32,740 nt of DNA from Acidimicrobiaceae bacterium. Its GTDB lineage: Bacteria; Actinomycetota; Acidimicrobiia; Acidimicrobiales; Ilumatobacteraceae. The translations under genes and the position numbers were made by a program. The notes under the pieces are model-generated. The model was not told the DNA's origin and did no database searches. It saw nothing but the letters and a program-made list of their open reading frames with translations. This document shows, one piece after another, positions 1 through 32,740 of the stretch. Each line of letters begins with the position of its first letter. The first letter of the stretch is position 1. The stretch spans positions 1 to 32,740 of the forward strand of contig CANLAH010000008.1 of assembly GCA_947488685.1 (NCBI GenBank), read 5' to 3'.

Positions 1-98
1 GACGTTCTGTCTCCGAGAACCGCTGCCACCGAGACGGCACCTGCAATTATCACGACGACCACAGCAAGGCTGACATTTGTTTTTCGTGCTGCACTCAT
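1..98 (-). CDS. N-terminus of an exported or membrane-anchored protein (partial)
   Basis: The first 32 codons of a minus-strand gene that runs off the left edge. It reads MSAARKTNVSLAVVVVIIAG and continues with a hydrophobic alanine/valine stretch. That is a short basic N-terminus followed by one membrane helix or an uncleaved signal peptide. The start is supported by a TACGAT hexamer exactly 7 bases upstream, the same arrangement seen before many genes in this window. A competing ATG 25 bases further upstream, in another frame behind AGGAG, gives an unlikely cysteine-rich peptide. Nothing can be said about function. Confidence 0.55.
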   Translation of the reverse strand, partial: MSAARKTNVSLAVVVVIIAGAVSVAAVLGDRT

Positions 99-105
99 TG
101 TTGTA

Positions 106-111
106 ATCGTA
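106..111 (-). promoter_or_regulatory. -10 element, leaderless start of the partial left-edge gene
   Basis: TACGAT on the minus strand, 7 bases before the ATG at 98. No Shine-Dalgarno sequence lies close to that ATG. The spacing predicts transcription starting at or within a base or two of the start codon. Confidence 0.45.
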
Positions 112-137
112 GTTTGTCGACATCTCCTGGAGACGTC

Positions 138-1874
138 TTAGTGAGTTTTGCCACGCAATAACGCGCCAGGTAACTCGCCAGTGAACTCATCGTGATCGAC
201 AGTCTGTACGCCATTGACAAATGTTCCGACGTATCCCTTGCCGTGCTGAATCAAACGTCGTGAATCGGCGGGGAAGTCGTAGGCCATTCGTGGCAAGTCA
301 AAGGAAAGTTCTTCGAAGTTGATGAGGTTGAAGTCTGCACGCATTCCTTCAGCGATGAGACCACGATCACGCAGGCCAAAAAGTTGCGCGGTGTCGAGGG
401 TTTGGCGCTTGACGATGTGTTCAAGAGCAAGACGCGGACCACGCTGGCGATCACGAACCCAGTGTGTGAGCATAAATGTTGGTGTGCCGCCGTCGCAGAT
501 GGCGCCACAATGTGCGCCGGCATCTGAAAGACCCATTCGGGTGTGGGGATGCATTGTGAGATCGTGAGTCATTGAGAGGTCGCCGTAGGCGTAGTTGAAA
601 AAAGGCATGTAGATCATGCCGGTGCCGTTGTTGGATGTCAGTTGATCAAGAATTATTTCCATTGCAGGAATACGACGCTTCAGGGCAAGGGCATCGATGC
701 TCGCATCGCGAGGCGGCTCATAATCAATATTGGCGCTCGTAATGGGGAACATCTTGTGTAGGCGCTTGAGAACCATTGTGTCAAAAAATCCTGCATCATT
801 TGGGATTTCAGTGATGATGCGCTCGCGGCGAGTGGGGTCGCGCAGTGCTTTGAGTCGTTCTGAGATGGGCAAGTGAGAAACTTCTGTGTAGGCGGGATGA
901 AAGAGCAGCGGGTGCAGAGTTCCTTCTAAGCACATCAGGATTCCGATACTGCGGCCAGCGACTTGGCAAACGATGTTCAAGTTGTCATCGTGGGCGGTGT
1001 CAAGAAGCGTGAGAACGTCTCTCCAGATGTCTGGCTTTTCATCTGCCTGATTGAGGTTGACGCTGATAGTGACATCGGGTGAGCGTCGAGAAAGTTCGCG
1101 CATCCAAGGCCATTCGTCCGAAGCGAGTCGGATGTGCTCTGGTGCAAATTGAAAAACACCGCCACCGGCTCGTTGGACTGCGTCGCCGATAGCAAAAAGT
1201 TCGTTTTGCTCGGCATGTGTGCCGGGAACGAGTTCACCGGATTTACTGCGATGGATCGGTGTACGCGAAGTGCTAAAGCCAAGTGCACCTGCGCGGATTG
1301 ATTCTTCAACATGGGCTGCCATGGCTTCAATGTCTGCGTCAGTTGCAGATTCATTTGCAGCACCACGTTCACCCATAACAAATGCTCGTAGCGCACCATG
1401 ACCAATTTGTGTGCCGAGGTCCATTACGCGCGGTGTGCGCTCAAGTGCGTCAAGGTACTGAGGGAAAGTTTCCCAGTTCCATGCAATGCCCTGAGTCATT
1501 GCCGCACCAGGAATATCTTCAACGCCTTCCATGAGTTCAATGAGCCATTCGTGGCGGTCTTCATGAGCAGGTGCAAACCCGACGCCGCAATTTCCCATCA
1601 CGGCAGTTGTGACTCCGTGCCAACTACTTGGCGTCAGCCACGGATCCCACGTGGCCTGCGCGTCGTAATGCGTATGAACATCTACCCAACCAGGCGTGAG
1701 CAATAAACCTTCAGCGTCAATGACGCGGTGTGCGTGTGCAGTGGGTGCTTTACCTGCAGGTGAAATTTGGCGAATGATGCCGTCTTCAAACGTGACATCA
1801 GCAGTAGTTTGTGGCGAGCCACTACCGTCAACTAGCTGTGCGTTACGAATAACAGTGCGTTTGTTGTCAGCCAT
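138..1874 (-). CDS. N-acyl-D-amino-acid deacylase family amidohydrolase
   Basis: A 578-residue metal-dependent hydrolase of the amidohydrolase-3 / D-aminoacylase family. The N-terminal beta-sandwich (residues about 1-60) leads into the first metal motif, GWVDVHTHYDAQATWD, followed by GNCGVGFAP. Both are hallmarks of N-acyl-D-amino-acid deacylases and related dihydroorotase-like enzymes. A late SDAGAHCG segment fits the C-terminal metal/catalytic aspartate region. Length is normal for the family (480-580). Family members remove an acyl group from N-acyl-D-amino acids or hydrolyse related amides in the cytoplasm; the true substrate cannot be read from sequence. It lies 21 bases downstream of the HisN-like gene but has its own TAGCGT promoter element, 8 bases before the ATG. 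It may therefore be read both from the dxs-hisN transcript and independently. Confidence 0.85.
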   Translation of the reverse strand: MADNKRTVIRNAQLVDGSGSPQTTADVTFEDGIIRQISPAGKAPTAHAHRVIDAEGLLLTPGWVDVHTHYDAQATWDPWLTPSSWHGVTTAVMGNCGVGFAPAHEDRHEWLIELMEGVEDIPGAAMTQGIAWNWETFPQYLDALERTPRVMDLGTQIGHGALRAFVMGERGAANESATDADIEAMAAHVEESIRAGALGFSTSRTPIHRSKSGELVPGTHAEQNELFAIGDAVQRAGGGVFQFAPEHIRLASDEWPWMRELSRRSPDVTISVNLNQADEKPDIWRDVLTLLDTAHDDNLNIVCQVAGRSIGILMCLEGTLHPLLFHPAYTEVSHLPISERLKALRDPTRRERIITEIPNDAGFFDTMVLKRLHKMFPITSANIDYEPPRDASIDALALKRRIPAMEIILDQLTSNNGTGMIYMPFFNYAYGDLSMTHDLTMHPHTRMGLSDAGAHCGAICDGGTPTFMLTHWVRDRQRGPRLALEHIVKRQTLDTAQLFGLRDRGLIAEGMRADFNLINFEELSFDLPRMAYDFPADSRRLIQHGKGYVGTFVNGVQTVDHDEFTGELPGALLRGKTH

Positions 1875-1882
1875 GTGGTGCC

Positions 1883-1888
1883 ACGCTA
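1883..1888 (-). promoter_or_regulatory. -10 element of the amidohydrolase gene
   Basis: TAGCGT on the minus strand, 8 bases before the ATG at 1874, just past the stop codon of the preceding gene. There is no Shine-Dalgarno sequence, so the transcript is probably leaderless. Confidence 0.5.
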
Positions 1889-1895
1889 GCCGTGT

Positions 1896-2672
1896 CTATG
1901 CGTTGAGAATAGAAATAACGGCACTATGCAGGGTGCCATTTGAGCTGACAGCGCTGTTGGCTCGCCAGTTTTGGATACCAGTTCGATCAGTGAGAGTGCC
2001 TCCGGCTGCATGAACGATGGGGATGAGCGCGGCAATGTCGTATGGCTCGAGGCCAATTGCGTCAACAGCAAGGTCAATGCTGCCATCGGCGACGAGCATG
2101 TGTTGCCAGAAATCTCCAAAGCCACGCTCTCGTTTAAGTTGCTGTTGCAGGCGGTGAATATTTTGTGATTTGCCAGCAGTATTCCAGGCAGAGTTGGGAG
2201 TCAGGCTGCCATGTGCATCAAGCAAGTTGTCGGTGGTGCTGACATGAATTGGTTGACCATTGCGAAATGCACCAAGGTCGGTGCCGCCCCACCATCGAGC
2301 GTGTAAAGCAGGCGCAGAAACGACGCCGAGAACTGGGCCAAGATCGGCGTGCACGAGTGCGATAAGAGTTGCAAAGACTGGGACTCCACGAACAAAGTTA
2401 CTAGTGCCATCGATCGGGTCGATGACCCATGTCCATTCTGACTTGCCACCAGTTCCGTGTTCTTCGCCGTACCACGCATGTTGGGGGCGTGACTGCTTGA
2501 TCGCATTAACGATTGCAGTCTCGGTATTGCGATCAACTTCGGTGACTTCGGTGAGATTTTCTTTGAGGTCGACATTGAAAGTGCGATGTGTAAAGTGCGG
2601 CAGGGTAATGGCATCTGCAAGGTCGGCAAGACCAAGTGCAAAGTTCAGTTCAGATGAGAGGTCGTTGCTCAT
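1896..2672 (-). CDS. Inositol-monophosphatase-family phosphatase, HisN-like
   Basis: 258 residues with the full set of Mg-dependent phosphatase motifs of the inositol monophosphatase superfamily: YGEEHG (metal-binding Glu), WVIDPIDGTSNFVRG (the DPIDGT metal/phosphate signature) and the late EPYDIAALIPIVHAAGG. The length and the EPYDIAAL context resemble actinobacterial histidinol-phosphate phosphatases (HisN). These catalyse the penultimate step of histidine synthesis, but a general inositol-1-phosphatase role is not excluded. Its ATG overlaps the dxs stop by one base (TAATG), so it is translationally coupled to dxs. No other histidine gene is visible here. Confidence 0.8.
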   Translation of the reverse strand: MSNDLSSELNFALGLADLADAITLPHFTHRTFNVDLKENLTEVTEVDRNTETAIVNAIKQSRPQHAWYGEEHGTGGKSEWTWVIDPIDGTSNFVRGVPVFATLIALVHADLGPVLGVVSAPALHARWWGGTDLGAFRNGQPIHVSTTDNLLDAHGSLTPNSAWNTAGKSQNIHRLQQQLKRERGFGDFWQHMLVADGSIDLAVDAIGLEPYDIAALIPIVHAAGGTLTDRTGIQNWRANSAVSSNGTLHSAVISILNA

Positions 2673-4624
2673 TATGAGTTCTTTAGGAGTTGTTGTGCAG
2701 TCTTGACGATGCCATCTGCATCAAGACCGAGTCGAGCAAGGATGACAGCAGGTTTTGCTTGGGGAATAAACTGCGTGGGAAGCCCGAGCACAGAGACGCT
2801 GGCGTTGGTATGTAGCAACGTAATGGCGTCGGCCATAGCAATACCGATGCCACCATCACGGATGCCGTCTTCAATCGTGATGACATGTGCATGCGTGGAC
2901 GCATTCGCAATCATGGCGGGGTCAAGTGGTGCGCACGAACGGACATCCCAGACCGTTGCATTGATGTTGTTGTCGGCGAGTTGTTGGGCAGCAAGAAGTG
3001 CGGCACCCACCATTTTGCCAACTGCGAGAATGCATAATGAGCCGTCACCATTGCGCAATGTGCGGGCAAGAAGTCCAGAGCCAACATCGTGTTCATCAAC
3101 TTGACGTGCCGCACCTTTTGGATAACGGATAACAACTGGTCCGTCGTTGGCAAGAGTCATTGCATCGTGAAACATTTGCTGAAGTTCTTGCACACTTGAT
3201 GGCGCCAATACGCGCATCCCCGGAACCTTTGAGAGTAGGGCCATGTCGTAAACACCGTGGTGGCTTGGACCATCGTCACCTGTGATGCCGGCGCGATCAA
3301 GACAAAACACGACAGGTAAGCGATGCATCGCAACGTCGTAGACCACTTGATCCCAAGCGCGCGACAAAAAAGTGGAGTACAAAGCAACAACAGGACGAAG
3401 TCCGCCCATCGCCATGCCTGCTGCCATGGTGACTGCGTGTTGTTCGGCGATCCCAACATCAATAAAACGTTGGGGGAATCGATCTTGAAAATTCAACAAC
3501 CCAGTGGGTCCTGGCATTGCAGCAGTGATGGCAACGATTCGCGAGTCGTTCTCTGCTGCTTTGACAATGGCGTCGGAAAACGCCTGGGTGTATCCGGTAA
3601 CAACACTTTTATTGGGACCCGTGACAGGATCAAAAATAGGTGCGTCATGCAGATTTTTTTCGTCGTCGTCTTCGGCTGGTGGATAACCGCGACCTTTTTG
3701 AGTGAGCACATGAACGACAATCGGACCTTCATCTGAACGTTGCTGGGCAGCAAGCAGCGCAATTTCTAATGCAGCAACATCGTGACCATCGATCGGCCCG
3801 ATATATCGAACTCCGAGCGCTTCGAAAAATGATGGTGGCTGCAAGAATTCGCGCACTGCTGCCTTGAAAGCCTCCATGCCTTGTTCGGCTTGTTTTCCGA
3901 CCATAGGGAGTTCGCGCAAGAAGCTTTCAATTTTGCGCTGACGACGCACATAGACGGGATTGAGACGGATGTTCGTGAGTTTGCGTGACAACTTCTTTGT
4001 AACGCGGTCGGGCAAACGTAGCGTTTGACCAGTGGCGTCGGCTTCCTCGATTATGCCAACAGATGTCAGGTTAGAAATTGTTGGTGCGTAACTACGACCA
4101 TTGTCGTTGAGCACGATGATCACTCGACGCCCGCTGTGACCCAAGTTGTTGAGGGCTTCGTAGGCCATGCCACCTGTCATAGAACCATCGCCGATAACGG
4201 CAACGATGTGGCGATGAGTGCTTGTGCCAGCGTCGCGAGCAACTGCGAGACCGTGCGCGTAACTCAAAACAGTGGAGGCATGACTGTTCTCAATAAAGTC
4301 ATGCTTGCTTTCTTCACGACTGGGGTATCCAGATAAGCCGCCGCCTTGGCGTAGTTCGCTGAACGACCCGCGTCGTCCGGTGACAATTTTATGAATGTAG
4401 GCCTGATGACCTGTGTCCCACAAGATCGCATCGGTCGGACTCTCAAAGATGCGGTGCAGTGCAAGAGTGAGTTCAACAGCACCCAGATTGCTGCCGAGGT
4501 GGCCGCCGGTTTCGCTCACGGCAAGCACGATGAAGTCACGAATTTCTTCAGCAAGTTGTTCGATATCAGGGAGCGATAATCCGCGCAAGTCTGCGGGCTC
4601 AGCGATGTTGTCAAGTAATGCCAT
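2672..4624 (-). CDS. dxs: 1-deoxy-D-xylulose-5-phosphate synthase
   Basis: 650 residues, normal for the family. The enzyme condenses pyruvate and glyceraldehyde-3-phosphate with thiamine diphosphate, the first step of the MEP isoprenoid pathway in the cytoplasm. Visible are the early GGHLGSNLGAVELT segment, the WDTGHQAY histidine near residue 73, the thiamine-binding GDGSMTGGMAYEALNN motif from residue 145 with its downstream Asn, the C-terminal-half pyrimidine-domain segment IDVGIAEQHAVTMAAGMA, and DRAGITGDDGPSHHG. A TAGCCT hexamer 10 bases before the ATG and the lack of a Shine-Dalgarno sequence point to a nearly leaderless transcript. The downstream hisN-like gene is coupled to it. Isoprenoid supply links loosely to uppP and galU in the same window. 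Confidence 0.96.
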   Translation of the reverse strand: MALLDNIAEPADLRGLSLPDIEQLAEEIRDFIVLAVSETGGHLGSNLGAVELTLALHRIFESPTDAILWDTGHQAYIHKIVTGRRGSFSELRQGGGLSGYPSREESKHDFIENSHASTVLSYAHGLAVARDAGTSTHRHIVAVIGDGSMTGGMAYEALNNLGHSGRRVIIVLNDNGRSYAPTISNLTSVGIIEEADATGQTLRLPDRVTKKLSRKLTNIRLNPVYVRRQRKIESFLRELPMVGKQAEQGMEAFKAAVREFLQPPSFFEALGVRYIGPIDGHDVAALEIALLAAQQRSDEGPIVVHVLTQKGRGYPPAEDDDEKNLHDAPIFDPVTGPNKSVVTGYTQAFSDAIVKAAENDSRIVAITAAMPGPTGLLNFQDRFPQRFIDVGIAEQHAVTMAAGMAMGGLRPVVALYSTFLSRAWDQVVYDVAMHRLPVVFCLDRAGITGDDGPSHHGVYDMALLSKVPGMRVLAPSSVQELQQMFHDAMTLANDGPVVIRYPKGAARQVDEHDVGSGLLARTLRNGDGSLCILAVGKMVGAALLAAQQLADNNINATVWDVRSCAPLDPAMIANASTHAHVITIEDGIRDGGIGIAMADAITLLHTNASVSVLGLPTQFIPQAKPAVILARLGLDADGIVKTAQQLLKNS

Positions 4625-4634
4625 GAAGAACTAA

Positions 4635-4640
4635 AGGCTA
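4635..4640 (-). promoter_or_regulatory. -10 element of dxs
   Basis: TAGCCT on the minus strand, 10 bases before the ATG at 4624. This would give a 5' leader of only a few bases. It has the same sequence class as the other promoters in the window. Confidence 0.4.
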
Positions 4641-4651
4641 TCGTTGGTCAC

Positions 4652-5542
4652 CTAGCCCGAGGGATGGCGTTGTTGAATCTCGGCAAATAGAGCATCAAGG
4701 CGGCGCTGGTTCCAGTAGTGCAGGCGAGCACCCAGGGCAAATCCGAGCCCTAAGACGACGAGACCTCCGACACCGTCTATCCAATAATGATTTCCGGTGA
4801 CGACAATGCAGAGCAGAGTGAGCGCTGGGTATAACAGCACAGCGATACGCAGCCAACGTCGCCGAGCGAGTGGCCAGATGCCAAAGGCACACCAGCTGGC
4901 CCACCCAATGTGCAGGCTCGGCATGGCCGCATATTGGTTGGATAGTTTCGCAGCGCCACCAGAGTCAAAACTCCATGGCCCTCCGAATTCTTTGAGTGTG
5001 TCGGAGAAACCAAAATTGTTGGCATCGTTGTAGGTGCGAAGATCTGTTGGGATGCATTGTCCACCGTGGCCGACGCCATTTAATGGACACGGTGCGTCAA
5101 GTAATCGGGGCGGCATGAGCGGAAACAGCGCAAATCCGATGAGGGCTAGGACCGTTGTGAATACAAGAGCATTGCGAAAAAGCGGGAACACATCTTTTCG
5201 TCGACGATAAAGAACAATGAAGACACCAATAGTGACCGCGAAGTGAGCGGTTCCGTAATAGGTATTAAGAAATTGAATTAATAGGCGATAGGGCAAGAAC
5301 CATTGTTGAACTGACTCTTCATGGAACAAGCCGATGACGCGCTCAAGGCGAATAATTTTCATCGCGTTATTAAAAGCATGCACTGGGATGTCTGAGCCGT
5401 TGACGTAGGCGGATCCAAACATATTTCGAGTCGCCGTGTAGACGCCATAGATCGACAGGATGAGGACGACTTCTTTCCACCACTTTGTGATGTGCTGGCG
5501 TGATTGGGTGTTGCCGGACCCAAGAGAAGAATTCATAGTCAC
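4652..5542 (-). CDS. PAP2-superfamily integral membrane phosphatase / inositolphosphotransferase-like
   Basis: A 296-residue polytopic membrane protein. After a short cytoplasmic N-terminus it has about six hydrophobic helices. The catalytic segments of the Aur1/PAP2 branch are present: PLMPPRLLD, then AMPSLHIGWASW (the PSxH phosphatase motif) and GNHYWIDGVGG (the HxxxD motif that closes the active site). Family members move or remove phosphate groups on lipids such as diacylglycerol pyrophosphate, or transfer inositol phosphate; the substrate here is unknown. Two starts are possible: GTG at 5542, 5 bases after a TAAAGT hexamer, or ATG at 5536, 11 bases after it. The gene is divergent from tldD with a 62-base spacer, and its stop lies 27 bases upstream of the dxs start on the same strand. 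Confidence 0.8.
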   Translation of the reverse strand: MTMNSSLGSGNTQSRQHITKWWKEVVLILSIYGVYTATRNMFGSAYVNGSDIPVHAFNNAMKIIRLERVIGLFHEESVQQWFLPYRLLIQFLNTYYGTAHFAVTIGVFIVLYRRRKDVFPLFRNALVFTTVLALIGFALFPLMPPRLLDAPCPLNGVGHGGQCIPTDLRTYNDANNFGFSDTLKEFGGPWSFDSGGAAKLSNQYAAMPSLHIGWASWCAFGIWPLARRRWLRIAVLLYPALTLLCIVVTGNHYWIDGVGGLVVLGLGFALGARLHYWNQRRLDALFAEIQQRHPSG

Positions 5543-5591
5543 CCGTCACTTTAGAAGGTTCCACGTGTGGGGCTGTTGCCATTGGCATTAG

Positions 5592-5597
5592 TAGGCT
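5592..5597 (+). promoter_or_regulatory. -10 element of tldD
   Basis: TAGGCT, 7 bases before GTG at 5605. This spacing favours the GTG over the in-frame ATG at 5611. A small inverted repeat TGCCA-T-TGGCA (5577-5587) sits just upstream and could be an operator. Confidence 0.5.
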
Positions 5598-5604
5598 GAT
5601 TGTC

Positions 5605-7020
5605 GTGACCATGACCGATCTTTCTCATGAAATAGACGCATCCGTTCTTGCCAGAGCGCTTATTGCAGGGCGTGCTACTGGCGCTGACTTTGCAGAAATC
5701 TATATAGAGGACAAGCGGTCCACATCGGCAGGTCTAGATGACGGCAAGGTTGAACAGGTCACGAGTGGTCGAGATCGTGGCGCGGGCATTCGCGTGATTG
5801 CTGGCGACACGACCGGCTTTGCGCATACCGCAGATTTATCGGAGTCGGGTTTATTGGCTGCAGCGTCCGCTGCCGCCGCCGCCGCTTCACAGGGTGGCGG
5901 AGGTGTGAACACAGTCGCCTTTGGTCCGATGACGCGACAAAGTGTCAACAGTGTGCGAATTGTGCCAAGCAGTGTTGCTAAAAGTCGCAAAGTTGAGTTG
6001 TTGATGCAAGCTAATGATGCAGCGCGCTCAATCGACGGAGCCATTGTGCAGGTGTCCGCCGGTTACGCCGACAGCATGAAGCGCATCTTGGTTGCAAATA
6101 GTGACGGAGTGTTTGCAACTGACGAGCAAGTGCGAACGATTTTTAGAATCAGTGCCGTTGCCAATGGCGACTCCGGAATGCAAACCGGATATGAATCACT
6201 CGGACACACAATGGGTTTTGAAATGTTTGATGACAATGATGTCGCAGAACTTGCAATTCGTGCTGCGCGACAAGCCATCGTCAAACTGCGCGCGCGGCCA
6301 GCACCGTCTGGTGCTGTGCCAGTCGTAATCAAGTGTGGTTCAGGAGGCGTGTTGTTTCATGAAGCGTGTGGACATGGTCTTGAAGCAGATCTTGTAGCCA
6401 AGGGAGCCAGCGTCTACAAAGATCGTCGCGGCGAGTTGGTGGCGTCACCGCTTGTCACATTGGTCGATGACGGAACCATGACTGCAGAATGGGGTGCAAT
6501 CGGAATCGATGATGAAGGTCATGTCAGCAAACGCAATGTCTTGATCGAAAATGGGGTGTTGACAGAATACATGTGGGACTACATTCGGGCCCGCAATGAG
6601 AATCGACCACAAACCGGAAACGGTCGTCGCCAGTCGTACTCACATCTTCCGATGGTGCGCATGACGAATACTTTTGTGCTTAACGGAACCCAAGATCCAG
6701 AAGACATTATTAAGAACACTCCGAGCGGTGTGTATGTCGCCAAGCTTGGCGGCGGAAGTGTTGACACTGCGAGCGGAGATTTTGTGTTTGGAATGACCGA
6801 GGCATATCTCATTGAGAACGGAGAAATCACTGAGCCATTGCGCGAAGGAAACCTCATCGGCAACGGACCCCAAGTGCTGCAAGACATTGATTTGTTGGGT
6901 AACGACTTTGCAATGGGTGGCCCCGGAACCTGCGGTAAAGACGGCCAAGGGGTGCCAGTGGGTGACGGTCAGCCAACTCTGCGAGTGAAGTCCTTGACGA
7001 TTGGTGGCACTGCAGCATGA
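5605..7020 (+). CDS. tldD: TldD family metalloprotease subunit
   Basis: 471 residues. TldD is the metal-carrying, catalytic half of the TldD/TldE heterodimer. In enterobacteria the complex trims leader peptides of modified microcins and degrades the unfolded antitoxin CcdA. The zinc-binding HExxxH motif is visible as FHEACGHGLEAD near residue 252. The C-terminal part carries GTCGKDGQGVPVGDGQP, typical of the family's metal-binding end region. The start is the GTG that follows a TAGGCT promoter element by 7 bases. The stop overlaps the start of tldE as ATGA, so the two subunits are translationally coupled. No peptide substrate gene is evident nearby. Confidence 0.93.
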   Translation: MTMTDLSHEIDASVLARALIAGRATGADFAEIYIEDKRSTSAGLDDGKVEQVTSGRDRGAGIRVIAGDTTGFAHTADLSESGLLAAASAAAAAASQGGGGVNTVAFGPMTRQSVNSVRIVPSSVAKSRKVELLMQANDAARSIDGAIVQVSAGYADSMKRILVANSDGVFATDEQVRTIFRISAVANGDSGMQTGYESLGHTMGFEMFDDNDVAELAIRAARQAIVKLRARPAPSGAVPVVIKCGSGGVLFHEACGHGLEADLVAKGASVYKDRRGELVASPLVTLVDDGTMTAEWGAIGIDDEGHVSKRNVLIENGVLTEYMWDYIRARNENRPQTGNGRRQSYSHLPMVRMTNTFVLNGTQDPEDIIKNTPSGVYVAKLGGGSVDTASGDFVFGMTEAYLIENGEITEPLREGNLIGNGPQVLQDIDLLGNDFAMGGPGTCGKDGQGVPVGDGQPTLRVKSLTIGGTAA

Positions 7021-8369
7021 GCGGATCTTCGCTTGACAGCGAACTGCAACTCGTTGCTGATCGAATTGTTGCACAAGCCAAAAAAGGTGAGCAGATTGAG
7101 GCCTATGTGTCTCGTGGTCAAGAAACAGAAGTCCGCGTCTATGAAGGCAACGTTGAGCATTTTGTTTCTGCACAGAGCCAGGGAATCAATGTTCGCGTCA
7201 TCAGCAATGGCCGAACCGGAACGTCGTATGCCGGAACACTTGACGAGTCGGCATTGGCAGAAGTACTGGCCGAGGCGCGCGAAAACGCAGAACTCGGATC
7301 TGTCGATGAGTGGGCAGGGTTGGCAGAGCCTGATGGTGTTGCAGTTGTCGAACAAGAGTTGTGGAACGAAAAACTTGAGTCATATCCGACGGCGCGCAAG
7401 ATAGAACTCACAAAAGAACTTGAGCGTTTGACATTGGGCATAGACCCTCGTGTGCGCATTGACTCTGCTGATTACAGCGATGCATCAATAGAGTCGGCGT
7501 TTGCTACGACCAAAGGAATTCGGGTCAGTGGTCGCGAGAACGGTTGCTACACATCTGTCAGCACGCTTGCCGATGACAACGGAGAAACGCAAACTGGTTG
7601 GGGTTTCGCAGTCGGTAAGTATCCGGATGAATTTGACCTAAACAAAGCGGCTCGTGATGGCGTCGAGCGGGCAACTCGTTTACTCGGGGCAGTGAAGCCT
7701 GCGACAAAGCGCACGACCGTTGTGCTGGATCCATTTGTGACAGCAAGTTTTTTGAGCATCATCGGCTCAACGCTTAATGGTGAAGCGGTGTCAAAGGGAA
7801 GAAGTATTTTTGCCAATCGATTAGGTGAGGCAGTGGCATCGCCAGTGTTCACGCTGATCGATGATCCCACCGATTCGCGCGCCTATAGCGCCACTGACAT
7901 TGACGGAGAAGGTTTGGCTGCTCGACGCAACGTGTTGATGCAAGATGGCGTATTGCAGATGTTTATACATTCGTCGTACAGTGCTCGTCGCGCCCAGACA
8001 GTGAGCACTGGTAATGCAATTCGTGGTAGCGGAACCCCTGGCGTTGGATGTCTGGCATTACAGGTTGGACTAGGTACAAAGTCTCAGCAAGAACTGATCG
8101 CTGATATAGATGATGGCGTGTTGATTCAGAGCGTGCAAGGAATCCATAGTGGTGTAAACGCAATCTCGGGCGATTTTTCTACCGGCGCATCAGGTCTGAT
8201 GATTCGTAACGGCGCTACTGCAGAACCAGTGCGTGAGTTCACGATTGCTTCTACGTTGCAGCGGATGTTGTTGGACATTGTTGCCGTCGGTGCAGATATC
8301 GATTGGCTGCCGATGAGTTCTGTCGGAGTGAGTTTGGTGATTAATGACATCACAATGAGCGGGGTATAA
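7017..8369 (+). CDS. tldE: TldE/PmbA family metalloprotease subunit
   Basis: 450 residues of the same fold as TldD, but lacking the HExxxH motif, as expected for the non-catalytic partner TldE/PmbA. Family features are the N-terminal region with the GNVEHF segment, the central VVLDPFVTASFLSIIGSTLN segment, and the C-terminal GDFSTGASGLMIRNGA segment. It begins four bases before the tldD stop codon. The heterodimer forms an enclosed chamber that cleaves unfolded peptides. uppP starts only 4 bases after its stop, so the three genes probably form one transcript. Confidence 0.92.
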   Translation: MSGSSLDSELQLVADRIVAQAKKGEQIEAYVSRGQETEVRVYEGNVEHFVSAQSQGINVRVISNGRTGTSYAGTLDESALAEVLAEARENAELGSVDEWAGLAEPDGVAVVEQELWNEKLESYPTARKIELTKELERLTLGIDPRVRIDSADYSDASIESAFATTKGIRVSGRENGCYTSVSTLADDNGETQTGWGFAVGKYPDEFDLNKAARDGVERATRLLGAVKPATKRTTVVLDPFVTASFLSIIGSTLNGEAVSKGRSIFANRLGEAVASPVFTLIDDPTDSRAYSATDIDGEGLAARRNVLMQDGVLQMFIHSSYSARRAQTVSTGNAIRGSGTPGVGCLALQVGLGTKSQQELIADIDDGVLIQSVQGIHSGVNAISGDFSTGASGLMIRNGATAEPVREFTIASTLQRMLLDIVAVGADIDWLPMSSVGVSLVINDITMSGV

Positions 8370-8373
8370 CAAG

Positions 8374-9204
8374 TTGCCTCTCCTTCATGCCATTGTGCTG
8401 GGGATTGTTCAGGGACTGTCAGAGTTCTTGCCGATTTCTTCAAGTGGTCACCTCGTTCTGGTGCCGTGGCTTTTTGGCTGGAACGACTTTTCTGATGTCG
8501 CGGTAAAAAAAGCATTTGACGTGGCGTTGCACATGGGGACTCTGGTCGCAGTGGTCGGGTATTTTTGGCGTGATCTGTCGCGCTATGTCGGCGACGGAAC
8601 GCGCTATGTGCTGCGACGCAAACAAGACCCAACTGTGCATGGACGAATGGCGTGGATGTTTTTATTGGCCACAATTCCCGCAGCAGCAGTCGGGGCGTTG
8701 CTCGACACATGGATCGATGACACGCTTGGAAAGCCCTGGCTCATTGGTGTGTCTTTGATTGTCTTTGGGCTCCTGTTGGCGTGGGCTGACACGCTTGACG
8801 GCAATCGCCATGAAGACACGTTCACTCGACGTGATGCTTGGCGAGTCGGAATTGCTCAGGCATTAGCCCTGAATCCGGGGACATCGCGCTCAGGTATCAC
8901 AATGACAGCGGCGCGGACTGCTGGGTTTTCTCGCACTGCTGCTGCGCGAATCTCATTTGTCATGAGCGTGCCAGTGATTAGTGGTGCCGTGGTGTTCAAG
9001 CTTGCCAAGTTGACACAAGACGGTGTTCCTGATGGATTTATTACACCGATGATTGTGGGAGTAATTGCGGCGGCGGTGTCTGGTTGGTTAGCCATCGCAA
9101 CATTAATGAAAGTCGTGAGCACGCGCAGTCTGAAACCATTTGTTCTGTATCGAATAGCCGCAGGAATTGCCGTGCTATTGATCACCGCAAGTACCTGGCG
9201 ATAA
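8374..9204 (+). CDS. uppP: Undecaprenyl-diphosphate phosphatase
   Basis: 276 residues, normal length. UppP (BacA) is an integral membrane enzyme that dephosphorylates undecaprenyl diphosphate to recycle the lipid carrier of peptidoglycan synthesis. High expression gives bacitracin resistance. The two catalytic signatures are present: GLSEFLPISSSGHL at residues 14-27 (the Glu-rich motif) and NPGTSRSGITM near residue 168. About seven to eight hydrophobic helices are visible. The start is a TTG four bases after the tldE stop, so translation may depend on re-initiation. Confidence 0.95.
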   Translation: MPLLHAIVLGIVQGLSEFLPISSSGHLVLVPWLFGWNDFSDVAVKKAFDVALHMGTLVAVVGYFWRDLSRYVGDGTRYVLRRKQDPTVHGRMAWMFLLATIPAAAVGALLDTWIDDTLGKPWLIGVSLIVFGLLLAWADTLDGNRHEDTFTRRDAWRVGIAQALALNPGTSRSGITMTAARTAGFSRTAAARISFVMSVPVISGAVVFKLAKLTQDGVPDGFITPMIVGVIAAAVSGWLAIATLMKVVSTRSLKPFVLYRIAAGIAVLLITASTWR

Positions 9205-9211
9205 AGCTGAG

Positions 9212-9823
9212 TTAACCAGACGCGACGAGTGATGTATCGCCGTTATTTATGGCGGCGGCGACAATGGCAGCAAGATCTGCCGGAACAGCAATCTCAACGC
9301 CACGTTCATGCGTCGCGGGGGTCATCACGCGTGCATCAGCAGCAATAACTAGTCCGGCGGTGACCACGTCAACAATGTCACCAATCGCAAGTTCAGGAAT
9401 AATGACGTCGGCCGGAAATGCAACAATTCGCCAACCATTTGGCAACGTGGTGTTGGCGTTGCTTGCAAGATCGAGAGTTGTGATGATAGATGACGATAAA
9501 AGTTGCCGAGATGTTGTCATTCCGACAAGCAATGTGGTCACTGCTCCGCGAGCAATAAATTGTTGAGGTGCTTGCACGCTTGCGGTGTTTGCTTCAGTGA
9601 GTGTTGTGCCAGAGACAAGGTCTGATGTGGCGATGAGCACAAGCGACGACGCACCCCAGCGTGCGTGTTCGGCTCGGGAATTGCTTGTTGCTCCAAAGAC
9701 GGCGAACACTGCGAGCGTTGACAGCATGGCAGTTGCAACTAGTTGCCAACGACGATGTGATTCGACTGCAGAAATCACTCTGTCTAGAAGTGTGCTGATG
9801 TGAAGTTTGGGTGTCCATGCCAT
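9212..9823 (-). CDS. SAF-domain membrane protein (CpaB/RcpC-like)
   Basis: 203 residues if started at the ATG at 9823; an upstream in-frame TTG at 9850 would add nine residues. A cytoplasmic N-terminus of about 26 residues precedes a single membrane helix (residues about 27-45). An extracytoplasmic SAF domain follows, from about residue 62, with DLVSGTTLTEANT as its first strand-loop. In Flp/tight-adherence pilus systems CpaB/RcpC has this layout, but no other pilus gene is visible, so the role is unknown. It follows the FmdB-like gene on the same strand, a pairing I recall from other actinobacteria. A perfect hairpin lies directly in front of the ATG. Confidence 0.65.
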   Translation of the reverse strand: MAWTPKLHISTLLDRVISAVESHRRWQLVATAMLSTLAVFAVFGATSNSRAEHARWGASSLVLIATSDLVSGTTLTEANTASVQAPQQFIARGAVTTLLVGMTTSRQLLSSSIITTLDLASNANTTLPNGWRIVAFPADVIIPELAIGDIVDVVTAGLVIAADARVMTPATHERGVEIAVPADLAAIVAAAINNGDTSLVASG

Positions 9824-9842
9824 GCTTGCAATGTGTGCAAGC
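9824..9842. repeat. Perfect inverted repeat at the SAF gene start
   Basis: GCTTGCA-ATGTG-TGCAAGC has 7-base arms and a 5-base loop and abuts the ATG at 9823. In RNA it would hold the ribosome entry region in a stem. Alternatively it is a protein-binding site, or chance within the first codons if the TTG at 9850 is the start. Confidence 0.5.
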
Positions 9843-9862
9843 AAGACCAACGATGGTTCTGA

Positions 9863-10234
9863 TTAGTCAGATGACGTACTTGGTTTTGAAGTACTCGGTG
9901 CTGGTGTAGTTGGTTTTGAAGTACTCGGTGCTGGCGTTGGCGCAGCAGTGCCTGAATCAGATTTGGTCGGTTCAGATTTTGTTGTCTCGGATTTACCTGA
10001 CTCAGTAGACGGCGTGTTTCCGGGGGGTGTCGTGGACGACGCGCTCTTTGAACTATCGGTCTTATAGAAGCCACCACCCTTAAATGTGATTCCGACTGGA
10101 GTGAAAACCTTCTTGACGGGACGCAGAGAACCATCGCTTGGATGAGGTGCTTGGGTGAGGGGGTCCTCGGTGAAAGCCTGGTATACCTCGATGGTTTCGC
10201 CAGAATCAATGAATTTATACACGTAGGTAGGCAA
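9863..10234 (-). CDS. FmdB/Ruc-like protein without zinc-ribbon cysteines
   Basis: 123 residues. Residues 1-60 follow the FmdB-family layout seen in actinobacteria: an N-terminal PTYVYKF strand, a QAFTEDPLT segment, then VKKVFTPVGITFKGGGFYKTDS. The remaining 60 residues are a Ser/Thr/Pro/Lys-rich, presumably disordered tail ending in a tenfold-residue duplication. FmdB proteins normally carry a CxxC...CxxC zinc ribbon, and the mycobacterial homologue Ruc (Rv0991c) uses it as a redox-sensitive chaperone switch. Here the whole protein contains no cysteine: the expected positions read FIDSG and PHPSDG. The start is a TTG preceded by GGAG; longer upstream reading gives no plausible extension. It is divergent from galU, as the mycobacterial homologue is. 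Confidence 0.75.
   Translation of the reverse strand: MPTYVYKFIDSGETIEVYQAFTEDPLTQAPHPSDGSLRPVKKVFTPVGITFKGGGFYKTDSSKSASSTTPPGNTPSTESGKSETTKSEPTKSDSGTAAPTPAPSTSKPTTPAPSTSKPSTSSD
9881..9934. repeat. 30-base tandem duplication in the FmdB-like tail
   Basis: The segment TGGTTTTGAAGTACTCGGTG is followed by a second copy 30 bases later (starts 9881 and 9911). It encodes two copies of a ten-residue APSTSKP-type unit at the protein's C-terminus. The near identity suggests a recent slippage duplication. Confidence 0.8.
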
Positions 10235-10284
10235 GAGAGGTCTCCGTAGATTCTTGGGGGTACAGGGGTTAAATCGTATCCGAG

Positions 10285-10290
10285 TAAGGT
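10285..10290 (+). promoter_or_regulatory. -10 element of galU
   Basis: TAAGGT, 8 bases before GTG at 10299. It selects this GTG over longer in-frame starts and predicts a leaderless mRNA. Confidence 0.45.
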
Positions 10291-10298
10291 TGCTCTTT

Positions 10299-11165
10299 GT
10301 GAAAGCTCGTTTTGCCGTAATTCCAGCGGCTGGCAAGGGGACTCGGTTTTTACCCGTCACCAAGGCTGTGCCTAAGGAGCTTTTGCCAATTATTGATGTG
10401 CCGGCATTACAGCTTGTGATGGATGAAGCCATTGCCGGAGGCGCTGAACACATTGTCTTGGTGTCAAGTCAGGCAAAGCCAGGTATCGAGGCGTACGTGC
10501 GCCCAGACGCTGAAATTGTGCAACGAGTTCGGGCAAGTGGACGAGAAGACCTTGCTGATCGATTGGCACGTATCGGATCTGATGTGCAAGTCAGCGTGGT
10601 GTACCAAGACGAACCACGAGGTCTCGGACATGCGGTGGGTTGCGCGCGCAGTGTTGTAGCAGATGAACCATTCGCAGTGTTGTTGCCCGACGAGGTCATG
10701 GGAGATGCGCGATTGATTACACAATTGTCACAGTCTGTGCATGACACCGGAGTGAGTGCCGTCGGACTCATGCGAGTGCCGCGAGATCAAGTGAGTGCGT
10801 ACGGAGTAATTACACCGCGTGAAGGTGATTCCGGACCAGGACCATTTGGCATTATTGACGTTGTCGAAAAACCGCGCGAGCAAGACGCACCGAGCAACTT
10901 AATTATTATCGGTCGCTATGTATTGACGCCTGATGTATTTGATCATCTAGATGCACTTGTGCCAAGCGCCAACGGAGAACTGCAATTGACCGACGCGTTG
11001 CGTGAACAAGCCATGTTGTCTCCGTTGACCGGAATCATGAACAAGAGTGCGCGATACGACACCGGAACACCTCAGGGTTGGTTGACCGCCGTGATTGATA
11101 TCGCACTTCAGCGTGGCGATGTCGGTCCTGCACTCGAAGTATGGCTGCGAGAGCGCTTGTCCTGA
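10299..11165 (+). CDS. galU: UTP-glucose-1-phosphate uridylyltransferase
   Basis: 288 residues with this start. GalU makes UDP-glucose from UTP and glucose-1-phosphate for cell-surface polysaccharides and glycolipids. The nucleotide-binding loop is VIPAAGKGTRFLP, directly followed by TKAVPKELLPIIDVPALQ. The later EPRGLGHAV and VEKPREQDAP segments are also typical. A further 15 codons are open upstream, but they match no family sequence and precede the TAAGGT promoter element. galU followed by moeA is conserved in actinobacteria; here a minus-strand gene lies between them. Confidence 0.94.
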   Translation: MKARFAVIPAAGKGTRFLPVTKAVPKELLPIIDVPALQLVMDEAIAGGAEHIVLVSSQAKPGIEAYVRPDAEIVQRVRASGREDLADRLARIGSDVQVSVVYQDEPRGLGHAVGCARSVVADEPFAVLLPDEVMGDARLITQLSQSVHDTGVSAVGLMRVPRDQVSAYGVITPREGDSGPGPFGIIDVVEKPREQDAPSNLIIIGRYVLTPDVFDHLDALVPSANGELQLTDALREQAMLSPLTGIMNKSARYDTGTPQGWLTAVIDIALQRGDVGPALEVWLRERLS

Positions 11166-11732
11166 TTAGGAATTGTGAGCAATGCGCCGGTACGCATTTG
11201 GTTCGTCGATCACAAAACCGAACTCATCCACTGTGACATCTACGTTTGTATTTTGCACGAGAGATGTGTAGTTCCACGTGTCGTGCCCAGTGCGGGTGTA
11301 GCGATGCGGATGAGTGACCACGCCGAGAGTGTCGACATCAATAGCCATGACCGGTAAATCAATTGTGTGGCCAATATGTAACGGCGTGCGATGAATAATG
11401 ATGCTGTTCGTAAATGGTGAGCCCGCAATGTCAATATCAATACACCCGTCAAGGTCTGGGCGGTGCGCCCCATTGATTTCTCCCCATCGGCCATGAGTGT
11501 CGGTGCCAAGCCACAGGTCTGGCTCGTCCAAGTCTCGAAACAACAGCACCTGTTGCACCACCCATAGAGCAGACAACCGCAGCACCAAGACTGCATTGTC
11601 CTGCTCTAGCGTGGTCTCTGCGGTCCAGGCCTCGTTTTCCCAACGCAGTTTGACAGTGCTCGCCGCTCGATGATCCCATGTGCTCCATGCGGCATGGTGG
11701 CCGCTGGCGGGGAGCGCGTGGTAATTGGACAT
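11166..11732 (-). CDS. Putative glycolipid-binding protein (PA1994/DUF1089 family)
   Basis: 188 residues matching the PA1994-like glycolipid-binding family. The central LDGCIDIDIAGSPFTNSII segment corresponds to the conserved LDGCxDVDLxxTPFTNTLPI block. The segments HRYTRTGHDTWNY and VDEFGFVIDEPNAYRRI correspond to the family's conserved C-terminal half. The fold resembles lipoprotein-localisation factors, but the protein has no signal peptide and should be cytoplasmic. Function is unknown in the family. Its stop codon abuts that of galU (convergent), and its 5' end faces moeA. A role near UDP-sugar metabolism is only suggested by position. Confidence 0.75.
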   Translation of the reverse strand: MSNYHALPASGHHAAWSTWDHRAASTVKLRWENEAWTAETTLEQDNAVLVLRLSALWVVQQVLLFRDLDEPDLWLGTDTHGRWGEINGAHRPDLDGCIDIDIAGSPFTNSIIIHRTPLHIGHTIDLPVMAIDVDTLGVVTHPHRYTRTGHDTWNYTSLVQNTNVDVTVDEFGFVIDEPNAYRRIAHNS

Positions 11733-11788
11733 CGCTCTAGCCTGTCACTTTTGATGGCCCAGTCCTGTTGTCTTGCTATGTCTGGCGG

Positions 11789-11794
11789 TACCGT
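11789..11794 (+). promoter_or_regulatory. -10 element of moeA
   Basis: TACCGT, 7 bases before ATG at 11802, with no Shine-Dalgarno sequence. Leaderless start predicted. Confidence 0.5.
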
Positions 11795-11801
11795 CCACAC
11801 C

Positions 11802-13055
11802 ATGATTTCTCTGCGCAACGCCAGCGACGCCGTGTGGCAGCAGATGTCTGTCTTGCCAGTTGTTGAGGTTTCGTTTACCGATGCGTATGGCTGTGTGTTG
11901 GCTTGTGATGTCATCGCCGCTGAGAACGTCCCGCCTTTTGCAAACACCGCCGTTGATGGTTATGCGGTTCGTGCCGCAGATGTTCAACATGTTCCGTGCG
12001 AGTTGCGTGTAATTGGAGAACTGGCAGCAGGTGCAGCACCAACAATTGCAGTGGGTGCAGGTGAGGCGATTCGCATCATGACGGGGGCACCTATCCCAAC
12101 GGGTGCAGATGCGATAGTGATGGTCGAAGACACAGAGCGCGTGGGAGCGTCACACGTGCGCATCTCGGCGTCTGTGCCCAGTGGTGCGGCGATTCGTGCA
12201 GCAGGATCTGACGTGACGGCTGGAGACCGAGTGTTTGTTGCAGGCACTGTGATCAATGCTGTGGCAGTTGGCGTGTTGTCAAGTGTTAATGCCCGAACAG
12301 TGCAGGTGTATCGCCGTGCCGTTGTCGGAGTTTTGTCAACAGGGGACGAACTCGTTGATGACGGATCAGTTCTAAAGATGGGACAGATTCGCGAGAGCAA
12401 TCGCACGATGCTTGTGCGCATGGTGCAAGAAGCCGGAGCAACAGCAGTTGATCTTGGCATTATTAAAGATGATGAAGAGTTGCTTGAACACACATTGCGC
12501 GATGCTGCGAGTCGAGTTGATGCAATCGTCACGAGTGGCGGTGTCAGCATGGGTGACTATGACGTCGTAAAGATTGTGTTGTCGCGCATTGCCAATATGG
12601 AGTGGATGCAGATTGCGATGAAGCCTGCCAAACCTTTTGCATTTGGTGTATTAACGGACAACGGTCGCTCTGTTCCGGTTTTTGGTTTACCTGGTAACCC
12701 TGTGTCGTCCATGGTGAGTTTTGAGTTATTGGCGCGACCGGCGCTACGCATGATGTGCGGCCACGGGACAGGCGCACACCGCCAAAGAGTGCGAGTGGTC
12801 GTAGACGAGGCAATCAGTCGCAAGCGCGACTCCAAGGTGCATTTTGATCGAGTATTTGCTCAGTGGGGCCTAGACGGCAGAGTTCATGTGTCGCGCAGTG
12901 GGGCGCAGGGAAGCCACCAATTGGCGGCTTCATCGATGGCAAATGCTTTGCTTGAGATACCAGATGGTGACGGCATAGCCGAAGGCCAAGACGCATGGGC
13001 ATTACTGATTGGACCAGTGTTGGCGTCTGCGTCTAACGATGATGCGAGTGTCTAG
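11802..13055 (+). CDS. moeA: Molybdopterin molybdenumtransferase MoeA / gephyrin-like Glp
   Basis: 417 residues. MoeA inserts molybdate into adenylylated molybdopterin. Family features are NTAVDGYAVRAAD (the active-site DGYA near residue 50), GVLSTGDELVDDG, SGGVSMGDYDVVK and MKPAKPFAFG, followed by VFGLPGNPVSSMVSFELL. The C-terminal domain is complete. The true start is the ATG 7 bases after TACCGT; the open frame extends 44 codons upstream but is not family-like. In corynebacteria a MoeA paralogue called Glp binds FtsZ and is encoded near galU and a membrane receptor, GlpR. This gene sits in a comparable neighbourhood, so it could serve cofactor synthesis, division, or both. Sequence alone does not decide. 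Confidence 0.93.
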   Translation: MISLRNASDAVWQQMSVLPVVEVSFTDAYGCVLACDVIAAENVPPFANTAVDGYAVRAADVQHVPCELRVIGELAAGAAPTIAVGAGEAIRIMTGAPIPTGADAIVMVEDTERVGASHVRISASVPSGAAIRAAGSDVTAGDRVFVAGTVINAVAVGVLSSVNARTVQVYRRAVVGVLSTGDELVDDGSVLKMGQIRESNRTMLVRMVQEAGATAVDLGIIKDDEELLEHTLRDAASRVDAIVTSGGVSMGDYDVVKIVLSRIANMEWMQIAMKPAKPFAFGVLTDNGRSVPVFGLPGNPVSSMVSFELLARPALRMMCGHGTGAHRQRVRVVVDEAISRKRDSKVHFDRVFAQWGLDGRVHVSRSGAQGSHQLAASSMANALLEIPDGDGIAEGQDAWALLIGPVLASASNDDASV

Positions 13056-13058
13056 GCT
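13053..13058 (+). promoter_or_regulatory. -10 element of moaA
   Basis: TAGGCT overlaps the moeA stop codon and stands 6 bases before GTG at 13065. It would give moaA an independent leaderless transcript besides read-through from moeA. Confidence 0.45.
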
Positions 13059-13064
13059 GGCTTT

Positions 13065-14084
13065 GTGGAATTAGTTGACCCTTTTGGGCGAACCGTGCGC
13101 GACTTGCGAATCTCGGTCACTGACCGTTGCAATTTTCGCTGCACGTATTGCATGCCAGCAGAAGGAATGGTCTGGTTAGATCGCAGCGAGATTCTGAGTT
13201 TTGAAGAGATCGAACGAGTCGCTCGAATTTGTGTTGAGCATTTTGAAGTCGACAGTTTGCGCCTTACTGGCGGAGAACCAACCGTTCGGGCGCATCTCAC
13301 GGTACTGATTGACAAATTGTCCAAACTGCGAGTACCGACAACAGCATCTTCTGAGTTTGCCGGTAAACAGCCTGATATCGCGCTCACCACAAATGCATCA
13401 ACACTGCGCAACATTGCCTACGAACTCAAAGCGGCCGGCCTCAGTCGTATCAATGTCAGCCTTGACTCATTGCATCGCGAACGATTCGAACAAATGACAC
13501 GACGAGACGAATTGGAAAATGTGCTCGAAGGTATCAAGGTCGCCCAAGACGCCGGATTCTCACCTGTCAAACTGAACGCCGTTATCGAACGCGGAATGAA
13601 TGACGACGAGATCGTATCTCTGGCCGCTTTTGGTCGCGACACAGGAGTAGAAGTGCGATTCATCGAGTTCATGCCACTCGACGCAAGTGAAGAATGGGGC
13701 ATGAAAAAAGTTGTTAGTCAAGACGAGATCGTGGCTGCAATCAGCGCGGTGTATCCACTCGAACAGATGTCAGCACGTGGTGCTGCTCCCGCAGACAGAT
13801 GGCGTTATCTTGATGGCCGCGGAGTTGTCGGCGTCATCCCCTCCGTGACAAAGCCGTTCTGTGCTGATTGTGACCGTGTGCGCATTACTGCTGATGGTCA
13901 GTTTCGAACATGTCTATTTTCGACGACTGAGTTTGATGTTCGCGCCGTTTTGCGCAACGGCGGAACCGACGACGATATCGCTACGTTGATTCGTCATGCC
14001 GTCGGAACAAAGTGGGCGGGACATCAGATAGGTCACGTGAACTTCATCCGTCCAAAGCGCAGTATGAGCCAAATCGGCGGATAA
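13065..14084 (+). CDS. moaA: GTP 3',8-cyclase (molybdenum cofactor biosynthesis protein A)
   Basis: 339 residues. A radical-SAM enzyme with two iron-sulfur clusters that turns GTP into 3',8-cyclo-GTP, the first step of molybdopterin synthesis. The N-terminal SAM cluster motif is RCNFRCTYCMP (Cys 22, 26, 29). The C-terminal cluster motif is FCADCDRVRITADGQFRTC, near residues 265-283. The protein ends in the conserved Gly-Gly needed for activity. The start is a GTG that opens the usual N-terminal sequence (DPFGRTVRDLRISVTDRC). It follows moeA by 9 bases and precedes a crotonase gene by 2 bases. Confidence 0.96.
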   Translation: MELVDPFGRTVRDLRISVTDRCNFRCTYCMPAEGMVWLDRSEILSFEEIERVARICVEHFEVDSLRLTGGEPTVRAHLTVLIDKLSKLRVPTTASSEFAGKQPDIALTTNASTLRNIAYELKAAGLSRINVSLDSLHRERFEQMTRRDELENVLEGIKVAQDAGFSPVKLNAVIERGMNDDEIVSLAAFGRDTGVEVRFIEFMPLDASEEWGMKKVVSQDEIVAAISAVYPLEQMSARGAAPADRWRYLDGRGVVGVIPSVTKPFCADCDRVRITADGQFRTCLFSTTEFDVRAVLRNGGTDDDIATLIRHAVGTKWAGHQIGHVNFIRPKRSMSQIGG

Positions 14085-14086
14085 CG

Positions 14087-14881
14087 ATGTCAAGCAATCT
14101 CGAATTACATGTCGTCGCGGGTGTTGCGACGCTCCTGCTCAACAGACCTGCAAAGCGAAACTCCTTTACATTTGAGATGTGGCAAGAATTCGGCGATGTG
14201 CTGACCGAACTTGCCGACCAATCCGACGTGCGCGTATTGGTCGTGCGTGGTGCTGGTGAACACTTCTGTGCGGGCGCCGATATCTCAGGACTATCGGGTG
14301 GCATAGGTGGCGATTATGGCAAAGTAAATTGGCGAGCCGAAGAAGCATTAGCAAATTTTCCAGTACCAACGATTGCCTATATTCAAGGAAACTGTGTCGG
14401 CGGAGGAGTCAGCATCGCAACTGCCTGCGATATTCGGATGTGCGACATGACGGCCCAGTTCGGAATCACGCCGGCAAAATTAGGCATCGTGTATCCATCA
14501 AATGCGCTCACGCGAATTGTGCAGTTGGTCGGACCATCCAATACCAAGCACTTGATGTTTACTGCCGAACTCATTGATGCCATGGCCGCAAGCCGTATTG
14601 GTCTCGTTGATGAAGTGCATGACTCTGCCTCGATGGTGACTCGACTCGACGAATTAGTTGCCCAATTGTTGGAGCGCTCTCAACTCACACAAGTGGCGAC
14701 GAAGCAAATGATCGCCCAGATCATGGCTCATGGTTCAGTTCTGGAATCAACGCAAAGGGCATGGGAAGAACAAGTCAATACATCTGGAGAATTAGCCCAG
14801 GGCCTCGAAGCCTTTGCTGCCCGTCGTGCACCCATTTTCCCGTGGCGTCGGTCAATCTCGGCAAGTACGCTTAAGTCATGA
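14087..14881 (+). CDS. Enoyl-CoA hydratase/isomerase family protein
   Basis: 264 residues of the crotonase fold. The oxyanion-hole segment GEHFCAGADISGL and the second glycine NH in GNCVGGGVSIATACDIR are present, so acyl-CoA thioester binding is likely. The two catalytic glutamates of true enoyl-CoA hydratases are not conserved: positions read GGGVS and TPAKLG, where GGGxE and xPExxLG are expected. It may therefore be an isomerase, hydrolase or decarboxylase. The start is the ATG 2 bases after the moaA stop, preceded by GGCGG. Its stop overlaps moaC as ATGA. A fatty-acid-type gene inside the molybdenum-cofactor group is unusual, and a functional link is not apparent. Confidence 0.85.
   Translation: MSSNLELHVVAGVATLLLNRPAKRNSFTFEMWQEFGDVLTELADQSDVRVLVVRGAGEHFCAGADISGLSGGIGGDYGKVNWRAEEALANFPVPTIAYIQGNCVGGGVSIATACDIRMCDMTAQFGITPAKLGIVYPSNALTRIVQLVGPSNTKHLMFTAELIDAMAASRIGLVDEVHDSASMVTRLDELVAQLLERSQLTQVATKQMIAQIMAHGSVLESTQRAWEEQVNTSGELAQGLEAFAARRAPIFPWRRSISASTLKS
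14866..14871 (+). promoter_or_regulatory. -10 element of moaC
   Basis: TACGCT lies inside the end of the crotonase gene, 6 bases before the moaC ATG at 14878. It predicts an internal leaderless promoter. Confidence 0.45.
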
Positions 14882-15366
14882 CGGACAACACGTTTAATCA
14901 TCTTGACCAAAACGGTCACGCCCACATGGTGGATGTGACTCCTAAACAGTCAACCCATCGTCGAGCAGTAGCGCGCTGCAAAGTGATGATGCGTCCTGCC
15001 ACTGTGCAGGCAGTTGCCAATCGCGAAATGAAAAAGGGTGACGTTTTGGCGGTGGCTCGGGTGGCAGGGATTCAGGCTGCCAAGCGCACGAGCGACATGA
15101 TTCCTCTTTGCCATCCACTCATGATTAGCGCTGTGTCTGTGAACTTTGAAATGGGCGACGATTTTATTGCCATTGAAGCATGTGTCGAAGCTGTCGATCG
15201 AACAGGTGTTGAAATGGAGGCACTGCATGCGTGTTCAACGGCAGCGTTAACGGTCTATGACATGTGCAAGAGCGCTGACCGCGAAATGACGATTGCGGAT
15301 TTGACCTTGTGGGAGAAATCGGGTGGTCGTTCGGGCAATTATCAGCGTGTGGGCAACATTTCTTGA
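14878..15366 (+). CDS. moaC: Cyclic pyranopterin monophosphate synthase
   Basis: 162 residues, complete. MoaC converts the MoaA product, 3',8-cyclo-GTP, to cyclic pyranopterin monophosphate. Conserved segments are IPLCHPLMIS (active-site His), GVEMEALHACSTAALTVYDM and the C-terminal KSGGRSGNY. The first 20 residues (FNHLDQNGHAHMVDVTPKQ) match the family start. The ATG overlaps the crotonase stop by four bases and also has its own promoter hexamer. moaB, moaD and moaE are not in this window and must lie elsewhere. Confidence 0.96.
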   Translation: MTDNTFNHLDQNGHAHMVDVTPKQSTHRRAVARCKVMMRPATVQAVANREMKKGDVLAVARVAGIQAAKRTSDMIPLCHPLMISAVSVNFEMGDDFIAIEACVEAVDRTGVEMEALHACSTAALTVYDMCKSADREMTIADLTLWEKSGGRSGNYQRVGNIS

Positions 15367-15410
15367 TTTGGTCAGTTGCAGGACAAAACCCTTACAGTCA
15401 TTAGGATTTC

Positions 15411-15431
15411 CTATCCACAGGCTGTGGAAAA
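15411..15431. promoter_or_regulatory. Inverted pair of DnaA-box-like sites
   Basis: CTATCCACA followed 3 bases later by TGTGGAAAA, the reverse complement of TTTTCCACA. Each half differs from the TTATCCACA consensus by one base. The core TCCACAG-G-CTGTGGA is a perfect inverted repeat. It lies in the 129-base gap between moaC and the SepX/GlpR-like gene. It could bind DnaA or a dimeric regulator. Confidence 0.45.
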
Positions 15432-15477
15432 GTATTGCTCTATGGGTGGGGGTTGTCGCCTTTTGAGGCTTTTTATT

Positions 15478-15483
15478 GTAGGG
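15478..15483 (+). promoter_or_regulatory. Possible -10 element of the SepX/GlpR-like gene
   Basis: TAGGGT, 11 bases before ATG at 15496. The stretch between contains AAGGGGG, which could act as a short Shine-Dalgarno sequence, so this gene is not clearly leaderless. Confidence 0.35.
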
Positions 15484-15495
15484 TAAGGGGGTCGT

Positions 15496-16002
15496 ATGAG
15501 CATGTTAATTCTCTTGATTGTGGGCGCTGCCTGGTTGGCTGTCCTTTTGCCACCGTTGTTTCGTTCACGTATTGATTCCCGTCCTGTGTCTTCAGTGTCG
15601 GATTTTCGTCGCCAGTTATACACCTTGCAGCGCACCCAGGCGCCGATGCGCGCTCAAGCTCCACTGCGAGCAATGAGTCGTCCATTGGCCCCAACGCCTG
15701 CACATCTGCGGCCAATCATGCGCGCAGGACACGCACCCCAGCGCCTCTCGGATTCACCTGAAATTGCCTACATGTCGGCCGGAGCGATCATTCGACGCCG
15801 TCGCACAAATGTGCTCTACGCGCTGATTGGATGCAATGGAGTGTCGCTGTTTTTGGCCTTCACAACCGGCTCTACGTCGATGATTTGGTTTTTTGCGGTG
15901 GCAGTTGTGTCACTCGTGGGCTATTGCTACATGCTGGTGCAGATCCGTTCTGCAGCCGCGGTGCGTCGTTATCAAGACTCTCGCCGCCATCGCGCAGCCT
16001 GA
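15496..16002 (+). CDS. Three-helix membrane protein, SepX/GlpR-like
   Basis: 168 residues. One helix at residues about 3-22 (ILLIVGAAWLAVLLPPLF) is followed by a basic SRIDSRPVSSVSDFRRQLYTL segment and a Pro/Ala/Arg-rich linker to about residue 95. Two further helices lie at about 105-150, and the tail is Arg-rich. An N-terminal helix ending in a Pro-rich boundary, a Ser-x-x-x-Phe-Arg segment and a paired C-terminal hairpin are what I recall of actinobacterial SepX (Streptomyces) and GlpR (Corynebacterium). The location downstream of galU, moeA and moaC also fits. Those proteins sit at the septum and connect the division machinery to Glp or related partners. The assignment rests on layout and context and is moderate; this protein is shorter than the streptomycete ones. 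Confidence 0.55.
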   Translation: MSMLILLIVGAAWLAVLLPPLFRSRIDSRPVSSVSDFRRQLYTLQRTQAPMRAQAPLRAMSRPLAPTPAHLRPIMRAGHAPQRLSDSPEIAYMSAGAIIRRRRTNVLYALIGCNGVSLFLAFTTGSTSMIWFFAVAVVSLVGYCYMLVQIRSAAAVRRYQDSRRHRAA

Positions 16003-16076
16003 TTCACCCAAAGAGTTTCCAGCCCAATAATGCTGGCCAGTGCGTACCCTGACCAACGCCCCTGCAAACAATGCAT

Positions 16077-16082
16077 TACTGT
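16077..16082 (+). promoter_or_regulatory. -10 element of the DUF1566 lipoprotein gene
   Basis: TACTGT, 6 bases before ATG at 16089. It selects this start, which places the lipobox cysteine at residue 29. Confidence 0.4.
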
Positions 16083-16088
16083 GAGCGT

Positions 16089-16886
16089 ATGGTTCAGATG
16101 ATGAGGCTCAAATCAAGACAGAGCAAAACATTGCTCGGTGCCGCGATAGTGAGCATGCTCGTAATAGTTGGTTGCGGATCGAAGTCATCGTCACCAGACA
16201 CCACTCGAGTTAAGAACTCAGCGTTCACCACCACTACGGCTGTAGATGACGGTACTCAGACCACCACAACAGTTGCCGACGACGGTACGCAAACCACCAC
16301 GACAGTTGCCGACGATGGCAACGAGACCACCACGACAGTTGCCGACGATGGCAACGAGACCACCACAACTCTGGCACCAATGGCGTACGCAATCGGAGAC
16401 AAGGGTCCTGCTGGCGGCGTGATCTTTTTTGCTGATACAGAAGACGAGTTTGCGACATTTGACTTTTTAGAAGTGGCTCCTGCCGGATGGTCTGGTGAAA
16501 AATCTGACCCCACAGCGTCATGGTGTGATGATTTAGGAAAAGAACTCACGGGAGCGGGCGCAACTGAGATCGGAACCGGGCAGAGCAATACAAAAGTCCT
16601 TGAACAATCTGGACCCACATGTGGGGCAAAGAGTGCTGGCCAACTTGCGCTGGCCTACAACGGAGGAAAAAAAGACGATTGGTTCTTGCCTTCAAAAGGA
16701 GAGCTAGATCTGTTGTATGCAAATGCCAAGTTGCTCAAAGTGAGTGAACTCAATGATGCGGTCTACTGGAGTTCGTCGTCAAGCAACGAATTTCGGGCAT
16801 GGGGTCAGTTGTTTACCTCTGGCATCGCCGGAACCAACTTTAGAACGTCTTCGTTTGCGGTGCGACCTATTCGCTCTTTCAAGTAG
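16089..16886 (+). CDS. Lipoprotein with Thr-rich repeat stalk and DUF1566 domain
   Basis: 265 residues. A type II signal peptide ends in the lipobox VIVGC with the lipidated Cys at residue 29. A low-complexity stalk follows, with four 11-residue DDG(T/N)(Q/E)TTTT repeats at residues 51-94. The rest (about 98-265) is a DUF1566/Lcl-type domain: GPAGGVIFFAD, then IGTGQSNTKVL, DDWFLPSKGELDLLY, AVYWSSSSSNEF, and a final SFAVRPIRSF. That domain resembles the C-type-lectin-like formylglycine-enzyme fold and is common in surface proteins; ligands are unknown. The protein should be anchored in the cytoplasmic membrane facing outward, with the repeats acting as a spacer through the wall. Confidence 0.8.
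   Translation: MVQMMRLKSRQSKTLLGAAIVSMLVIVGCGSKSSSPDTTRVKNSAFTTTTAVDDGTQTTTTVADDGTQTTTTVADDGNETTTTVADDGNETTTTLAPMAYAIGDKGPAGGVIFFADTEDEFATFDFLEVAPAGWSGEKSDPTASWCDDLGKELTGAGATEIGTGQSNTKVLEQSGPTCGAKSAGQLALAYNGGKKDDWFLPSKGELDLLYANAKLLKVSELNDAVYWSSSSSNEFRAWGQLFTSGIAGTNFRTSSFAVRPIRSFK
16239..16370. repeat. Four 33-base tandem repeats (Thr-rich stalk)
   Basis: Four in-frame units of 33 bases encode (V/A)(A/V)DDG(T/N)(Q/E)TTTT. Units 1-2 carry Thr-Gln and units 3-4 carry Asn-Glu, so the array probably grew by duplication of pairs. Copy number is likely variable between strains. Confidence 0.85.
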
Positions 16887-16937
16887 TAATCGTACGATCT
16901 CGTGATGGCGGGTTGGAGACCTAACAGTTGCTAGGAC

Positions 16938-16943
16938 TAGCCT
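16938..16943 (+). promoter_or_regulatory. Possible -10 element for tRNA-Ala
   Basis: TAGCCT about 15 bases before the tRNA. It would start transcription about 8 bases upstream of the mature 5' end. TTGGAG at 16913-16918 is a weak -35 candidate with a 19-base spacer. Confidence 0.3.
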
Positions 16944-16958
16944 AAGAAACATAGTTTC

Positions 16959-17031
16959 GGGGCTGTAGCTCAGTTGGCAGAGCGCTACGTTCGCAATGTA
17001 GAGGTCAGGGGTTCAATTCCCCTCAGCTCCA
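16959..17031 (+). tRNA. tRNA-Ala (anticodon CGC)
   Basis: A 73-base cloverleaf can be folded by hand. The acceptor stem GGGGCTG pairs with CAGCTCC, the D-stem is GCTC/GAGC, and the anticodon stem is CTACG/TGTAG with loop TTCGCAA. The T-arm is AGGGG-TTCAATT-CCCCT, with discriminator A at 17031. Bases 16992-16994 are the anticodon CGC, which reads the alanine codon GCG. The 3' CCA is not encoded and must be added. An acyl-CoA synthetase gene starts 28 bases downstream. Confidence 0.96.
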
Positions 17032-17043
17032 CTCGTTACACAC

Positions 17044-17050
17044 AAGGGAG
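17044..17050 (+). promoter_or_regulatory. Shine-Dalgarno sequence of the acyl-CoA synthetase gene
   Basis: AAGGGAG, 9 bases before ATG at 17060. It is one of few clear ribosome-binding sites in the window, consistent with this gene being read as a downstream part of the tRNA transcript. Confidence 0.6.
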
Positions 17051-17059
17051 CACACTGTT

Positions 17060-18751
17060 ATGGCATTAACTTTTGAACAGGCCGTCAAGGTCGTCTACGA
17101 ACCAGGGACACGTCTTGAACTCACCACTGCGACTATTCGTGGCGTGGAAATGCAAGTGTTTAAAAACTCACCACAGCACTTGGGTCAATTATTTGATGCG
17201 GCACGGGGATACGGAGACAGAACCTTCATCGTGTACGAAGGCGAGACATGGTCGTTCGCAAAAGTGATGGAGCAGGTAGATGCGTTGGCCCATGCACTAG
17301 TGCATGTGTATGGAGTAAAAAAAGGTGATCGCGTTGCCGTGTCAATGCGCAATTATCCAGAATGGATTGTGTCATTTGCCGCCATTATTTCTGTTGGGGC
17401 GATTTCCGTGTCGATGAACTCATGGTGGACCGAGGACGAGATTGATTTTGCATTGGGGGATTGCGGTGCAGTTGTGCTCATTGCCGATCAGCAACGTCTT
17501 GATCTGGCGCACAAGAGTTGCCGTACTCGTGGCGTCAAGATGCTCTTGGTGCGTGCAGAGCGCGAAGTTGGACCTGACGTTGATGAGTGGGACAAGGTTC
17601 TGACAATCGGAGTGGCCCACCCTGGAGCCGACATAGACCTTGATGATGACGCCACGATTTTGTATACATCGGGCACAACAGGTCACCCCAAAGGAGCAGT
17701 TTCAACGCACCGTGCTTTGATCAGTGCGCTCTTGGCGTTTTCGGCACGCGGTGCAGTCGACGTTTTGCGCGTTGATAATGCACCAACCGAGGATTTGCCG
17801 ATGTCATTTATTCTGATTGTGCCGTTGTTCCATGTCACAGGTTGCGTGGCGGTCATGCTGGGCTGCTTTGTGGCTGGCTTGAAACTGGTGATCATGTACA
17901 AGTGGGATCCCGAAAAAGCGCTACAGATTATTCAGGACGAACAGATCACTGCGTTTATCGGTGTTCCGACTCAAAGTTGGGATTTGGTGAATCATCCGCG
18001 ATTCGCAGAGTTTGATACATCGTCGTTGCGTGCTGTTGGTGGAGGCGGTGCACCTGCTCCAGCATCCCTTGTGGCAAAAGTATCAAACAGTGTGAAAAGC
18101 GGAAGCCCTCAATTGGGATACGGCATGACAGAGACGAACGCCTTTGGTCCCGGAAACCGTGGCCAGGATTATCTTGATCGACCAACGAGTACCGGTCGTT
18201 GGGTGCCCCCAATGAAAGTAGAAGTGCGAGACGAAGACGGACACACATTGCCAGTTGGCGAACGTGGTGAAATTTGGTTCTTTGGCCCGATGCTGATTCG
18301 TGGTTACTGGAACAGGCCAGACGCCACGGCAGAAACAATTGTTGATGGTTGGCTGCGTTCGGGTGACGCGGGTCGCATTGATGCTGAAGGTTTCGTGTTT
18401 GTAGAAGACCGAATCAAGGACATGATCTTGCGAGGCGGTGAGAATATTTTTTGTGCTGAAATAGAAGGCGCAATCTATGAGCATCCAGGCGTGCATGAAG
18501 TCGCTGTTTTTGGAGTTCCTCACGAACGACTTGGTGAAGAAGTTGCTGTGGCAATTTGGCCCAATGAAGGTGCAGTTTTTAGCGCAACAGATGTCTGGAA
18601 GTTGCTTGACGGCAAGATTGCCTCATACAAAGTTCCGACTCATGTGGTGATCATGAACGAAGCCTTGCCCCGAAACGCAGCAGGCAAGTTCTTGAAGCGT
18701 GAACTCGCACAGTTGGTCACCAAGGGTGCCCTGAAAGCTGTGTCGCGCTAG
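17060..18751 (+). CDS. AMP-dependent acyl-CoA synthetase/ligase
   Basis: 563 residues of the ANL superfamily, which activates a carboxylic acid with ATP and couples it to CoA. Motifs in order: the P-loop ILYTSGTTGHPKG near residue 200, the YGMTET motif near residue 355, the hinge segment GWLRSGDAGRIDAEGFVFV, DRIKDMILRGGENI, and the C-terminal catalytic lysine in NAAGKFLKREL. The substrate is not readable; family members with this length use fatty or aromatic acids. With three crotonases in the window a fatty-acid or aromatic degradation role is plausible. It has a real Shine-Dalgarno sequence but no promoter hexamer close to the start, unlike most genes here. Confidence 0.92.
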   Translation: MALTFEQAVKVVYEPGTRLELTTATIRGVEMQVFKNSPQHLGQLFDAARGYGDRTFIVYEGETWSFAKVMEQVDALAHALVHVYGVKKGDRVAVSMRNYPEWIVSFAAIISVGAISVSMNSWWTEDEIDFALGDCGAVVLIADQQRLDLAHKSCRTRGVKMLLVRAEREVGPDVDEWDKVLTIGVAHPGADIDLDDDATILYTSGTTGHPKGAVSTHRALISALLAFSARGAVDVLRVDNAPTEDLPMSFILIVPLFHVTGCVAVMLGCFVAGLKLVIMYKWDPEKALQIIQDEQITAFIGVPTQSWDLVNHPRFAEFDTSSLRAVGGGGAPAPASLVAKVSNSVKSGSPQLGYGMTETNAFGPGNRGQDYLDRPTSTGRWVPPMKVEVRDEDGHTLPVGERGEIWFFGPMLIRGYWNRPDATAETIVDGWLRSGDAGRIDAEGFVFVEDRIKDMILRGGENIFCAEIEGAIYEHPGVHEVAVFGVPHERLGEEVAVAIWPNEGAVFSATDVWKLLDGKIASYKVPTHVVIMNEALPRNAAGKFLKRELAQLVTKGALKAVSR

Positions 18752-18813
18752 CCGGCAGCAGTGACATGGACACAGATTAGCCCGAGAGACGGCGAGAACT
18801 CCTGTCTGCTTGC

Positions 18814-18819
18814 TACGGT
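18814..18819 (+). promoter_or_regulatory. -10 element of the PfkB kinase gene
   Basis: TACGGT, 8 bases before ATG at 18828. No Shine-Dalgarno sequence is present. Confidence 0.5.
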
Positions 18820-18827
18820 ACTTAGCC

Positions 18828-19868
18828 ATGCCTACAAACTTTCTTTCGATTCCAGCAATACATGGTTTAAAAAATTCCGAACGTATTCAACATCACGTTG
18901 TTGGAATCGGCAACGCTCTCGTTGATGTTATTGCCCGAGTAGACGATGCATTTTTACTTGAGCATGGTTTGTCAAAGGGTGCAATGGCTCTTGTAGATGC
19001 CGATCAGGCGATTGCCATGTATGAATCAATTGGCACTGGAGTTCAAACAAGTGGTGGATCTGCCGCCAACACGATTGCCGGAATCGCGAGTCTTGGTGGC
19101 AGCGTCGCTTTCATCGGAAAAGTGGCGAGCGATGCAGTCGGAGATATTTTTGCGCGAGATATGCAAGAAATTGGCGTGCAGTTTCATAGTGGGGCTGCGG
19201 ACGAAACGCTGCCGACAGGACGATGCATCATTGCAGTTACTCCAGATGCGCAACGAACGATGAACACATTCTTGGGAATCTCAACAATGCTCAACATTGA
19301 TGATGTTAATGCTGAGGTGATCGAATCTGCTGCCGTGCTGTATATGGAAGGGTATCTTTTTGATCGAGACGAGGCCAAGCAAGCATTTCGGCGTGCTGCC
19401 GCCGTGGCTCACAAACATGGACGTGTCGTGTCATTGACATTGAGTGATGCATTTTGTGTCGACCGACATCGTATTGATTTTCGATCGCTTGTTGCAGATG
19501 AAATCGATGTGCTTTTTGCAAACGAGGCAGAACTACTGTCGCTCTATCAAGCTGATTCATTTGAGCAAGCCATCGGTCAATTACGCAAAGAGTGCCAAGT
19601 AGCAGTCATCACTCGTGCAGAAAAAGGTGCAGTCATCGTCACAAGAGACCATGAATATGTAGTTGATGCCATCGCGGTGCCCGATGTCGTAGACACCACG
19701 GGGGCTGGTGATTTGTTTGCCGCAGGCTTCCTGTATGGATACACAAGTGGTTACGCCCTAGAAACATGTGGTCGAATAGGCGCCATTGCTGCGGCAGAAG
19801 TGATTTCTCATGTGGGACCGCGTCCATTAGTGCCACTTCGGAGTCTGCTCCCCGCTGATTTGCAATAG
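18828..19868 (+). CDS. PfkB-family kinase, adenosine-kinase-like
   Basis: 346 residues of the ribokinase/PfkB family. The N-terminal GIGNALVDVIARVDD and TSGGSAANTIAGIASLGG segments bind the sugar or nucleoside. The C-terminal signature DTTGAGDLFAAGFLYG holds the catalytic aspartate near residue 295. The spacing and the GNALVD start resemble the adenosine-kinase branch, which phosphorylates the 5'-hydroxyl of adenosine or a related nucleoside. Ribokinase-like sugar kinases remain possible. The ATG at 18828 follows TACGGT by 8 bases. queF starts 21 bases after its stop with its own promoter element. Confidence 0.85.
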   Translation: MPTNFLSIPAIHGLKNSERIQHHVVGIGNALVDVIARVDDAFLLEHGLSKGAMALVDADQAIAMYESIGTGVQTSGGSAANTIAGIASLGGSVAFIGKVASDAVGDIFARDMQEIGVQFHSGAADETLPTGRCIIAVTPDAQRTMNTFLGISTMLNIDDVNAEVIESAAVLYMEGYLFDRDEAKQAFRRAAAVAHKHGRVVSLTLSDAFCVDRHRIDFRSLVADEIDVLFANEAELLSLYQADSFEQAIGQLRKECQVAVITRAEKGAVIVTRDHEYVVDAIAVPDVVDTTGAGDLFAAGFLYGYTSGYALETCGRIGAIAAAEVISHVGPRPLVPLRSLLPADLQ

Positions 19869-19876
19869 CCGTCCTC

Positions 19877-19882
19877 TACGCT
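19877..19882 (+). promoter_or_regulatory. -10 element of queF
   Basis: TACGCT, 7 bases before ATG at 19890; no Shine-Dalgarno sequence. Confidence 0.5.
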
Positions 19883-19889
19883 AGACGAC

Positions 19890-20261
19890 ATGGAACTGAC
19901 TGTCCTTGGAAACACTGTTCGTCATCCGATTGAGCACGTTGAAGTTTTTCCAGCACCCGATCATGTGACACTCGTGCGCTTCACGACCGATGAATTGTCG
20001 TCGATGTGTCCCGTTACGTCACAACCTGACGTATCGCATTTGGTGATTGAGTACACGCCGGGCAAGTGGTGTATTGAATCCAAATCGCTTAAGTTGTATC
20101 TATGGGGATTCCGCGATCGCGCTGTATTTGCAGAGGCTCTCGCGGCTGAGATTGCCAATGAAATCATGATCACAGCGCAAGCAGAATCGGTCATCGTGAA
20201 ACTTACGCAGCGACCTCGGGGTGGCATCGAAGTCCATGCTCAAGCAGAGCGCAAACAATAA
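19890..20261 (+). CDS. queF: NADPH-dependent preQ0 (7-cyano-7-deazaguanine) reductase
   Basis: 123 residues, a short unimodular QueF. The enzyme reduces the nitrile of preQ0 to the amine preQ1 on the way to queuosine in tRNA. The MCPVTSQPD segment holds the catalytic Cys (thioimide former) and Asp, followed by the QueF signature ESKSLKLYLWGFRD. The conserved PRGGI near the C-terminus is also present. The substrate-binding His-Glu pair (FHE in Bacillus QueF) reads FAE, so the His is replaced by Ala. Other queuosine genes are not in the window. It ends 3 bases before the stop of a convergent crotonase. Confidence 0.88.
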   Translation: MELTVLGNTVRHPIEHVEVFPAPDHVTLVRFTTDELSSMCPVTSQPDVSHLVIEYTPGKWCIESKSLKLYLWGFRDRAVFAEALAAEIANEIMITAQAESVIVKLTQRPRGGIEVHAQAERKQ

Positions 20262-20264
20262 CGC

Positions 20265-21059
20265 TTATTGAGTTCGACCACGCTCCATAATGCGAGCGCG
20301 CCGTTGCGCAACAATCTCGGGATCAAATGTTGCTTTTCGCCATGCCTTGGCGTCGGTTGCTTCGGTTGCCCATTGATCAGTCTGGGCATTATTAGATGCA
20401 TACGTTCGGCGAATTTGTGTAACACCATCTTGTTCGTTGCCAATGATGTCCTTGGCAATTTTGCGGGTGAACGACATCAGTTCTGAATGTGCAACGACAT
20501 GATTCACCAAGCCCAAAGAGAGTGCTTCATGGGCGTCCATAAAGTTTCCGGTAAAACTCATCTCTCGGGCGCGACGAACTCCGATCGCTTGAGGCAATAA
20601 AACAGTGAGACCCCATCCGGGCATCACGCCAACACGTGCATGAGTGTCACCAAACTTGGCGTGTTCCGAAGCAATAATGAAGTCTGCATTGAGGGCTAAC
20701 TCAAAGCCCCCAGTGACAGCCACACCATTAACAGCGGCGATTAAGGGCTTGGTGACAAACGGAAAAGGTCCGCGAACTCCGTCAGCATTTGGCGTGCCGT
20801 CCGCGCCCGTTCCTCCAAGATTTGCGCCCGTATCACCAAGTTCTTTGAGATCAAGTCCTGCACAAAAGGCTGGGTCGGCTCCGGTGAGCACAATCACATC
20901 GACAGCATCATCGGCATCGGCTTGTTTCATGAAGAGGGGGAGTAGCCGCAAGACTTCACTGCTGAGCGCATTTCTGGCGGCAGGTCTATTGATAGTGATT
21001 GTGGCGATTCGTTCGCTGACCTCAAAGAGCACGACGTCGCTAGGTGGTTGTGTTGTCAT
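20265..21059 (-). CDS. Enoyl-CoA hydratase/isomerase family protein
   Basis: 264 residues of the crotonase fold. The oxyanion-hole motif AFCAGLDLKELGD and the second motif GVAVTGGFELALNADF are present. Of the two catalytic glutamates, the one in GGFELAL is kept. The second position lies in GDTHARVGVMPGWG and is not Glu. This GDTHARVG pattern I recall from mycobacterial EchA proteins annotated as enoyl-CoA hydratase. The start is the ATG at 21059, 6 bases after TACCGT; upstream codons are not family-like. It is divergent from another crotonase with only 44 bases between starts. Confidence 0.88.
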   Translation of the reverse strand: MTTQPPSDVVLFEVSERIATITINRPAARNALSSEVLRLLPLFMKQADADDAVDVIVLTGADPAFCAGLDLKELGDTGANLGGTGADGTPNADGVRGPFPFVTKPLIAAVNGVAVTGGFELALNADFIIASEHAKFGDTHARVGVMPGWGLTVLLPQAIGVRRAREMSFTGNFMDAHEALSLGLVNHVVAHSELMSFTRKIAKDIIGNEQDGVTQIRRTYASNNAQTDQWATEATDAKAWRKATFDPEIVAQRRARIMERGRTQ

Positions 21060-21065
21060 GATGCA

Positions 21066-21071
21066 ACGGTA
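21066..21071 (-). promoter_or_regulatory. -10 element of the minus-strand crotonase gene
   Basis: TACCGT on the minus strand, 6 bases before ATG at 21059, with a -35-like CTGACA 17 bases upstream. It is the most complete promoter among the leaderless set. Confidence 0.55.
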
Positions 21072-21103
21072 GGCGAGAGCGCTCCTTGTGTCAGAATCAG
21101 ACA

Positions 21104-21880
21104 ATGAGCCTTGTCATTGTTTCGGTCGCCCAAGGGGTGGCCACACTTACGTTAAATAATCCAGAAGCCCGCAATACGTTGACAGCCCCGATGGTGGACG
21201 ACATCGTGTCGGCTATGGATCGCATTGAGGCTGACCGCAGCATTGGTGCAATTGTGGTGACGGGGGCAGGTTCGGCATTTTGTGCGGGAGCAGATCTGGG
21301 AAATCTTGCTGAAGCCGACGGAACAAGTTTGGGCCGTATTTATGAGGGGTTCTTGCGTATCGCCCGGAGTCCACTGCCAACAATTGCAGCAGTCAATGGG
21401 GCTGCAGTCGGTGCCGGCATGAACATGGCGCTGGGTTGTGACCTTCGCATCGCTGCTCAACGTGCCAAATTTGATACACGCTTTTTACAGATCGGAATTC
21501 ATCCCGGCGGCGGCCATACGTGGATGCTCCGACGACTGGCTGGTCCACAAACAACTTTTGCAACAGTGGTGTTTGGTGAAATTCTTGACGGAGCCCAAGC
21601 AGAGCGAGCAGGTCTGGTCTGGAAATGTGTACCAGATGATGAGTTGCTCGCCGAAGCACAACGCATGGCAGCCAAAGCAGCAGAGGCGCCACGAGAGTTA
21701 CTAGAGAGCGTGAAGAAAACTATTCATGACATGGCAGATGTGCGGACACATCCCAATGCCGTTGCGCGAGAACTTGACCCACAAGTGTGGAGTACACGTC
21801 AGCCGTGGTTTGCCGAACGCATCGCTGCGTTGCAAGCAAAGATCTCAAAGAAAAAGTGGTCAGGTTCCCTTAACGAATAA
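21104..21880 (+). CDS. Enoyl-CoA hydratase/isomerase family protein
   Basis: 258 residues of the crotonase fold, with oxyanion-hole segments GSAFCAGADLGNL and GAAVGAGMNMALGCDLR. Neither catalytic glutamate is at its usual place: the sites read GAGMN and DTRFLQIG. Hydration of enoyl-CoA is therefore doubtful, and another acyl-CoA reaction is likely. The ATG at 21104 is preferred over an open stretch six codons longer. A CAGAAT hexamer 6 bases upstream is a weaker match to the promoter pattern. The 3' end overlaps the convergent exported-protein gene by 21 bases. Confidence 0.86.
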   Translation: MSLVIVSVAQGVATLTLNNPEARNTLTAPMVDDIVSAMDRIEADRSIGAIVVTGAGSAFCAGADLGNLAEADGTSLGRIYEGFLRIARSPLPTIAAVNGAAVGAGMNMALGCDLRIAAQRAKFDTRFLQIGIHPGGGHTWMLRRLAGPQTTFATVVFGEILDGAQAERAGLVWKCVPDDELLAEAQRMAAKAAEAPRELLESVKKTIHDMADVRTHPNAVARELDPQVWSTRQPWFAERIAALQAKISKKKWSGSLNE

Positions 21881-23728
21881 TTTCTGTCCAGCGTTTCCGC
21901 CTGGACCAGGAGGTGTAACGGTGATGTCAACGCCACCCTGCCAGTCTCCAGTGACCCACGTGACGGACTTGGGGACGAAACACTTGGTGTAGAAATCCCA
22001 TTCCAGTTCCATTGTTGGTTTGACAGCGGTGTCACTTCGAGTGTCTACCGTCATCACCGTGTCGATCGCGCTCAGTGAGTCGCATTGACCAATGTTTGCA
22101 ACGTTAGGGAGCTGGGGTAGGTAGGTGAATCCGCCGAGGTCATAGAAAGCGGGTTTTTCTTCGCCGAAGCCAGGCTCACCGTCGATAGCGAGCCGTTGTG
22201 GTCGGTAGAAAGACAATTTAAGTTTGTCGGCTTGCTTCAGCGATATAGAGGGCGCGTTGACTGCTGTTCCGTCAGGACCTGGTGTACCCGCAGAGTAGTC
22301 AATGGTTCCTTTTGTTTCTCCAACTTGGTAGCCAAGCAACATTGGGTGCGTGACAAAGACAAATCCGGCACTCGCAGTGAACTCATACTGCTTGTCATCA
22401 GCAGTAGTGACACGCATCGAAAATGTGTCTTGACCAGATGGCAAGTCAGCAAGTGAGAATGTATAGCCATCTGAGAATGTGCTTGAGCCACACATTTTGC
22501 CGTTTCCGATTGTCCATTGGTAATCGCCGGTACTGCATTTGTCGCCCAGCGAAACGTACTCGGCTGGTGCATATGGAACACCAATACCTTTGAGTTCGGA
22601 CTTGGTGACAGCGGAACCACATACAGTTGCAATTGGCGAGAACACCATGCTCATTGTGCTTCCGATGGCTTTTGGAATAGTGGTTGCGTCTGCCAAAAAG
22701 GCACCAGTTCCGTATGCATTAATGGTGCCCGCGAATCCGGGCTGCGTTGCCTTGAAGTTAGTGAAGATCTTAAAGTCAACGGCTGTACAGGCACCGCTCT
22801 CGTCACCTGTCACTTTTGGTGCGGGTGTTTCTAAGTCGGCGGAGTCTGTTTTTGTGTCGCCATCATCATTGACATCAAATGCGTTAGGAAGTCCGTCGTC
22901 ATCGGCGTCGCCTCCGAGCAGTTTGTCGTCTTCTACGGTTGCGCCCTTGTCGTTATTACCGTTAGGTGCTCCGTTGGCTGGCTGATTGTTCGCTGGCTGA
23001 TTGCCGTTCGCTGGCTGATTGCCGTTCGCTGGCTGATTGCCGTTCGCTGGCTGGCCACTTGGGGGACTCAGTTCTTTCCCATCTGGACTACACGTTGAAG
23101 TGTTTACTGGTGAGCACTTATCACCAGGGGCTTGAGCACGAACGCCGTAAGCAGATAATTTTGCTGACGATGCTTTTCCGTAGTTACCCACACCACTGGG
23201 TTTTCCCTTCACGGCACGGACTTGAGTTTTTGTTGCAGAGTCCGCAAGTGTCGAAGCCTTTGCGACAGCCGCGTATCCCTGTTGTTTCGTAACAGAAATA
23301 ACGGTGATGGTTCCAAGGGCAAGAGTGGTTTTTGTTGACGTCTTCAAACGTGTGTACACACGCGTTGCCGACGAGAGTTTGGATCCTTTCCAACCCACAA
23401 GCACGGGACCGTAATAGTCACCCTTGCTTGAACTTGCTTTGCCGTTGACGAGTTGCAGTGTGGCACCCGCGATAGAAGAGATCTTGGGTGTCTTGAGTGA
23501 GACTTTCCCCGATGTCGGAATGCTTTGAGTGGCGAGTAGTCGACCGGACTTACCGACCAACATCACTGTCAGGTTCTTGGCATTTTTGAGAGTTGCTGTG
23601 ACGGTGTATGTCTTGGCAGTTGCTCGTGTGCTTACGGCGGATGCCCCCGTCGGCGCTGCGACAACTAGTCCCAGCGCTAGCGCGGTTGCGATGAGAGTGT
23701 TTACTGTGCGCTTCGTCATACTATTCAT
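21860..23728 (-). CDS. Large exported protein with low-complexity linker and thrombospondin-3-like segment
   Basis: 622 residues. A classical signal peptide (MTKRTVNTLIATALALGL, then Ala-rich to APTGASA) ends near residue 31. Next is a Lys/Ser/Thr/Val-rich region to about residue 200, predicted beta-rich. A (G)NQPAN repeat linker follows, then DADDDGLPNAFDVNDDGD, which resembles a calcium-binding thrombospondin type-3 repeat. The last 300 residues are of no family I recognise and contain several cysteines and aromatic residues. The start has a strong AGGAGG Shine-Dalgarno sequence 4 bases upstream. It is divergent from a subtilase with 60 bases between, suggesting joint regulation. Probably a surface or secreted protein of unknown role. 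Confidence 0.75.
   Translation of the reverse strand: MNSMTKRTVNTLIATALALGLVVAAPTGASAVSTRATAKTYTVTATLKNAKNLTVMLVGKSGRLLATQSIPTSGKVSLKTPKISSIAGATLQLVNGKASSSKGDYYGPVLVGWKGSKLSSATRVYTRLKTSTKTTLALGTITVISVTKQQGYAAVAKASTLADSATKTQVRAVKGKPSGVGNYGKASSAKLSAYGVRAQAPGDKCSPVNTSTCSPDGKELSPPSGQPANGNQPANGNQPANGNQPANNQPANGAPNGNNDKGATVEDDKLLGGDADDDGLPNAFDVNDDGDTKTDSADLETPAPKVTGDESGACTAVDFKIFTNFKATQPGFAGTINAYGTGAFLADATTIPKAIGSTMSMVFSPIATVCGSAVTKSELKGIGVPYAPAEYVSLGDKCSTGDYQWTIGNGKMCGSSTFSDGYTFSLADLPSGQDTFSMRVTTADDKQYEFTASAGFVFVTHPMLLGYQVGETKGTIDYSAGTPGPDGTAVNAPSISLKQADKLKLSFYRPQRLAIDGEPGFGEEKPAFYDLGGFTYLPQLPNVANIGQCDSLSAIDTVMTVDTRSDTAVKPTMELEWDFYTKCFVPKSVTWVTGDWQGGVDITVTPPGPGGNAGQKLFVKGT
22982..23050. repeat. 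18-base tandem repeats (NQPANG linker)
   Basis: Three identical 18-base units starting at 22997, 23015 and 23033, plus a 15-base partial unit at 22982-22996. They encode repeated NGNQPA-type linker residues of the exported protein. Identical units suggest recent slippage. Confidence 0.9.
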
Positions 23729-23731
23729 GTG

Positions 23732-23737
23732 ACCTCC
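23732..23737 (-). promoter_or_regulatory. Strong Shine-Dalgarno sequence of the exported-protein gene
   Basis: AGGAGG on the minus strand immediately upstream of ATG at 23728. It is notable because most genes in the window have none, and it decides this start over the long upstream open frame. Confidence 0.7.
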
Positions 23738-23744
23738 TGGTATT

Positions 23745-23780
23745 GATGAGTAACCTGATGACTGACCCGATGATAAGCAT
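23745..23780. repeat. Three 12-base direct repeats between the divergent exported-protein genes
   Basis: GATGA recurs at exactly 12-base spacing (23745, 23757, 23769). The first two units, GATGAGTAACCT and GATGACTGACCC, agree at most positions; the third diverges after GATGA. Placed in the 60-base divergent promoter region, they look like a tandem operator for a regulator binding one face of the helix. No regulator gene is adjacent. Confidence 0.45.
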
Positions 23781-23788
23781 AAACGATA

Positions 23789-25315
23789 ATGCCCATAGTT
23801 GAGAAGGGTAGTGCCTTTAGGCGATTTCGTCAAGTGTCGCCAATTTTGGCCCTGATCTGTTGTTTTACTGGGTTCTGGACGTCTGCTGCCCACGCAGTTA
23901 CGCCCCCTCTGGGCTGGAACCTAGACCGCGTGAACCAATCTGGGCTGCCACTAGACGGTGTGGCCAACACGGGAACTCTCACTGGAGAGGGCGTGGATAT
24001 CTATATTTTTGACACAGGTATTCGTTTCACTCACGAACAATTCGCGGGACGAGCAATTGCTGGAATCGATGTTTCCAGGGACGGCATTGACGAGGGAAAA
24101 ATCAAGCGCGGCGAAGACTGCGACGGACACGGAACGCACGTGGCAGGTATTGCTGGCGGAACAACAGTTGGCGTGGCAAAAGGTGCGCGACTGATAAGTG
24201 TTCGTGTTCTTGACTGCGACGGCAACGGTGATGTCGCAGGTGTTCTAGAGGCCATTGATTGGGTGATCGCTCACCATGAGTCAGGCAAACTTGCTATTGC
24301 TAATTTGAGTCTTGGCGTTGATATTGAAGACAAAGACGGCGACGAGCTTAATGCTGGAGTGCGTAGTCTCATTGCCGACGGAATAGTTGTCGTGGCCGCT
24401 GCTGGCAACGGCGACGGATCAGGCAAACCATTTGATGCGTGCAAGATTGCACCGCCAAGTGAACCAACATCACTCGTTGTGGGTGCAACTGATATTTCTG
24501 ATCACGTGACATCGTATTCAAATTTTGGTTCTTGCGTGGATATTTTTGCACCTGGGGGCGATGGTGCAGAGTGGGTGACTTCTAGCTGGAACACTGGAGA
24601 CGCCATTTACAACCTCGATCACGGAACATCAATGGCGACACCGTTGGTGGCAGGATACGCGGCCTTACTGATTCAGCAGCAACCACGCCTGTGCGTGGGT
24701 CAACTTTCTCGCGCCATCATCAACCGTGCGACGCGCGACGTTGTGCAAGGGCTGAGCGCAGAATCGCCGAATCGCTTTTTAATGATTAACACATCGCCAG
24801 TACTCAACAAGCGGGTTCCGGGTATGCCGACAAATGTGCACGCCACACCCGATGATGCATCACTTGTTGTGACATGGGATGCACCATGCAATGGCTTGAG
24901 TCCCTTGACAAAAAATATCGTTCGCGTGTATAACAAACTCGGGACATTAGTACGGACTTCAACTCTGTTGCCGGGGCAACGTGCAACGCGAGTCACGGGT
25001 TTAACCAATGGCACAAAATATTCTGTTTCAGTTCAGGCGGTCAACGCCCTTGGTGCAGGCAAGGTGTCGGTGCGATCTCAAGCGGTCACGGCGCGGCGTT
25101 TTCAAGCAGGTGACAGCATCAAGACCGTGACCCTATTTCCGACTGACAACGATGTCCGCAGCGTTTGGCAGATACTGCCAGAGAGCCAGAAAGTCTGCGC
25201 CGTGGCCGCAGCCCCCCAACGCCTTGTTGCACTAAAGGCCGGCGTCTGCCGAGCGCAGATCGCCCCTCGATTCGACCCTCGTCCACGCACACATACGTTT
25301 ACGATTCGTGGCTAA
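23789..25315 (+). CDS. Secreted subtilisin-like serine protease (S8) with FN3 domain
   Basis: 508 residues. A signal peptide with a twin-basic N-terminus ends at SAAHA (residue 36). The peptidase domain spans about 45-330, with catalytic Asp75 (YIFDTG), His114 (CDGHGTHVAG) and Ser281 (HGTSMATP); Asn207 (AAGN) forms the oxyanion hole. There is little room for an inhibitory propeptide, so maturation may differ from classical subtilases. Residues about 345-435 are a fibronectin type III domain (PGMPTNVHATPDDASLVVTW). The last 60 residues hold a paired-Cys segment, KVCAV...GVCRA, resembling domains that accompany FN3 in actinobacterial surface proteins. All catalytic residues are intact. Divergent from the 622-residue exported protein. 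Confidence 0.9.
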   Translation: MPIVEKGSAFRRFRQVSPILALICCFTGFWTSAAHAVTPPLGWNLDRVNQSGLPLDGVANTGTLTGEGVDIYIFDTGIRFTHEQFAGRAIAGIDVSRDGIDEGKIKRGEDCDGHGTHVAGIAGGTTVGVAKGARLISVRVLDCDGNGDVAGVLEAIDWVIAHHESGKLAIANLSLGVDIEDKDGDELNAGVRSLIADGIVVVAAAGNGDGSGKPFDACKIAPPSEPTSLVVGATDISDHVTSYSNFGSCVDIFAPGGDGAEWVTSSWNTGDAIYNLDHGTSMATPLVAGYAALLIQQQPRLCVGQLSRAIINRATRDVVQGLSAESPNRFLMINTSPVLNKRVPGMPTNVHATPDDASLVVTWDAPCNGLSPLTKNIVRVYNKLGTLVRTSTLLPGQRATRVTGLTNGTKYSVSVQAVNALGAGKVSVRSQAVTARRFQAGDSIKTVTLFPTDNDVRSVWQILPESQKVCAVAAAPQRLVALKAGVCRAQIAPRFDPRPRTHTFTIRG

Positions 25316-25366
25316 GGCGCAACAAAAGAAGTGAGCGAAAGCGTCCATCGAGGGCTCAAAGAGGTG

Positions 25367-25372
25367 TACGGT
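25367..25372 (+). promoter_or_regulatory. -10 element of the small His-rich protein gene
   Basis: TACGGT, with the expected transcription start about 7-8 bases later near 25380. That gives a 5' leader of about 50 bases, unlike the leaderless genes around it. Confidence 0.4.
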
Positions 25373-25390
25373 CGCATCAGGGGATCTCTA

Positions 25391-25413
25391 GTGGGGGCCT
25401 GCTTGTCGGGCCC
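25391..25413 (+). promoter_or_regulatory. Hairpin in the leader of the small His-rich protein gene
   Basis: GGGGCC and GGCCCC form a GC-only stem of about 6 pairs around a 9-base loop. The stem ends a few bases before the AAGGGAG ribosome-binding site at 25418-25424. It could control initiation or stabilise the mRNA; there is no U-tract, so it is not a standard terminator. Confidence 0.4.
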
Positions 25414-25428
25414 CAGAAGGGAGTATCG

Positions 25429-25746
25429 ATGAGTCAACGACATCGCAACCAGGAAATGGCGCCACTGCCACGTGCTGAACTTCGAGCACACGCCCACAAC
25501 GAACGGCATCGCATTCATAGCGAATTGCATCTTGTTGTGGACGCAGTGCAACACGGAGTGGAGCCACTTGACGTTACTGAACCTGGACCGGAATGGAAAC
25601 CGGTACATCATCATGATGCAGAAGTGGCAATAGAAAAAAGCCACCGTCATGCATTCAAGCATTGGAAGACAAAAGAATGGAAGCGGCGTAAAACTCTTCG
25701 TCGAAATCGTGCGGTGGCTTGGAAGGCCCTCGGACAGGCTCTATAA
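25429..25746 (+). CDS. Small histidine-rich basic protein, unknown function
   Basis: 105 residues. It is unusually rich in His (clusters such as RAHAHNERHRIH, VHHHD and SHRHAFKHW), Arg and Lys. It has no Cys, no signal peptide and no membrane helix. The last 35 residues are strongly basic (KTKEWKRRKTLRRNR), so nucleic-acid or ribosome binding or metal handling is possible. I do not recognise a family. The start is the ATG at 25429 with AAGGGAG 5 bases upstream; the frame is open further upstream, but only across the leader and protease end. Its stop lies 4 bases from that of the convergent acetyltransferase gene. Confidence 0.65.
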   Translation: MSQRHRNQEMAPLPRAELRAHAHNERHRIHSELHLVVDAVQHGVEPLDVTEPGPEWKPVHHHDAEVAIEKSHRHAFKHWKTKEWKRRKTLRRNRAVAWKALGQAL

Positions 25747-25750
25747 ACGT

Positions 25751-26383
25751 TTAGTGCGAACCTAACCACGTTGTGACGAGATCTGCACGACGTGAGTTCC
25801 ATTCCTCCGCAGTCAAGCCGTAGCGAACATGGTCTTCCCAGACGCCATTAATTTCGAGGAACCGCAACGCAGTTCCTTCTGCTCTGATTCCGATTTTTTC
25901 CATGACACGATGACTGTTGTAGTTACGCGGGATAATGCAGACTTCAAGGCGGTGTAGACGGAGATGTTCGAATGCATAGTGGGCTGCGACAACGACGCTC
26001 TCGGCGATGTAGTCGTTTCCGGCAAAAGCTTGATCGATCCAGTACCCAATTGTTGCGGTTTGTAGCGCGCCACGAACAACATTATTGAGATTGACCTCTC
26101 CGCAAAACACGCCATCAACAAAAACTCCAAAGGAATATTGAGTACCGGCTTGGCGCTCTCGTTCGCGAACTGTGCATCGTGCGACAAACATATTTCGGTC
26201 TAACGCAGAATCTAATTGGAAGGCAAGTCTCTGGGGCTCCCACTTGACAAGCCAATCTTCGTTGCGCACTCGAACTTCGCTCCATGACTCAAAGTCTCCG
26301 GCTACTTGAGGACGCAATACAACTCGTCGACCATAGAGTCGCGGACCTAGATCAGATGAGCGAGATGGATGTATGGCGGTCAT
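25751..26383 (-). CDS. GNAT acetyltransferase, RimJ/RimL type
   Basis: 210 residues of the Acetyltransf_3 (RimJ/RimL) branch of GNAT enzymes. These transfer an acetyl group from acetyl-CoA to protein N-termini or other amines. Family segments are RLYGRRVVLRP at the start, GYWIDQAFAGNDYIAESV (acetyl-CoA-binding motif region), LHRLEVCIIPRNYNSHRVMEKIGIRAEG and a final HVRYGLTAEEW. In mycobacteria and corynebacteria a rimJ gene lies beside galU and moeA; here one sits about 13 kb away behind ppx. The gene starts 13 bases after the ppx stop and is probably co-transcribed with it. Confidence 0.9.
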   Translation of the reverse strand: MTAIHPSRSSDLGPRLYGRRVVLRPQVAGDFESWSEVRVRNEDWLVKWEPQRLAFQLDSALDRNMFVARCTVRERERQAGTQYSFGVFVDGVFCGEVNLNNVVRGALQTATIGYWIDQAFAGNDYIAESVVVAAHYAFEHLRLHRLEVCIIPRNYNSHRVMEKIGIRAEGTALRFLEINGVWEDHVRYGLTAEEWNSRRADLVTTWLGSH

Positions 26384-26396
26384 TCGTTTTTGCTCA

Positions 26397-27305
26397 TCAC
26401 GTGTCTAATAACCCTGCAGCAATTCCGTCGAGCAGATTGTGTGTTGAGACAATAAGACTGTCGAGACGAAGACGACGCATGACGCCCACTAATACACAGC
26501 ATCCCCCCACAATAATGTCCGCTCGAGCGGCAGGAAGACCTGGGTTGTGAACTCGGTCTGAAAGACGTTCTGTCGCAAGGGTACGAAACACATCCTCTGC
26601 GGCGTCTCGGGTGAGCTCGAATCCATGAAGTCGCGTGGCGTCAAAATCAATGAGCCCAAGTTCGACTGCTGCGATTGTGACGATGCTGCCAGCGGTTCCG
26701 ACCACTCTCTGGGATGTCAATAACTGTGGGATCTGACGCGTTACTTCTTCGAGGTCATCTTGCACGGCGCCAATGGCGTTGATGAGTTCTTCAGGACGGG
26801 GAGGATCATGCAGAATCTCTTTTTCGGTCACCGCCACCGCTCCGTGATTGATACTGGCAGTGTGTTCGGGCGTTCGTTGTCCAAGCGTGAACTCAGTGCT
26901 TCCGCCTCCGATGTCAATGACAAGCGTCGAACCATCGATATCGGGCAAGCCGACAAGTGCACCAACAAACGAATATGAGGCCTCTTGATGACCATCAAGG
27001 ACAGTGAGATTGAGACCAGTTTGAGTATGGACTCGCGAGACAAAGTCGGCGATGTTGGTGGCTTGGCGACACGCCCGAGTGCCAACAAGCATGATGGTGT
27101 CTGCGCGATGTTCTTGGGCGATCTGGACGTGAGATGAAATGGTCTCAATTGTGCGAGACATCGCCTCGTCACTCAATGTCTGTGTGATGCCGAGACCTTG
27201 TCCTAGTCGAGTGGCGCTCACTATGCGAGCAATCTCTGCGTGTTGAGAGGTGACTAACAGATTGGTGGATTGAGTTCCAATGTCAATGATGGCTACGGTG
27301 CTCAT
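26397..27305 (-). CDS. ppx: Ppx/GppA-family exopolyphosphatase
   Basis: 302 residues, the short actinobacterial type. The actin-like ATPase fold is marked by the phosphate-1 loop AIIDIGTQSTNLL, LVGTRACRQATN, and the phosphate-2 loop LVIDIGGGSTEFTLG. Enzymes of this family cleave terminal phosphate from polyphosphate or pppGpp; which one applies here is not decidable. The start overlaps the DUF501 stop as ATGA, so the two are translationally coupled. The short form lacks the C-terminal HD-like domain of enterobacterial Ppx/GppA. Confidence 0.9.
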   Translation of the reverse strand: MSTVAIIDIGTQSTNLLVTSQHAEIARIVSATRLGQGLGITQTLSDEAMSRTIETISSHVQIAQEHRADTIMLVGTRACRQATNIADFVSRVHTQTGLNLTVLDGHQEASYSFVGALVGLPDIDGSTLVIDIGGGSTEFTLGQRTPEHTASINHGAVAVTEKEILHDPPRPEELINAIGAVQDDLEEVTRQIPQLLTSQRVVGTAGSIVTIAAVELGLIDFDATRLHGFELTRDAAEDVFRTLATERLSDRVHNPGLPAARADIIVGGCCVLVGVMRRLRLDSLIVSTHNLLDGIAAGLLDT

Positions 27306-27796
27306 GTCGGATTGACGCGTTCTGTCAACACGAGACCTTGAGCATTGAATTGCTGAGCGGTCCATGCACCGACCGCATCGTCGCCGCCGGCAAGCCAATA
27401 TGCAAAGTGCGCATGCAAACACTTCACGCCTGTGCGTGTGCCGCCGACTCCGCCGCTAGGTCGAGGTCCGTCATAGTGAGACGGTATGTCGGCATCGCGT
27501 TCGCGTTCGTAGCGTGCATGAATCAGCGCGATTGCTTCGAGGCCCAATTCATTCTCGACAGCATCTATTGTCCCGGCGGACTCGAGGCGACTGACAGCGG
27601 TGACTTCTTGTAGTCCGAGTAACCAATATAAAGTTGGCATCGGAGTTCGGTCATGCAAAAGTGGCGCGTTGCGCAAGACAACAGGCGTTCCATCGCGGTG
27701 ACGAACAGCCACAGTAAAATCACCTTGAGGAACGCGGCCAAGCAATTTTGCTACGAGTTCATGATCTCTTGCTGACGGATTGCCGCGCCCAGACAT
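27302..27796 (-). CDS. DUF501 family protein
   Basis: 164 residues. Characteristic segments are DRTPMPTLYWLLGLQE, a VSRLESAG segment, and GGVGGTRTGVKCLHAHFA followed by AYWLAGGDDAVGAW, which I recognise from DUF501. The family is almost confined to actinobacteria and usually lies between the division gene ftsB/divIC and ppx; its function is unknown. Conserved Cys and His in KCLHAH suggest a metal or active site. Here ppx follows as usual, but the upstream neighbour is coxG, 8 bases away. Confidence 0.88.
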   Translation of the reverse strand: MSGRGNPSARDHELVAKLLGRVPQGDFTVAVRHRDGTPVVLRNAPLLHDRTPMPTLYWLLGLQEVTAVSRLESAGTIDAVENELGLEAIALIHARYERERDADIPSHYDGPRPSGGVGGTRTGVKCLHAHFAYWLAGGDDAVGAWTAQQFNAQGLVLTERVNPT

Positions 27797-27804
27797 CGGG
27801 GCAA

Positions 27805-28431
27805 CTATTTGACAATGAAATAGAGAATGATGCCAGCCACGACAATCAAAACTGGAATGGCGCGTTTTGCAATGCTGCTTCCGGCAGTTTCAAGCAGGTT
27901 GATTGGCGCTGCGATCGGGCCGTCAATTTTTCGAGGTCCTGCATCCTGTGTCTGCACTGGAGTAGCAGCAGTTGAGACAGCAGGCTGGCTGGCGATCAGC
28001 GCATTGAGATTTTGAACAAATTGTGCCAAAATTTTGTCACTGATATCAGCCATCGCACCGCGACCGAATTGTGCAACTTTGCCAGTGATGGCCAAGTCAG
28101 TCGTGACGACGCATCCAGTTGATGTTGCAGATTCTGTCGAGAGTTCAGCGGTAATGAGTGCCGACGCATTTCCCTTGCCACCCGTGTCACGCCCCTCACC
28201 TTTGAGAACAATTTTGTATGCGGCATCATCTCGCTCAACAAAACTTGCTTGGCCCTTAAATTGCGCTTGAATAGGGCCCACTTTTACTTTGACGACACCG
28301 CGATAGGTGTCGCCTTCGATCTCTTGCAATTCAGCACCCGGCAGACACGGAGCAATGCGCTCAACGTCGGTGAGAATTTTCCAGGCCTGATCGATTGACA
28401 CGGGCACAGTGAAATGATGATTTAGTTCCAT
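27805..28431 (-). CDS. coxG: CoxG-like SRPBCC protein (CO dehydrogenase accessory)
   Basis: 208 residues. Residues 1-150 are an SRPBCC/START-like domain: FTVPVSIDQAWKILTDVER, CLPGAELQEIEGDTYRG and VKVGPIQAQFKG are hallmark CoxG segments. After a low-complexity linker, a single C-terminal helix (about 188-206) should anchor the protein in the membrane. CoxG is reported to recruit aerobic CO dehydrogenase to the membrane and may carry quinone, so electrons reach the respiratory chain. The start overlaps the nucleotidyltransferase stop by 10 bases, with GGAGG 10 bases upstream of the ATG. DUF501 and ppx follow on the same strand. Confidence 0.88.
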   Translation of the reverse strand: MELNHHFTVPVSIDQAWKILTDVERIAPCLPGAELQEIEGDTYRGVVKVKVGPIQAQFKGQASFVERDDAAYKIVLKGEGRDTGGKGNASALITAELSTESATSTGCVVTTDLAITGKVAQFGRGAMADISDKILAQFVQNLNALIASQPAVSTAATPVQTQDAGPRKIDGPIAAPINLLETAGSSIAKRAIPVLIVVAGIILYFIVK

Positions 28432-28991
28432 CGTTCGAGATCCTCCAGGGTATCGATATCAGCAAGGGAGCCTAGACAGGCTACTTCCTCGACGATTTGA
28501 GAGTGCTGTCTAGTGAAAGATCGCAGGCCTTCATCGGGTTCTGTTGTTGAGGCAATAAATTCGTCCCACAACTCAAGCCCCAAACGCACCGGATGTGCGC
28601 GAATACCGTCATATGTTGCTATTGAGATGGGACTAGTGGCAGATGCGACGTCCTGCCACGACTGGCTCGTGACGAAGGGTTGGTCGGCGAGGCCAAAAAT
28701 AACTGCATCGGAACCACGAGCGGCTGTGATTCCAGCCAACACCGAAGATCGTTGTCCAGTGCTCCAGAGCGGATTATGTACGACGGTGATGCCCTCTGGC
28801 ACAACGAGATCGACGGCACCCGTGACAACGACGATTGACGCTATTCCAGAGCCAATCACTGCATTGAGGGCGTGCTGATAGAGAGGGAGCCCACGTAATG
28901 GGCTGAGCAATTTATGCGTAGGTCCAGCAAATCGCGTCCCGTCACCCGCAGCAAGCAGGACGGCCGTTATGTGGGTTTGGCGCTGTCTCAT
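28422..28991 (-). CDS. MobA/MocA-like nucleotidyltransferase
   Basis: 189 residues from the ATG at 28991; an ATG at 29015 would add eight. The N-terminal LLAAGDGTRFAGPTHKLL is the nucleotide-binding signature of MobA-like NTP transferases, followed by IVVVTGAVDLVVPEG and IFGLADQPFV (metal-binding Asp). MocA-type members attach CMP to molybdopterin to give the cytosine-dinucleotide cofactor used by CO dehydrogenases and xanthine-dehydrogenase-like enzymes. The gene overlaps coxG, which supports that role. It is divergent from the NlpC/P60 gene, with starts about 18 bases apart. Confidence 0.85.
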   Translation of the reverse strand: MRQRQTHITAVLLAAGDGTRFAGPTHKLLSPLRGLPLYQHALNAVIGSGIASIVVVTGAVDLVVPEGITVVHNPLWSTGQRSSVLAGITAARGSDAVIFGLADQPFVTSQSWQDVASATSPISIATYDGIRAHPVRLGLELWDEFIASTTEPDEGLRSFTRQHSQIVEEVACLGSLADIDTLEDLERWN

Positions 28992-28996
28992 TGTTA

Positions 28997-29002
28997 TAGC
29001 CT
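28997..29002 (+). promoter_or_regulatory. -10 element of the NlpC/P60 gene
   Basis: TAGCCT, 7 bases before GTG at 29010. It selects this start, which opens a normal signal peptide. Confidence 0.5.
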
Positions 29003-29009
29003 GCCATAT

Positions 29010-29672
29010 GTGCATCGCATTTCATCTCTGATGATTGTCATTTGCGTGAGCATGGGGTGTGTGCTCTCTGTGCCATCACCGATCAAGGCCGAAGCGGTTA
29101 TTGAGGTCACAAAAACAGAAAAAGAAATTGCGATACAGGCTGCTTTGGCCTACCCGATGGTCCGCCGTGAAGATGGCCACAAACGACCCGTGTATATATG
29201 GCGACGTGGCAAGGTTGCTGAGTTAGTTGCGAAGTATCTTCGGCTCGATCTTGTACGACTTGAGGACGCATGGAACAAGGCGCCACGAGTACATCAAGCC
29301 GCAATTATGGCGGGACTCTCACAAGTCGGAAAACCGTATGTCTTTGGAGAGGAATCTCCAACCAAAGGGTTCGACTGTTCTGGCTTCACATGGTATGCAT
29401 GGCACACAGCCGGTGTAAAAATTCCGCGCACAATTGCATCACAACTTTCAGAGAAGTACAGGATTAATCCTGACAAGGCGCGCGCTGGGTCTGTTCTTGG
29501 TCGCGCAAGTCATGTCTATTTATATTTAGGAATTGACTATGCAGTGGTTGCGTCACCGCTGGGTGGACGGCATGTAACGATTCGAATTGTGATCAAGGAT
29601 CTCCGGAAGGATTTGATTTGGAGTGACCCGACAAAAGGTTTAGTTGCACGACCAATCGCTGCAAACTATTAG
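29010..29672 (+). CDS. Secreted NlpC/P60 cell-wall endopeptidase
   Basis: 220 residues from the GTG at 29010. A signal peptide (LMIVICVSMGCVLSVPS then IKAEA) is followed by a helical region to about residue 95. The NlpC/P60 domain comes next: QVGKPYVFGEESPTKGFDCS contains the catalytic Cys in FDCSGFTWYAW. The catalytic His is in RASHVYLYLG, and a third polar residue probably lies near GGRHVTI. Such enzymes cut D-glutamyl-meso-diaminopimelate bonds in peptidoglycan. The gene is the only plus-strand one among the minus-strand cox genes and interrupts their order. Its stop is 5 bases from that of the convergent XdhC gene. Confidence 0.87.
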   Translation: MHRISSLMIVICVSMGCVLSVPSPIKAEAVIEVTKTEKEIAIQAALAYPMVRREDGHKRPVYIWRRGKVAELVAKYLRLDLVRLEDAWNKAPRVHQAAIMAGLSQVGKPYVFGEESPTKGFDCSGFTWYAWHTAGVKIPRTIASQLSEKYRINPDKARAGSVLGRASHVYLYLGIDYAVVASPLGGRHVTIRIVIKDLRKDLIWSDPTKGLVARPIAANY

Positions 29673-29677
29673 TCAAA

Positions 29678-30478
29678 TTAGTGAATTGGTCCGTTCGTTG
29701 CGCTCAGTGACGTAGCGAGACGTCCTGTGCGCCGAGCAATGATCTCGGCACATATTGCGATGGCAGTCTCTTCTGGTGTTCGCGCACCAAGATCAAGGCC
29801 AATCGGCGACAACAGACGTGCAAGATCAGATGGATCAGTGATTCCGACTTCGGTCAGGCGTTCGAGGCGTTTGGCGTGTGTCTTACGACTGCCCATGACT
29901 CCGATATATCCAACCGGTGTACGTAGTGCGCCTTGAATAGCAGGCACATCAAACTTCGGGTCGTGGGTAAGTATGCAAACGGCATCACGGGGTCCCAGGA
30001 CTTGACCTTCTTTTTCAAAGAGCGGTGTTGGCCAAGAGACAATGACATCATCAGCCATCGGAAAGCGACGACGTGTCGCAAATACTTCTCGAGCATCGCA
30101 AACAGTGACGTGGTATCCCAAAACTTTTGCCACCTTGGCGAGTGCAGCCGTGAAATCAACGGCGCCAAAGATCCACATGCGAGGTGGGGGAGAAAAACTC
30201 TCAACAAATACACGCACGGTTGGAGTGTCGACAAGATCTTCTGGCGTTGATTCACCTTGGGGACCATAGTGACGAATACCGGTGCGACCTGCTTCTAATT
30301 CTCCAACTGCATCACGCGCAACGACTCTGTCAAGTTCGGCATCACCCAGTGTTCCTCCAAGGATTCCTTCGGGGCTCATGAGCAGTGTCAAACCAACGTG
30401 TGGCCCGTCAATGACAGTGGCAAGTGCAACGGGTTGATTGGCGCGGATGCGCGTGGCCAGGGTGGTGTAGACAGTCAT
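29678..30478 (-). CDS. XdhC/CoxF-type maturation protein with Rossmann domain
   Basis: 266 residues. The N-terminal 90 residues resemble the XdhC/CoxI small domain (ALATVIDGPHVG, GTLGDAELDRVV) but lack its cysteines. The C-terminal Rossmann domain is clear: MWIFGAVDFTAALAKVAKVL, ILTHDPKFDVPAI and YIGVMGSRKTHAKRLERL. XdhC proteins bind the molybdenum cofactor and help load it, with its terminal sulfur ligand, into xanthine dehydrogenase or CO dehydrogenase. It lies 13 bases downstream of a small XdhC-domain gene, and the two may act as a pair. Confidence 0.88.
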   Translation of the reverse strand: MTVYTTLATRIRANQPVALATVIDGPHVGLTLLMSPEGILGGTLGDAELDRVVARDAVGELEAGRTGIRHYGPQGESTPEDLVDTPTVRVFVESFSPPPRMWIFGAVDFTAALAKVAKVLGYHVTVCDAREVFATRRRFPMADDVIVSWPTPLFEKEGQVLGPRDAVCILTHDPKFDVPAIQGALRTPVGYIGVMGSRKTHAKRLERLTEVGITDPSDLARLLSPIGLDLGARTPEETAIAICAEIIARRTGRLATSLSATNGPIH

Positions 30479-30491
30479 GGCAAGTCAGTCA

Positions 30492-30809
30492 CTACCACTC
30501 AAGTGGCTGAATAAAAAGATGAATCGTGCCGCCACATGTCAATCCGACGGCGAATGCTTCATTATCTGAGTATCCAAAGGTGACGACACGTGCTGATTGT
30601 TCACCGTTCAAGATGGCGAGTGCTTCGCCAACTACCGCACTTTCTACACAACCACCGCTCACTGACCCAATAACATCGCCATCTTCATTCACAGCCATTG
30701 CCGCACCTGTTTCGCGAGGACCTGAGCCCTCTGTGTCAACAACTCGCGCAAGAGCAACTCGCTTACCCTGGGATTTCCAGCGGTCAATATCACCAAGAAG
30801 TTCACGCAC
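30492..30809 (-). CDS. Small XdhC/CoxI N-terminal-domain protein
   Basis: 105 residues if started at the GTG at 30809, which overlaps the coxE stop (GTGCGTGA). An upstream ATG at 30869 would add 20 residues that overlap coxE and look unrelated. The protein is a stand-alone XdhC_CoxI N-terminal domain: VALARVVDTEGSGPRETGAAM, then GSVSGGCVES (Cys54) and GLTCGGTIHLFI (Cys92). The two cysteines are the usual conserved ones in this domain. Its Rossmann partner is encoded directly downstream. Confidence 0.82.
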   Translation of the reverse strand: MRELLGDIDRWKSQGKRVALARVVDTEGSGPRETGAAMAVNEDGDVIGSVSGGCVESAVVGEALAILNGEQSARVVTFGYSDNEAFAVGLTCGGTIHLFIQPLEW

Positions 30810-31926
30810 GACTGATGACTTTAGTGAGTTGTTCGAGTGCTTCCACCGAGTGTCCCTCGACAAAGTCATCTACGTATGGCAACGCCACGGCCATTCCGCG
30901 CGCCAAGGGTGCATATCCAGGAGTCACTTTGAGCGGATTCACCCACACCACCCGAAAAGCGACTCGGCGCAGGCGAGCCATTTGCTCTGCCAACATCTCG
31001 GGGTCACCACGGTCCCAACCATCAGAAAGCAGGACAACAATTGCACCACGAGCCATGCCACGCACTCCCCAACGGTCGTTGAATTGGCGCAGGGTGTCGC
31101 CTAGACGAGTTCCGCCACTCCAGTCCTGTACTCGGGTACTGGCCAAGAGGAGGGCCCGATCAGGATCGCGAGATGTGAGTTCACGAGTGATGCGAGTGAG
31201 ACGTGTGCCAAGCGTAAAAGCTTCAACGCGTTGTCTGCCAGAGACTGCTGCATGCACAAAGCGCACCAATGCACGAGCGTACGGCTCCATCGAACCGCTG
31301 ACGTCGAGCAAGAGCACTAATCGCCGAGAGCGTTGACCAGGTTCGAGCCATCGGCGTTCGACGGGTTCGCCCCCAGCAGCAAAAGATGCACGAATCGTGC
31401 GACGCAGATCGGGACGCATTCCGCGTCGTTTTGATTTCACTCCGCGCAAAGATTGGCGTGGTGGACCCGCAAGGCGTAACTGCGACATGAGTTGATGAGC
31501 AAGATGCATCTCATCATCGGTGTATGTCGCAAAATCTTTTTCACGAAGAGTTTCGACCGCAGAAAATCGAAGCGTGACAAGCGGATCATCAGATGCGCCA
31601 GATTGCCCGTCGTCTGAATTTGTCGAATCATCATCAGTAGCAATTGTGAAAGGCAATGCAGTCTCTTGGATAAATTCTGGAGACTCGCGTTGTTGCCAAA
31701 AAACTCGGAAGGCTTTATCAAAGAGCGGTAAATCTTCTGGCCGGCGCACCAAGGTGCTACGTGCTGCCCAATACACAGAGTCTTTGTCGTTCATTCCGAC
31801 GACTCCTAGAGCCTGCACAAAAGTGAGCACTGAGTCGAGGGGTGATGGGATTCCGACGCCTCGTAAAACGCGGGCAAATCCAACTGCAAGTCGATCTGCC
31901 TCGACGACGGCTGCTGCTGGTTGCAT
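30802..31926 (-). CDS. coxE: CoxE-like VWA-domain protein
   Basis: 374 residues. Residues about 1-170 are the CoxE-specific helical part. The remainder is a von Willebrand A domain with the metal-ion-dependent adhesion motif LLLDVSGSMEP near residue 207, SGGTRLGDTL (Thr ligand) and VLLSDGWDRGDPE. CoxE works with the AAA+ protein CoxD in the cytoplasm to build the [CuSMoO2] centre of aerobic CO dehydrogenase. An Asp/Ser-rich acidic insert (DDDSTNSDDGQSGASDD) sits near residue 100. It lies 8 bases downstream of coxD and overlaps the small XdhC gene. Confidence 0.9.
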   Translation of the reverse strand: MQPAAAVVEADRLAVGFARVLRGVGIPSPLDSVLTFVQALGVVGMNDKDSVYWAARSTLVRRPEDLPLFDKAFRVFWQQRESPEFIQETALPFTIATDDDSTNSDDGQSGASDDPLVTLRFSAVETLREKDFATYTDDEMHLAHQLMSQLRLAGPPRQSLRGVKSKRRGMRPDLRRTIRASFAAGGEPVERRWLEPGQRSRRLVLLLDVSGSMEPYARALVRFVHAAVSGRQRVEAFTLGTRLTRITRELTSRDPDRALLLASTRVQDWSGGTRLGDTLRQFNDRWGVRGMARGAIVVLLSDGWDRGDPEMLAEQMARLRRVAFRVVWVNPLKVTPGYAPLARGMAVALPYVDDFVEGHSVEALEQLTKVISRA

Positions 31927-31934
31927 GATGGGAT

Positions 31935-32740
31935 CTATCCGTGCAGTAAGCCACGATCAAACGCGGCTTGAACAATTGTAGAGATTCCGTGTTCACGCAC
32001 CCGATCATGATCTTCTCGGTATTTCAGAACTGTCCCAAGTGTTGCCTCAATAATTGATTCGTCAAGTTGAGTTGTGCCGAGTCTGCCAAGTGCTGTTGCC
32101 CAGTCAATGGTCTCTGCTACACCTGGTGGTTTGTACATATTAAGCGAACGCAAATTCTCAACAGCACCGGCTACTTGACGGGCGAGAACCAAAGAAACTT
32201 CCGGGACGCGGGCCTGCACAATGCTGACTTCGCGATCAAACGTGGGATGTTCTACCCAGTGATACAGACAGCGTCGTTTGAGTGCATCGTGTACGTCTCG
32301 CGTGCGATTTGATGTCAGGATCACAATTGGTGGCGTGGTGGCAGTAAATGTTCCGAGCTCCGGAACCGTGACCTGAAAATCTGAGAGGATCTCGAGTAGG
32401 TACGCCTCAAACTCGTCATCTGCGCGATCAATTTCATCAATTAATAAAACAGGGGGAGTGGCGGATGTGTTATCGATGGCGCGCAATAGTGCGCGCTTGA
32501 GCAAGAAGCGCTCGCTATACAGTTGACCTTCAAGAGCATCTGTTCCGGATGCCTGTGCCTCACCACTTGCTTCTGCTGCACGCAAGTGCAACAACTGACG
32601 TGAGTAGTCCCAGTCATACACAGCTTGCGATGCATCAATGCCTTCGTAACATTGCAGACGAATCAACTCTGCACCACGCCATCGGGCAATTGTTTTGGCT
32701 AGTTCAGTTTTTCCGACTCCTGCTTCGCCTTCAAGTAATA
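31935..32740 (-). CDS. coxD: CoxD/MoxR-family AAA+ ATPase (5' end outside the window)
   Basis: At least 267 residues; the start lies beyond the right edge. Visible are the Walker A motif LLEGEAGVGKTELAKTIA at the window end, Walker B PPVLLIDEIDRADDEFEAYL, a sensor-1 Asn in VILTSNRTRDVHDALKRRC, and the helical lid with VETIDWATALG-type sequence. MoxR-type ATPases team with VWA proteins as chaperones; next to coxE this is CoxD, needed for the sulfurated Mo/Cu site of CO dehydrogenase. The coxS, coxM and coxL structural genes usually precede it and are expected to the right. Confidence 0.9.
   Translation of the reverse strand, partial: LLEGEAGVGKTELAKTIARWRGAELIRLQCYEGIDASQAVYDWDYSRQLLHLRAAEASGEAQASGTDALEGQLYSERFLLKRALLRAIDNTSATPPVLLIDEIDRADDEFEAYLLEILSDFQVTVPELGTFTATTPPIVILTSNRTRDVHDALKRRCLYHWVEHPTFDREVSIVQARVPEVSLVLARQVAGAVENLRSLNMYKPPGVAETIDWATALGRLGTTQLDESIIEATLGTVLKYREDHDRVREHGISTIVQAAFDRGLLHG

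Follow-up and report, generated by a model that had tools for sequence, protein, structure and literature searches.

Introduction

The closest described systems come from Corynebacterium and Streptomyces. Glp of C. glutamicum (Cgl0883; PDB 8bve, 8bvf) has the MoeA fold and is encoded beside galU; two papers describe it as a MoeA duplicate that has probably lost catalysis and that co-occurs with GlpR (PMC10522489, PMC11733289). For GlpR of C. glutamicum (Cgl0885), the first paper gives oppositely charged disordered regions, a long acidic IDR1 and a basic IDR2 (PMC10522489). GlpR and its mycobacteria-like relatives (NF045516 SepX_GlpR_1) have three predicted membrane helices and two regions taken as cytoplasmic, and their gene follows galU and a moeA-type gene. 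The Streptomyces venezuelae relative is SepX (vnz_14865; NF050099). Here we compare these systems with a locus from a lake bacterium, contained in a window of 32,740 nucleotides, which is the whole stretch of DNA analyzed. Streptomyces-like, mycobacteria-like and actinomycete-type are labels given throughout to sampled genomes on the basis of their size and matches.

Results

The gene order galU, moeA, moaA, enoyl-CoA hydratase, moaC and a 168-aa ORF is given with coordinates in Table 1, and the gene content and order of the preliminary description were borne out by open reading frames and profile matches. galU forms the left edge of the conserved locus and its position is kept in relatives. 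The moeA start was set by comparison with E. coli MoeA, with an alternative upstream ATG at 11670.

Table 1. Features of the galU to SepX/GlpR-homologue locus
Feature	Coordinates	Strand	Evidence
galU, UTP-glucose-1-phosphate uridylyltransferase	10299..11165	+	TIGR01099 252 bits, below curated cut-off 326.8
Glycolipid_bind (PF06475) gene, 188 aa, between galU and moeA	11166..11732	- (antisense)	94 bits
moeA, molybdopterin molybdotransferase	about 11802..13055	+	Pfam MoeA_N, MoCF_biosynth, MoeA_C
moaA, GTP 3',8-cyclase	13065..14084	+	TIGR02666 367.6 bits, over cut-off
Enoyl-CoA hydratase family gene between moaA and moaC	14087..14881	+	PF00378 137.7 bits
moaC, cyclic pyranopterin monophosphate synthase	14878..15366	+	TIGR00581 200 bits, over cut-off
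Divergent SepX/GlpR homologue, 168 aa	15496..16002	+	Profile matches, synteny, dN/dS, AlphaFold model

The 168-aa ORF behaves as a real gene, with dN 0.014 and dS 0.26 in the comparison with a relative of 97% identity, and dN/dS pairs of 0.089/1.2 and 0.103/1.48 against two more distant ones. Its AlphaFold model (mean pLDDT 73.6) places helices at residues 2-27, 31-47, 95-124 and 127-167. Hydropathy and the model agree on three predicted membrane helices and match the layout proposed earlier, namely one N-terminal helix, a basic segment and a C-terminal helix pair. Helix 31-47 is amphipathic and is followed by a flexible basic loop, and the pair 95-124 and 127-167 ends in a short basic tail. 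The distribution of basic residues suggests that two regions are cytoplasmic, an arrangement like that of GlpR. In contrast to GlpR, which is about 340 aa long and has a long acidic first region, the loop here is short and basic (residues 23-98, computed pI 11.9), as is the tail (pI 11.8). Most members of the order end in an LLRRSAN-type tail and those of the window's family do not, by a motif test devised after the sequences had been viewed.

The top four profile matches of the 168-aa protein are the four SepX/GlpR models, led by NCBIfam NF050101 SepX_GlpR_4 (E 2.7e-8, 34.1 bits, residues 2-165) and NF050099 SepX_GlpR_2 (E 3.6e-8, residues 2-160). The latter was matched at E <= 0.01 by all 29 members of set A1, comprising the window protein, which stands for its own copy L003, and 28 of the best-scoring relatives from the order, with the partial L027 excluded. 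The score of 34.1 bits is far under the curated cut-off of 110 bits, a naming rule set per lineage rather than a biological feature. Profile-profile comparison (hhalign) with nine actinomycete-type SepX/GlpR sequences gave E 1.6e-10 over 46 columns, an alignment confined to the N-terminal helix and the stretch that follows it, and weak matches to other models also occur among the 29 members (CcmI in four, FlhA in one, an anti-sigma factor in one). The low scores, the short alignment and these stray matches would fit a protein unrelated to SepX/GlpR that resembles it through a common helix layout and arginine-rich linkers. We regard this as improbable, given that, when scored on the SepX/GlpR sub-models to which they do not belong, two mycobacteria-like GlpR proteins reach 39-67 bits and one Streptomyces-like SepX reaches 23-56 bits, so that 34 bits is the level of distant true members. 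It is also opposed by the ranking of the four SepX/GlpR models as the top four and by the moaC-adjacent position, which is independent of score and shared beyond the order. Since three established-type members each pass one NCBIfam model and fail the other three, we call the protein a divergent homologue and not an NCBIfam equivalog.

Consistent with the earlier proposal of a GlpR/SepX equivalent, profile search, predicted topology and synteny indicate that the acIV/Ilumatobacteraceae lineage has, in the 168-aa protein, a compact and divergent homologue of SepX/GlpR. This protein differs from the four SepX proteins of the f83 genomes, which resemble Streptomyces in their large size and in their match to NF050099. 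The f83 proteins are 418-528 aa long, contain long low-complexity regions and carry a W[DE]PVPVPLPTY segment, features that the 168-aa protein does not share. A phmmer search against solved structures gave no match, and a fold search with the model returned nothing at E <= 0.001, which excludes nothing. A second NF050099 match in the same genome (19.8 bits, in a 449-aa frame) was attributed to chance similarity between helices, and a search of this genome (82.9% complete) found no second convincing GlpR/SepX and Glp pair.

Relatives of SepX, counted as the best match per genome, occur in 107 of the 118 genomes of the window's order. In 90 of these 107, no more than 2 kb separates the gene from moaC, and in 71 of 95 genomes no more than 10 kb separates it from MoeA. 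A single MoeA over the cut-off was found in 101 of 103 MoeA-bearing genomes. For this count, second MoeA_N matches that fell below the cut-off in G006, G009 and G031 were excluded, and the two pieces in G109 were taken as one gene. The order galU-moeA-moaC-SepX is also present in 4/4 loci of the f83 genomes and in other classes, which rules out an intervening moaC as a feature special to the window genome. The contrast once drawn with Corynebacterium and Streptomyces, in which moaA and moaC between the two genes set this locus apart, thus fails for moaC; moaA was seen there mainly in the window's order. The sampled loci fit the idea that an intervening moaC may be the ancestral arrangement.

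Eight genomes were scored as having MoeA and lacking SepX, and among the four whose loci were examined, G082 and G071 do have a weak SepX match (2e-6 and 7e-5), the contig of G114 ends inside moaC, and G032 has neither moaC nor SepX near moeA. A SepX match is absent from 11 of the 31 related loci L163-L193; in L175 and L180, where more than 5 kb is present downstream of moeA, SepX may lie elsewhere or be truly absent. Loci L194-L242, from other taxa, were not part of the comparisons.

The window's MoeA is identical to E. coli MoeA at 12 of 13 checked positions (D59, T100, R137, D142, E188, D228, D259, K279, P298, P301, R350 and S371), the sole change being K275Q. We take D259, K275, P298 and P301 to be functional residues of the E. 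coli enzyme; the other nine positions occur as mutants in PDB titles. Gln at the K275 position is common to all 31 aligned MoeA sequences of the order, and the catalytic aspartates are kept in 31/31. By comparison, C. glutamicum Glp has G, A and H at D228, D259 and K279. At the Glp FtsZ-contact positions 338, 343, 360, 361, 362, 369, 370 and 414 the window reads V-D-A-Q-W-V-H-L against V-L-L-M-R-Y-L-F in Glp, and L360, M361, Y369 and L370 are among the contacts that it lacks. Across the order, L360, M361 and L370 are matched in 0/31 sequences, L343, R362 and F414 in one each, Y369 in seven (the window not among them) and V338 in 21, including the window.

In the tree, the window MoeA groups with its family (UFB 100) inside a UFB 100 clade of all sequences of the order plus one from another order of the same class (L126), and outside the UFB 98 clade holding C. 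glutamicum Glp and the second MoeA of the f88 genomes. On its tree position and the missing FtsZ contacts, we reject the reading of the window moeA as Glp. The monomer model superposes at rmsd 1.9-2.1 Å on Cnx1E chains, 2.1-3.3 Å on gephyrin E chains, 2.5-4.5 Å on E. coli MoeA chains and 5.3-5.7 Å on Glp; the Z-scores against E. coli MoeA (1g8l) and Glp tie at 37.3, with rmsd of 4.4 and 5.7. The protein passes none of the NCBIfam MoeA or Glp models in a profile search. Its own genome holds a single MoeA_N match, three MoCoBD_1 genes and three PF00384 matches, signs of molybdoenzymes. A control genome (G009) has MoeA and no MoCoBD_1 match, so MoCoBD_1 matches by themselves do not follow MoeA in all genomes. 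Judged by its residues, the window MoeA resembles a standard Mo-insertase serving cofactor synthesis, not Glp.

The earlier suggestion that this moeA may act in division is therefore not supported, on several counts: the active site is kept, the Glp contacts are missing and the protein falls outside the Glp clade. In addition, it is the sole MoeA found in the genome, by the paralogue count that the preliminary description had called for, it accompanies real molybdoenzymes, and SepX persists in relatives without detected MoeA. Nearest to that suggestion is a bifunctional MoeA, an undivided MoeA/Glp ancestor that would both make cofactor and bind the 168-aa receptor and FtsZ. Its proximity to SepX across the order speaks for this, as do the canonical C-terminal peptide of the organism's own FtsZ (DDFDVPSFLK) and bit scores that place Glp_gephyrin (352.8) above MoeA_actino (334.7), with the E. 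coli-type PRK10680 highest (362.3). Proline counts cut both ways. Glp has two proline-rich hinges, and in the order 23/31 sequences have at least two prolines in hinge 1 and 26/31 have one or more in hinge 2, so that the hinge test is weak evidence against Glp identity; in the window's own MoeA, hinge 1 contains a single proline and hinge 2 lacks any. We consider a bifunctional MoeA unlikely, as apart from V338 the Glp contacts are mostly not kept in the order, SepX occurs where MoeA was not detected, and moaA and moaC share the neighborhood, which co-expression of cofactor genes explains.

Twelve genomes were scored as having SepX and lacking MoeA, and removal of G063 (moeA cut by a contig end) and G070 (contig starting just upstream of moaA) left 10 that keep the SepX homologue without detected MoeA. 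Among the individual loci, galU abuts moaA in G001, with moeA missing there, and G033 and G090 each carry a moaC fragment where a contig ends. The receptor thus seems not to need MoeA in these genomes.

A MoaC match, on the other hand, accompanies SepX in 107/107 genomes. Seven genomes in which MoeA was not detected retain moaC at the ancestral position, directly beside the fmdB-like gene, with galU, moeA and moaA gone from that position. In these seven, the MoaC substrate motif PLCH is altered in five (kept in 31/31 other sequences of the order) and His77 is changed in two (kept in 59/59 other MoaC). These observations could mean that the cofactor protein tied to SepX in the order is MoaC rather than MoeA, repurposed or moonlighting; if true, a molybdenum-cofactor enzyme would have been recruited a second time, independently of Glp in Corynebacterium and in parallel to it. 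We find this very unlikely. In six of the seven genomes moaC does not adjoin SepX, and these genomes may still make cofactor for another enzyme family. K51, E112, E114, D128, K131 and K147, which with the positions above we take to be the catalytic residues, are kept in 7/7, and among 27 MoaC encoded in cofactor loci outside the order, at least five show variation in PLCH as well. Genomes lacking MoaC number only 4/118, at 63-90% completeness, and the window's own MoaC is ordinary.

Discussion

We consider it rather probable that the locus combines a SepX/GlpR homologue working without Glp with an ordinary MoeA, and that it predates the Glp duplication. By this reading, the 168-aa protein would most likely be a three-helix membrane protein of the division site whose cytoplasmic parts are the amphipathic helix 31-47, the basic loop and the basic tail. 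By analogy with SepX in Streptomyces, it may help to stabilize the Z-ring or to connect it with partners in the membrane, and it would do so without a Glp while the neighboring MoeA inserts molybdenum in the cofactor pathway. The galU-moeA-(moaA)-moaC-SepX locus probably existed before the duplication from which Glp arose. If so, Glp in the Corynebacterium lineage is probably a moeA duplicate that joined a receptor already encoded next door, which suggests that the SepX/GlpR membrane protein is older than its MoeA-derived partner.

Most sampled genomes of the whole order have the receptor with a single MoeA or with none detected, and this makes the sequence of receptor first and Glp later testable. 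The comparison is also a warning that a galU-linked MoeA is not automatically a division protein. Our literature search, with most subscription journals outside its scope, gave no paper joining SepX with Acidimicrobi and none joining Acidimicrobi with MoeA and cell division; the SepX distribution may already be in the supplementary tables of two phylogenetic studies.

Two genes of the locus were absent from the preliminary description. The antisense Glycolipid_bind gene is probably outside the system; it occupies the same slot in the near relatives L163-L165 by single-sequence search, used in place of an iterated search whose hits were discarded, frames antisense to moeA being mixed in. The enoyl-CoA hydratase gene is lacking from the moaA-moaC slot in L172, L174 and L176, and is found there in near relatives only (L163-L165 and L168).

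Homology of the 168-residue membrane protein

The plus strand of the window carries galU, moeA, moaA, an enoyl-CoA hydratase gene, moaC and a gene for a 168-residue membrane protein (see table). Comparison of the last gene with three relatives gave dN/dS values of 0.014/0.26, 0.089/1.2 and 0.103/1.48; given these low ratios, the open reading frame looks like a genuine gene kept by purifying selection. The preliminary description had proposed that this protein and the neighbouring MoeA form a division module like that of Corynebacterium, where the MoeA paralogue Glp binds FtsZ and GlpR, a relative of streptomycete SepX, is its membrane receptor. For the membrane protein the proposal stands, by homology only; a division role for the MoeA is not supported by its position in a tree, its active-site residues, its FtsZ contacts or the retention of SepX in genomes with no detected MoeA. 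Overall, the 168-residue protein is a divergent homologue of SepX/GlpR, and the neighbourhood that it shares with a canonical MoeA is conserved.

While a Pfam search with the 168-residue protein returned no match, profile similarity was found in NCBIfam, where the four SepX/GlpR models head the list (best E 2.7e-8, residues 2-165) at 34 bits, below the curated cut-offs. To calibrate these scores, three established-type members were run against all four models. Two mycobacteria-like GlpR proteins scored 303 and 329 bits on their own model and 47-60 and 39-67 bits, respectively, on the remaining three, and a Streptomyces-like SepX scored 239 bits on its own model and 23-56 on the others. Since established-type members score 23-67 bits off their own model, the cut-offs are lineage-specific and 34 bits is the level of a distant member. 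SepX_GlpR_2 was matched at E <= 0.01 by 29 of 29 members of an alignment of the window's protein with 28 of its best-scoring relatives in the order Acidimicrobiales; a few members gave weak matches to unrelated models as well. Against a profile of nine actinomycete-type sequences, the alignment's profile gave an E of 1.6e-10 over the first helix and following segment only (46 columns). The predicted structure (mean pLDDT 73.6) opens with a membrane helix at residues 2-27 and an amphipathic one at 31-47; a flexible basic loop then leads to a helix pair (95-124 and 127-167). As modelled, it agrees with the published three-helix topology of SepX/GlpR (PMC10522489; PMC8748795).

Selected features of the window
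Feature	Position	Remarks
Small gene, weak FmdB zinc-ribbon match	9863-10237	Divergent from galU; same place in loci of several classes
Glycolipid_bind (PF06475) gene	11166-11732	Antisense, between galU and moeA; same position in loci L163-L165
168-residue membrane protein gene	15496-16002	Plus strand
Probable lipoprotein, VADDGxxTTTT repeats	16071-16886	Weak Lcl_C match, below cut-off; just ahead of tRNA-Ala(CGC)
tRNA-Ala(CGC)	16959-17032	
Ppx/GppA phosphatase gene	26400-27422	Weak FtsA-like match, 24.3 bits, below cut-off

The Ppx/GppA phosphatase gene was not accepted as a division gene.

The adjoining MoeA and Glp

In a tree of 72 MoeA sequences (LG+G4, E. coli root), the window MoeA and its family (UFB 100) lie inside a UFB 100 clade of all Acidimicrobiales sequences plus that of locus L126, from another order of the same class; three more members of the class fall outside it. 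Glp of C. glutamicum, the galU-linked MoeA of the Streptomyces-like group and the second MoeA of mycobacteria-like genomes all lie inside one UFB 98 clade, and some other paralogues (second copies of the Streptomyces-like group, L077 and L083) are found elsewhere, on a long branch whose placement is poor. The window MoeA retains 12 of the 13 E. coli positions checked; C. glutamicum Glp differs at D228 (G), D259 (A) and K279 (H), in E. coli numbering. Among 31 sequences of the order, the FtsZ-contact residues L360, M361 and L370 of Glp are matched by none and L343, R362 and F414 by one each; Y369 is found in seven, the window not among them, and V338 in 21, the window included. Tree position outside the Glp clade, retention of the E. 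coli positions and the mostly missing FtsZ contacts rule out the window MoeA as a Glp.

In the window MoeA a single proline falls in hinge 1 and hinge 2 lacks any; such prolines are frequent among MoeA of the order, so the feature does not discriminate between the groups. The predicted monomer (pLDDT 91.6) superposed on Cnx1E chains at an rmsd of 1.9-2.1 A, on gephyrin E chains at 2.1-3.3 A, on E. coli MoeA chains at 2.5-4.5 A and on Glp at 5.3-5.7 A, with Z-scores tied between the last two. The window MoeA exceeded the cut-off of none of the NCBIfam MoeA/Glp models, the top scores being 362.3 bits (E. coli-type) and 352.8 bits (Glp_gephyrin). The closest named relatives are from an acIV-labelled assembly (97% identity) and an Ilumatobacteraceae from Lake Baikal (86%). 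The source genome, a 1.94 Mb draft (82.9% complete), presumably needs a functional MoeA, because three cofactor domains of the xanthine dehydrogenase family and three matches to PF00384 were found in it.

The name Glp may be over-applied. Two galU-linked MoeA proteins (L073:3380-4783, the sole MoeA found in its genome, G178, and L066:5137-6516 of G140) exceed the NCBIfam Glp cut-off (579 and 569 bits), yet both retain D228 and D259, have Q at K279 and are without M361 and Y369.

SepX in genomes with no detected MoeA

Using a profile of the SepX alignment, we found SepX in 107 of 118 Acidimicrobiales genomes (source genome included). Of the 118, 103 gave a MoeA_N match and 114 a MoaC match. A single MoeA copy above cut-off is present in 101 of the 103, and two in G081 and G097; two matches in G109 are pieces at contig ends. 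SepX was scored with no MoeA in 12 genomes, two of them contig-end artefacts; eight of the remaining ten are at least 90% complete. Nine of the ten were searched for the molybdoenzyme domains MoCoBD_1 and PF00384. Seven gave no MoCoBD_1 match, as did control G009, in which MoeA is present; G045 had a weak match (25 bits, or 27.9 with its neighbours, barely above the cut-off of 27) and G090 one of 20.8 bits, where main matches in the window's family reach 179-257. PF00384 frames in seven of the nine are 882-1053 residues long and were taken as putative complex I subunit G. Frames of 732 and 1299 residues were found in G008; the shorter may encode a genuine molybdoenzyme. The PF00384 search of G090 gave no match. 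From these results, most of the lineages seem to have lost MoeA along with molybdoenzymes while retaining SepX. That SepX stays where MoeA disappears is evidence against MoeA as its required partner in the order, and is compatible with a dispensable second role. The most useful consequence is the order of events, for we infer that the SepX/GlpR receptor is older than Glp.

In genome G001 (84% complete), moeA seems cleanly absent from the locus (L112, 3902-5770): galU abuts moaA, and moaC and SepX follow.

In loci from seven genomes with no detected MoeA (L243-L249), moaC directly adjoins the fmdB-like gene, and galU, moeA and moaA were not found in the fetched stretch. The PLCH motif of this lone MoaC is altered in five of seven; it is kept in 31 of 31 other MoaC of the order (G001 included) and varied in at least five of 27 from outside. 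His77, altered in two of the seven, is kept in 59 of 59 other MoaC, and the other checked lysines and acidic residues are retained.

Gene order and SepX tails

All 107 SepX-bearing genomes have a MoaC match, and SepX lies <2 kb from moaC in 90. MoeA and SepX share a contig in 73 of the 95 genomes with both and are <10 kb apart in 71. The usual order in the fetched Acidimicrobiales loci, part of them picked for carrying both moeA and SepX, is fmdB-like (minus strand), galU, moeA, moaA, moaC, SepX. Outside the order, 18 of 20 non-actinomycete-type loci (L126-L145), mostly picked for a match in a SepX search, have moeA, moaC and SepX in that order, L126 alone including moaA in the run. Four of four Streptomyces-like loci read galU-moeA-moaC-SepX, and moaC was not found between galU-glp and glpR in mycobacteria-like loci. 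So moaC between moeA and SepX is common; that it may be ancestral, as proposed, fits this sample.

The SepX proteins of L183 (record titled Candidatus Microthrix) and L184 (record titled Bifidobacterium breve) are almost identical, and the latter label seems wrong.

SepX of the order often has an LLRRSAN-like tail, and actinomycete-type SepX/GlpR end in RAANE or RAAGQ. A terminal R[SAT][AG] pattern, picked after the sequences had been inspected and compared with shuffled tails, was found in 16 of 24 order sequences (expected 0.45), three of ten from genomes scored without MoeA (0.14) and eight of nine actinomycete-type sequences (0.24); elsewhere it was found in none of 18. Tails in the window's family are short, 12 of 14 sequences having AA as last residues, and the pattern occurs in one of four (the RAA end of the window's own protein). 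This terminus, common to order and actinomycete-type SepX (e.g. L089:4584-5090, L066:1737-3098 and L079:1018-2061), is possibly a docking tail.
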